Source: Utricularia gibba (taxonomy: Eukaryota > Streptophyta > Magnoliopsida > Lamiales > Lentibulariaceae). Taken from it: a stretch of 64,000 nucleotides of DNA. The stretch covers positions 1,614,501 to 1,678,500 of the forward strand of contig NEEC01000014.1 of NCBI GenBank assembly GCA_002189035.1, read 5' to 3'. Both the position numbers and the translations under genes were made by a program. Below the pieces are notes generated by a model. That model saw only the letters and a list, made by a program, of their open reading frames with translations. It was not told the origin of the DNA and searched no databases. Shown here in pieces: positions 1-64,000 of the stretch (the stretch's first letter is position 1; each line of letters starts with the position of its first letter).

Positions 1-950
1 AACGGGGAAGATAAGTAAAGATATTCATGTTGAAGCAGATTGAGGGCTGCAGTCAGTAAATGTTTATAGTGTTTTGCTCTGAATCTAGTGGTTTTATAGG
101 TTCTGAGTTCCTTAGTCATCGAGTTTTAACTGAAGAAAGGCTTGACAGCTGCTTATATGCAATTTATCTACCAAGCGAACGACAAACACACAAGGGGTGT
201 CCTCTTGAAAGGAAAACAGGCAAGACTTTACATTATGTCAACTGTATGATTCAGTATGCAGACTTGTAACTAATTACTGCTGGTGTTGTGTGTCAAAAAC
301 TGCTTGTAACAAGTTTGGCTTGAAAAAGTTGCCATTTTTGAATCAATGTAGCTTTTTCTAGTTGCTGTTGCTTTACAATAAAAGTTCAAGTTGAGTGCAA
401 TTAGGCTAAAAAGTTTGATTATCAATCCAGGCCAACATGAGCTATGCAATCCGTCCCCACCAACATGGGCTTCGGTTGGAAACAATAATTTGGATATTGG
501 ATTGTTCTGAGGAACCAGTACTTTCTTTCATGAATTATAAACCATCCATGAAGATGGGCACGAACAGCAATGACCACACCATGCCATCCACCTGATTCTT
601 CCTAGGCCTTAATCCTCCACTCCAGCTGTCCCACTAAACTCAAAGAAGTTGAGGAAAACTCCATTGACTTGCTGTTCTACTGCGAAATGAAATGCTAAAT
701 TGATGAGCTGCAGCCCTGTAAGAAGATTCTCACCCTTATTTACAAATTACCAACTACCTTGAACCAGCACCAGTTCATCGTCATCCTATAGCACAAATAC
801 ATCTGCACGTATCATTATCTTGTTCAAGCATGGTGATATGAACGCACAGGACTAAATCAACATTGCAACTAATGAGGAATCGTAATATCATACTTTAGAT
901 ATGTGACAACGCACTCTCTAACAATGTTGCAAGATGAGCTGATTAAATCA
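1..950. other. left-edge stretch without a recognisable gene
   Basis: I see no recognisable coding region here. An AATAAA hexamer lies at about 377-382 on the + strand, so the first ~400 bases could be the 3' untranslated end of a + strand gene that starts outside the window. That reading is inference. The rest up to the pseudogene at 954 lies where the next intron and exons of that pseudogene should be, and I could not recognise any of them. Confidence 0.3.
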
Positions 951-953
951 TAC

Positions 954-1424
954 CTTGAAGTCAGGGATAGTCCTCTTCAAGAAATCTGGGTTCCGCTGGA
1001 AATCCGCATCAAAAATTGCCACAAACCCATAATCCTTAACATAACTCCAACTCAACACGAATTAGCAGCTGCGTAGATGAGTCATTTGAGTCGTCCAAGA
1101 CTCAATGAGAATTCTCTCTTTTAGCCAATCCAGATTACACCCAGCAGCATTTGATTGTTGATATGTCTAACAACAAATTCATGCAGGACTGAGTCATATG
1201 CAAAAACTAAAGAACTCCATGGGTTCTCCACATTTTCAACTTTTACAATAGATATGCCGAAGCGATGAGTGAAGTTCCCCTCCTTCTCATTACACATGGG
1301 AATCGGAACCGATACCATTGGGAAGACATATGCATCTCCGTCTCCGGCTTCAAGATAAATGTAGTCAATTTTAGGGATTATTCCCGAGTTTTATACAGAA
1401 GCAACCGAGACAAAGGAATAGCCT
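954..1424 (-). pseudogene. cellulose synthase-like C (CSLC) pseudogene fragment
   Basis: The minus strand carries the central part of a CSLC xyloglucan backbone glucan synthase in broken pieces. In order from 1424 downward I read a membrane segment (RLFLCLGCFCIK, then a stop), a piece with FPMVSVPIPMCNEKE (about 1325-1277), an unrelated insertion of roughly 110 bp, YQQSNAAGCNLDWLKERILI (about 1163-1104), a one-base shift, [13 protein letters not shown] (to about 1061), a deletion of some 30 family residues, then [20 protein letters not shown] running on to DFK. The last piece ends at 954 before a normal GT donor, at the place where CSLC genes carry an intron. The DAD metal-binding motif is still visible. 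No further exons were found at lower coordinates. In-frame stop, insertion, deletion and frameshift together make this a decayed copy. Confidence 0.85.
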
Positions 1425-1639
1425 ATACAAGATCCGAACGAAGACACAGCAATAGAAACCCTCTGATGCAGTCATAGAGCCGCGGTATCACGGCCGGGTT
1501 TCACATCAACGAGATTTTCATGGAGTTCCTACGCCCGGCAACCACATGCCGACAAAGCACGGCGGCCAGGGACAAAAATGCGGCTGCAATAGAGGTGCGG
1601 CACTTTCTGGGCTTTCAACTGCATAGCGGTGTTGTTTGG

Positions 1640-3300
1640 CCCAGGGCCAGATGTTAAAAATAATAAATTAATAGATTTTTCTAAACTCGAATAAAATTTT
1701 TATTTAATGATTTTTACAGAAATTCATTCATTAGGTAAATTTTTTTAAACCCATATAAAATTTATATTTAATAGTATATCATTAAAACGTCACTATTTAA
1801 ATATATTTTTTATTAATTTAAACAATTATAAATCATCTATCAAACACGTCATCATAAATAAATAATTATTTCATGGTTTATCTAAATCATATTAATTTTT
1901 TATAAGGTTAGGAAATACAATATCAGGTTGAAAAACTCTATTGCATCCCCTATACGGTGACTTAGATAATAATTTTCGAACAAATAATCCCACATCAAAA
2001 AATAAAAATAGAATAATTAATTATATAAAAAAATATTAATCATTAATAATTAATTGAGTTTAATGTATGCCCACACACATCGGTTTCCACTATATTTCGT
2101 ACACCGCTCGCGCCTCGAAGGCAGGCGGTGATGCGGCGGAGCGGTGGAGTGGAGTGGACTGGAAGCCCTCCGGAATCGGTTGGCTGGACGACAAGCGTGA
2201 ACCAGCTTTGCATTTCAGTCGCCTGCCTGATCTTCTTATATTTATGCAGCAAGATCCTGGTTTTATCTCCATACGAAGCACTGTTAAATTGAGGGTTACC
2301 GGTGTCCTGTCAAGGTGCGCCGGCGTTTTGGGTGGAAGCTTGAGAAGGGTAATCAGCAGCTGCAGCAGAGGATAATGCTACAATCAAATATCCCATACTT
2401 AAGGCATGTACAAGTGTATGTGGTTTGGAGATGGTCATCTGGAGCTGGATCAAAATGAAGTGAAGATGAAGAAACCTGATGGTGATGAAGAACAAGTGGA
2501 GTCACACTGCTGGTGACGTGTGGAGAAAGCGTCTCTTGGTGTTCTTTACGTGAAAAAGGAGCTGAGATGACTACAGAAATTGTCCACCTGGTTGAGTCCC
2601 CTTCCAAACAAAGACCTGTGAAGCTGATCTCATACCATTCTCCAAAGGCCTACGCAATTTTTTGGCCCACCCCTCGGAATGTACATTCCATCACTTTACA
2701 GTAACTGAGAGTTCCACTGAAGCAATCAATATTAAGAAGCAATGAAAGCATGATCATGTGACCTGGTGACAAAAATGAGTTGTTTAATTTACAGCTGCTT
2801 TGAGTTGTAGGAGGAACAAGAGTCAACAGAGATTGGATAAAGGTTTGGACAAAAGATTTGGTGATGTCCACCCCATGGCATTGCTCTCTGGCCACAGCCT
2901 CATGTTTAAACAAAAAAAGGTAGCATAAACAAACCACCACCACTTTCAACATCTGACAGACTGCACCGCCTTCTGACAAAAATGTCGACTTGCACTCTCT
3001 CTGCCTGAGAAACGTATTTTATTCCTATACATCCATCATCTCCGTACGTGTTCTTCGATGCTTTGATGCAAAAACATTGATTCAAAGTATACAATGAGCT
3101 ATAGTATCATTTGATTGGTCGATTTTAGCATCAATCGTTGAAGGAAAAAAATGAAGGAATCATGAATCGTGATTAAAGCAGCAATCAAAGAACCCCCTCG
3201 AACACTGAGCCACAACAAAAGAGAGACCTGCAAATGTTGGGAGTACAACACGAGAAATTAAGCTGTTAAAGCTGAATAGCACACAATGCATCTTAGTTAT
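1640..3300. other. intergenic stretch, AT-rich at the left
   Basis: From about 1640 to 2060 the sequence is almost only A and T with short A/T runs. From 2060 to 3300 the composition is mixed and a few open frames of 60-110 codons exist on both strands. None has a family signature, a convincing start or splice pattern. The right part probably holds the 3' untranslated region of the KNOX gene, whose stop codon is at 3357. Confidence 0.4.
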
Positions 3301-3356
3301 GGTTTGAATTGAAGGAAGCCATGGGAACTGAGGCGTGCTATCAGAATGAGGGTGAA

Positions 3357-5551
3357 TTAAGGAGCGAGCCTGTAAGGGCCTTCTCCCAGGTAATGGCCGT
3401 CCATGTAAAGGGTCGGATTCTGGGGATGATGGAATCCATCCATCACCATGAACTGCATATCTTCCGAGGGCTTCCAGTGTCGTTTCCTCTGATTAATGAA
3501 CCAGTTGTTGATCTGCTTCTGATCCAATCCGGTAGCCTCCGCCAACGCCACCTTCTCGGATTCCTGCACAGGCGAATGCTAAATAAAGAGATTGCATTGC
3601 TGTGATCGCAGCTGATGGTAGAGCTTACCGAAGGATAAGGCCATTTGTAGTGCAACTCCCACCAGCTGAGAAGCTTCTGCCGGGCTTCTTTAGGAAGCTT
3701 ACCCTTCTTTTTCTTCTTCGAAAGCTCTTGTCTGAGGCTACTGAGATATCCACTGTACTTCCTAAGAAGATGGTTCTTGAGCTCACGATCTTCCGCTCGA
3801 GGGTCGATCCCTGGGACACCTCCTGCTTCCACGCCGACGCTGTTTTCTTGATCATCATCAGATGAACCACCCCCGACGCTGTTATCATCTTCGTTTTGTA
3901 CACCAAGATAAAAGCAAAAAAAGAGTCAAGTTCAGGTAGCAGTAGTAGTAATCTGAGTGAGAGATTACTGAAAGAAATCAAGGATCAATTTCACATGATC
4001 ACTTACACTTTGTTTGCGAACACAAGAAATAGAATAAATGACATCAGATCCGACAAGCGATTAGGTCTCAGGGACGATGTAGCACAAGGAGATGAACAGT
4101 GTCCTATGATTCCCACATACCCACTTCACTTGCACACACTTTAACTCTATTAACCAATTCTTTTTTTCACCAACACCTAGAAAAACAGGGAACCTTAATA
4201 TTCTTTGAACTGGTGTTGGCTTTCTAAACCCTATACGACTTTCCTGAAATTAGGTATTCAACATTCAAGGTGTTATACTTGAAAGAAACTGGAGCTCAGA
4301 AGTTAAATTCAAAGAATCATATGAATGTAAATAAGGTTCAGTTTCGGGAAGAGGTGTGACTGACTTCACTTGGAAAGCTGTGCCCTCGTGGTTTAGGGTT
4401 TTGTTTTTTGCTCAGTAGGCATCAGTGTAAAAACACTAAAACAGAGAAGCTGCCAGCGAACTCTCGTTCTCCGTTGGAAATACCAAACGCCTGAAAAACT
4501 TATTCACTGTAATCAATGCTAAAATTTCCAAAAAAAAAAAAACCCCCCCGCCACAGCCACACCGGCGCCACCGTCAACCTCTCAATAGTAGAAAAAAAAA
4601 AAACACAACTGGGTCTGCGTCTTTTTAAGTAATCTACAATTCTAGCTTGTCCTGAGAAACACCCAGAAAAGAATGTTCGTATTTTTAGTTATATTTAAAC
4701 TGAAGATGAAGTTTCGTACCGGAGTTGAAACCTCGAGTCGGAGCAGTTGTGAGCATACTGAGCTGCGTTTCGACACGGCGCATGAACTCCATGGCTTCCT
4801 GCAGAGGCCTAGTCAATTCCTCCCGATACTTCACCAGCATATCGTAGTAAGCTTCCTGATAACGGAGCAAACAAATTGGAGCGAGTTTTATTTTAGAACT
4901 CGAGTTGCCAATAATAACTACCATGAATTGATCTAGCTCTGGATCCTTGGAATTGCCATCGCTATCTCTGTTGGCGCCCCGATGCCACGCTTCGAAATCT
5001 TGCCGGACTTGAGCAAGGCGCGCCACCACCTCGGGGGGAGCCCCCACCTTCAATATCGTGGTCGTTACCACAATGTAATCATAAAGTAGAAGTAACTGTA
5101 GAGAGACAAAAAGAGAACGGGTTTCTCAGAGTAAGACCTTGTGGCAATCCATGTAGGCTTCAAGGAGATTGGAGTACTGGGGATGTGCAACAATCTTCGC
5201 TTTAACAGCATCAGCCTGAAAAAGTTCAACTGGCTGCCGTTGAGCCGATGAAGCTGCGTAATGGAATTTATCAGTGTTATTGTTATATGAAAACCCAGGT
5301 TCGGTTATGACGGTGTGGTGCTGCGATTGATCGAAACAGACACCTAATCCCCCGAACTCTAACTGGTGGAGATGATCGCCGCCGGATCCCGGAGACACTC
5401 TCCCCTGGAATGGGAGAGACGAGGAGCTGGGAGCAACAACCGGACCTCCTCCGGCAGTGTACACAAAACCGGCTCGTGAATAATTATTGTTGTCACTATT
5501 ATTATTATTCACGTTTTCGGTGAGATGCGAAGGATGAGTGTATCCCTCCAT
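3357..5551 (-). CDS. KNAT1: class I KNOX homeodomain transcription factor, KNAT1/BREVIPEDICELLUS type
   Basis: This is a TALE homeodomain transcription factor that acts in the nucleus to maintain meristem and internode cell fate, normally with BELL-family partners. Five exons give 380 residues: 5551-5138, 5047-4922, 4855-4720, 3888-3629 and 3563-3357, all with GT/AG borders. Exon 1 encodes an Asn-, Ser- and Gly-rich leader beginning MEGYTHPSH and the start of KNOX1 ([20 protein letters not shown]). Exons 2 and 3 complete KNOX1/KNOX2 ([30 protein letters not shown]). Exon 4 holds the ELK domain ([20 protein letters not shown]). Exons 4 and 5 hold the homeodomain with the TALE sequence and helix 3 ([15 protein letters not shown]). 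The C-terminus, [15 protein letters not shown], resembles KNAT1/BP and is unlike STM. The ATG at 5551 was chosen because the frame upstream has only a TTG. No breaks were seen. Confidence 0.95.
4530..4549. repeat. poly-A/poly-C run in KNOX intron 3
   Basis: A run of about 13 A is followed directly by 7 C inside the long third KNOX intron. It is a simple homopolymer junction, prone to length miscalls. Confidence 0.8.
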
Positions 5552-8500
5552 CGCGACAGATCGCAAAATCCAAAAACTTCTTCAAAACCCTATAATAAAA
5601 AACGAAGAGGGATCTCCTTCTGCTGCAACTGCTACTACCTGTTTGGTTTCTTCTTCAATCCTGCAAACAGCAAACGAAAGAAGGATCAGAACTTGGCATT
5701 TGCCCTTCTTCCATCCACAGCAAGAAAATCTTGGGACATCTTGCCTTATCAACTGAAAACATCCGGGAAAAGAAAAGAGAAAGCCAACGACTAAGAACTG
5801 AAATGAAAGCATAGGGAAGACGCGAAGACCTCAGATGGGGCTGCAGCCGACGAGGCTGGAAGTGGTGGAGGAGACGAGTGGAAAAGCTTCTTCTTCATGA
5901 GGACGACAAGACCTTCTCTCATGGTTGCAGTTGCAGGATAAATAATACATGAAATTCCCCCTCTCCCCATCCCACGTATTCTTTATATCTAAAATACACA
6001 TTCCCTTACTTTCGTCATACGAAATATTTCTGCATGTCTTATGTAAACCTTTATTACAACTAGTTTTTTAAGGGTACGGACTCATTTTTTTGTTTAAAAA
6101 TTTCCACTTGACATAATTCTTATTGCTAATTTAGCATTACGTTGATGGTACAACAATACGTTAATTATATATGTGAATTATATTAGAAAAGATTAAATTC
6201 AATTGATTATTAGTTATTTATAATTTCTTATGTATTATTTAATCTTGTAATTTTCAATAGTAGGATAAAAAAAATAGGACAGAACGCATGTGTGATGGAT
6301 AAGGTTTGTTCGTCTTAGCTCTCTGTGTACTAGGGTTTGATCGGGGAGGATAGATTCATCATTTCACAGAAGCGAGCTCCCGGACATTTCGCGCCCCACT
6401 GGGTCCCACAGATAAAGGGCACGGGGGGTGACAGTCGTTATCAGTCACCCCTCCCCGCCCCCTCTTCTTTATCTTTCTCTGCTTGTTCTGTCCGTCCATT
6501 TCAATCAAACTTTTTCGGGTTTTTTTTTATTGCTCCAGCTTTCAATACGAGACGTCGTCCTTTCATCACACAAAAAGCTATACATGGTCTTCGAAGTTTT
6601 CCTTCTTTCAAAAATAAAAAATGGAAACAGATTTTATATTGAAAAGAGTTAAAAAAATGATAATAATTGGAGAGATTATTACAAGACAAGAGCAGCCAGC
6701 ATTGAAGCTATGGAGCATCACAGCGTTCTGGTTGGTTGAAGTTGTCTGTTTTCAGTTTGACAAAAGCCCTCGTACACGCACCGCTGTCCAGTCTTGAAGC
6801 TGGATTGTGTTACCCATTTCTGTTCACCTTCTTTCTGTGTTAAAATAATAATAAAAAAGCTTGCTCTCTGGAAGCAACCCCATGGCACTAAGTCCGCATC
6901 CTGTGGCGGGTAAGTAAAAGATGAACAGAAGATGATGGCTTTGTTTTATGACGTCTTCTCCGTAATTACTCAGTTTTTGGACTTTTGCACTGTAATCACC
7001 AAAAGAAATTGCGGACGACGGCAGTTCAAGTACAAGGCCAGGTATTTGGAGTGAGACGGGTGACCAATCCCATGGTCTGGCTCCGGCGCTCCGTCAGTCG
7101 GGCTTGGGAAAGCAAGCTAAGTTACTGCCGTCAATGCTCGTGTTGCTGTAGGTTTAACTCTGGAAAAAAGGGGGGGTTTTCTGAACCAAAACGGGCCCTG
7201 TGATGCAATTATTGCTATTAATTTGGAGAGGAAAATTGATGGGTGAACTATACGAAGACGATGATGGAGTCGGGGAGCATGGAACGACAGGCAGAGGTTG
7301 TAACGAGGCCCACTTAACTGAAGGAAACCCACGTTGCCCCAGTCTCCCCTTCCCTCGTTGAGCTGCCCTGCCGCCGGTGGGTCTGCTGTCATCACATCAG
7401 ATTGGACGGCGGGCCACCGCCATAATTCCTCACCGCACTATCACCTTCTTGTATACATAGACAGACAGCTTTCAATGCAAAGATATTATTATTTCTCACA
7501 TGATTAGTTGTAAGTTAAGTTGTTTGTACATACATAATAATTTCTGCTTTTTTGTCATCGAAATCTTCTTAGAATGTACCTGTTACTAAACTAATTTTGC
7601 AAGTGTTCTCCTTTCCGGATCTAAGCTCTTGTAAAATTATGCTCGGGTGATCATATTGACATCACAACCCCACTGGCTGCAGCACGTCGAGTGACGATAT
7701 CTGCGTGTAGATGCAGTTATTCCACCATCTGCCACAATGCAAAACGACAGAAGTGATTGAAAAAGCCCTAAACCCCCTCCCTGATAACATCAGTGATCTG
7801 ATGTTCCCTGATCCACGAAAGGCTCAGTCTTTCCAAGGATTTGTTGACAAAAGTCTCGGGAGTGCCTGTTTTCGTTTTTTACTTTTTCACGCATCATTCA
7901 TTCTAGGGCTCTAGGAACTAATCAGCAATGCCATAGGTTAAAGATGGGGTTTTTATTCACACCAATTCGTGACTCTGTGGGCATGGCAATCTTGGTTTGT
8001 GCCTCAGTAAAAGTGGCATGTTTTTGACCATTCTCTTCTGCTGTTTTGCTTCGAATGTGGGCTTGAGTGGATAGATTCAAGAAGTACAAGGTGGAGTTCT
8101 GTCAGCCACAAACGTCAAATCCGGAAGCTAAGTTTCCACACACACATCATGCTCATGATCTTCCTTAGCCCTCAACCAACCCCACCGATCCAGCCAGCCA
8201 AAACCCAACTCCTCTTTTTTAAACAACACGCATCCTCTAAACTAATAACGCCAATTTATTGCAGGCACCAGAGGGTGTGAACTTTGAAGCCTCAGCATCA
8301 CACTTCAAATGAGGCTCAATGCCATTAAACTATCAAAACCAGAGCAAATCAAATCATTAACGCTATGAACCACCCATCTGTATAGTTTACAGATTGGAGG
8401 CTCTCTGCTCTCAGCTTCTTGGTTCAGATGGAATGGGCACAAGAGTGTGCATGGACGAGTTCGAGTTCCGATTGGCATGAACCATACCATGCATTATAGA

Positions 8501-10470
8501 GACTTCATCTTTAATGTATATTCTTATATCGAAATATAAAATTGAAATAATTAAGTATATAATAAATTAAAAATCAATACTAATGATTGTACCTAATGTT
8601 TATTTGATATATGTCGAGCACCTACTTCGCCGCAAAGCAATGCTCAATTACATGCTAATGACATAGGGGAAGAAAGCGAGCCTGAACTGGAAACCGATGC
8701 AGCAAGGAGAAGCGGTTGATTGCGGGGCCCATTGGGCCTGCCCGAAACCGCTTTCCCGTTGGGCCTCCTATATTTACAGTTTATATTAGTGTGGGACCAA
8801 CCGTATTAATGTTATCGTTTCATTTTAAGAATTTTTCGGATTATTTATGATCATTTCTAACATAAGATTAAGATTAAAAAAATACATATAGAAGTCAAGT
8901 TTAGAATATAATGAGTAAACTTTATGTAATAGTAGGAAATATCTGATTTAACCTTGTTGGTAACTAACTAAAGAAGTCAACCTTCAAAAAATTTGGACTC
9001 TTTCATTCATCTTTAACAAAAAAGTCGGGTATCTACCCAATTATCTTAAAAGTTCTCATGGAAGATCACTTATTCGAAATTTCACCAAATTCTTTAGCTT
9101 TCATGTTTTTGTACCATCATATATAATATTTTCAATCGTTATAGATTCATCAAATTTTTTTAGCTTTCACGTTTTTTGTATCATCATATATAATGTTTTC
9201 TATATTGTTTGGGACTATGAAACACTTCTATTTGTTGGTAACAACAATGATAATCGTTCTTTCATGTACAAAGCTTGCCCAGATATGAATGGGAGATGAT
9301 TATGATAGGAATATTATGCATGGATAATGTTTTCTATGATATTTCTTTTGTATTGGTTAACACGCAAAGTTCTTATTGTATTCACAACATAAATTATGCT
9401 CCAGACATTATTGTAATGTTGAATACAAAGTCACCACTTGACAACGGTTTGCCCGTCACTTCAATGCTGCGTAGAAAGGGATTTGCCCTAAATAATTCTT
9501 CTTGTTTGAGTGTGAAAGGTGGCCCGTCATAAGTTATGAGTGTTTCAAAATTTTGAACTTGCATGTTTATGGAAGTTGAATTTATCATCATCGATCAGAA
9601 TTGTAAGAAAGATTCCATTAACAGTTTGATTGGGTTCTATCATAACATGGAATCCCATATCATAAAATCAATTTGAAATAATCAATTATATAAGAAATTA
9701 TAAATTATTAATAATCGTTTGAATTTAATTTTTTATATTATAATTATTGTTTTTTATGTACTTGAAATTAACGGGTGCTCCATTCTATCCTAAATTTCAA
9801 CAGTTTACATGATGATGTGGGAGTGTCTGATTGAGTGTGGTGATGGTCTGATTATCTGGGACGACGTCCCATGAAACCTAGTTCTCGATTTCGTTGAGGC
9901 CATGCCAATGAAAGATGAAGGAAATGTCTTTATGGAAGGGGGTGTTTTGATTCTGTTTGATGGGGTTTATCTACCACCCTAAGGCCCCTCCAACAGGCTC
10001 CTATCCCTCGTCCCATGTTTCATAAATACCCACTTCGCCATTTCTGTTTGATTGACGTCTTCTTTAAGGAAAAAAACTACAATTCTGTCATGAAAGAATG
10101 TATGGTTGAGCACTGAAAGCACGGCCTTTGCGTGGATTTGCAAGCAAAAATATAACGTTTCTTTAGATATCTACCAGCCAGGGGCCCTACGGGTAGCGGG
10201 ATCCCTGATACAGAAAGAAAGAAAGCTGCTAGCTACGAGGTCTCACCCATCCCCTTGCATTTTCAAGTGTATTATCTCGCACAAAACGATGGCTGTCTGC
10301 CCGTTTGTGTGGTGGTGCACATAATTTAGTGGCACACAATGTAAAGTATTGGCTCATTGTGATGTTGATGTGTCTGTGTGTGGACAAATATCACACAGAT
10401 AATTGGAGAGTTGAGTGTGTAGGGGACTATGTAGTCTGTCGACTGTACCTAACTATTTAATGCATTGGGA
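5552..10470. other. long gene-free stretch upstream of KNOX
   Basis: I found no gene here. The first few hundred bases should hold the KNOX 5' leader and promoter. Short open frames up to about 100 codons occur but show no family signature or splice logic. Composition alternates between mixed blocks (6300-8500) and AT-rich blocks (6050-6280, 8510-9780). A degenerate tandem repeat at 9081-9200 is listed separately. Confidence 0.4.
9081..9200. repeat. two imperfect ~54-bp direct repeats
   Basis: Positions 9081-9133 and 9146-9200 are near copies. Each starts TTCAYCAAAT, continues through TTTAGCTTTCAYGTTTTT and ends with CATCATATATAAT followed by TTTC. They differ by a few substitutions and one-base length changes and are separated by about 12 bp. 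The block is non-coding and AT-rich. No function is evident. Confidence 0.75.
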
Positions 10471-10474
10471 ACTT

Positions 10475-10481
10475 TTATAAA
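10475..10481 (+). promoter_or_regulatory. possible TATA box of the EPFL2-like gene
   Basis: TTATAAA lies about 205 bp upstream of the ATG at 10687. A leader of about 170-180 bp would follow, which is reasonable for a plant gene. No transcript evidence is available. Confidence 0.35.
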
Positions 10482-10686
10482 CTCTGCGTTCGCATGGGAC
10501 AAGCGTGCAGCTATTTCTTCCTCCACGGCTCCCTTTCTTTACTTTGTTTGAAGGATGCGATGCACACATCCCTCTCTTCCATTTTGCTATCCATCGATTT
10601 CCTCTGCAATTGATCGGCCTCCTCTATTCTTCTCTTCATTTGTGTCCGAACCTTCTGCTGCCTGGACAAGTTGCTGTTGAGGTTCC

Positions 10687-11192
10687 ATGGAAGGAACCAG
10701 AAGAAGCAAACTCATCTACCACCTCATTCTTCTGCTTTGCACCTCAGCTATTCTTTTCATGGCTCAAGGTAACCAATCAGTTCCGATGTGAAATGCTGTT
10801 GTTCTTGTTTTTCGACTCAACCTCCATTAGTGAAACGCAATTTTCAGGTAGGCATCTTCATGTAGTCCCCCAAACCACCATGGTAAGCAAGGAATGGCTT
10901 TCTTTGTTTGTTTTCTGATAAAGCAGTAAAGACTCGAAGTGATTTGCAAATGCAGGAGATGAAGAAAATGAGGGTATTGATAGGATCAAGGCCTCCCAGA
11001 TGCGATAGGCACAAATGTGCTCCTGGCGGTGGCCATTGTGAGGCAGTTCAAGTTCCCATCACGCCATCCACACTGAAGCAGCAACAGCAGCAGCAGCGGA
11101 ACCTCGGACACTACACCAGACAAGAAGTCCTGGATTACAAACCCATGGCTTGGAAGTGCAGATGTGGGAACTTCTACCTCAATCCATGGTAG
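10687..11192 (+). CDS. EPFL2: EPIDERMAL PATTERNING FACTOR-LIKE secreted peptide, EPFL2 type
   Basis: The product is a small secreted cysteine-rich signal of the EPF/EPFL family. Members bind ERECTA-family receptors at the plasma membrane and steer organ growth and margin shape. Three exons, 10687-10768, 10848-10882 and 10956-11192, join in phase to give 117 residues. Residues 1-27 are a signal peptide (HLILLLCTSAILFMAQG). A short exon (GRHLHVVPQTTM) precedes the mature part, which contains IGSRPPRC, GHCEAVQVP and a C-terminus with YKPMAWKCRCGNFYLNPW. The loop between holds a run of six Gln. The GHCEAVQVP and YKPMxWKCxCG segments point to EPFL2 (EPFL1-3 group). The stretch APGGGHC lacks the cysteine that I expect before GHC, leaving five cysteines in the mature part, an odd number for this fold. 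Confidence 0.88.
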
Positions 11193-12298
11193 AACAACCC
11201 AGTAGCGGGAATCACAGATAGAATTCGAGACTCCATTAGAGTGTCGTTATATGATACCAGAGTCTAATCAGAGTCTTGGCTTGGCCTTCTTCATTTCCAC
11301 CCCACCACCTCATTTCTTTGATTTCACCGGCCGACGCAATCTCCCCGCCCGCACGTGAGTGAAATTTAAGGCAACTCCGGGGAAACTTAATTTATTGCAG
11401 CAGATGTAAAAAGTAGATGTCAGTGAATGGTCTGAACTCTGAAGGAAGGAAACTTCCTGAAGTATATTTACTCACTGATGCAAGGATCATCAATGGCGAC
11501 ATCTGATTCACAAGAAAAAAAAACATTAACGTAAGAATCACCAAAAAAGATGTGTGAACGCTTCTTTTGAGGCCGGGCCTACAACACACTGAATGCGTCA
11601 GTTTTAACTGCCAACCGAAAGCAGGAAAAATAAATCCACTTCATACTGTAAAGTTTTTTTTTATGTTCAGAGTAGACGAGGACTTTCTATCACGGATGTA
11701 AAACTATGTTTAAGTTTGAGTTTTATACTATAATATAATTAATAATATACTTAATTTATTTTTATTTAGATAAATATTGATTATATAGTTAAACTTAAAA
11801 TTTGTTTGATACATAAATTTTGAATATATGTGTTTAAAATAATATGATGTTTGATAAATAAAATAGAAATACCTATTATAGAGCACTCGTGTATTGTTAA
11901 ACTGTTATACCAAATATATATTGTTATCAACACAAGGATGTTTAAACAATTAAACCAACTTACTGAACACCCCATAAGTGTAATCTAAAAGAATTAATCA
12001 AACTTGATCCATCGGATTTATATTTTTTAAAATAAGAATATTTTTAAATTTTTAATATTTTAATATAAAAATAATTAATATTTAATAATAAAACTATTTA
12101 CCCTTTTGAAGATCTGCTTATTGCAAAATATGGTGGCATACGTGGGCTTGTGTATGGGCTTCTGAATGGTGGGCCACGCGCTTGGGCTCATTGTATGCAG
12201 CTCCATTTCCATTCTGCTCATCTGGCGTCTTATCAACACACTCGCGTTTTTTTAGCACTCAGGCTTCTCACTCACCAAAGAGCTTATCTTCAGAGGGG
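11193..12298. other. intergenic, AT-rich from 11640 to 12110
   Basis: No gene is visible. The 11640-12110 part is extremely AT-rich and contains several TTTGATA/TATCAAA-like words typical of degraded plant miniature elements, but I could not define element ends. The last 180 bp should hold the PSRP6 promoter and leader. Confidence 0.35.
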
Positions 12299-12637
12299 AT
12301 GGCGTCAATTTCCACCGTATTCGGTTCTAGACCGGTGGTGGCTCCTCCATCCAAGCCGTGCCCATCGGCGCGTTGTATTGGAGTTTTTTATGCTGGCGGA
12401 GGCGGTAGTGGGCTGGCGATAGAGTGCTCGTCAAGGCCAGAGAAGAAGGCCACCAAACACCACATGAAAACTCGCCCCCGCAAGACCAATCCTTCCGATA
12501 TCCGACGTCGGGGTCCCACAGTATATCCCCCGCTTCCTCCTCTGCCAGCGGAGTGGAGCTTTGTCGTGGAGGAGTCCGCCGTTGCCGCGCCGGAGATCGC
12601 CGCTGTTGATGCCCTAAATCCCCTTCAATCCGTGTAA
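12299..12637 (+). CDS. PSRP6: plastid-specific ribosomal protein PSRP6 (large subunit, chloroplastic)
   Basis: This nuclear gene encodes a small protein of the 50S subunit of chloroplast ribosomes. It has a single exon of 112 residues. The first ~45 residues are rich in Ser, Pro and small residues with few acids (MASISTVFGSRPVVAPPS), as expected for a plastid transit peptide. The mature part has the family core: IECSSRPEKKATKHH, then KTRPRKTNPSDI, and then PTVYPPLPPLPAEWS. The frame is open upstream to 12182, but the ATG at 12299 gives the usual length and a normal transit peptide, so I prefer it. The tail after PAEWS is variable in the family. Downstream at about 12705-12740 lie several GGGCC words. 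Confidence 0.93.
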   Translation: MASISTVFGSRPVVAPPSKPCPSARCIGVFYAGGGGSGLAIECSSRPEKKATKHHMKTRPRKTNPSDIRRRGPTVYPPLPPLPAEWSFVVEESAVAAPEIAAVDALNPLQSV

Positions 12638-12649
12638 TTCTCCAATCCC

Positions 12650-15600
12650 TGCATTAGGAAATTTGATTTCCTGAGGTTATCCTATCAACTTCGTTCCTTT
12701 CATTGTAATGGGCCCATGTTTATTGGGCCCAGCCCATATCATTTTAACGAAGCCCTAATTCTGCTGAATCAGAATGGAGAGGCAGTAGGGCAGGTCTAGC
12801 TCCATGGGTCAAACGGGTCGAGATCCGGAAATCCCAGCATTGGTCGCAATCCCCCCATCATTACTACCCAACACAAATAATTTAGAGACGCAGCAAATGA
12901 GGGATAGGATTGGATGGACATGATGATAAGATTTAGTTTGTCTGCTATCTCTGATGGAGGAAAAAAAAACATAGCATAATGGAATGAATGCAGAGGTAAT
13001 TATGAAGATTTTGCAGTGGTAAATTTAATGAGGGGTGCACTGGAGATGATAGAGGGAGGCTGCTAAGTTTCTTGACATGTTCACAAATCACATGCAGTGG
13101 AAGGGAAGGAGAAGGACCACTTGGCAGAGCAGTCCTTGCTTTCTTTGCACACAAAACAGTCACATTTTCTCTTGGCTTGAAATTAAAGTTGCTTCAAGTT
13201 TGTCTCTCCAATGTTGGAATGCCTCAGATTGACATTGGACCACACGCACATACACAGAGAGAATTCTGCACAAACTGCAACTTTCACAAGGTTTTACCCT
13301 ACGGATTGAGGTAGAAAACAAAAAGATGTTACATTGTGGTGGAGGAGAGAGTGACCTGCTGCCACTACACTGTGGGTAAAACATACTACAAAAGTGTGTT
13401 TTTTGAATACAAATTAACTGCCTCGTCTATCCAAGAAGAATGACAGAAGAGAGATGGTATGCCAGAGGGATTTGAGGTCACAAAGTTGTTTCACTCCAGT
13501 TGAACTATGTGAATCAAAACCTCCAGTGAAAAGAAGAAAAAAGGCGCAGTCCTCTGTAAAACTATCATTCCTTTAGCTGCTTACTAGTAACCATTGTTTC
13601 TGGTCACTTCACAGTTGATGTAGGTTTGAAAAAATAGCTTGTGGAGGAGGAGGGCAAGTGAGCAAATGGCCCCTCAAGTGAAGAGCAGTCCAAACATCAT
13701 TAGGGGAAGCATGAGAAAATGACAACACATGGGAGATAATGAGGGACCATTAACCCAGTTTTCATGCATAGATATCTCTACATCACATATTTGATCCGTG
13801 TTTCTTCTTCAGTAAATTGAGAAGACGAACACCTCACAGTTTTTCATGTATTGCAACCATCAACTGTCGTCTTCTCAACAAAGAGGACCACAAACTGTTT
13901 GAAAGACTCATAACAGAACAGTGTGGTAGCTCGGTCTAAGAGCATACCATACAACCATTCCAAGAAAACTATGCATTCAATGATACCACAGAACATGTGC
14001 TGAGCTTCGGCTTAGTGAAAATGGCTGTGTCAACAACACGCGAGGAATTGTTTGAATCAGTGAACACCACAAATGTAATCTAAGCAAAATATGTGAATCA
14101 ACGGAAATGGTAACCCCACTAAGTAATAACAAAAGCACCAGAAGACAAACTTCTGTACAGAGGATTTCTTTCACTTTCCTCTCCCTTTTGCTACATAGAT
14201 GTATAATAGATTTTGTTGTGAAAAAGAACGAAAGAAAAAGAAAATGCCTGGCTCCATCCTGTGTGCCCCCAATCCATCCATACCATACTACCAAAGGAGA
14301 GAGCCTCCTCCCACACATTCATCCACTTCATCAAGGAATAACAGCAAGTTGTAGAAATGTGTTGCTCCCATCATCATCAAGACCCGCAAAGTACAATATT
14401 GGATTCCCAGAAAAAAAGAGCACATGCTTCTTGACAAGGATGACTCGTCTTTCCCACGTTCGATCCCGACCCATTTCTTCTTCGACGTTTCTGATGCCCC
14501 CATTCCCATCCCAAATAAGTTGCGCCTCTTTTCCTGTTCTTCAACAGCAACACTAACAAACAGCTAGTTCCTTTAACTCATCGTTGGCTCTTTTCCTAAT
14601 CACGAGCAGAGAAGAAGGGATTTGAACAAAGAATAATGCGCCTGTTGGTGCGTCCTGGGATCGAAGAGACGGGGAGGCGCAGAGCAGAGGGAATGAACAA
14701 ATCCAATATAAAGCGAGGGTAGAAGTTAGAAGGAGAAGCGACGTTTTAAGGGGGATTTCAAGACAGCCAGGTCGCCCCTGTCTTTCCAACCCATTCCCGC
14801 TGCATGATTATAATTATTATTCTTGTACTAGAAACATCCTTAAACAAATACTACAATTTCAAAAATAATATTTACAATTTTCTAAAAACAAGAATAAAAT
14901 TCTAAATTTCTATTATATTTAAATCATTTTAAAAAAATAAAAACGATTCCAAACATACCTTAAAAATTCATCATGGGATGTGTGTGCAAAAAAATAGAAG
15001 GGAAAGTGATGAGTAGGGTTGGTAAGTTGATAATTGACTGGTAGTTAATGAGGAAGAGGATGCGTGATCCTGCGTCGCGTAGTGTGGTCAAACATGTGTG
15101 CTACTATTTACTTACTATTCACTGCTTCGACAAACTCCCCCTTCTGAAAGAGAAACAAGGACAAACAAACATGTCTGATACTATAATGTCCTTAATAACA
15201 TGATGTCTATTGGGCAAATACTGAGTTAATTGTGCAGTTTTGTTTGCTGGGAAAGTGGATGTCATTCGTTAAGGAAGTGCTTACACAAATTTAACCCACT
15301 AGTGATGTAGGATTTGCTCCGGTTTTCATGGCTCAAGTTGCTTCATTTTGATCATAATGGGGAACAGTAGCCAGTGAGCCTTCACCATAGGCATTGTTGC
15401 CCTGTTTCAGTGTTTCGATCGCACTAAAGGTCTTTGCTGGGATCCCCTTCATAGGTTAAGAGTGTGGTTTCATTTGTGAGGATGAAATGCATCCACCTTG
15501 TTGGGATGGTAAGGTAAATCTACTTGTAATCTGGAGGGAGGGATTTGACTTCCCTGGTGTGCTGCTCGCTCTGCAACCTCCCTTCATGGGAGATGTCTTC

Positions 15601-15850
15601 AGGTCATACACTATGTAGTTCTTCTGTGTTGGGAAGTGAAGCTGTCTTGTCTAGCCAACGCAAATGGAGTCATTTCCCATGGTGTTTTTTTGCATCCCAT
15701 AGTTATTACACAGAAATGGTGATGATGCACAACTACCTTCTGTGGAAGGAACATTATTTATGAATACAGATCTCTCTCTACTTATCCACAAGCTGTGCTC
15801 TACGAATACATACTGCAAACTTGCAATCTATAAACCAAATGTTGGCGCCA
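12650..15850. other. 3.2-kb gene-free stretch
   Basis: I could not find a supported gene. Open frames of 60-150 codons occur on both strands, mostly low-complexity or Ser/Leu-rich, with no domain signature. The 14810-14970 part is AT-rich. The right end (15780-15861) lies just beyond the receptor-kinase stop codon and is probably its 3' untranslated region. Two chance resemblances to plant microRNAs are recorded under rejected items. Confidence 0.35.
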
Positions 15851-15861
15851 TGTTCTCTGAA

Positions 15862-18800
15862 TCAAGGTTCTTCCTTCTGAACCGATGATTCATTCTTGTC
15901 TGAGACATCTTTAGAGACGACAATGGTGACCAGCTCACACTGTGTCCGAGCTCCCTCCAGCAATTGAACAACGTTTCTCATGCTTGGCCTAGAGGATGGA
16001 ACCCTGGTAGTGCAAAGAACGGCCACCTTCAGCACTTTGAGTGCACTTTCTTTGTGAACTTCTGCAATTTCTTTGTCCAACAGGCTTTTAACGCTCTCCT
16101 TGGTTTTCAACCTGCAAAAAACCCAATCTACCAAATCCTTGTTCTCCCCAAACTCAGCCTCCATGGGTCTTCTTCCAGTAACGAGCTCCATCAGCACTAC
16201 TCCGAAGCTATAGATATCACTCTTCTCGTTCACCTTCTTCGTGTAGCCGTATTCTGCAAAGCACGAACGAGTCAAATATAATGGATCATGATGGTGTGCT
16301 TAAACAATGCAAGAAACTGGATTTCGTCATTGTTCACCTGGGGCGATGTACCCATGTGTTCCGGCGATCATGACAGTTGAATCATTGTTGGAATCGGCTT
16401 GGATGATCTTGGCCAATCCGAAATCTGCAATTCTTGGTTCCATATTCTCATCCAAAAGAATGTTGCTTGATTTCACGTCGCGGTGGATTAGTGGCTTCTC
16501 ACAGCCATGGTGCAGATACTCGAGTCCCCTGGCTGCACCCAGGGCGATTTCATACCTTGATTCCCAGTCCAAAACCAGCTTCGTTGAAAAATGGAGTTTG
16601 TCCCATAAACTTCCATTGGGCATGTATTCGTAAACCAGAAGGCTGGAGTCTTCGCTTGTTATGCTGCACAGGAGTTTCACCACGTTCTTATGCCTTATGG
16701 AGCTCAGAGTTTGAACCTCAGCTTCAAATCCTCTCGTTTTCAATGGATTTTTGATTAGTATTGGAGTCGAGCTGGTGATCTTTCTGTCATCCAAGTGCGA
16801 GATGTGTTTCACTGCGAGTTTTTGCCCGCCGGGAAGGATGACACAGTATACGTCCCCGGAACCGCCTTTCCCTATCCGATTCTCCGGCTTGATGGAATCT
16901 AGAATGTCGTCCTCTGTGAACGAGAGCATGTGGAAAGACTTGAAATCCCACGAGTTCTCTCTAAGAGATCTCTCCGCGCTACGCTTGGCTTTCTTCTTGG
17001 CGTACGCCATGGCAACCAGCGAAGCGAGCAAAACAATGAAAACCATGCCCAAGAAGAATAGAAGGATATGGAAATGAACGGACTTGCTGGAATCCTGAAG
17101 ACATCGTCGGAATCCCTTCATGTGGTTGCTGCAGAGGCCAGTATTCCCTGCAAAGTTGGCATTTGTGATAGAGGAATCCGGAATTCGACCAGTCAAATTG
17201 TTTTCAGAAAGATCAAGGAGGTTCAGCTGGAGGGAGGAAAAAGACGTCGGAATACGGCCGGAGAGATGGTTTTTCGACAGGTTCAAGTAATTTAAAGCCG
17301 GTAACAAGCCCAGAGAGTCAGGGATATAGCCGGAAAGTTCATTTTCAGCCATGTTGATTTCGTTTACTGAGCTACAAGAGCCTAAAGAGTCGGGTATTGA
17401 ACCAGAGAAGTTGTTGCCCTGCAGCAGAAGACTAGTGAGCTCCTTTAAGTCTCCAATGGTAGCTGGAATTTGGCCAGAAAAATGGTTGTATCCCAAATTC
17501 ATGGAAACTAGAGAGCTAGTTTGTGATATCTCATGGGGCAATTCACCAGAAAGTCTGTTCCTGGAGATAAAAAGCTGGGCCAAAGACTTCGCTCTTGCAA
17601 TATCAGAAGTAATCGCCCCTTCAAGATAATTCTCAGCTAGATCAATGATTTCTGCGTTAGGCAGACCCCAAATTCCTCCGGGGACCTGGCCTGAGAGCGA
17701 ATTCCGACTAACTCTAAACCGTTGCAATGATGTGCAGGCGCCATAAGTTGCCGGAATTTCGCCCGTGAAATTGTTCTGCAGCATTAAGAGCTTTTTCATG
17801 GTTCCCTGTTTGCACATATCCGGTGGAATAGGTCCAGTGAGCAAATTCTCCGACACATCGATGAAGTTGAAACTTGCCCACGAGCCCAGCTTCTGTGGAA
17901 GAGTGCCAGTCAGGTTATTGGTATAAAGCGATAAGTTCACCAAGTTCAAAAAATTGCCAAGCTCTGCCGGAACTTCGCCACTGAAATGGTTTTCAAAGAG
18001 CTGCAGACTGATGAGCTGGTTCAAGAATCCCACTTCGGAAAGATTTCCATGGAGATTATTGTCGGAAGCATCAAAAAACTGAAGATTTTTCAAGTTTCGT
18101 AATCCAAGCGGTAACTCTCCGGTGAGTTTGTTTGAATAAATCACAAACATCTGAAGTTTCACCAGTTTGGTGATTCCAGCAGGAATCTCGCCGGAGAGAA
18201 AATTCTGCGACAGTTCTAAATGAAATAGCTCATTAAGATTCCCAATTTCCTCTGGGATCGTCCCTTCAAGTCTGCAATTGGATAAATACAACCAATTCAG
18301 TTTCTTTAGATCCAAAATCACACCAGGAAACGGCATTCGATCAAACTGATTATCTCCCACACTGAGAACTTGAAGATTAGTCATATTCCTGAGAGAGTTC
18401 CACGGAAACGGCCCAGAAAATCCACTCATATTCGCATACAACGTGACCAACTCACTAAGCGAAGATATATCAGGGAACGTGCCCGTGAAAAAATTGTTTC
18501 CCAGATCCAGATACTTGAGCCCGGAGCAGCCCTCCAAGTCGGAGCCGGAAACGGGGCCGTGGAGATTATTGTATCCAAGCGAAAGCTTCTGCAATGACTT
18601 GAGACTGCAGAAATCATTTGCAGGAAGGCGCCCATTAAGTTTCTGGTTTGAAAGGTCGATTTCCACGACGAACCCATGTGAATCACAAGTGATTCCAGAG
18701 AAGTCGCAGACTGAATGCTGCGGCTGCGCCACCCAAGAATCGAAAACCTTCGTGGAATTGGGATACTGAAATGCCGCCTTGATCGATAAAAGGGTTTCAA

Positions 18801-18876
18801 CTTCGCCGACGGCGGAGGTGGCCGCAGGCAGAAAGAAGACGATAGAAACAAGGCCGAGGAAGGCACCGGCCACCAT
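15862..18876 (-). CDS. RLK7: LRR receptor-like kinase, subfamily XI, RLK7/HAIKU2 type
   Basis: The product is a plasma-membrane receptor kinase of 976 residues in two exons, 18876-16338 and 16253-15862. The intron sits in kinase subdomain VIII, splitting the APE motif. A signal peptide (to about residue 22) is followed by the N-terminal cap with CDFSGITC, about 20 leucine-rich repeats, the cap GNTGLCSNHMKGFRRC, one membrane helix (HILLFFLGMVFIVLLASLVA) and a kinase domain. The kinase has the glycine loop GKGGSG, catalytic Lys in LAVKH, HRDVKSSN, DFGLAK and GTHGYIAPEYGY, so it should be an active RD kinase. The juxtamembrane FTEDDILDSIKPENRIGKGG and the segment VQTLSSIRHKNVVKLLCSIT are close to RLK7 (receptor of PIP peptides) and its paralogue IKU2. 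I favour RLK7 but cannot separate the two without a tree. Confidence 0.92.
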
Positions 18877-19314
18877 TTTAGATAAGATTGCGTGGTTGCT
18901 GGAGACCCTTCAGTTTCCGGGCACCATGTTAGAAAGATAGACACGCTCCTGTTGTGTCTTCTAAACCTCAACCCTTTGACTACCGTCAACGTGATGCCGT
19001 CGCCGAATAATTTGACTATTTTAAATCCATGGTTTGACCACGCCCTCGTGATAGCCCACTTGTTTTAAACTAAAAGGCAATTCTAGAAGATGGGTACAAG
19101 TTTTAGATTTCTATTATACTTTAAGAATGATGATATCATTTTCTGTCTTTTTTCCATATTTTCATTTATAAAATCAATCATCATACATGATTTATTAAAA
19201 TTAGGCCTATTTAGCTCCTTTCATTCAAAATGCAAGAAAAACACCATGAATTGTGACTTGAAAATGTTTTTTCATCATATGAATCTCAAAAGTGAATTTT
19301 CTTAAACAGGTTTC

Positions 19315-19620
19315 GGGGATGTTTGGTAAATAGGTTTGATTATTTATATATCTGTATATTGATAAAAATATTTTTTAGTAATCTAAAACAATCGTAAATC
19401 ATTCCGAATTCAGTACTTTAAAACTCACATGATATTTATTAAACAATTTAATTTATAAATTATTTATTTTAAATATATTTATCAAACATAGTATTATTTT
19501 AAATACATATGTGCATAAAAATACATGTTAAAAAAATAAAATCGTAATCGCTTATTACGTATTAATTTTAAGCATAATTAATTCAAATACAATATTAATT
19601 AAACATACCCTAAAGTATGA
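19315..19620. mobile_element. probable MITE with terminal inverted repeats
   Basis: The left end reads GGGGATGTTTGGTAAA and the right end, reverse complemented, reads GGGTATGTTTAATTAA. The 305-bp interior is almost only A and T and has no coding frame. This fits a degenerate non-autonomous DNA element. I could not see a clear target-site duplication, and the family is not identified. Confidence 0.4.
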
Positions 19621-19647
19621 ACAAGATAAATAAGAGGCTCTTAATTA

Positions 19648-19857
19648 GGCTTTGTTTGGTCGATGTGTTTAGATGATTGTGTATTTAAATTATTTAGATT
19701 TAGATAAACTTAAATATATAAATATAAAAATACTCATACATCCTATATATCCATATATAAAGATATTATATGGATATAATGATGATTATATTCGTATAAT
19801 TGATATAATTATAACCAATATAAATCTGTATTATAACTTCATATCAAACAAGATCTA
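19648..19857. mobile_element. second probable MITE
   Basis: The left end GGCTTTGTTTGGTCGATG pairs with the reverse complement of the right end, GATCTTGTTTGATATG, sharing TTGTTTG. The interior is AT-rich with dense TATATA words. It sits about 30 bp from the preceding element, suggesting a nested insertion hot-spot. Ends are approximate and no target duplication was confirmed. Confidence 0.35.
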
Positions 19858-22290
19858 AAAATGTAAGCCCGGAATAATTTGTACTTGTGCGTAGTACAAG
19901 ATGTGTCACTAACTCGGTGATGGTACCACACTAACATCATTTGTCTTGTTTTATACAGAAAAAAATGAGGATAGCCATATAAACTAAGCTATAAAATAAT
20001 ATCCTGAGATAACAACGGGCCATTAATTAGAACACGGTCAGGCACGCGTATTCATGGGGACAGCTTGTCTTCCCCTATCCTTCATTGGATATAAAAAATT
20101 AATTTCACTTCCTAAATATCTCGAATCTTTTTTTTTGTTATCCTCCTAATCTCGTAAACTATACACTTCCTAGAGTTGTGTCTGAATTGGGTTTGTTTAA
20201 AGCAGTCAAATGAGAATTCTGTGAGACATGGAGCATAACATAAAAAACGACAACACACACCCCTTGTTTGTTCGGATTCTGTAATGACAAAGTACGATGC
20301 GCTAAAGAAGGAAATTTTATTTCTTTTTTTTTTAAATTAATGATGGATTGATTGGTAATTAAATAAAAACAAATAATTTAAAATGCTAATAGCGATATTT
20401 AAGCTGCAAAGTAGGCAGGGCCCCACTGAATTAATGGCTTGACCGTTGAGCTGATGTCGCATGGCGACTTTCTCAGATAATCATGAGCGTGTTTTGTGGA
20501 CAACAATTTCTTGAATTAGTAATTAAATGTGAGATTGCAGCTAAAAACATATTTTCCACAACGGTGGAAAATACATTTCTACCCTCCTCTGAAAAACGTC
20601 ACGTGGCTTTTGGCTCCGGCTCTGCGGCAGCCGTTGCGCCTCCCCCTCCGGCCGGAGAAGAGCATTTAGGTCAGTGGGTTAGCAACATGACGGAGGGAGA
20701 GGAAAACCTTGCACCAGCGGCATCCCTGTAAAGCCCCAGAGTTGGTTGGGGATTCTTGGTGATTGAATGAATCAAAGGAGTGAGTGGTTTCCGGTGAACA
20801 GTGAATGCTGTAAATCATGAAGAATCGCTTTTTTTTTTTAGCTACAAAGTTATTCATTAAGCCAGTGGTTATTCGTTTTCAGCAAGGAATATAAAATGTA
20901 TTAATAAAGTAAGAAAAGTTTAACCAGTTCTGGGAGAGGATGGTGGAGGTCCAGTCAAGTATTCGGTTCTAATGCTTCTTCTACTCATATTCTTTGTTCC
21001 CAAAATATATTAACATAAACGTTTTTGGAATATTTGACCATCTCATTCCCCTGCAAATTTGTGTGGAATATCTTTTCAAGAACTTGATCCAAGTATTTGC
21101 AGTTAGATAAAAAGAATCACCGCGACCCACAATACCAGTACCGGAATCCCGGAAAGGAAAACCGGAGTTATTCTGCAATGGATGCCCGGCCCCGGCTCCG
21201 GCCCGTGCTTTCACTCCGGATTCTGGAACTGGGTTGAACTTGGATGAGGCCCACTTAGCCCAGCTCTATTTCAAATGCTGAAATGTGATTGGAAGGAATA
21301 GATAAGACGAGGATGGCATACATACTTTAATGTGGCTGGCTGCTCTTCGTAATCCTCTCCATTCCGATGTGTTCGCAGATATATTTCTACCATCCATACT
21401 GGGATATTCTGCATCTTTTCCCATTTCCCTCAAGGCAATTACCGATGATGCATTGCGGAGAAAAAGATATTTAATACCTGTAAGTAATCGATCCTTTCTT
21501 CGTTCTTGATTTGATTTGTTGTGTTCTTAACGCCATGTTGGACAATAAAAAAACTGGTTGCGAGAACAAAGATAGGGTGAGTTAACTGAATAATGGAAAA
21601 AAGCCATTGTTGGTTGGAGGCAGGTCCGAATGTGAGTAATCTGTATGGAACAGACCGGGGATAAATGCAGTATATGAGATTTGGGAACTCGTGTTCGATT
21701 ATTGGTTTCTGTATGTCGTCCCCATAATTGACCCACTGCCCTTTCTTTGATTCTTTATGGTGGTTTAGTTAATGGAAATGTGTGGGATGATTTCAATTCC
21801 AAAAACTTGTTGCTTCTTATACCATGCTTAGCTGAAGAGGGCTTGATTGTTCCCTGTAAGTATGACAGAGGGTGACGAGGTAGAATAAAGTTTTTTTCCT
21901 TAACAGTGCCTAATGAACTTCATCTTGATCCTTTTTTCATCCTTTATTTTGCTTTCTGATATTTTTGTTTGGGCAATGTAGCAAAAAACCATTTTATTAA
22001 CATCTACAATTTTCCTTTTAGCGTATCGTGGATATTATTTCACTGCTTCAGAGTTATGTATCCTATCTTATGGGATGTGTAGTTTAGGAGCTTTTCGGCC
22101 GCAAGTTGTGCAGTTTAGGAGTTTTCAACGTTGCCATTGTTTCCATGCGGTAGATCACCTCAAACACTGGGAACATATCTGGTAGCTGTTGCTTCTGCAG
22201 TGGCTGCAGTTCTCTTACTTTTCCTCCAATTTGCGGCTGTACCAAGCCTCATTGAATCCAAAACCTGCATTTCGATTGCTCTCTTCTGGC

Positions 22291-24781
22291 ATGCCTCATT
22301 ACTCAGAGGCCCACATATGCCAATGCTTGAATGGCCTCGCAACCGCCCACCACCAGCGTAATGTTACTGTAAGTGGACGCCACCAGAAAAGCGGTATTGA
22401 ATTTGTACAAGGAGTAATAGCAAGAGGTCGTTGGCTTACTCAACTAGGCATCAAGCCTGGGGACACTGTCTCCATCTCTGCTCTAAATAGGTCTGCTGAT
22501 CTCTAACTCTCATGTTTTCATTAGTGTGAACATAATGAAAAAAGTTGTACTTTTTTTTTTGTAACTGATCGACCATTGCTAATAGTATTGAAATCTTGTG
22601 GACTTGATTGCTGCTGCAGTGATCTGTATCTAGAATGGATGCTTGCTATAACTTATGTTGGAGGAATTGCTGCCCCGCTTAATTACCGATGGGTATGTAG
22701 CTCTGTAATCTTCTGGCATTAGAAATTCTTTTTAAAATAGCTGAAAGTGATCGGCCAAGTCATCTTCCAGAGCTTGGAGGAAGCAAAATCAGCTATGGAA
22801 ATTGCACGGCCAGTATTGTTGTTGACTGATGCAAGCCAGGGTTACTGGCATTCAAGGTTCACGATTGATCCTGAATCATCTCTCTGTTGGCATGTTCTCA
22901 TGGATACTCCTGTTGATTCAAATGAAACCAGGATATGTAAGTTTTTTCATTTTCAAATCCAGATAATATCACACATGCCAAGCCTTCATGTCCTTTCTAG
23001 ATAAAGATGCTTGTTTACAATTTTGCAGTTTCTGACAGTTCTTTGTTCGACACACAAAGCCTAAGCATTCCTCAAGAAGACTACCGCTGGGCACCTCAAG
23101 GAGTTGCAATCATATGCTTCACATCAGGTATCAATTCATTTCTGTTCTATGGACTCTTTCCTTCATCACTTTGGGCTGTAGGAGGAGCTTCTGTGGAACT
23201 TCTGATTGTCAGGCACCACGGGAACCCCTAAGGGAGTTGCTATAAGCCACTCAGCTTTGGTTTTGCAATCTCTGGCAAAAGTTGCCATGGTTGGCTACAA
23301 TGAGAATGATGTATGCATCTCTTCTGTGAGATTTTTACTCTTGTCGAAACCTCGAATTTCATGAACTTCCTGCATAAAGGTTTATAACCAATTCAGATCT
23401 ACCTACACACGGTTCCATTGTGCCACATTGGGGGGATATCATCAGCCTTGGCCATGTTAATGGTGGGAGGTTGTCATGTTTTCATTGCAAAGTTCGATGC
23501 TAAGTTGGCAGGTGCAGCAATTCAGGATCACAAGGTGTCTACTCTGATCACCGTGCCCACGATCATGGTTGATCTAATCACTTTTTATAGGTAAACTATT
23601 GTGCATTTCATTACTACAGGAAAACAAAAAAAAAAACTACATTTGAGGTCATTTGAATCTCCATTCATAGGACAAAAACAAGTCAAGTGGCATTTGAGAG
23701 TGTGAAGAAGGTTCTAAATGGTGGTGGTGGTCTGACAAATGAGATAATCGAGGATGCAACCCAACTTTTCCCCAGAGCCACAATATTGTCAGCTTATGGT
23801 TCTTCCTGCGTTTTCCCTTTTTGTTTTCCATTACTTCCCATGCTCTATTATCTTGAATGCAATGTTTCCTATTACTCAGGGATGACAGAGGCATGCTCCT
23901 CTCTAACCTTCTTGACTCTTCACGATCCCACAAAAGGGCCCCGGTTGTCTAAAGAAGGTTCAACTAACTCGGAGGGAAGAGGAGTCTGCGTAGGGAAGCC
24001 TGCGCCCCATGTGGAAATGAAAGTGGGTGCCGGTGAATCTGGATGCACTGGAAGAATACTCATGAGAGGTCCTCACGCAATGCTGGGCTACTGGGATCCT
24101 CAGAGTCCATCGAAGATTCTAGAATCTGGTAACCGAGGATGGATCGAAACTGGAGATGTAGGACACATAGATGAGACTGGGAATCTCTGGCTCGTTGGGC
24201 GTGCAGGAGGCAGAATCAAGAGTGGGGGAGAGAACGTCTACCCTGAAGAGGTTCGAGCTGAGTTACCTACCTATGCTGCATTCATCAGCATCCAGCAGTC
24301 ACACACATTCAATGAAACTTCTCGTTTTCCGGTAGCAGGTTGAGGCCGTTATATCCCGGCACCCCGGAATCTCGAGCACCGTCGTGATAGGACTTCCGGA
24401 TCCTCGTCTGGTAGAGATGGTGGTGGCCTGTGTGAGGCTGAAAGCTGGCTGGCGATGGGCTGATCATGCTAGCAGCGTGAGCCGCTCAGCCGAAGATGAG
24501 GATCAGTTGCAGTACTTGTGTAGTGACAGCCTCACAATTTTCTGCCGGAAGAAACATCTGACAGGGTACTAGGAATCTCCCCACATCTTCTTCTTCTCCT
24601 ACTGCATGCTCCTGATTCAAGGCTGGATGTGTTGTGTACTCGCAGGTTCAAGATTCCCAGAAGATTCATCTTGTGGGCTACAGCATTTCCCATGACATCA
24701 ACAGGGAAAGTTCGAAGGGATCACATCAGAGCGCAGATCATCTCGGCTTCAAATTTCAATACTTATACCAGCAGACTGTAA
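22291..24781 (+). CDS. AAE14: o-succinylbenzoate-CoA ligase, acyl-activating enzyme 14 (AAE14/MenE)
   Basis: This AMP-forming ligase activates o-succinylbenzoate to its CoA ester in phylloquinone (vitamin K1) synthesis. Ten exons join in phase to 563 residues: 22291-22490, 22620-22692, 22771-22936, 23029-23127, 23213-23310, 23397-23590, 23671-23798, 23880-24250, 24339-24565 and 24646-24781. The start MPHYSEAHICQCL matches the AAE14 N-terminus. The phosphate-binding motif FTSGTTGTPKGV spans exons 4-5. Further motifs are VPLCHIGGISSA, LSAYGMTEACSSLT, WIETGDVGHIDETG, GGRIKSGGENVYPEEVEAV, and the catalytic lysine in TSTGKVRRD. The protein ends in SRL, a canonical type-1 peroxisome signal, fitting a peroxisomal location for this step. 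The frame stays open upstream of the ATG without another ATG, so an extended N-terminus would need a 5' exon. Confidence 0.95.
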
Positions 24782-25063
24782 TCCCCTGCCCTTATTTCAA
24801 TTCAACACAGGCCATCATGTTCATGTCCCTATACCTCAAAAGGGGAATCTGCTTTCATTCATGCATGCAGTCTTATATTTCAACGGTGGATTCTGGGAAA
24901 CGCCATGAAAGGAAAGATGACTAAATGCTGCTGCTTTTGGGAAAGTAACGAGTCTTTTTGACAATTGAATTTATTGAATTCTGCACCGCACGGATTCCTC
25001 GTTCCAACATTAACTCCACAATCGACAGCAGGGACGATGAAATGAAAACTCCAACGCGTGATT

Positions 25064-25071
25064 TATAAATA
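25064..25071 (+). promoter_or_regulatory. TATA box of the phytosulfokine precursor gene
   Basis: TATAAATA is placed 44 bp upstream of the ATG at 25108. Its consensus match and position make it the likely core promoter, with a very short leader of 10-15 bp or so. Confidence 0.5.
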
Positions 25072-25107
25072 GGCGAAGCAGAAGCAGTCAGTCATTGGGT
25101 TTGCAGA

Positions 25108-25428
25108 ATGGATCGCAGGTTCATCATCGCCTCGGCTCTGGTTCTCATGCTTCTCTTCCTGGTAGCCCATGCTTCTCGCCCCGATCCTTCTTCCCCCTTC
25201 AAGGTTGGTTGTGCGTTCAGAAATATCAGTTCTTAGATGACATCACGCATATTTGTTCACATGGGTTTTGGTGAATCCCATCGACAGGATAATGAGGGAG
25301 TCGGCGGCGGTGAGAGTGGAGCGTCTTACGGATCGCCGGGCGGGTCGTCGGCGTTGGCTGCGGAGGCGTTTGATGCCCATCTCGACTACATTTACACTCA
25401 GCAGCAGGATCCTCGAATCCACCATTGA
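25108..25428 (+). CDS. PSK: atypical phytosulfokine (PSK) precursor
   Basis: The gene encodes a 78-residue secreted precursor in two exons, 25108-25203 and 25288-25428, joined in phase at FK|DN. Residues 1-23 are a signal peptide (IIASALVLMLLFLVAHA). Near the C-terminus the sequence AHLDYIYTQQQ contains YIYTQ, the phytosulfokine pentapeptide (25387-25401), preceded by Asp as needed for tyrosine sulfation, and followed by a short basic/His tail. PSK is released in the apoplast and sensed by the PSKR receptor kinases to promote growth. What is odd is the segment between. The usual cysteine-containing stretch with paired Arg before the pentapeptide is absent. A Gly/Ser/Ala-rich linker (GVGGGESGASYGSPGGSS) takes its place, and the protein has no cysteine outside the signal region. 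The reading is secure for the peptide, less so for classical processing. Confidence 0.8.
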
Positions 25429-25439
25429 CAACCTCACCA

Positions 25440-27294
25440 TGCCATGCCCATTTCCAATCTACTAACGAATAAAAATCGCTCCCTATGATTACTGCATTTT
25501 CTTCCCCTTCTTCCAGTGATCAAATCGAAATTCTACAGAACTGGTCGAATATCGAAATTTTCGCACTCTCAATGAACTGCTTTCATTTCAAAATTTTAGG
25601 TTTTTGAATTAAATCCAAATTTGCATAAAGACATGAAGAAGTGTATGGGCCGGCGACATAATAGCTCAAAAGTTATGGGCCTGTAAGAAAGGATTGATAG
25701 CTAAGGCCCATTTAAAATGGGCCATCGAACAAGGCAGCCATTGATGTTCCTTGGCGAGCACTAGGAAAATACAAGGAATGGGATGACCGTTTTACTGCCT
25801 CGACTGAAGTGGAGGTGAGCAGAGCAGGACAAAGCGTTTGTCGGGCGGTGAATGAAAAGGCAATTGGGTGTTGAAAGAGTTTCAAAGGGCGGAGGATTTT
25901 AACTATGAAGAGTAAGTAGTACACTACACCATAGCTGGGAGCCCTTGTCGTCTTTCCGAGGTCACAGGCTTCCAGTTCAAGGACTTGTTTGGATAAATTT
26001 ACCGTCACCCCCAACCCAACAAAGTTGAATGGTGGGTAGATTGTTTCCTGAGGAGTTTCATACATTTTTTTTAATATGAAACAGTCATCGTTTATTTGGA
26101 TCCTCTAATACACACCTGTCAGTCAAGTCTAATACAGTATGGTCTAGTTCACTTCTGGATTCATGTTAGATTTACACAAATATTTCAAATGTGAAGCATT
26201 CATTTTGTAAATCATTTTCGATGCTTCATGAGATATCAAGTATGATACAGTAAACTAACAGGATCACACGATTATATGTGAAATATGTATACTACTTTGC
26301 TTCGATTATATGTTGTATATATATATATACTACTTTTCTTTTTCTTATTTTAATAGGTGTCATTTGTGTGAGCCCCTTGGACTTTTGTAGGAACAGCAAA
26401 AATGGAGTTTTGGTTTGGGACAGACTGCGTTGCCAGATTTGTTTATTATGCATCTTGATGGATCCACCTCAGCTACTCGCAAGAGAAATCATGGCTTTAT
26501 TCCTCTCTTCTCATTATTCTTCTGTTCATTTATGGCTCATAACAGTGCCTTCAACTCCATAAAGGGGTCTTGCTGTTACTCCCCCGAAATTAGTTGGCAC
26601 TTTTCCAGAGGTGTAGCACTGAATTTGAAGATGATTGATTCAGTCATCAACCTCTGTGTGTGTGTGTGTGTTGCTCCCTGCTCAGTAGTCACAAGTTAGG
26701 CACATTCATTCTGAAACATTTGCTTTTCAATTGTTTATTTTTCTCTCCAACCTCATGATGTTCCCTTCTGTATGGACAGGAGATAGGTAAAACAGTAAGT
26801 AACCAGCTATCGATTAAAGAAACGCATACAATGATTTCCTAGACCCAAACTTGATTATTTCTTTATCTTTGCTGCTGAACTGAATATGATAATGTAATGC
26901 TGCCACTTCTCAGTTTCCCTCACTGGCTTTTGTTCATTCCCAGAAAAGCTCCTGCTGGAAGAGAGAAAACTCGGGATTTCCGTTGGAAAAATAAGCAAAA
27001 TGTGGTTGTACAGAATTTGGACTGACCTGATTTCCCTTTAGAAGGCTTTGAAAAACCAAAATGCTTCCTTGATGAGGATGATGTTTCAGCCTAAACAGTA
27101 AACTAGATGATTTTAGGGGAATTCTTAGAACCATCGATTACCTCTGCAAACTTGTGCAAGTACCTTAAAATATGCAGCAGAAAAGACACTTTCTTGTGCA
27201 TCAGGAGTTGATTCATTCTGAAAGTGCAATTGAGCGTTAAAGATGCATTCATTTTCAAAAAAAAGGAAAAGGCTATCTTTTTTCTTATGCTTCA
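25440..27294. other. intergenic stretch with site II-like words
   Basis: I see no gene. At about 25646-25724 there are four TGGGCC/GGCCCA words, of the kind bound by TCP factors in promoters of plant housekeeping genes, but no matching gene was recognised on either side. Short TA (about 26318-26330) and TG (about 26655-26672) microsatellites are present. Confidence 0.35.
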
Positions 27295-27672
27295 TCAAAC
27301 CTGTGGGGATACAGGGGAGCTAGCAGTGTCCTCCAGGCACGGGTTCTGTTGCTTCCTTGAAAGAGGCTCCTTGGGATTACTCTTCTGGTTGCTTTTCTTC
27401 GCTTCTTCGGTAACTGCAGATAAATGGCGATATCCATGAGCTTTGCTGTCGTACTCCTCCAAATTTGGAGGCCCTGAGGATGCATCAGAAACCATGGACA
27501 AATCTTCTTCTTCTTCCTCTTCTCCATCTTCATGCTCCTCATTCTTATACACATCTTTTGCATCACAGGTGGTAACACAAGTTCTGCTCCAAGCACTATA
27601 AGAAAGCTGATCGAAATAGCTTGTCCAACCGGATTCGCATCTGCTGCTACAGCCAGAAGAAATGTCATCCAT
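27295..27672 (-). CDS. SOB FIVE-LIKE (SOFL) protein
   Basis: The gene encodes a 125-residue acidic protein in one exon. SOFL proteins are plant-specific and have been linked to cytokinin levels; their biochemical role is not settled. The N-terminal family motif is present (MDDISSGCSSRCESGWTSYF), with the SGCESGWT-like core that defines SOFL proteins. A Glu-rich stretch follows, and then the second conserved block, DLSMVSDASSGPP. Near the C-terminus is CLEDTASSP, another family signature. The start is the first ATG in the frame; upstream codons back to 27735 lack an ATG. An overlapping second frame of similar length is a shadow. Which SOFL member this is cannot be told by eye; the length suits the short SOFL5 type. 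Confidence 0.85.
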   Translation of the reverse strand: MDDISSGCSSRCESGWTSYFDQLSYSAWSRTCVTTCDAKDVYKNEEHEDGEEEEEEDLSMVSDASSGPPNLEEYDSKAHGYRHLSAVTEEAKKSNQKSNPKEPLSRKQQNPCLEDTASSPVSPQV

Positions 27673-27679
27673 GCTCTTG

Positions 27680-30600
27680 CAAATTTCAGAGAGAGCTGAT
27701 GAATGAATTCTTCTGAGTGAGTAGTGTTTTTTCAAAAGCCTAGAAGGACAAGCTGGTTGTCATCTGGGGAAGTTTAGTTTGCCTCTGAATGTGTCTATTT
27801 GTAGGAGATGAAGTAAGGTGGGCATAACAAACAAATTAAATCACAGTCACTATCATATTTTTATAATCTGATTCAAGAATAATCAATTGAATAAAATTTC
27901 CAAGTCAATGTGGAGAGGGGATTCGTTATTGATAACTGTAAGTTTTAACATTTCACTGATAAGCCGTACTGCCCATGTGCCCCTGAGTACCCATGGATCT
28001 ATATATGTGCTTGAGCATCAAAGCATCTCTGTAGACCTGTCAAACTTTTTGTAGTTGTTGTAGCCTTTCTTGGGCTCACATGGCTTCATTGAGCGAAAGC
28101 AGAACAATTGTTCATCCTTTTATTTTTATCTTACTGCTGGGTAGTAAATTGATAAACCGCAGATGCTTAGCAGAAATGCAAAGCTGCCTTGAGTTACAGA
28201 ATCCAAGATCTGAAGGCCATCTATATATTTTTCTATTAGGGAAAAAAAAGCAGTTCAACACTCAAAACAAAAATTTTCCCATGAAAAACACCAAGGGGAA
28301 AAAAATGAAAGACCCTGTGGCCCATTGTGAGCAAGATGTGCAGAAGCCAGCTGAGGGGGGTAAGTGACTGTAGTACACTACATGTTGGTATAGGCCCATC
28401 ATGTGCTTCTCACATCAAGATGCCCATCCCAATGCAAAACAACATCATCAGTTCCCATTGCAGATCACTCTTTTGAAAGTTGATCAATTCAGTAAAGAAA
28501 AAAAAACATTTGCTTTGTGCCTTTTAGCAGCATATGCTTCCCAGTTTCAGTTAGTTCCCTGCCTAGTAGCAGGGGGTTGTGATTGAGGTATCTTTTAGCA
28601 TTTGTTGCCAAGGCAAAGACAATATCTGTCACTGAGCTAGCCACCTATCAAACTATCACAGACATTAATATTCTTGATACCTGTGGTCCAATGCTGTACT
28701 TTTTTCTTCCATCTGCACATGCTGCTTCCTTGCGCACTCTGTCTCTCCCTCTCTCTAAGTTCATAGTTCATCATTTGTCAATTTTTGTGCCCTTTTGCTG
28801 TGTCATAAAAACCAGATCAAAATAATTACTTTTAAAAGAAAGCAGCTTTCAGCATCGACATCTCCAGGCTATTGCAAATGATTGGGGGTTGGTGTTTTTT
28901 GCAAAGGAATCATGTGTTCTCACTGGGTAAATGCCAAAGAAACACAATCATTGGATCCTGATGCTCCCCGAAAACCCAAATCACATCAGCATCATACCCA
29001 CCATACATACATGCATGTGCACAGACATACAACCAGAACCAACTAATCTACCAGTAAGAATTCAGCAGAACAAGACTAGGACTTTCAGACAGCATCATCA
29101 TCACCCTGTTGTTCATCAACTGTAAACTGCTGGAGAAAAAACAACTGGTTCGCATATGAACGCTCTGATTCGGTCAAGGTGACGAGATTTCTTGGGACAG
29201 ACAGGATAAGGGAGAGGCGCTCGATCCAACACGGGGACCCCACGTAGCAACCAATGCACGAATTCAATGATAAGCCTGGACCATTGAAATAAATCTAATT
29301 GTGTGTCATGGAAGATGATGCAGGAAAATTAATTATTTTCCAAATTCTTTGTAATGTAATAATGGAAATGGCACACGTCTCGTCCTAACTGGACTGGAGA
29401 CGTGGTTGCTGGAGGGGCTGGAGAAGAAGATCACCGTCGCATAAATTAGTTACATGGCGCACGTCTGGGTTGTCTGTGGCTCGACCGAGTCCGCCGAACG
29501 CGGGCAACTGGGAGGGCATTCACTGCACTGCTCATGCATTTATTTTTTATTATATTAAAAAAAAACACAGCATCTTTTGTGTATTGGAACATTCTTACAT
29601 AAAAAAAATAATATTTGAATTGATATTTGTCTCATATAAAATTCATGAAAATATGACACCATGCTCCAAATTTTAAAATTATCCACCTTCGTTGTACGGA
29701 CTTCAGCAACTTAAGAAATAGTTCTTCATTCTACAACGATAAATTATATCTATCTACCAAACACAATTTAGACTAATATTATAAAAATATTTTTTCGAAC
29801 TCAAGGATACGAAATTCTTCTCAATCCATCAGTTGCAAGCTCCCGATTGTACCTCGTGAAGCAATTAACTGAATAAAAACTTAATTTTTTCAATTGATAA
29901 TGATTCTGTATTCCATAAAAAAAAAATTCTTATTTGCATTCATAATCAGCGACCCGAGGTCTGAGTTGGGCCAGGCAATCATGTGTGTCCAGTGAATTGC
30001 TGCTGTTGGGCTTAGTCATGGTCTAATTGAGCGTTTGGATGATAATATTTTGAGTGTGTTTTGGACCCAATTTCAGGCCTGGTTGCATAAAAATACATCA
30101 CATACGTGGAGAAAAACTATTGGAGTGGATAAAGTTGACTGAAAACTACAAAAGCAGGATTGAAACTGGGGAAAGAAATTCCCTCTTCTTCACCAAACTA
30201 GTCACGGAATTCATAAATTATGAACATGAAATAACAGAGCAGAGGGTGCCCAGCCCATAAAACACTGCTAGAAATGCATGCAAAAACCCCATGAAGATAT
30301 ATTGTCTGGTTTAGTTGGGTTTCGGCAAAAGCAATGATGCAGGAATAAAAACAGAGCTCTCAGGAAGGCTAACCAGATTTATTGTCGGGTTTAGTTGGGT
30401 TTCAAGGAATCCTTCTGCATGTGTGGTATGGTGTGCTAATGCTGGGTGGGATGATCGTATGCTTTCTCATCTTCTCCGTTGCTGTCCACCTCCTCCTACC
30501 AAGAAACAAGAAAAAGAATAAAAAAAAGACAGCAGCAGATCCAAAAGCCTCCGAATTCGTGACACCCGATAGGTGTATCCATGCATGCACACCCACCCAC

Positions 30601-31072
30601 CTGTGACACGCGTCCCCATCTACCTACTGATTGGTCGATGGGCCACCGCCATTCCGACATCGAAGTACGTCCCTGGGCGATACATAGCTCCAGATCAGAG
30701 GTGGACTGCTCTGGTCCATCTGGCATGCACCACCACCGCTTGACGATCTGAGATGATTAGTACCTGTAGCACAAATGGAACAATGAAGAGGCTGATTAGT
30801 AGCTGCAGGGGAGTTAAGATGGGTGGGTTTTTATTGGGTAGGAACAGGAAGGGAGTCGGAGTGGAGCGGGATGCATGCAGAAGAGCTTGATAAAACACAT
30901 GTCCCCAGCCTGAAACACGTACTCACCAAGTGTCGTACCATCCCTCTCCTCCTGCCACCATCCCATTGGCCCTTCTCTTTTCTTAATAACAACTCGCACT
31001 CCACTTCTCCACCAACCTTCATCTCCTTTCTTCTTCTTCTTCTTCTTCTTTCATTTGATTTGGTGATAGGAG
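27680..31072. other. 3.4-kb gene-free stretch
   Basis: No supported gene. Short frames occur throughout, without domains. The 29530-29930 part is AT-rich. A 14-bp word (TTTAGTTGGGTTTC) occurs twice, near 30311 and 30391. A CTT microsatellite at about 31030-31052 lies just upstream of the DUF7950 start and is probably in its 5' leader. Confidence 0.35.
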
Positions 31073-31958
31073 ATGATTCAGACGGTTAACCCACGAACTG
31101 CGGCCGAGATCATGTCTCGGTACCGCCCAATCGCCCCAAGCCGGAGCAGCCGCCGGCGCCGGGAGGGGAGGCTGATGGGGGATCACATGCAAATCTCCCT
31201 ATCTGCGGAACGTGTGGCCGCATCTTCAGGCTCGCCCCACCCGGACACGGAAGAGGACGCGCACCGCCGCATTCTCCTCTGCCAAGAGACACCAGAATCA
31301 TAGGGCGGCGAATGAGAATGGGACTTGCAGTGGGAATGCGATCTCTCTTGTTCCTTTCCTGTTAGACGACTCCTGTAAGGTTGCTGTTGCTCCTGCCACT
31401 GAGGAATTGGATTTCCTAGAGCTGCTACAGAAGCCCCTGAAGCAGCCTGTCCCCATCTCACCTCGCCCGGTTCGGCCGGTTGGCTCAACCATCATCATCG
31501 CCAACATCGTCTCCGAGGGCCATCTCCTCGCCCTGACGATGGAAAAGGAAGCAATCCACGAGGTGGAGGCCATGGTGGAGGCAGAGCATGTACCTGCAAT
31601 CATATCCGATGCAAACAACAAGGTAAGAATGGTGAATTCAGCCTACAGGGAGATGATTGGCCAGCCAGAATGCGGGTGGCTCGACTGCGCCTCCATGGTC
31701 CCTGGCGACACATGCAGCAGCAGGAGAAGGATCGGTGGTGGGGTTTCTCTTCGTTTTACGGATTCCCAACATTTGCACATTGCGGGTATGCATGGATTTC
31801 GCTGTCAGGTGAAGATCGAGTGGGAGGAGAGTAATGGGAAGAAGACGAAGAAGAGCGTCGCAGCTTCTTGCACGGCTGATAGAATAGACTGTCGGGCAAA
31901 GAGTTACCACTTCTTGTGGAGGTTTCAGATCATGCACACGCCGGATTCAGACAACTAA
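31073..31958 (+). CDS. DUF7950-domain protein with two apparent frameshifts
   Basis: This is a plant-specific protein of unknown function, in one exon. The frame from 31073 reads MIQTVNPRTAAEIMSRYRPI, the typical start of the family. It slips at a C4 run (31134-31137) to a frame reading KPEQPPAPGG. It slips again at a G5 run (31177-31181) into the long frame with SPYLRNVWPHLQARPTRTRK and onward to the stop at 31958. The C-terminal domain is recognisable by PRPVRPVGS, AIISDANNKVRMVNSAYREM, IGQPECGWLD and FRCQVKIEWEE. Each slip is the loss of one base, and adding both back gives 888 nt, 295 residues and an uninterrupted family-like protein. I therefore treat it as an intact gene with consensus errors, though real mutation is possible. 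Both slips lie in the poorly conserved linker after the N-terminal motif. Confidence 0.75.
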
Positions 31959-31959
31959 A

Positions 31960-32915
31960 GGCTCCTCATGAACTGCAGAATCATCAATTCTAGCGTTAGT
32001 ACTAGCAAGATTAGAGAATATACGATATGAAATCTTTATACTATGAACAGACAGAAATGTGTGTAGCTAGACTGTGTCCTCCCAGGTGTAGCAGCTATGT
32101 AACTTGGTCTGCTCTGCAGTTAGTAGATAGAATCGAAAACTGACGTTGGTCATGATGACTAAACACTTTAGCCCCAGATAAACTAAAACAACACTAATTC
32201 TGTGCACCATGGTACTGCTTCTAGTCTCAGTCTGATAGGAGGGCACATTACCCAGCAGCCCAAACATGACATCAAAACTCATCCACTAATCCAGCAACAT
32301 ATCCTCTCAGAGGAACAGTCTCTCAGAATAGAGTGTTAGCGTTCACAGTAGCTGAACTACAAGTCTAGCATGCGCATTCCTAAAGAAAGTCCTCTTATCT
32401 ACCACATCAGCATACGCCACATTTATCACTCGATACCCACACTTCATCAAACAATTATTAAACACATCAAACCATCATAATATTTAAAGCAGCAGTTCGG
32501 CATAAAGGGTTTATGATCATTAAAATTTAAGAATGTCGATTTAAACATGATGAAGAGATATAAATAAACAAGTGTCGCAGCCGGGATGAACAAAAAACTG
32601 ATGCAAACTCCAGAGGGGCATCCAATCCATGAAAAAACTTCATCATTCGGCATCCTCATCACTCACATGACAGCAGTTTCCCAAGTGGAACTAAAAATTA
32701 CTTCAATGCGAGAGAACGCAAGATGCGGAATGCAACCTTGAAGCGTTTCCTGCTTGCTTCACTTCTATAATTGTCCTCGGTGGACACTGATTCTATCTTT
32801 TAATACCTCGCTCTCGGCCTCTGCATTTTCTAAAGAATCCATCTTTTTTTCCCAGGATAAACACAGAATCAGACCTCATCCCTGACTCTTGCTGCATCAG
32901 TTGTAATCTTTACTT
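31960..32915. other. gene-free stretch between DUF7950 gene and ARM pseudogene
   Basis: I see nothing I can support. The first part is probably the 3' untranslated region of the DUF7950 gene. A short minus-strand frame near 32770-32840 reads as an acidic helix-like peptide but has no start, splice sites or family. Confidence 0.3.
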
Positions 32916-32921
32916 CCAGAC

Positions 32922-33364
32922 GGCGTCTTTTCCGGAACGCCGTCGCTTCCACTCGGCACCAACGCCATTAACCTCGATGACCTTATCACTCGACTCGTCT
33001 CCGATCTCGATTCCGATGAGATCGATGTACAGAAGCAGGCCGCCATGCAGATACATCACCTCTCCAAGAATACGTCTGAAAGTCGAATCATTATCGCCAA
33101 CTCCGGGGAAAATAAGCCCTATTTTCTGTCATTTCGTATAATGATGGGCTAGGCGTTCAAACTCCTAATCCCTTCGGCACCTCAATAACTCGCGAAAACG
33201 CCGCCTGCGAGCTCCTCCACATATCCCAAATCGCGAGATCGATCCAGAGCGGCCCGCCGGTGGTGAATCTCCTTGAGTGCGGGAGCATTCGCGGCAAGAA
33301 AGTTGCGCGAACCGCTGTCCACTCAAAGTAGGAGAACAATGCGAAGGCATTGAAAGATGCCCCA
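32922..33364 (+). pseudogene. plant U-box/ARM-repeat (PUB) pseudogene fragment
   Basis: Two pieces of an armadillo-repeat domain from a plant U-box E3 ligase are present in different frames. The first (32922-33152) includes LITRLVSDLDSDEIDVQKQA and LSKNTSESRIIIANSG, then runs into a stop. The second (33176-33331) includes TRENAACELL and VVNLLECGSIRGKKVARTAV, then a TAG, and the same frame goes on with ENNAKALKDAP. The RGKK and TRENAAC words are typical of PUB ARM repeats. The U-box itself is missing, an ARM repeat between the pieces is lost, and the frame is broken at least twice, so the copy cannot make the ligase. The GC content is higher than the surrounding DNA. Confidence 0.8.
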
Positions 33365-33399
33365 ATTCTCTCAGCATTCAGCGGCGAATCGCAGAATGG

Positions 33400-34640
33400 C
33401 GAATAACACCTCCGCTCGTGGCTCTCCCCCGGGCCGGGCTGCACCACCCGACCCAAATTGCAAGGGCCTCGCATCAAACAGCTTCTCCTATCCTCTACAT
33501 CATGTTCCCGCTCCTTACCCTGCACCATCATTCACGCGTATACATTTGGAATAATTCAATTCCGAGGCTGTCACGTTATAATAGTTGTTGGGACGTGTCG
33601 TCACCTACTTACACAAATACTTTAAGACTCAAGAGTTGCATCACGTAACTAGTAAAATTATGAACCAAAGCCATAGTCACCATATAGATAAGATTCGAAT
33701 ATTCTAGAAATGATTCCACTTGGTTTTTTTTTCTGAATGATGATGATGTTTGAACTCAAATGAAGCAGGAGAGAAAAATGACCCTTTTCTCGGATATTTT
33801 GTTAAAGTACGCACTGTATTAATATCTCTCATATACTAAAGCTATTTTTTTCAATACAGGATGAGTGCTTTTATTACATAGTTAAATTACAGTGGTTATT
33901 TTTCAAATTAAATCTAATTTTCTCATATTCACACATAATAAAATAAAACAAATGAATATACAAATTAATTGATTTTATTTCTTAAATAATAAAATAATAA
34001 TCCGTACAGTCGCCGCCATCAAGTGTATTAACTCACGCAGAGGCGTGTGTCTCCCGGCACGAAGCTTCTGAGAAGTTTGGCGGGGCAGCCTCTAGAAACA
34101 ATTCAGACCCGGGGGCCTGATCCCGTCAACTGACCATAGCAGCCGTGCTGACAGGCCACATGTATTATTAATGATAATACACTCCCATGGCTCCTAACAA
34201 ACGGACAACGAGTTTCGAGAAATTTACAGTATGATGCTGTCTGTGATTTTCTGGTGTTGCACTTTTACTTGGAAATAAAAAGGTAATAATCTGGTATTCA
34301 TGCCTTGGGGAAGAGATATTGTGTAATTGCGTCGCCAGGAAGGATGACTGAGTGCGCCGCGTGGTTAGAGGCGACCCGTCCTTGACTTGGACCAATTCGG
34401 GTCGCCCTCACAGTATTACTTGGCCCGCAAATAATTTTCCAAAAATAAAATAGAATTGGGCAAACCCGAATAATTTTCTTTTTTAAAAAAGAAAAATGTT
34501 ATTTAAATAAATTTAAAATATTTTATAAAAATAAAATAGTGGATAAACTTGATCGTTAATAAAGACTTGCTACTCACTGTATTTGCCATGCACCTTCGTC
34601 CTAATTTCTATCCACTAGACTCAAAACCACCATTCTTGTA
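33400..34640. other. intergenic region upstream of the zinc-finger gene
   Basis: No gene is visible. Two AT-rich blocks (33780-34000 and 34430-34560) flank a mixed segment. The right end should hold the promoter of the ZAT-type gene. Confidence 0.35.
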
Positions 34641-34642
34641 TG

Positions 34643-34650
34643 TATAAAAA
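34643..34650 (+). promoter_or_regulatory. TATA box of the ZAT-type zinc-finger gene
   Basis: TATAAAAA lies 58 bp upstream of the ATG at 34701, giving a short leader of roughly 25-30 bp. Consensus and spacing fit a core promoter. Confidence 0.5.
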
Positions 34651-34700
34651 GCATCCTCCACTCATTTCACACCTCAACACTTTGTGTACCTCATTCAAGA

Positions 34701-35198
34701 ATGGCACTTGAAGCTCTGAGCTCGCCAACCTCTGCCGCGCCGCCGCCGCCGCTTTCTTCGGGGAGGAGGAGCAAGCGCCAGCGGAGTGACGAAGCCACGG
34801 AGGAGGAGTACTTGGCTCTCTGCTTGATCATGCTGGCATCCTCCTCCCCCAACATCCCACCCTGTAAACTGCCTCTGTCTTCAGGGGAGGCGATGCTTTA
34901 CAAGTGCTCTGTTTGTAGCAAGTCCTTCTCTTCGTACCAGGCCTTGGGAGGGCATAAAACCAGTCACCGGAGGATCACCACCGAGGACAAAATCTCGGGG
35001 ACGACAGTCATCAAGACCCACCAGTGCTCTGTCTGCCACAAGAGCTTCCCGACTGGACAAGCACTCGGAGGTCACAAGCGCTGCCACTATGACGGCGGCG
35101 CGTGCGCGGTGGGGCCACACCGCCAATTTGACTTGAATCTCCCAGCGTTGCCGGAAGATCCACCGGAAAGCCCACCCACAGCCAAGAACTTATTTTGA
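34701..35198 (+). CDS. C2H2 zinc-finger transcriptional repressor, ZAT10/ZAT6 type
   Basis: This intronless gene encodes a 165-residue nuclear repressor of the C1-2i class that typically responds to cold, drought, salt or oxidative stress. In order I see a Pro/Ser-rich start, a basic patch ([11 protein letters not shown]) that can serve for nuclear import, the leucine-rich L-box ([12 protein letters not shown]), a first zinc finger ([20 protein letters not shown], ending SH), a second ([20 protein letters not shown], ending CH) and a C-terminal EAR repression motif ([11 protein letters not shown]). Both fingers keep the plant-specific QALGGHK helix and all zinc ligands. It is shorter than Arabidopsis ZAT10 (STZ), and ZAT6, ZAT8 or AZF-like assignment is equally open. 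The compact single exon and near TATA box fit a rapidly induced gene. Confidence 0.93.
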
Positions 35199-35199
35199 T

Positions 35200-36663
35200 T
35201 ATTATTAGACATGGAATATGGAAATTCAGGGTGCTGAGTAATTAGGCACTAGCAGATCCTTCTTGATGATGTAAATATCACAAGTAGAAGAATTCGTTTT
35301 GGCATCCTTCACTTCGTGTCCACGCTAACCAAGAAAAGCAAAGTACACATTCACTAATTAACTCTTGTAATGAATTCACATCAAAACTCGTAGAAAGAAT
35401 GGATGATGGCATGCAGTACAATGAGCTTTTTACATTTCAGATAGAAGCACATCATCCCTCAATGAGAAAAAAAATGTTATCGGCATGCAAAGTGGGGCGG
35501 CCCAATGATTGTTGTTGTGTGGATACCATACATGTGAGTGGAATCGGAAGACGAAGTGAGGATTGGATTGACTCATCATCATCATCATCTCATCTGCTAC
35601 TCCGGCGACTCCTGGCTTTAGATTTATGTGGATTAAATTACTCCTACATCGCAACATGGGGTTGCTTCTTTATCCCACCCTCATCGTCTAGTGACGATTG
35701 CCCAACTTGGAAAGTGGGCACCGCCGCCTAATGCCCACCTCGAGTCAGTACAACAGAAGAAACGACATCAGAAACAGACAAAAAAACGGTGGTCAAGAGG
35801 TGAGTTCTGTACTTGAACTTTTATCACCGCCATTAGTGACTTGGGTTAACCATTAGGTATCTCCCAATTTGGACTCGCCAAACTACTTTTGAATTCCGGT
35901 CGACCGGGGCTGAGAGTTGTGTCTGAGATTTGATCACGGCCAGTACTAGCTAGCAGCTATTTCCCATTTTGGAAACTCCAAATTTACTTTTGAATTCCGG
36001 TCGGGCCGGGCCGGTTGTTCCAACTATGGCCCACAAACCAAATCGCGCATCGGGGTGAATGTTCGGCGTGTGAATTATGAAACCACAAATCGATCGAAAT
36101 TGATTAGGGTTTCTGATTTTAGGTTTAGGTTTTCGATTTTCCAAATCTGTACTCATTGATGATGAATGGCAAATCAATCAGCTGAACAGTCGATTAATGG
36201 AATGATTGATTTTCAAATTTTTGGATGAAAGCTGAATAACCTGTCGTCATCTTTGCCTGGTGATATCCGGTGGATGGCCCTGTGTTGACTTCTACGTAGG
36301 TGGTGTCGAGGGCATGCGAAGAGTAGCGCCCAGGCTTGATCCGTGAATCAGCCATGGAAGAAAGATGAGGATTCTTTGCTCAAATTCGCAGGTATCCTTT
36401 TCTTCTGGTAATAAATACATACCTCTCCTACCGCTATCAATTAGGTGCAGGGATGCCGTCATCAAGGACCATCATGCTCCCCGTATAATAATTCGTAGGC
36501 TTATTGTCTCTTGCGTGTCATTTGTAATTATGTTGTAGCTCTTCTCCATCTGTTGTTGTCTTTCTTGGATTGCCTTTCTTTATGCTTTCCGTCGGCTTCT
36601 CCTGACAATCCTTCTTTTCATCATTTGTGGAACTGTTGATTATTGTCTCCGATCGCACAAGAA
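35200..36663. other. intergenic region and probable leader of the ACBP gene
   Basis: No coding gene was recognised. A CAG|GTATCC at about 36391-36392 could be the donor of a 5' untranslated intron for the ACBP3-like gene, but no acceptor was proven. A TCATCATCATCATC stretch near 35575-35590 is a short trinucleotide repeat. Confidence 0.3.
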
Positions 36664-38345
36664 ATGATGGAGATTATTCAAGAACCAACTTTTACTGCTT
36701 TTCTAGTTCTTGCTCTGTTTTATCTTATTTCGAAGATCTTCACTTCCGCTGTTGCTAGCTCTAATTCTTATCGTCAGTCTGCTGACTATCCTCTTTATGA
36801 AGGAGGGGCTGTACGAATAACTGCTTTGGATAAGGGGTTAACAGTAAGGAAGGCTGATCACCCAGGAAAAGTTTTATTTATTGGCGATGATGTGATCAAT
36901 AGGGTTGATTTTCATATAGGCTCTGAAAGTTCTGGGCTTTTCAAGGATGATTGTAATACCTCTACTGATAATTTTTTTCATGAATCTAGTGAAAGAGTAT
37001 GTGAATTTGGAGAAAATGAGCGTAATACTTCCTCTGGGGAGTTTTGTTCTGGTGTTTGCGAAGCTGTAGATCGTTGGAGAAGTACCTCTGCTGCGGAGAT
37101 TGTGGAAGAGTCTGATGAGTGTGTCCATGAACTCGGGGATGCTAAGTTTAATGAAGTACTAGCAGAACAAGAAATACCAGCGGCGGGGTGCAATGAAACT
37201 GTGGGAGGAGTTGCTGCTGATGTAGATGGGGCAGCAAATATCGATCATGATGAACGCAAAAGGGCGGATTATCAGAATGTAGGAGACGTGCGTATTTGCG
37301 AAGTTGTAGCAGAAGCAGAAGGGAGCGACCCGACAACTTTTAATGAAAATGATGATTGGGAGGGCATTGAGAGGAGTGAGTTGGAGAAAGTGTTTGCTGC
37401 GGCTGTTAATTATGTGGAGTTGGGATTCAAGGGAAGGGTGGGTGCTGATGAAAAGATGGAGAAATTAGGTGGCGATGTACAGATGGAGTTATATGGATTG
37501 CATAAAGTTGCAGTAGAAGGCCCCTGCCATGAGCCTCAACCCATGGCTTTCAAGCTTTCAGCTCGTGCAAAATGGTATTCATAAAGTTCTTTTCTATTGA
37601 TTCTTTCCAGTCAATTACCTGAAAACTTTCCAACCCTTCGGATGCTGTAGAAAAACACCTTCCTGAACTAGATTCTTTATAAGTTTTTGCACTGGTTCTG
37701 CGACTTAAATTAATCCTAAGGCAGCAAAAAGCCGTTGTGTGATAAGCTGCCAGGGTGTAGTTTGATTGCTAGCTATATAACAGGGTTTAAAGCTGCTACC
37801 TATGTGTGTGATGGAGAGCAATGGTTCACTTGTGCAAGGAATGCGTGGAATAAGCTGGGAAGGTTAAGCCGGGAGAAGGCAATGGAGAAGTACGTCAGAG
37901 TTCTCTCAGAGAGAATTCCTCGGTGGAGCGACGATTATCATGTCGTAAGATTTATATCGTGTTAGCATCAACTGTTAGTCCTTAAGCTCCCCTTTAATTC
38001 AGGAGATTATGTTTTAGGATGATGATACCCCATATTCCGAACCACAAGTTCACGAAGACAGAAGGTTGGTTGGCTTAAAGCCCCTTGTCTGCTTACCTTC
38101 ACTAATCCCTGATCATAAGAAAGGTAGCAACCTAATCGCATGGTTTACAGGAAGTCGGAGGCGATTGATGACCTCTGCGTTAATTCATCTATCGCTGCCC
38201 AGAATTCAGCAGGGAAGGTTAGTAGCTGAGTTTTACCCCCAAATTTTGCTTAGAGACTGCTAAGAGAAGTCATTCTGCCCTTCCAAATCTTTCATTGCCA
38301 GAATTGTTTCTCATGACTATTTTAAATCAGGATGATCCCATATGA
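36664..38345 (+). CDS. ACBP3: acyl-CoA-binding domain protein, ACBP3 type
   Basis: The protein binds long-chain acyl-CoA esters and carries its binding domain at the C-terminal side, like Arabidopsis ACBP3, which is linked to the secretory pathway, autophagy and lipid signalling. The first ATG gives MMEIIQEPTF followed by a hydrophobic helix (TAFLVLALFYLISKIFTSAV). A long acidic, low-complexity region follows. The ACB domain begins WEGIERSELEKVFAAAVNYV and includes VQMELYGLHKVAVEG and FKLSARAKW, then NAWNKLGRLSREKAMEKYV from exon 2. Exons 1 (36664-37574) and 2 (37839-37944) are secure. The tail is tentative: exons 38018-38064, 38151-38217 and 38331-38345 join in phase to give 381 residues ending DDPI. 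The last three exons rest only on splice-site and phase logic. The GLHK and KW binding residues are present. Confidence 0.85.
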
Positions 38346-38798
38346 CAGGGCCTAGCTGATCTTCCTCGGCATATATTCCATTCATGTAAGCCTACATTCC
38401 TCCTTGCTGTAGCTCCTATGCTTCTCTCTCCGGTTTCATACTGAAACATTGCATCATTATTTTGCAGCAGCTGTAACATACTGTCGTGTGCGATAAAGTC
38501 AGTAACGCTGCAATGTTCCATCCTAAGGTCCCAACTCATGTAAGGTGACAAAAGACAGCTGCCTCATTGTATCATATATCCGTTGTCTGGTATACATTTC
38601 TGCTCCCATTGCTGAAAAAACTCGCATTTTCCTTCACTTAAATCAGATAGACAGACAAATGGATGCTTAAGCAGGAAAAGGAAGCTTGTTTAACACATAG
38701 GCTAATCAGGAAAAACAATACGATTTTCTCAAGGCTATCTACAAATTTGTAATGCCAGAATGTCGCCCCTACAATGTCTGAAAACAGCATGACTGATC
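38346..38798. other. short convergent intergenic region
   Basis: This holds the 3' ends of two convergent genes, the ACBP-like gene (+) and the DUF620 gene (-). No other gene is seen. Confidence 0.4.
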
Positions 38799-40642
38799 TC
38801 ACTCCCTGTAGATTCTCCTCAAAACTACATTGTTGGCATCTGCAACCCTGGACCTATTTGCTCCCATCGTGACCGGATTTCTGATCCGCTCTTCCGGTGG
38901 CGGCAAGTCCCGGGTTTCTGCAGAACCAGAACGCAGCTCCGCCGGCGGAATGAAACAGTCCACTGACAGCCCTGGAACGTTGAATGCTACTTCCTCAATT
39001 GTCCATGACTCTTCCATTCTTGTCTTCGTGTGGCTCATTGCATCCTCACCGAACCGAAAAAGGGTGACCACCGATCTGCCCGAGTGTGCTATCATGATCC
39101 CATCAACGGCTCTGTAGTCATGGATGAAGGAGTTGATGGTCGTTTCCCAATACACCGCATCTCCACCATTGTTCTGGATTCGGGTCAAATGGGAATCTTC
39201 TAGATGCACAAGAAGTCCTGTTCTCTGGCTGAAGTATCCAAACAAAACGTGGCGTATGATCTCCGCAGGCCCTTCACTTCTAGCTCTGAGTGTGTGTGGA
39301 TCGGCACACAGTTTCAACACAAAACAATCTTCTCCGTTGATTCTTTTCTCTCCTGTGCATCTTGCATTGATGAACATGTTTGCTGTTGTTCTCGGATCAA
39401 GACCCTGAAAATACATCAATATGCATCAGTTCAGACAACGTTCGGCGCTGCTGATTGTGCAGGAAAACTATGAAAGTCCTTGCCTGAAGTGCACGACGAA
39501 GAGGTCTCACAGGCCCTTTTGCTGTATGAGCTCCAAGCCAAGGAGTATGCCGCCACACCAGTTTCCCATTGCAACCAGCATGGATCTTGCTGCCCCCCAG
39601 AGCCAGTTCCACGTACCACATATCATGATTCATTTGCCACAGCACGAATCCACCCGATTCAGCAGCTCTGGTTAGGTTCTTGCCTTTGATAACCTTGCTC
39701 GCATTTTCGATATCAGATGCAGATAACTTAACCTTCCCCATTGCATAGGCATTTTGCACTGAATTATGAAGCATCTGGCCACCTGAGGCTGCCAGATATT
39801 GCTGTAGTATGTAGAGAGCAGAGGAAGTTTCCTGCGTAGTAGCCCAAAGCATCAGTGTTTCAAACGTTGGAGGAGACTAGTCAAGGACCACCATGGGCCA
39901 AAACCACATGAACATTAAAGTGATGAATAAGCGCAAAATAATCCACCAACCAAGAAATGTGACAACCAGTCACCATCTTCATCATTTTGTCTTGCATGTA
40001 AACCCAAACAGTTTATATCTTTCGAAAGCTCAGGTTTACGGGGAAAAAAACTAAGCATTTCAACAAATACAGGGATCTACTCATGACGGCGAAAGAAGAA
40101 AAGCAATGAATGTGACAAATATTGCAACTTTACACACACAAATAAACACCAGTAACTCAATCCTTTCATCTCGTTCAACAGATGAAAACACAAAAAAAGG
40201 CGAGGTTACCGAGGAAACAGAGAGAGAGAGAACTGACAATGGGGGTCTCCTTGATGGAGAGGTGAGGCAGACGGTGGTGGTGGCTAACGTGCACCGGCGC
40301 CAATGGTGCGCCGAGGACGCCGAGCAGCAGCCTCAGATCAGACCGCGAGTAACCCGGCCCGACAGCCGAAACGGGTGTACGGCAAAGCCAGTTCGCCCAC
40401 CAATCGCTCTTCGGGTCACGCGAACCGGACCGGCTCGGATCCGGACCCTCCCTCAATGGCGACAGCGTCTCAGTCCCCGTTCTAGCAAATAACGCCTCCG
40501 GCGGCCCCACACTCTTCCTCCGCCGTGGCCGCGACCCAGAACGCGACGGTGACTCACTCCTGCCCCTCCTGGACCTCGACGGCGATAACCCCCTAACCAC
40601 CTCCTCCTTCAGGGAGGCAAAGAAACCCTGCTTCCGCTCCAT
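38799..40642 (-). CDS. DUF620 family protein
   Basis: This is a plant-specific protein of unknown function. Three exons, 40642-40238, 39831-39484 and 39404-38799, give 452 residues. The N-terminus MERKQGFFASLKEEVVRGLS and the Arg/Ser-rich stretch after it are typical of the family. The DUF620 domain starts with ETSSALYILQQYLAASGG and continues with NAYAMGKVKL, GGFVLWQMNHDMWYVELALG, KLVWRHTPWLGAHTAKGPVR and, from exon 3, GLDPRTTANMF, RINGEDCFVLKL, HVLFGYFSQRTGLLVHLEDS and ESWTIEEVAFNVPGLS. No signal peptide or membrane helix is evident. The second intron appears to be of the GC-AG class, since the exon must end in CTTCAG at 39484 and the intron then begins GCAAGG. All three exons join in phase. 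Confidence 0.92.
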
Positions 40643-40649
40643 GGAGCAC

Positions 40650-41203
40650 TACCAATTAAGCGGCTCCTCCAAATGGGTGGCCTCGTGGCTGAGCCGAAGG
40701 GGGGCGGAGATAAGAAAGAGAAGAAGAAGAATAATGCAGGAAGACAAAAGCAAGGCCAGTGAGCATCATGTCCTGTCGCTACCCACCGAATAACATAACC
40801 TCCCCGTTCACATCACTCTAAGCACACACAAACTGCGCTTATTGCGCCCAAATTGTATGTTACCCAAATTAGCCTTCCTTCAATCCTCGCGCGTATCACG
40901 CCCCCACCCCCCCACGTGACCTGAAATCCTCACGTGGGTGACCCCCCGAGTCAAAGTCAGCCATCCCCAAGGGAGGGATGAATGTGGACGCATTTTCATT
41001 TTTTTTCTTTTTAATGGAAAAAGATTATTAATCACTTCACTTAATGCCGGGGGGTTTCAACTTCCAAGACTTTATGTACCACATCTCATGACTTTTCGAC
41101 TTTTTTGCTATTAAAAAGTATTTTTTTATTTTCCACCGGTTCGAGGTCGGTGATGCTTCAAACCGGTCTACTCTCTCTCTCTCTCTCTCTCTGAGACATT
41201 GAA
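40650..41203. other. short divergent/convergent spacer
   Basis: This spacer holds the DUF620 promoter side (minus gene starting at 40642) and the 3' flank of the NRAMP gene. A (CT) microsatellite lies at about 41171-41192, just beyond the NRAMP stop codon. A CACGTG core occurs twice, near 40914 and 40931. Confidence 0.4.
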
Positions 41204-43039
41204 TCAATTAAATGCCAAGTTTGTCCGAAGGTGGGAGAAACCAACTTGGTTTCTCCGACCACGGAGGATCAAATACAAGATGAATGCCACGTAGGCGCTG
41301 CCGCCGAGGAAGACAAAGAATCTTAACAGGGATCTGTCTACTTTGGCAACGAAGAAATCCACGAGGACGTATCCATTCACGAATATCACCACCGCAGCCA
41401 CGAGCCAGGAGATTCTCTGCTTGAGCAACGGGGGGATTCTGTGAGAATCGGAATGGGGAGGTAAAAAAGAAGGGTCTTTCGTTACCTGTAATGTGGCTGT
41501 GATGGTGAAGCTTCCCATGATGCGCTCCTCTGAGACGAAGTGGAGAAGAGGGATGATGGCGAAGGGGATTTGCATAGCCTGAAGGACATTTAGCCACTCG
41601 TTGATGACATCGATAAGTGATTCTGAGCGTTTGAACAGCACGGCGACGATGATGGTGGGCAAAATGGCGCAGCTTCTGGTGATGAGTGATCGGAGTAGTG
41701 GGCTGATGGGAAGATGGAGGAATCCAGTCATGATGAATTGGCCGGCGTAAGTGCCAGAGATCGTGCTGCTCTGCCCTGCCGCGAGAAGCCCGATTCCCCA
41801 AACGTAGACGAGGCCGCCCCCGAATCGGCGTTGTAGAAACTCGCCAGCGTTGAGGAGGCCGATGCTGTCGGCTTCCGGGGATCCGTAGAAGCCCCTGGCG
41901 AAGACCGTCATCACGAACAGGTTTATCAGGAAGGAGATTGAGACGGCGACCCATGACTCGATTGTCAAGTAATTCAACGCTTCCTGGATCAGGCTGCGAC
42001 GGCTCCGGTCGACCCGCTGCGGGACTAAGGCGGAGTAGAGGAAAACGTTGTACGGAGTTATCACGCAGCCTACGATACCCACGGCTTGTTGAATTGTCGT
42101 CGAACTGAGCTTCGGTACAACAAGCCCTGCGAAGCAAAGATCCGATCAACAGCGCATCCTCTTCAGTTACAAACAACCATCAAACAACAAAGCTGAAGTT
42201 CATGTTGGGCGAGTTCAAATCTATTAGAATCTTTAAAAGTAAATTGCTGCTCACTCAATTGACCCACCGTCTATAAGCTGAGCGATGCTCGGCTCAACGT
42301 CTATGAACAACCAGGCGAAAGAGAGCGCCATCATGGAAATAAGAAGGCCGAAGAAGGCTTCCAGCATTTTTACACCGTAGTTATCATCGAGAAGCAAGAA
42401 GATGAAGCTGGAAATGGAAGGGGGCGCCGATCTTAGTCATTTTGCGGGCAAACTGTAATGATTTTATATAAAAAGGGGGTGTTCTAACCAATCGGAAGCA
42501 GTGACGAGGACACCTGCCCAAAGGGGGAAAACTCCTTTTGTCAAAATTCTGATGGCAATGGCGCTACCGATGACCTCCTGAATATCAGCTCCGATCAAAG
42601 CGATCTCCGCCATGATCCACAGCATGATCCTTGACCAAAAAGGGTACTCGTCTCTGCAAACCTCAGCTAAATGACGGCCGGTGGCCACACCGAGTCTCAT
42701 GGAAAGGAGCTGGATGAGAAGGCCCATCAACGTCGTCCATAGTAGCAGCCAGAGCAACGAATATCCAGCGATCGCGCCGGATTGCAGATCGCCTTCCAAG
42801 TTCCCTGGATCAAGAAACGCTACGCTCATCAGAAACCCTGGCCCGGAGAACCTCCACAGCTTCCTCCACGAGAAAGGCGCCGGAGATTCAGGCCCTGCGC
42901 CCTCCTCGATCTCCATAATGCTGGACCATCGCTCAGCATCGGAGTGCAATAACGGGTCGGGATCGTGCGCCGTCCTCGGCGACGGCGAACGACAAAAGCT
43001 GGCATTGGAGATGTCGTCTACCGGAGAAGAGGAGGTCAT
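41204..43039 (-). CDS. NRAMP-family divalent metal transporter with altered TM6 motif
   Basis: The product is a proton-coupled metal transporter of 514 residues, near the size of Arabidopsis NRAMP2 (530). Four exons join in phase: 43039-42489, 42407-42268, 42126-41486 and 41416-41204. An acidic, Ser-rich cytosolic leader precedes [17 protein letters not shown] and the first helix with [16 protein letters not shown], where DPGN (77-80) is the canonical metal site. The segment [16 protein letters not shown] follows. The conserved transport signature [20 protein letters not shown] and [16 protein letters not shown] are present. The helix-6 site reads [14 protein letters not shown] (T254-N257) where the family has MPHNVFLHSAL, so the methionine and histidine are replaced. 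The last intron is only 69 bp and in frame. The first in-frame ATG at 43039 is used since only TTG lies upstream. The substrate may therefore differ from Mn/Fe. Confidence 0.9.
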
Positions 43040-43099
43040 CTCAGAGTCTTCATCGAACGAATTCTCGTCAACGGCTCGCAATCCCTTTTCCAGAAAAAG

Positions 43100-44298
43100 G
43101 ATGGTGATGTGGTACGGTTGGTAGTCAAAGACCGGAAAACTTTTCCATATTCAGAAGGTGAGATTGACAAATGTCGACTCCATTTTCAACGACTACAACC
43201 AAAATATCAATTAACCCCATGACATCAACATATGTGATTTATAAAAATTAAAAAAATTCTGAAATTTAAATAATTATATTAATGTTGGTAATATATACAT
43301 AATGATTTAAACTCGATTTAATACATTATAAAAAGAATTAAATTCAAAATTAAGAATAATTCGAATGATGAATTGAACACGTTTTTAAAACAATGATTCT
43401 ATTGATTATGACTAAGGTATAATTATAATTGATGGGGCACTAAATCGGTTGGGACAAATTGGCTGGCAAAAAGATTTCAAAATTATTCTTACAAAGAGCT
43501 ACAAAGAGTATAGATTGATAATTGTCAGAATTGGATAATGGTAATCATTTTGTACAGTTTGAAAAATAGTAGAATCAAATAAATATTAGAGCAGTCGACG
43601 ATTATCCGAATAATATGACTATCAGGTACAGAAAATTACCGACACCTATAAAATTTGATTGGATCGACTTTTCATATAAATATAAGTAAGTTTGAAAAAG
43701 AAATTATTGATCTCTCTATATTTGTACTTATATCATTCACCTCTTTTTCGTTAATGAAATCCATTTTTTCAGAAAGTTTCAATAGTTTAATGGTTTTTCC
43801 GTTTGACCATTTTCACGTAAATAACTTGTATATTTTTATTCATGCACCCATATAATACACCCGGAACCCAAAACTCTTAAATAAGACTCAATGAATTCGA
43901 TTTTATCTATAATCCGAAATCGGTTTATATCGAGAGACTGGTTTTCGACCACAACAATAATATTAATATGTTAATCTTCATGTTTTATAGACATATTTAA
44001 AGTAATAAAAAATAAGATGTATAATTATTTTATAAATGATATGTGTACATAAAAATATTAAATGAAGAGCCGAAACTTGCTGCGCACACTATCAAAAGAA
44101 TTTTTTTTTATAATTATAAGTTCATTATTTTGTTTTGTATGATGTGCTTGAATGCAGCCGTGAAGACATTCATTCACGGTGACGGCAGCAACGGAAAGGT
44201 ACTGGCTACGATACCTCGTTCGTCCTCGAATAAATGAAGCAATCCTTTCCTCGATCAAAATCACTTCTTTCCCTGCTGGGCTTCCCGTTTCCGGCCGT
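43100..44298. other. AT-rich divergent promoter region
   Basis: The minus-strand NRAMP gene and the plus-strand S40 gene diverge from here. From 43230 to 44160 the sequence is AT-rich with no coding potential that I can support. Confidence 0.4.
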
Positions 44299-44646
44299 AT
44301 GGAGGAAGAGTTTCAAGAATCCGAAATCGTGTTCCCCGAGGACGAGGAAGGAGAAGGAAGCTCGGAATCAGATTCAAGCACCTCTTGGAAGCCGCGAAAT
44401 GCGGCGGGCGAGGAGAGGAGGTGTTCGCTTCCGATGAAAATACCGGAGGGGAGAAGAGTGCGTGTGGTGGAGGAGGAATGGGAGGAGGACGGCGAAGAGA
44501 TGGTTCCCCCGCACGTGATCGTGGCGCGGCGGCTCGCCGGGAAAGTGATGGCGTTGTCTATCTGCACCGGGAACGGCATCAAGGGGCGGTATCTGAGCCA
44601 GCTACGGAATCTGGTATTCCGGTTGACGGGATTCATCGAAACCTGA
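44299..44646 (+). CDS. senescence regulator S40 family protein (DUF584)
   Basis: This intronless gene encodes a 115-residue nuclear-type S40 protein, a family induced in leaf senescence and stress. The start MEEEFQESEIVFPEDEEGEG matches the usual S40 N-terminus. The centre has SLPMKIPEG and an acidic stretch. The conserved C-terminal block is complete: EEMVPPHVIVARRLAGKVM, then SICTGNGIKGRYLSQLRN and RLTGFIET. The frame is open upstream to 44179, but no family member that I know extends that way, so 44299 is preferred. No DNA-binding motif is visible; molecular function of the family is unresolved. Confidence 0.9.
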   Translation: MEEEFQESEIVFPEDEEGEGSSESDSSTSWKPRNAAGEERRCSLPMKIPEGRRVRVVEEEWEEDGEEMVPPHVIVARRLAGKVMALSICTGNGIKGRYLSQLRNLVFRLTGFIET

Positions 44647-44659
44647 TTGCTTCTTTGGG

Positions 44660-46857
44660 ATAGATACCGTGCACCAGAAGCTAGCTAGAGACGGGAAGCA
44701 AGAAAAATCTCACATCAACGACACTTGATTACTTCCCGTTTCTTTAACCGGGACGACACCGTATCACCCCCATCTTTTTTTTAAAAAAATTGAATAGAGA
44801 AATAATAAAATTGTTTAAAAAACGTGCCGTTTCATGTGTTTTTGATGGGCTTCCATTTCAAAAGTTTGGAGCCTTGTGCTTGAAGCTTGGAGGTTGAATG
44901 TTGGTGTCCACACTTGAAGGTTTATTCTTTCCCGAGAGGAATGTTTGATATTTTACACAGGAATGTTGATACAAGTCAATCCGCGGTTCCATTTTCAGAG
45001 GATGTGCTGGTACTCGTACTTCACCCTCGATGGTAATCAATTAAAAATTTGTGTATGTAATATCGTGTGAAAAAAATGATCTTTATATGTATATATTTTT
45101 TATTTAAATATGTGATAAATAATCTGATAATGATCATTTTTCTAAATGAATTCTATGAAATATTTATTTATTATTAATGTGTTTGATACATGAATAAATT
45201 ATATCAAAATAAATTATATCAAGTATAAGAAGATATATATAAAAAGGAAGTATATAATACTATAAATTTATCTAAATCACTTCATTTTTATTATTCTATT
45301 TCATATTCATGTAATAAATTATATCACCTATCAAACATTATATTTTTCTTTTTACATTTAACTATTTTCTTTATACTCTATATCAAATACACTCTATGAG
45401 CACAAACACACTAGTCAATATAATATTATGGGAATACAATTATGAAATATTTTACAAAATTTATATATCAAAATAACTAAATTCGCCATTTTAAAAAACT
45501 TCAAAATTAACACATTTGAAAGAAATATTGTTTCTAAACATAGTAAATAGTTTTTGTTCATCTGTATTTAAAATAATATTATGTATAACATATATATATT
45601 TAAAATATATAATTTGCAATATTTGATATTAAAAGATGATTTTATCTTTCATTCTTATTAAATTTAGTTTATTTAACATAATTCAGGTAGGAGATTAGTC
45701 TTCAAATATCTAATTCGAAGTATATTACATATCTTAATCCCATGAAAGACATTTGGATTTAATGATTTGCTTTTAACTCTGTTCAAATTCACTTTTATCC
45801 TCTTACGCTTGCCAACCAGGACACCACATTACTGCTTTTAATACATATTAAATGCAATCCATGAACCAAAATTTACTGTTTTAGTTAAAATTAAATAAAT
45901 TACAACAGTAAGAAAACACACCGTCCAGCAGCCAGCCACCAGATAGATAAATACCAACGGTCGAGATTTTTTTCACTTATTAAATAAATGAAAAGAAAAC
46001 ATAAAGCTAAAAGGGGTGGTGTGTTCCAAGGTGAGGGCTGAACGGTCCCGGGCAGAGCAGTTTCAAGGGTGTGGTTTAATTAATTATAATTAAGACTAAA
46101 ATAATGTTCTCGAAAATTTTTGAAACTTGTTTTTACTTTTTAAATTTTTTTTGAAAAGTATAAATAAAAATTAAAATTAACCAACTCATTATTTTTCTAA
46201 AAATAATTTTTGTAGTTATAATTTTAAAATTTTTTTTGATAGAATTATTTTTATAATTAAAATTGTTTTTAAAAAAATTATTTTTACTTCTAAAAAATAA
46301 AAAAATTTTAAAATTTTTTAAGAACAGTAATTAATTAACAATCTATTAGCTTTAAATACGTGGCGGTTTTAACGATTAGAATTTAATGTAAAATAGTTGT
46401 ATTATTATCATTTTCATTTCGTTAATGTGTAGTTTTTGGTCAATTATAATCCATTATTTACCGAATATTTGTGACATGATATAATATGATTATTATTTCA
46501 AAAATTAAATTAGTAGCATTCCGACAATGGGTTGGAGGCAGAGTCACGAGGGGGCGTTGGGGTCATTGAATGGCGAATTGGAATTTGAAAGGGTGTTGTG
46601 TTCCATTCCCATTCCCTCGCATGTAATTAAAAGCAGTGAAAGGAAGTCGTCCCCACCGCGGAAACGACGGGAACACGTGGCCCCCTCACTCGCCACCACT
46701 ACTCACCCACTACGGCCACCAAACCCCCCGCCTGTTTGTTTTCGATAGCGCCTGTTGCTAGAAGCCGAAGAGGGGGAGTGGCTGTGGGAGGGGAGCGCGG
46801 AGGCGGAGACCTGAAAAGAAGTTCCCTTGCGGACAGCCCACGATACTGCTCGACTTG
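44660..46857. other. 2.2-kb AT-rich intergenic region
   Basis: Nearly the whole stretch from 44780 to 46510 is AT-rich, with one probable miniature element (45180-45337). From 46520 the composition rises towards the promoter and leader of the acidic-repeat gene. No gene is seen. Confidence 0.4.
45180..45337. mobile_element. probable MITE with TGTTTGATA ends
   Basis: TGTTTGATA at the left is matched by TATCAAACA at the right, and adjacent bases (AATAAATTATATC against GATATAATTTATT) extend the imperfect inverted repeat. The 158-bp unit is AT-rich and non-coding. No target-site duplication could be confirmed. Confidence 0.4.
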
Positions 46858-48595
46858 ATGCCTTCTGGTCCCAAGAAAAGAAAAGCCGCCAAGAAGAAGG
46901 GGCTGCAGACCCATCCCAATCCGTCGTCTCGGACTCACGGTGTGATATCCTTCTTTGCTTTTTGAATGGGTTCCCCCCCGCCCCGCCCCCATGTGCTGCG
47001 CTCAATTATTTTCCCTTCTTTTTTTCCGACTTTACAGTTGAGTTTCCATTCAATTTTGGGGGTTTCCCGCATTATAAGCATGCCTTTGCCTTGTACCCGG
47101 ATGTGATTTTATTTGAGTTTTTGCTTTAACATCATACTTCTGCTGTGAGTTGCTTGGGAGAATTCTTGTAGTATTTCTGATTGCTTTTTCTTTTTTGAAA
47201 ATTGGAAAACTATGGTAGGGGATGAGGAGGAAGAAAATGGTCTAGGGGGAATCCTGAAGTTGGAGGATATCATTCGGATGAGAATATTGGGCAAGAGATA
47301 CGGAAAGAGGGGGAGGGGAACATTCCAGTTGAAAGCCAGGCCCATGTTGAGGATACAATCGTCAAAGAAAATGGAAGATTTGGGCATGCGGAAGTTAGTG
47401 GAGACGTAGATGAAGACGATCGGTGTGATGGTGTTATCCCAGAAGAAAGCCAAGTCAAACCGGAGGATACAATCTTTCAAGAAAATGGGATATCGGAGCA
47501 TGAGGAAATTTCTCGGGACGCTGATGACGCAGGCCACTGTGACGGTGTCATTTTAGGTGAAAGCGAAACCAAGATTGAGGATACAGCCAATAAAGAAAAT
47601 GAAAGATCCGAGCATGAGGAAGTTGGTAGAGACATTGATGTAGAAGACCAGTGTAATGGTGTCAACGGTTATCTAGCTGAAGAGGATCTTGCTGATCCAG
47701 TGAAAGTGGGTGTCACAACCATACCAACCGATGGGGATATCCATATTGAAGATGGACTCAATGAAGAAAGTGCGAGATCTGAGCATGAAGAAAATGGTAG
47801 CAGCAAGAGCAATGCTGCTGAAGATCAGCCTAATGACGTAAAGGATCCTGAAGAGGATTTTTCTCCTGTTGGTTCATGGAATGGAGAGGTTGGTGAGGCT
47901 CCGACTAATGAATTTGAAAACGAGGAAATTAGGTGCACCAATTATACTGAAGATTATTCTTCTGCCACTGGGGGAATCAGGCCCATCCTGTTGATTCATT
48001 GAAGACAGCCAACACTTCATTGGCAGGAAAAGTTCATAATTCTACGGATCAGGGGTCTGGAGATTCAGTTGCAGAAAATGGCCAGTTAGTTGTACCTGAG
48101 AAGTCTCTTCCTTTGACTGACAGAGAAGAAGATACAAGCTATCAAGAGAAACCCTGTAGCCCCTTGTGACTGAGCATGTAGTAGGAGAAACTGGGGATGG
48201 AAAAGCTATTGCCATGGATGAGAAACTTAATATTTTCGTGTTGAAGGATATAGCCTTGGTACCAGAGGAAAGGATTCTAAAAGATGTGGAGGATAATTCT
48301 ACAAATGAATCAAAGGATTTTATGGTTGATGGCAAGTTGATTCATTCGAACATTACCCCTATCACTTCTGCTTATAATGGGGCTGCACATAATGGAGATC
48401 TTGGTGCTACTGCTTATGAGGTGCTGTTTAGTTTACGGTTTGTAAGGTTAATTCGTCCTCTTTTATTTTGCCAATATTCACCCTTTAGAATATTCGTGGC
48501 AGCCTTTGCTGATTGCACCTCCTCCAGCATTGCAAAAAACATCCTGGAAGGGTTGCTGTGGGCTGTTTGAAGCGTTCAAAAGATCTGGCTGGTAA
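46858..48595 (+). CDS. uncharacterised acidic plant protein with 38-residue repeats; three apparent frameshifts
   Basis: I do not know a function for this protein. Exon 1 (46858-46939) reads MPSGPKKRKAAKKKGLQTHP, a basic start. Exon 2 (47219-48420) encodes a Glu/Asp-rich body, and exon 3 (48503-48595) ends PLLIAPPPALQKTSWKGCCG followed by LFEAFKRSGW. The basic MPSGxKKRKAAKKK start with a WKxCCGLFE end recurs, as far as I recall, in an unnamed plant family. Three tandem 38-residue repeats lie at 47349-47690, each opening with EDT and containing ENxxxEHEE and CDGV/CNGV. The frame slips by one missing base at a G5 run (47245-47249), a second G5 run (47970-47974) and a C4 run (48160-48163). With three bases restored the protein is 459 residues. 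Splice phases agree with that reading. Confidence 0.65.
47349..47690 (+). repeat. three tandem 114-bp coding repeats
   Basis: Copies start at 47349, 47463 and 47577 with GAGGATACA, exactly 114 bp apart (38 codons). Each encodes an acidic unit with the order EDT, ENxR/ISEHEE, RDxD and C(D/N)GV. Copies have diverged by many substitutions but no length change, which means the reading frame has been under constraint. Confidence 0.85.
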
Positions 48596-48599
48596 CTTA

Positions 48600-49713
48600 A
48601 ATGCTGCATTTTGAGCTTTATATTCCATGTTACGCATGCGTCATCCCAAGGATAAGAATTTCATAAATATCGATGATCGTTTCTTGTTCGCAGACGGAGC
48701 GTGGAAGGCATGGAATGCTGGCAAGGAGTTGACCCTTCTTTGTGATTTTCCTTCCCCGAACAGCTATATACCCAAGAATAATGGGATGGAAAGTGATCAC
48801 TGCATCATTGTCTATAGACTAAAAGCTGCTTATAGCCTAAGCATTTTCTTTAATCGTCTTGTTGGTTTTTTAATCGTGTCTTAGAAAATGCTCCATACGT
48901 AGACTGTCTTTTTGCGTATAACATTGCATCTGTGGAGAATTGTGAATCTCTCAAAGTATCCTGCTACTTCATGGTTGTTGCTGTTGTTTGATTGTTCAGA
49001 CATGAATTGGTTCTTCTCCTGGTTGAGGGAGCCACAGGTTCACTTTTGTTTCTTCGTATTATGATGAATTCCTTGGGAGTGTGCATTGTTTTACTGGAAA
49101 TTGAGCGAAGCATTAGATAAGGATGGCCAAACAAAATGGGTACCTTGAGACTATCATAATATTTGACTTCAGAAAGGTTTGGGAGAATTATATATGTCGC
49201 TGCGTTCCACCGGGCGTGTTGTGATTCTTTGAGAGAAATATTGGAGTTTTTTAATGATAATTCCGATGTAATGCCCGCTGATACAATAAGAATAAACTTT
49301 TGAAATGGCATACAGTGTCAGTGCTATCAACGTGTAATGGAAATTTTGAACCTTGATTCTGGCAAGTGTTTTTCAGATATGGTTTCTAGAACAGGTAAGG
49401 CTTGTCCCACTCCCAACATGGTGATATGATTAGTTCATGGACAACATGGTTGACCTTTTTTATCTTTACTTACATCATCAGTCCTTGTCTGTTCTGTGTT
49501 GCTAATTCGTTGATCATTGTGATTACAGATGTTGCAATCTTTTGGGTTACATCCGTATCTTATCATCCTACATTATTACGCTTATCGGTGCAACGTTCCC
49601 TTGGTGGTGGTCCGTGTGCTTCCTGAATTTCCACTTCCCTTCTCTGTGGTGATTTTCCCTTTGTGTGGTTTTCCTGAAGCCCTTCATTCCCCTTCCCCGT
49701 GATTTCACTGGAA
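48600..49713. other. intergenic spacer
   Basis: The left part should hold the 3' untranslated region of the acidic-repeat gene and the right part the promoter of YCF23. An acceptor-like GCAG near 48693 precedes a short open stretch, but I could not connect it to any gene. Confidence 0.3.
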
Positions 49714-51241
49714 ATGGCTTCTTGCAGTCTGTCGCCCCTGTTTTCACCATCCACCGCCAGCCTGAGGTCTAATCAAAATCCCCTCTTACAAACCGTCTCT
49801 CCAGTACCGAAACGAGTCCCTTGTCCAAGAAGAGTTTCATTTCTTACTAGGGCGTTGCTTTCTGCATCCAAAGATTCAGTCTTGGAAGATTTTCGCCAAA
49901 GAAGGGCTCTCAAAGTTGGTTCCCTTTAGGTTCATTATTCTGGGTTTTCTCTATCGCTTCCCTCCGCCGACACCTTATTGCTGAATTTTCATAATCATTG
50001 CAGATTATCTCTGGGTTGAACAATTTTGATAAGGATAATGTAGCTTCCGTTGTTACTGCTGCTGACAAGGTTAATATTTCGTGTTTTTGCGCCGTTTATT
50101 GGTTTATCTTCTCAACTTGCAGTCGTGAACAGGGAGGAGCAACCTGTGTGGACATTGCCTGCGAAGCGGAGCTTGTTAAGATGGCGACTACCTTAACACT
50201 TCTCCCGGTGAGCCTGAAATGTTGTGTTTACTCGTATGTTGAGGGATTATATCACATGCTGGTTTTCGTTTTCTGTCTGCAGATTTGTGTTTCTTCTGTC
50301 GACCCAGCAGCATTTCCTGCTGCTGTTGAGGCAGGAGCATCAATGGTTTGACCCTATATTACACTCTTTTTGTCTTCTGTTTCTACTCCAGGGCCATAAA
50401 GTAGGATCTTCTTGATTTCTCAGATTGAGATTGGAAACTATGATTCTTTTTATGAGCTGGGAGTGTTCTTCTCGCCTGAACAAGTACGAATGTCTGCAAA
50501 CTAGAATATCCTCTTCTGTTTCTCTGTTTGGCTTGCACAAATCTTATGAATGATGGCATTTTCCTTTCATGTTTCTGCTATCAGATCCTCAGTCTAACAA
50601 AGGAAACTAAAAGAATTCTTCCAAATATCGTGCTCTCAGTGACCGTTCCTCATACACTGAGCCTCCCAGATCAGGTTTCAATCCTGCACAGGGTCCATCA
50701 TTCGTCTCTGTACTTGAACATGAATAACTCCTCCTGCAGGTCAAGCTAGCAGAACAGCTAGAACAAGAGGGAGCGGATATTATTCAAACAGAAGGTGGGA
50801 AATACTCTAATCCATCAAAGGCTGGCGTTCTCGGTTTGATTGAAAAGGTAAGCTTTCCGCCACATTCACCATTTTTCTTCTTCTACAGCTCCTGAAAACT
50901 CCCCTCATCACTGAAACCTCAGGCATCACCCACACTCGCAGCTGCATATTCCATCTCACGTGCAGTTAGAATACCAGTTATGTGCTCATCAGGCCTCAGC
51001 TCTGTTACTGCACCAATGGCCATTTCTGCAGGAGCTTCCGGCATAGTAAGTGACAGAGGAAATTGTAGTGGCCGTGTTCTTTTGCACCACCTTCTCAGTC
51101 CTGGTTCTGTGTGTTCTTCAGGGTGTGGGTTCTGCAGTGAACAAGCTGAACGATGTTGTGGCGATGATTGCAGAGGTGGCAACCATAGCTGAGGCCATGA
51201 AGCTATACAATGGGGAGAGGAGCAGCGTTATTACCATGTGA
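49714..51241 (+). CDS. YCF23: YCF23-like (DUF561) plastid-targeted TIM-barrel protein
   Basis: This is the nuclear homologue of the algal plastid-encoded ycf23 protein, whose function is not established. Nine small exons join in phase to 301 residues: 49714-49914, 50004-50069, 50133-50207, 50283-50345, 50424-50483, 50585-50674, 50740-50847, 50923-51045 and 51122-51241. Exon 1 is a Ser/Pro/Arg-rich transit peptide (MASCSLSPLFSPSTASLRSN). The conserved barrel follows: IISGLNNFDKDNVASVVTAA, GGATCVDIACEAELVKMAT, ICVSSVDPAAFPAAVEAGAS, IEIGNYDSFYELG, LSVTVPHTLSLPDQ, EGADIIQTEGG, ASPTLAAAYSISRAVRIPVM, CSSGLSSVTAPMAISAGASG and GVGSAVNKLNDVVAM. The repeated strand-end Asp, Glu and Gly residues suggest a phosphate-binding barrel. 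That is inference from the pattern. Confidence 0.93.
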
Positions 51242-51244
51242 CCT

Positions 51245-51710
51245 CTTCCATGACTAGTTTTGCAGCTGCGGTCCCACGCCGAAAGACTCTTCTGCCCTTC
51301 CAGTTTACATCTATGTTTTAATGCACTAATATGCCGATAAAAATTTATTATTTATAATTTTTTTAAACCATAAACCCTAAAAAATTTTCATTCTTTTTTA
51401 AAATAAATTATGGGTTGTTTTTTTTAAAAAAAATAATAAGAAAATTATCTAAAACAATTTTTTTAAAAAAAAATGTTCGCGTTATGAAGTGGGTGGGCAA
51501 TGGGCCGGGAGTAGCCATTGACAGGCAGTACCAACGGTGTGTTGTGGGCTGGATCCTCACAGCCCGTTTAAATGCCTGGCATTTGGGGTCTCCTTCTACC
51601 GCCAAAATGCACTAGCGTTCGTTGAGTTTCCCGCCAAATTAACAGTGTATTTGTGCTTCTTTTTCTTTCTGTACACGCCGGAGGTCCAGTTTGGAGCCGA
51701 CGGAATTGCG
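51245..51710. other. short intergenic spacer with homopolymer runs
   Basis: Only 470 bp separate the YCF23 stop and the MCM3 start. The stretch 51340-51475 is T/A-rich with several runs of 8-10 T or A. The MCM3 promoter must lie in the right part. Confidence 0.4.
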
Positions 51711-55430
<3,720 letters not shown>

Positions 55431-55434
55431 TGGG

Positions 55435-56043
55435 TACGCCTTTCCATGCCCAAAATCAAGCAAAAAATTATCTTAGTTTGTAGAAACCCTAATTTCATGC
55501 CCTCTAGGGACGCCATCATCGTGTCATACTGAAACTGTATCAAGCCTTCTCTTGTGTAGATCACGTCATGAAAATTGGGTTATGTTTTGTTTTGTTTTTC
55601 GAAAATTGTTTTTTGAGAAATATTTTTAATTTAATACAAATTGGATTGTTGCATCTTCTTAAAAATAATAAAAACAAAATTTTTGTTTTTGAAATGATTT
55701 TTTAAAAATATAAACTATTCTCTTTGGAATTAATACCAAGAAAAATAGTCCGACCAAACCATGCACGGGTTTGTGTTGTTGTACCTTGGGCCTCAGGCCC
55801 ATCCATGCCTAACTTCGGATCTTCAATCTCGCCGTCGGCCTCAAGTCGTCAACGTGTTGTCTCGTAGTTTCTGACTTGCCGTTAGTTTTGAAGTTAACGG
55901 CAGCCTCCAGTTTTCCGCTGAATCCCCTCTTTTTCTACCGTCAATCGCCGCCTGTTTTGCTCCAGCAGACTTCTGTTTTTCACCGGAATTAGCTCAAGTT
56001 TTCCGCAGAAATGCTCTTTTGATTCGGGGAAATTGCGTGGGAA
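55435..56043. other. spacer between MCM3 and ERO1 with site II words
   Basis: The first part is MCM3 3' flank and is A/T-rich. At about 55787-55802 TTGGGCC and AGGCCCA words occur 240 bp upstream of the ERO1 start, in the pattern of TCP-bound site II elements. No gene is present. Confidence 0.35.
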
Positions 56044-58248
56044 ATGGCGCAATTGGAAAAAGAGAAAATGAGGCGTGTCAATCCTTGGACCTGGGGCGTC
56101 CTTGGTGCCGCTATTGTTCTTCTTCTTGGTGTTGTGTACGCACATAGGCGTTCGAGTGTGGATTCTTTGATTCATCGCATTCAGAGTTGCAAGTGCCGAC
56201 AGGTTTGGTTATGAATAGGAGATTTACTTATTCTTGTTTCCTGTAAATCTTTCTTGTGCATGTATCTAAAGTGTATATGTAGGAGGGATTTGAATACAGT
56301 GGAGTTGTGGAAGATTGCTGTTGCGATTATGCGACGGTAAATCGCATAAATTCGGAGGTTCTGCATCCAGCTCTTCAGCAGCTAGTCACACATCCATTTT
56401 TCCGGTATTTTAAGGTATGATAAGGTTTAGGCCTCATGTTTGTTTGAGATTGATGTTGCCATGCATCCATTCTCATAATAAGGAACTTTTGGTTTTAGGT
56501 TAAATTATACTGCGATTGCCCTTTCTGGCGGGATGATGGTTTGTGCTTCTTGAGAGGTTGCAGTGTCTGCGAATGCCCAGAGAATGAGTTTCCAGAAACA
56601 TTTAAGAAACCTTCTGGAATTGGGATATCGCCAGATGATCCCATATGCCAGGGCGGAGCTCCTGAGGCTGCTTTGGATCGTACTATCGATGCAAAGGCTT
56701 TTAAAGGATGGATTGATGTGGATAATCCATGGACAGCTGACGATGAGAGAGATCACGGTAATTATTACCTATATCGTGGAGAAAGTTCATTTTAAATATG
56801 CAAAGATGCACATTTTCTGGTACACTCAAAATTTCCCCCACATTTTTATTCCTTTCGCTTCCTTAGTATCCTCTGCTTGATATCCTTGTTTGATGTGCCA
56901 ACTTTCTGTCGTAAGATTTTGAAATCTATTTTTGCAGCCGAGATGGTGTATGTTAACCTGCAGCTTAATCCTGAAAGATATACGGGATATACCGGTGCAT
57001 CAACTAAGAGAATATGGGATGCTGTTTACTTGGATAACTGCCCAATTTGTGAGTCCTTCAACTCCAGGCAGCTGTCATGGCTAGTTCTATATATTTTTCT
57101 TTCTTCTTGGAACTTTTCATTATGATCATTCATTTGGTTTTAGATTCTTCAGAAGAGTGCCAGGAAAAAAGAATATTTTACAAGTTGATCTCTGGTCTTC
57201 ACTCCTCCATCTCGGTTCACGTTGCTGCTGATTACCTGCTAGATGAGAAAACAAACACTGTACGGTCTCAATTTCATGCCTAGCTTATCTTTAAGCTAAT
57301 GCCTGCCAGCATAATGTCTTTTTTTTGGTTTCACTAGTGCTTTACAAATATGGTTTTTAGTTTCATCTGCTGCATTCAATTAACATTTCAGAATCTATCT
57401 TTACTGTAAATCATATCTTGCCTCTTGCAGTGGGGCCCGAATCTATCCTTACTGTATTATCGTGTCTTGGGATATCCAGCCCGTGTCAGCAACTTATACT
57501 TCACGTATCTTTTTGTTCTTCGATCAGTAATGAAGGTAAGCGGCCTTCTTTTTTTTTTTTTTTTCCCGTGTTGCTATTTCTCTTCATGATTGTTCTTTCT
57601 ACTTGGATATATGCTAGGCTTCAGATTTTTTAGAGCAAGCTGACTATGATACCGGCAATCAATTGGAGGATCAGGACACAGAGCTTTTGATTAAGAAGCT
57701 GCTTCATGATCACGAACTGCAAGCCTCATGCCCAAAACCATTCGATGAAGGTAAACTCTGGAAAGGCCAAAATGGACCAGAACTGATGAAGCAAACCCAA
57801 CTCCAGTTTAGAAACATAAGGTTTGTACTTCATTTTACCCGCACACTGTGCTACTTTAGCTCACTAACATACCCATTATACCGGGGCTGTCTCAGTGCTC
57901 TAATGGATTGCGTGGGATGCGAAAAGTGTCGTCTCTGGGGAAAGCTTCAGGTTCTAGGTCTCGGAACAGCAATGAAAGTGCTGTTCTCTCTAGATGGGCA
58001 TGAATCATCACCTCAGCACGTAAGTTCTTGATCATCAATCCTTTTTATCACCCAAGATGACTTCAGCACTCTCTCATCACTCTCTATTGTGCTGTAATGA
58101 AACCCCACAGCTTCAACTTCAGCGGAATGAAGTTATCGCGTTGATGAATTTGCTCAACCGTCTCTCTGAATCCATCCAGTATGTTCATGAGCTGGGACCT
58201 TCTGCTCACGCCAAGTTTGGGGGTACGCTTGGTGCTTTGCCCCTGTGA
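56044..58248 (+). CDS. ERO1: endoplasmic reticulum oxidoreductin ERO1
   Basis: ERO1 is the FAD-dependent thiol oxidase that reoxidises protein disulfide isomerase in the ER. Nine exons join in phase to 448 residues: 56044-56202, 56283-56414, 56499-56757, 56938-57048, 57144-57259, 57431-57535, 57618-57820, 57896-58019 and 58111-58248. A short cytosolic head precedes one membrane anchor ([18 protein letters not shown]). The luminal domain begins with [17 protein letters not shown]. The shuttle cysteine pair lies in [19 protein letters not shown] (CxxxxC), and the FAD-proximal CxxCxxC is in [18 protein letters not shown]. Other landmarks are [46 protein letters not shown] and [12 protein letters not shown]. 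The length is close to the Arabidopsis enzymes. A long poly-T tract lies in intron 6, and the C-terminus is short. Confidence 0.95.
57548..57564. repeat. poly-T tract in ERO1 intron 6
   Basis: A run of about 16-17 T lies downstream of the exon 6 donor. It is in the intron and has no coding effect. Confidence 0.8.
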
Positions 58249-58504
58249 TGCCGCCATACGGACCAATAGGAAAATTGTGCTTCAGAATAACCTAATAAAG
58301 CTTTTTGTCTATGTATACAACAATATATTGTATAACCTAATTAAAAAATATATTGGCCATCCGTACACTCTCTTTCATATACTAATTAAAAAATTCACTG
58401 GTTGATTAATTTTTTAATATACTATCTAATATATTGCCAGATTTCTAATTCATCTTAATATATTACATACTGTAAATAAATTAATTAATATTTTTAAAAT
58501 TAAT

Positions 58505-58633
58505 TACCAGGCCGAAGATGGGCCCCATGGGCTAGGCCCAATGGGGGCTAGAAGGGTACACGGGTTTGACCCACCCAGTTAATCATGACCCAGTTGTGTA
58601 CGGTCGGGTCCGACCCAGAAATCATAAACCCTA
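58505..58633 (+). promoter_or_regulatory. site II and telo-box cluster in the OLA1 promoter
   Basis: TGGGCC, TGGGCT and GGCCCA words cluster at about 58519-58542. AAACCCTA, a telo-box, follows at 58626-58633. This is 110-240 bp upstream of the OLA1 ATG. The pairing of site II elements with a telo-box is known from plant ribosomal-protein and other growth genes, so the layout suits a translation-linked ATPase. Binding is not shown by sequence alone. Confidence 0.45.
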
Positions 58634-58742
58634 CAGACTATACATCAGCTGGATGGAGGTGGATTGTTGCACTTGCAGCACACAGGGGATATTCTTTTAA
58701 TTGCTGAGAGGGAGATTGGTAGTGAAGTGGGAAAGAGTGGAG

Positions 58743-61682
58743 ATGCCTCCGAAAGCAGGGAAATCGAAGGAAGCTCCTGCGGAGAGGCCAATTCTTGGTC
58801 GATTTTCTTCTCATTTGAAAATTGGAATTGTGGGTACCAATTGCTTATTTGTGTAGCTTCTTTGACAGTACTTCTCGCACGGCCGGTGTTTTATCCTTTT
58901 TCCTGATTTTTTGGTCCTGTTGCCCAGTAAATCGTCAGCTTCGTCGGTGTTGGGTTCTTGTTTGGAGCATCGGATGACGTCTTTATACTACGGTTTATAA
59001 ATTGGTTTCAGGTTGGTTTGCCTAATGTAGGAAAGTCCACCCTTTTCAACACACTCACGAAGTTGTCTATCCCGGCTGAAAACTTCCCGTTCTGCACTAT
59101 TGAACCCAACGAAGCTAGGGTTAATGTGCCTGATGAGCGATTCGAATGGCTGTGTCAACTATACAAACCAAAAAGCGAGGTTCTTCCACTTTTTGATTTA
59201 GATATTGCTTGCTGATCATGCTCAGAAAATCTATTCTGCTATAAATAGTGCTTTCTTTGCTTAAGCACAGGTATCAGCTTTCTTAGAAATTCATGATATT
59301 GCTGGGCTGGTTCGTGGTGCTCATGAAGGTCAAGGCCTGGGGAACAATTTTTTATCGCATATTCGGGCTGTTGATGGCATTTTTCATGTTATTCGTAAGT
59401 CGTTCTTTTGTTGTCATTATTTTTTCCTCCTGTAATTTAAGAGTTTGATGTCATGAATCTAGGTTGCGAGTCATTCTTGTGTTGGAACCTTTCGCCTATG
59501 TAGGTGCGTTTGAAGATACCAGCATTGTTCACGTTGATGATACTGTAGATCCTGTGAGAGATTTAGAGACCATCTGTGCAGAACTACGTTTGAAGGTGTG
59601 ACAAACGGATTTTTCACTTGGTATAGCTATCTATGCCTTGTACAAAAGAGGCGGAAATGGTGCCACATCTCTCATTTGAAATGTCGAGTGCTGTTATAGT
59701 TTTTGGATTCCGATGAGGAATGGGGTTTTCTTGAGTTCTAATGTAATATGAATATGCAATATTAGGATCTAGAGTTCATGGAGAGGAGGATTGAAGATCT
59801 TGAAAAGAGCATGAAGAGGAGCAATGATAAGCAACTAAAAATTGAGCATGAGCTCTGTGTTCGGGTTTGTGTTTTAAATTTTCATTTTATAAGCTAGAAT
59901 TGGGAAACCAAATTGATTCTCCGTCTTTTCACAGTGTTTTCATCTTATGGTGGTTGTGCATCTGATGCATTTTGGTATTTATTATAATCATTCTAAAGGT
60001 AAAAGGATCTCTAGAGGAGGGTAAAGATGTTCGCTTGGTTGATTGGAAAGCTGCGGATGTTGAAATCTTGAATACTTTCCAGTTGCTAACAGCGAAGCCT
60101 GTTGTTTACTTGGTGAGTTGAAAATTATGAACACATATAGGAATCGGTAGAAAATTCATATTAGTAGCACGTATTTTATATTTTGTTGAAAATTCATGAG
60201 AACCTAGACACTATATGTATGATTATTTTCTTACTAAATTTTCATTCTAATTTCTGTATTTTCTACAGGTAAACATGAATGAAAAAGATTATCAAAGAAA
60301 AAAGAACAAGTTTCTTCCAAAGATCCATGCTTGGTACTTTTCAGTAATATGCAAATGCTGTCTTTATTATCCTTTGGTTTGGGACCTATGAAGCCATATT
60401 CTGATGCATAGTTTAGTGTTACTGAGAACTATTATCACATTATGTTACCCAGTGGCCCAATGATGTTACTGAATATTTTCCTTCAGCAGTTTTTTGATCG
60501 AGTACTTGTAGATGCTTTGTTCATCTTATCCCTTTTTTATTTTTCAGGGTTCAGGAGCATGGTGGTGAAACTATAATTCCTGTCAGCTGCGCTTTGGAGT
60601 CCAAACTCGCTGATATGTCTCCAGATGAAGTTGCAAAATACTGTGAGGAAAACCAAGTTCAAAGGTTTGATTCACGATAATATGCTTTGAGTAACATAGG
60701 TTGCAACTATGATGTTCCTGAATGGAACAGCTGTCCTTTAAGATGTGACTTTGCGATGAACACATTAATGCACACGAAGTATCCAATACATGTGATGCGT
60801 CGAGTGCTTCTGAAAGAGGAAATAAAGTTTTTTGTCGCCTTCTGAGTGCTTCGTTACTGAACTGAAGTTACGTCTGGCTGTTTTCAAGCTGGATAGCCAC
60901 TTGGTGAGAATTGAAATTGTTGGGTGGGATTTGAAATGTCCCAAGACATGAGGTGGTTATATTAGTGTAGCGGCTGTTTGTGCTGTTCTGCGCACCTTGT
61001 ATCTGTCTGTTTGTAGGTGGTTGTTTTCTTCTTTTCAGCTCCAGCTTCCATCATGTCCATTCTTTACAAAAATCTGCATTCAGATATTTTAGTCCATCAG
61101 TAACTAATCATGAACGACATCTGTCTGTGTTGCACTGCAGCGTCCTTCCAAAGGTTATAAAGACTGGATTCTCTGCTATCAATCTGATATACTTCTTCAC
61201 TGCTGGTCCAGATGAGGTATCCTGATTGTTTCCGTGCTACCAGTCAATTAAGCCAAGGATTCCATAAACCACCATGATTTGCTTGCAGGTGAAGTGCTGG
61301 CAAATTCGTCGGCAAAGCAAGGCACCTCAAGCAGCTGGAACTATCCATACTGATTTCGAGAAAGGTTTCATTTGCGCTGAGGTACTTGCATGCCTTTCAA
61401 CTGTTTTCGACATCCAAACGTGCCTTGGTGTTTTCATCCCTCTTTCGATCTTTATAGGTTATGAAGTTCGAAGATCTAAAGGAACTCGGAAGTGAATCTG
61501 CGGTGAAGGTAAGTCTATCCTACACACACTAGCACCGTTCATATATAAAAAGAGTGATTGTAAACAGCTCAACTGCTATTCAGGCATCTGGGAAGTATCG
61601 GCAGGAGGGCAAGACCTATGTTGTCGCAGATGGAGATATCATCTTCTTCAAGTTCAATGTTTCAGGTGGTGGGAGGAAGTAA
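58743..61682 (+). CDS. OLA1: Obg-like ATPase 1 (OLA1/YchF)
   Basis: OLA1 is a conserved P-loop ATPase of the Obg/TRAFAC class that associates with ribosomes and, in plants, modulates stress responses. Twelve exons join in phase to 394 residues, the length of the Arabidopsis protein. They are 58743-58829, 59012-59179, 59271-59394, 59504-59595, 59766-59864, 59999-60112, 60269-60333, 60548-60664, 61141-61216, 61289-61381, 61458-61508 and 61584-61682. G1 reads [15 protein letters not shown]3 reads [17 protein letters not shown], and the base-recognition motif is NMNEKD instead of NKxD, the hallmark of ATP preference. A coiled-coil insert follows ([19 protein letters not shown]). The C-terminal TGS domain has [37 protein letters not shown] and [15 protein letters not shown]. 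Confidence 0.96.
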
Positions 61683-61689
61683 TGGGGAC

Positions 61690-61983
61690 CTTCTTCATTT
61701 TCTTTTTGTGTGTGTACTTGGTTATAGTTATTGAACTCATGAGCGCGCATGTGTTTTGTCCGGAATCACATTGCGGTATCTTGATCATTGAAATGGTATC
61801 TGCTGCACTAAGACTGATCCAGGGAATGAATGAGTTGATAGTCATATTCTGATTTAAATGTCAACAATCTGACCCAATCCTCAAATGAACAAGAAAAGGA
61901 GTGTGATGGCACAAACCCCATCAAGATTATTGTACCAGATGTATGACACTGCATCACGGCTGCGCAGGCATAGAAAAGATCCA
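61690..61983. other. tail-to-tail spacer
   Basis: About 300 bp separate the stop codons of OLA1 (+) and the PRELI gene (-), so their 3' untranslated regions probably abut or overlap. No other feature is seen. Confidence 0.45.
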
Positions 61984-62541
61984 TCAGACTGATAGACCAC
62001 AGGATTCGGCCTCGAGATACTTGCAGATCCTCTCCATAACCTCTCTGCCTTTGGAGCTGTTCTGTTGGAACCTGTCGGCACATGAGCGCTCTATCTTGCC
62101 AGCCATTGATGCCAAGCTTGATAGAGGTTTTATCCTTATTCTCGTCTCCTGCCTACACAGCGTCCATCCTTCAGGATTATCGGGATGGGGGTCGTACCTC
62201 ATCTTTTCTTCCACTTCAACGAACTTATCAAGACTGACATTTCGGGTGGTGAGTTCCATGCTGCGAGATTTAGCATCAACGGCAGTTGATTCCACACAAT
62301 GGCACATATCCTGCCCAATTATTTTTCGGACAATCCATGGCCCTGGAACATGAATAGTTACACCCCTGGTTATGTACAATTTGCCGGAACTAGGCTCAAC
62401 CTTGTGATTCAAAGTATCAACCTCAAGGATATGAGAAAGAATCTTTTTGTTTTCTGGATCTGTATACTTTCGCCATGATGCAGCAGTCACTCTTTCCCAT
62501 GGGTGTTTGTATGTGTGTTCCTGGGAGTATGCCCTCACCAT
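61984..62541 (-). CDS. PRELI/MSF1-domain mitochondrial lipid-transfer protein
   Basis: This 185-residue protein belongs to the PRELI/Ups1/SLMO family, which carries phosphatidic acid or related lipids across the mitochondrial intermembrane space. The coding sequence is one exon. It begins MVRAYSQEHTYKHPWERVTA and continues with ASWRKYTDPENKKILSHILE, GPWIVRKIIGQDMCHCVEST, SRSMELTTRNVSLDKFVEVE, RYDPHPDNPEGWTLCRQET and REVMERICKYLEAES, a complete single-domain layout. A CAG acceptor stands directly before the base preceding the ATG, and a CGG|GTGAGT donor at 63273/63272 fits a 730-bp intron in the 5' leader (62543-63272). The upstream frame to 62583 lies across this acceptor and is not coding. 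Family members usually need no classical presequence, and none is seen here. Confidence 0.93.
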   Translation of the reverse strand: MVRAYSQEHTYKHPWERVTAASWRKYTDPENKKILSHILEVDTLNHKVEPSSGKLYITRGVTIHVPGPWIVRKIIGQDMCHCVESTAVDAKSRSMELTTRNVSLDKFVEVEEKMRYDPHPDNPEGWTLCRQETRIRIKPLSSLASMAGKIERSCADRFQQNSSKGREVMERICKYLEAESCGLSV

Positions 62542-62542
62542 C

Positions 62543-63272
62543 CTGCATTTTGAGTTTCGAGCATTTAGATAAACGAACGCCAAGCAAGGAGACTATCATG
62601 GAAGTGTAGAGACAAAAAGGTAGTTCTTTATGCAAAGCGAAGAATAGAGGGGACAAGAAAATGCAAAAAAAGCACGACTAATTATGACATAGAGAAGCTT
62701 GGTGCCGTATCAGAATGGCATCTGCAGTGGTTTGCTTAAGCTCCCAAATATGTGTTTTTTTTTCTATCGTGATCACGAAATAGCCAAAAAAAAACAGATG
62801 GTTCGTTTCTCCAACCATTACATAACACAGAAAAGGGGCATGAAGCTCGAGCAAGCCAGAATACAGCATAAAATAATTTAAATGCATTGGCTACTTAACA
62901 CAAGCAAAAATGCACGCATCAGAGTTTCTGGACAAGAAAACAATATGGACCATGCTACATCAATATCATCGATTTTGCACGAGTAACTACAAACACATTC
63001 ATGCTAGCAATAACAAGTAAAAATGCAAGCCAAGAACCGCAAGAAGTTGTTTTGGATGATTCTTCTTAATACCTTTGCATAGAAGAAACTCTAGTAAAAT
63101 TTCAATCAAAAGCAAGAAACCAAGACAAAAAAGGATCCGTGTTGAGATGATGAAGGGGAAAACAAAACACATACAATTGTCAATACCCAAACATCAAGAA
63201 ATCAAGCTTATGAGCTCATCAGAACCAAAATCAAGCTTCGAAATCAAAAATCGAGGAGCGGAAGAAACTCAC
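62543..63272 (-). other. predicted 5' leader intron of the PRELI gene
   Basis: On the minus strand a strong donor (CGG|GTGAGT) at 63272 and an acceptor (ATGCAG|G) at 62543 bound a 730-bp interval without coding signal. The leader exon would lie at about 63273-63310, next to an AACCCTA telo-box-like word near 63308. The assignment rests on splice consensus only. Confidence 0.5.
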
Positions 63273-63319
63273 CCGTGCAAGCACAGAGGACTCGACAGCC
63301 AATCTGGCGAACCCTAAGT

Positions 63320-64000
63320 CCCGTCGTGGAGGACGGAGGGGAAAAACCACCGGCAAAGGGTTTTTAGGGCATTTCCGTCTTTTCCTTCCCCCCCAAAATG
63401 ACCAAAATGGGTTTCCCTGACAGTCGTCTTCTTGCCGTTGAAATTCAGTAGACATTACTAACCATTTCATTTCTTAAATCCCAACTACCAAATAAAACGA
63501 TTTCCCCCAATTTAAAAATAAATTCAAATCCCCCAAATTAAGTGGAGTGTCTGCATTTAAAACAACCATTGCAAATTTGCAAATTATGGAAGTTTCCCAT
63601 AAGAATACCATTATTATTTCTGTAATAATCTATTCCCTACCCAAACATGGAAAACATTTTTTAATTGCTTTTTTTAAGAAAAGGGGAGATGATTAATTGC
63701 CCATTTGAAGTAGGCAGATGAGGGAATTAAATGAGTGGTAGTGGGTGTGAAATCAGGGAGGTGTGACTACTTGTATTGTACCTATGGACCAGTCCAGTCC
63801 AGTGCATGTGACACTTGTTATTCTTCCTCCCCATTAAGCGCACCCAACACACACAAGATAAATGAACTATTGCATTATACACCTGACCCTCCACCCCAAC
63901 TTATTCACCTCTACCCTACTCCCCCACCACCCTACCAGCAACACAACCCTCCATCTTAGCCCTAAAAATTATGAGATGATTTACAAATCCAACTATCTTG
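63320..64000. other. right-edge stretch without a recognisable gene
   Basis: The first part should include the PRELI promoter. The rest is mixed with AT-rich blocks and a C-rich segment near 63880-63960. I see no supported gene. Confidence 0.35.

Follow-up and report, generated by a model that had tools for sequence, protein, structure and literature searches.

A four-exon NRAMP gene of Utricularia gibba with a convergent Nrat1-like TPYN motif at the metal-binding site

Analysis of a 64,000-nucleotide stretch of Utricularia gibba DNA (the window) revealed on the minus strand, at 41204-43039, an intact four-exon NRAMP gene with an uninterrupted product of 514 amino acids, in which the MPHN of transmembrane helix 6 (TM6) is replaced by TPYN. 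The second helix-6b histidine is also replaced by tyrosine, FLH having become FLY. The MPH motif is the basis of NRAMP selectivity, and to our knowledge only two natural departures from it with known function have been described, namely bacterial NRMT and grass NRAT. We regard as evenly balanced the proposal that the gene encodes an intact transporter of the NRAMP2-5 type, probably located in the tonoplast, with a metal site retuned to carry Mg2+ (perhaps also Ca2+) alongside Mn2+ and with proton coupling that is probably weak or absent. The features of the gene are as follows.

42489..43039, minus strand: NRAMP exon 1, with the start codon, an acidic N-terminus containing DPDPLL, TM1 with DPGN, TM2 and TM3
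42268..42407, minus strand: NRAMP exon 2, with GT-AG borders; exon boundaries shared with the paralogs on contigs C304 and C505
41486..42126, minus strand: NRAMP exon 3, with TM6 carrying TPYN, the GQSST signature, TM9 and TM10
41204..41416, minus strand: NRAMP exon 4, ending in the stop codon
42047..42058, minus strand: TPYN (T254 P255 Y256 N257) replacing MPHN, from the reverse complement and alignment
42035..42037, minus strand: Y261 codon (TAC) replacing the second helix-6b histidine, following TPYN-VFL

All intron borders of the gene are GT-AG, and neither a frameshift nor a stop codon interrupts it. The plus strand at 42047-42058 reads gttgtacggagt; its reverse complement, ACT CCG TAC AAC, encodes TPYN in frame within exon 3. 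A preliminary description of this DNA had reported TPYN next to intact DPGN and GQSST, with the histidine of FLH changed as well. These observations were confirmed: DPGN (residues 77-80, TM1) and GQSST (residues 348-352) are unaltered, and the codon of residue 261 is TAC. A misread frame or chance as the source of TPYN is excluded, as the codons are in frame within an intact gene. Compared with ATG, CAC and CAC, the methionine codon differs in two bases (ATG to ACT) and each histidine codon in one. A single read error cannot account for four differing bases spread over three codons in a full frame of 514 codons with GT-AG introns, and the preliminary description was right in considering such an error unlikely.

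The protein matches the Pfam Nramp family PF01566 with 349.6 bits (cut-off 29.8) and TIGR01197 with 395.2 bits (cut-off 272.5). The proton-pathway residues of TM3 (D152 and E155) and TM9 (arginines R376 and R381, as aligned) are present, as are N410 and Q413 of TM10; the helix-6b histidine pair is lost. By its sequence the protein belongs to the NRAMP fold family and clade and falls outside the canonical transition-metal-selective type, since the MPH that marks this selectivity in TM6 is TPY here. Its four exons and its position in the tree with NRAMP2-5-type paralogs place the gene in the NRAMP2-5-type clade. With the plant tonoplast proteins of this type (AtNRAMP3/4 and SlNRAMP2/3) it shares four exons, an acidic N-terminus and grouping with four-exon paralogs; four exons were also reported for a tomato NRAMP subfamily (PMC11311520). 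Unlike these relatives, it has TPYN and FLY rather than MPHN and FLH, and the substitution S414A. By analogy with other four-exon plant NRAMPs (PMC11311520) the transporter is probably tonoplast-located. The DPDPLL sequence in its N-terminus has the form of a dileucine-type sorting motif.

To define how strictly the site is conserved, 138 bacterial NRAMP reading frames were collected, 129 of which have the TM1 D..N site and form the canonical subset. MPH was found at the site in 129 of 129 canonical sequences and the second histidine in 127; MPHN..LHS is likewise common to tomato NRAMPs (PMC11311520). The canonical sequences, human NRAMP2 and the solved MntH 5M95 gave 67 columns conserved to at least 98%, and the positions of M254, H256 and H261 all fall within these. 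We scored as private any change by which the window protein differs from the bacteria, human NRAMP2 and the two four-exon paralogs. Only five such changes fall in the 67 columns (R197K, M254T, H256Y, H261Y and L461V), and the TM6 site accounts for three. Residue 414, beside the TM10 metal-site residue, is alanine in the window protein and serine or cysteine in all canonical bacterial sequences. Since the whole gene evolves fast, the number of private changes in TM6, taken by itself, shows no enrichment (6 of 22 comparable columns, 71 of 330 overall). What stands out in the alignment is the identity of the changed TM6 residues rather than their number. A deletion of three residues near GGGL was considered as a sign of decay and rejected, human NRAMP2 and bacterial sequences also being without those residues. 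GPGT in TM1 is combined with VPYN in TM6 in three NRAMP-related bacterial proteins, so a bacterial branch outside the canonical set has tyrosine at the first helix-6b histidine position too.

A search for the Nramp family was performed over the whole genome (100-Mb assembly, 516 contigs). Besides the window gene it found two four-exon genes on contigs C304 and C505 (64 and 62% identity to the window protein), three many-exon NRAMP genes on C328, C375 and C255, and one EIN2-like gene on C1. At the metal site the C304 and C505 paralogs read IMPHNVFLHSALVQSRE. In the many-exon paralogs an intron interrupts the motif after ATGCC, between MP and HN, and reading across the splice junction yields MPHN and then FLHSA. 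Six-frame translation that runs into this intron makes C375 and C255 seem to have MPY, a reading that we rejected as an artefact. MPHN and FLH are kept in all five other NRAMP transporters, and the window gene is the only one found in its genome with an altered motif. Taken with the high conservation of the three columns, this indicates that the substitutions cannot be put down to random variation in a poorly constrained motif. Transfer of the gene from bacteria was rejected, because its exon boundaries are common to the paralogs within the genome. The three four-exon genes share no local synteny within about 10 kb. The many-exon NRAMP1/6-type paralog at C328:2340200-2343600 (minus strand) reads LLASGMSSTITGTYAGQ, with GMSS where GQSS is near-universal. 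In the literature searched, we found no paper linking an NRAMP with TPYN, or relevantly with Utricularia.

The preliminary description had noted that the rice aluminium transporter Nrat1 has threonine at the methionine position, and had proposed an independent origin for the change. The first is borne out by the literature (PMC10115441, PMC5949535): among 25 plant NRAMPs the AIIT motif with its threonine is an invariant hallmark of the Nrat1 group (PMC5949535). The solved Setaria protein SiNRAT (8ONT) reads GAIITPYNLFLHSALV in this segment, with AIITPYN. It has exactly TPYN, so both substitutions, threonine for the methionine ligand and tyrosine for the first helix-6b histidine (PMC10115441), match Nrat1; the likeness in the second goes beyond what had been claimed. 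In the maximum-likelihood tree the window gene falls with the C304 and C505 paralogs (support 100/99), and SiNRAT joins the many-exon paralogs (support 100/99). A forced grouping of the window gene with SiNRAT was rejected by the AU test (lnL lower by 267.9, p-AU 2.26e-05). Orthology or shared ancestry with Nrat1 is thereby ruled out, and the TPYN shared with SiNRAT is convergent. The gene acquired its NRAT-like signature independently of the grass aluminium transporters, in agreement with the earlier proposal.

The likeness is confined to helix 6. The window protein has DPGN in TM1 where NRAT has DPSN, Ala151 where SiNRAT has the helix-3 (TM3) Asp140, and CVIT in motif B where NRAT has AIIT. 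The second helix-6b histidine, present in NRAT, is missing from the window protein as well. In TM10 it has N/Q in place of the S/L of NRAT, with Asn410 at the amide position where NRAT has serine; the position equivalent to Gln413 coordinates Mn2+ in human NRAMPs (PMC10115441, PMC13060092). Transport by SiNRAT itself extends to Mn2+, Ca2+ and Mg2+ and is not coupled to protons (PMC10115441).

Published mutagenesis bears directly on this site. Mapping of DraNramp positions through human NRAMP2 and the solved MntH 5M95 showed Thr, Tyr, Gln and Ala in the window protein at the equivalents of 230, 232, 381 and 382 (the last being residue 414). In DraNramp, M230A/S/T gave the strongest Mg2+ import among single changes, H232 changes likewise admit Mg2+, H232Y acts jointly with changes at 381 or 382, and L381Q on the M230A background favours Mg2+; the motif methionine is tied to exclusion of alkaline-earth ions (PMC13060092). 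The effects of substitutions depend on context: the Met265Ala mutant of human Nramp2 failed to transport any metal tested, and in OsNramp3 either M241T or H243Y abolished Mn complementation (PMC5949535). The bacterial NRMT transporter EleNRMT, an uncoupled Mg2+ carrier, resembles the window protein in loss of the soft methionine and replacement of both helix-6b histidines, which are implicated in H+ release (PMC8806188). In EleNRMT these became Trp and Asn, the TM3/TM9 polar pathway kept in the window protein is missing, and the sequence is distant (E 1.6e-5). BfraNramp has lost proton coupling although its MPH is unchanged (PMC12873925). Overall, the published data point to a protein that may have broadened Mg2+/Ca2+ and Mn2+ transport and weakened proton coupling, rather than Al3+ transport.

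We propose the following scheme. With the soft methionine ligand replaced by threonine (a hard oxygen), both helix-6b histidines by tyrosine and the conserved core otherwise unchanged, alternating-access metal transport would continue. Selectivity against alkaline-earth ions would be relaxed, and Mg2+, perhaps also Ca2+, would pass along with Mn2+, transport of which is possibly retained. Proton coupling would probably be weak or absent, making the protein more like a facilitated carrier, which might free divalent ions from the vacuole. A more specific version, for which we have somewhat less confidence, is that a vacuolar-type NRAMP which independently gained the Nrat1 helix-6 signature and dropped the second helix-6b histidine became a proton-uncoupled carrier of Mg2+ or of hard cations more broadly. 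If so, NRMT and NRAT would be joined by a third natural case of an NRAMP that has escaped transition-metal selectivity. With the exact NRAT helix-6 signature gained independently on an otherwise canonical plant protein, the effect of helix 6 is set apart from the effects of DPSN, the helix-3 aspartate and TM10, and the gene offers a ready-made natural experiment on the residues that determine hard-ion selectivity and proton coupling.

Relaxed constraint is the main rival and a real competitor, though in our view an unlikely one: a redundant NRAMP copy may be drifting to loss, the helix-6 changes having inactivated or crippled it. Over its whole length the window gene has an evolutionary rate about 1.5-2 times that of the two four-exon paralogs, with 69 private residues (30 and 36 in the paralogs) and a dN of 0.158 (0.089 and 0.106). 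Three strictly conserved functional residues are gone, and both paralogs persist in the genome as intact canonical genes. Against such drift, the frame and all splice sites are undamaged, and 62 of the 67 most conserved columns have no private change. Random decay would rarely yield the exact Thr and Tyr pair of Nrat1. A value of omega=1 on the window-gene branch was rejected by about 17 log units, but synonymous sites are saturated, so that omega averages a long branch and may conceal recent relaxation.

An ordinary Mn/Fe transporter, in which compensating changes tolerate the altered motif and any difference is limited to kinetics or pH dependence, is improbable. DraNramp M230 mutants still transport Mn2+ (PMC13060092), as does SiNRAT with its TPYN (PMC10115441), and the remaining site residues of the window protein are canonical. 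This reading is countered by the Mg2+ that M230S/T admit once the methionine that excludes alkaline-earth ions is lost (PMC13060092).

A shift in ion preference, as suggested in the preliminary description, is plausible as an inference from the motif; its extension to Al3+ as a favoured substrate fared worse. A convergent Nrat1-type transporter handling aluminium in acid water or soil would account for the threonine and tyrosine shared with SiNRAT and OsNrat1, but we consider it quite improbable. The serine of DPSN, the helix-3 aspartate and AIIT are all absent and the TM10 amide is kept. In rice, the M241T change by itself did not confer Al uptake on OsNramp3, the whole of motif B being needed (PMC5949535), and the authors of the SiNRAT study judged motif exchange insufficient (PMC10115441). 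For these reasons Al3+ is the less likely substrate, and Mg2+, or a broad range of divalent ions, would be favoured. An assembly or base-calling error at the TPYN site is hardly credible given the four base differences in an otherwise clean frame, and the flanking segment has diverged too (VPQR for VQSRE), which fits genuine evolutionary change.

On either side of the NRAMP gene lie a DUF620 gene (38799-39425, minus strand) and a senescence-regulator gene (PF04520; 44164-44646, plus strand). The GC3 of the NRAMP gene is 0.67, far above that of the four-exon paralogs (0.50 and 0.44).
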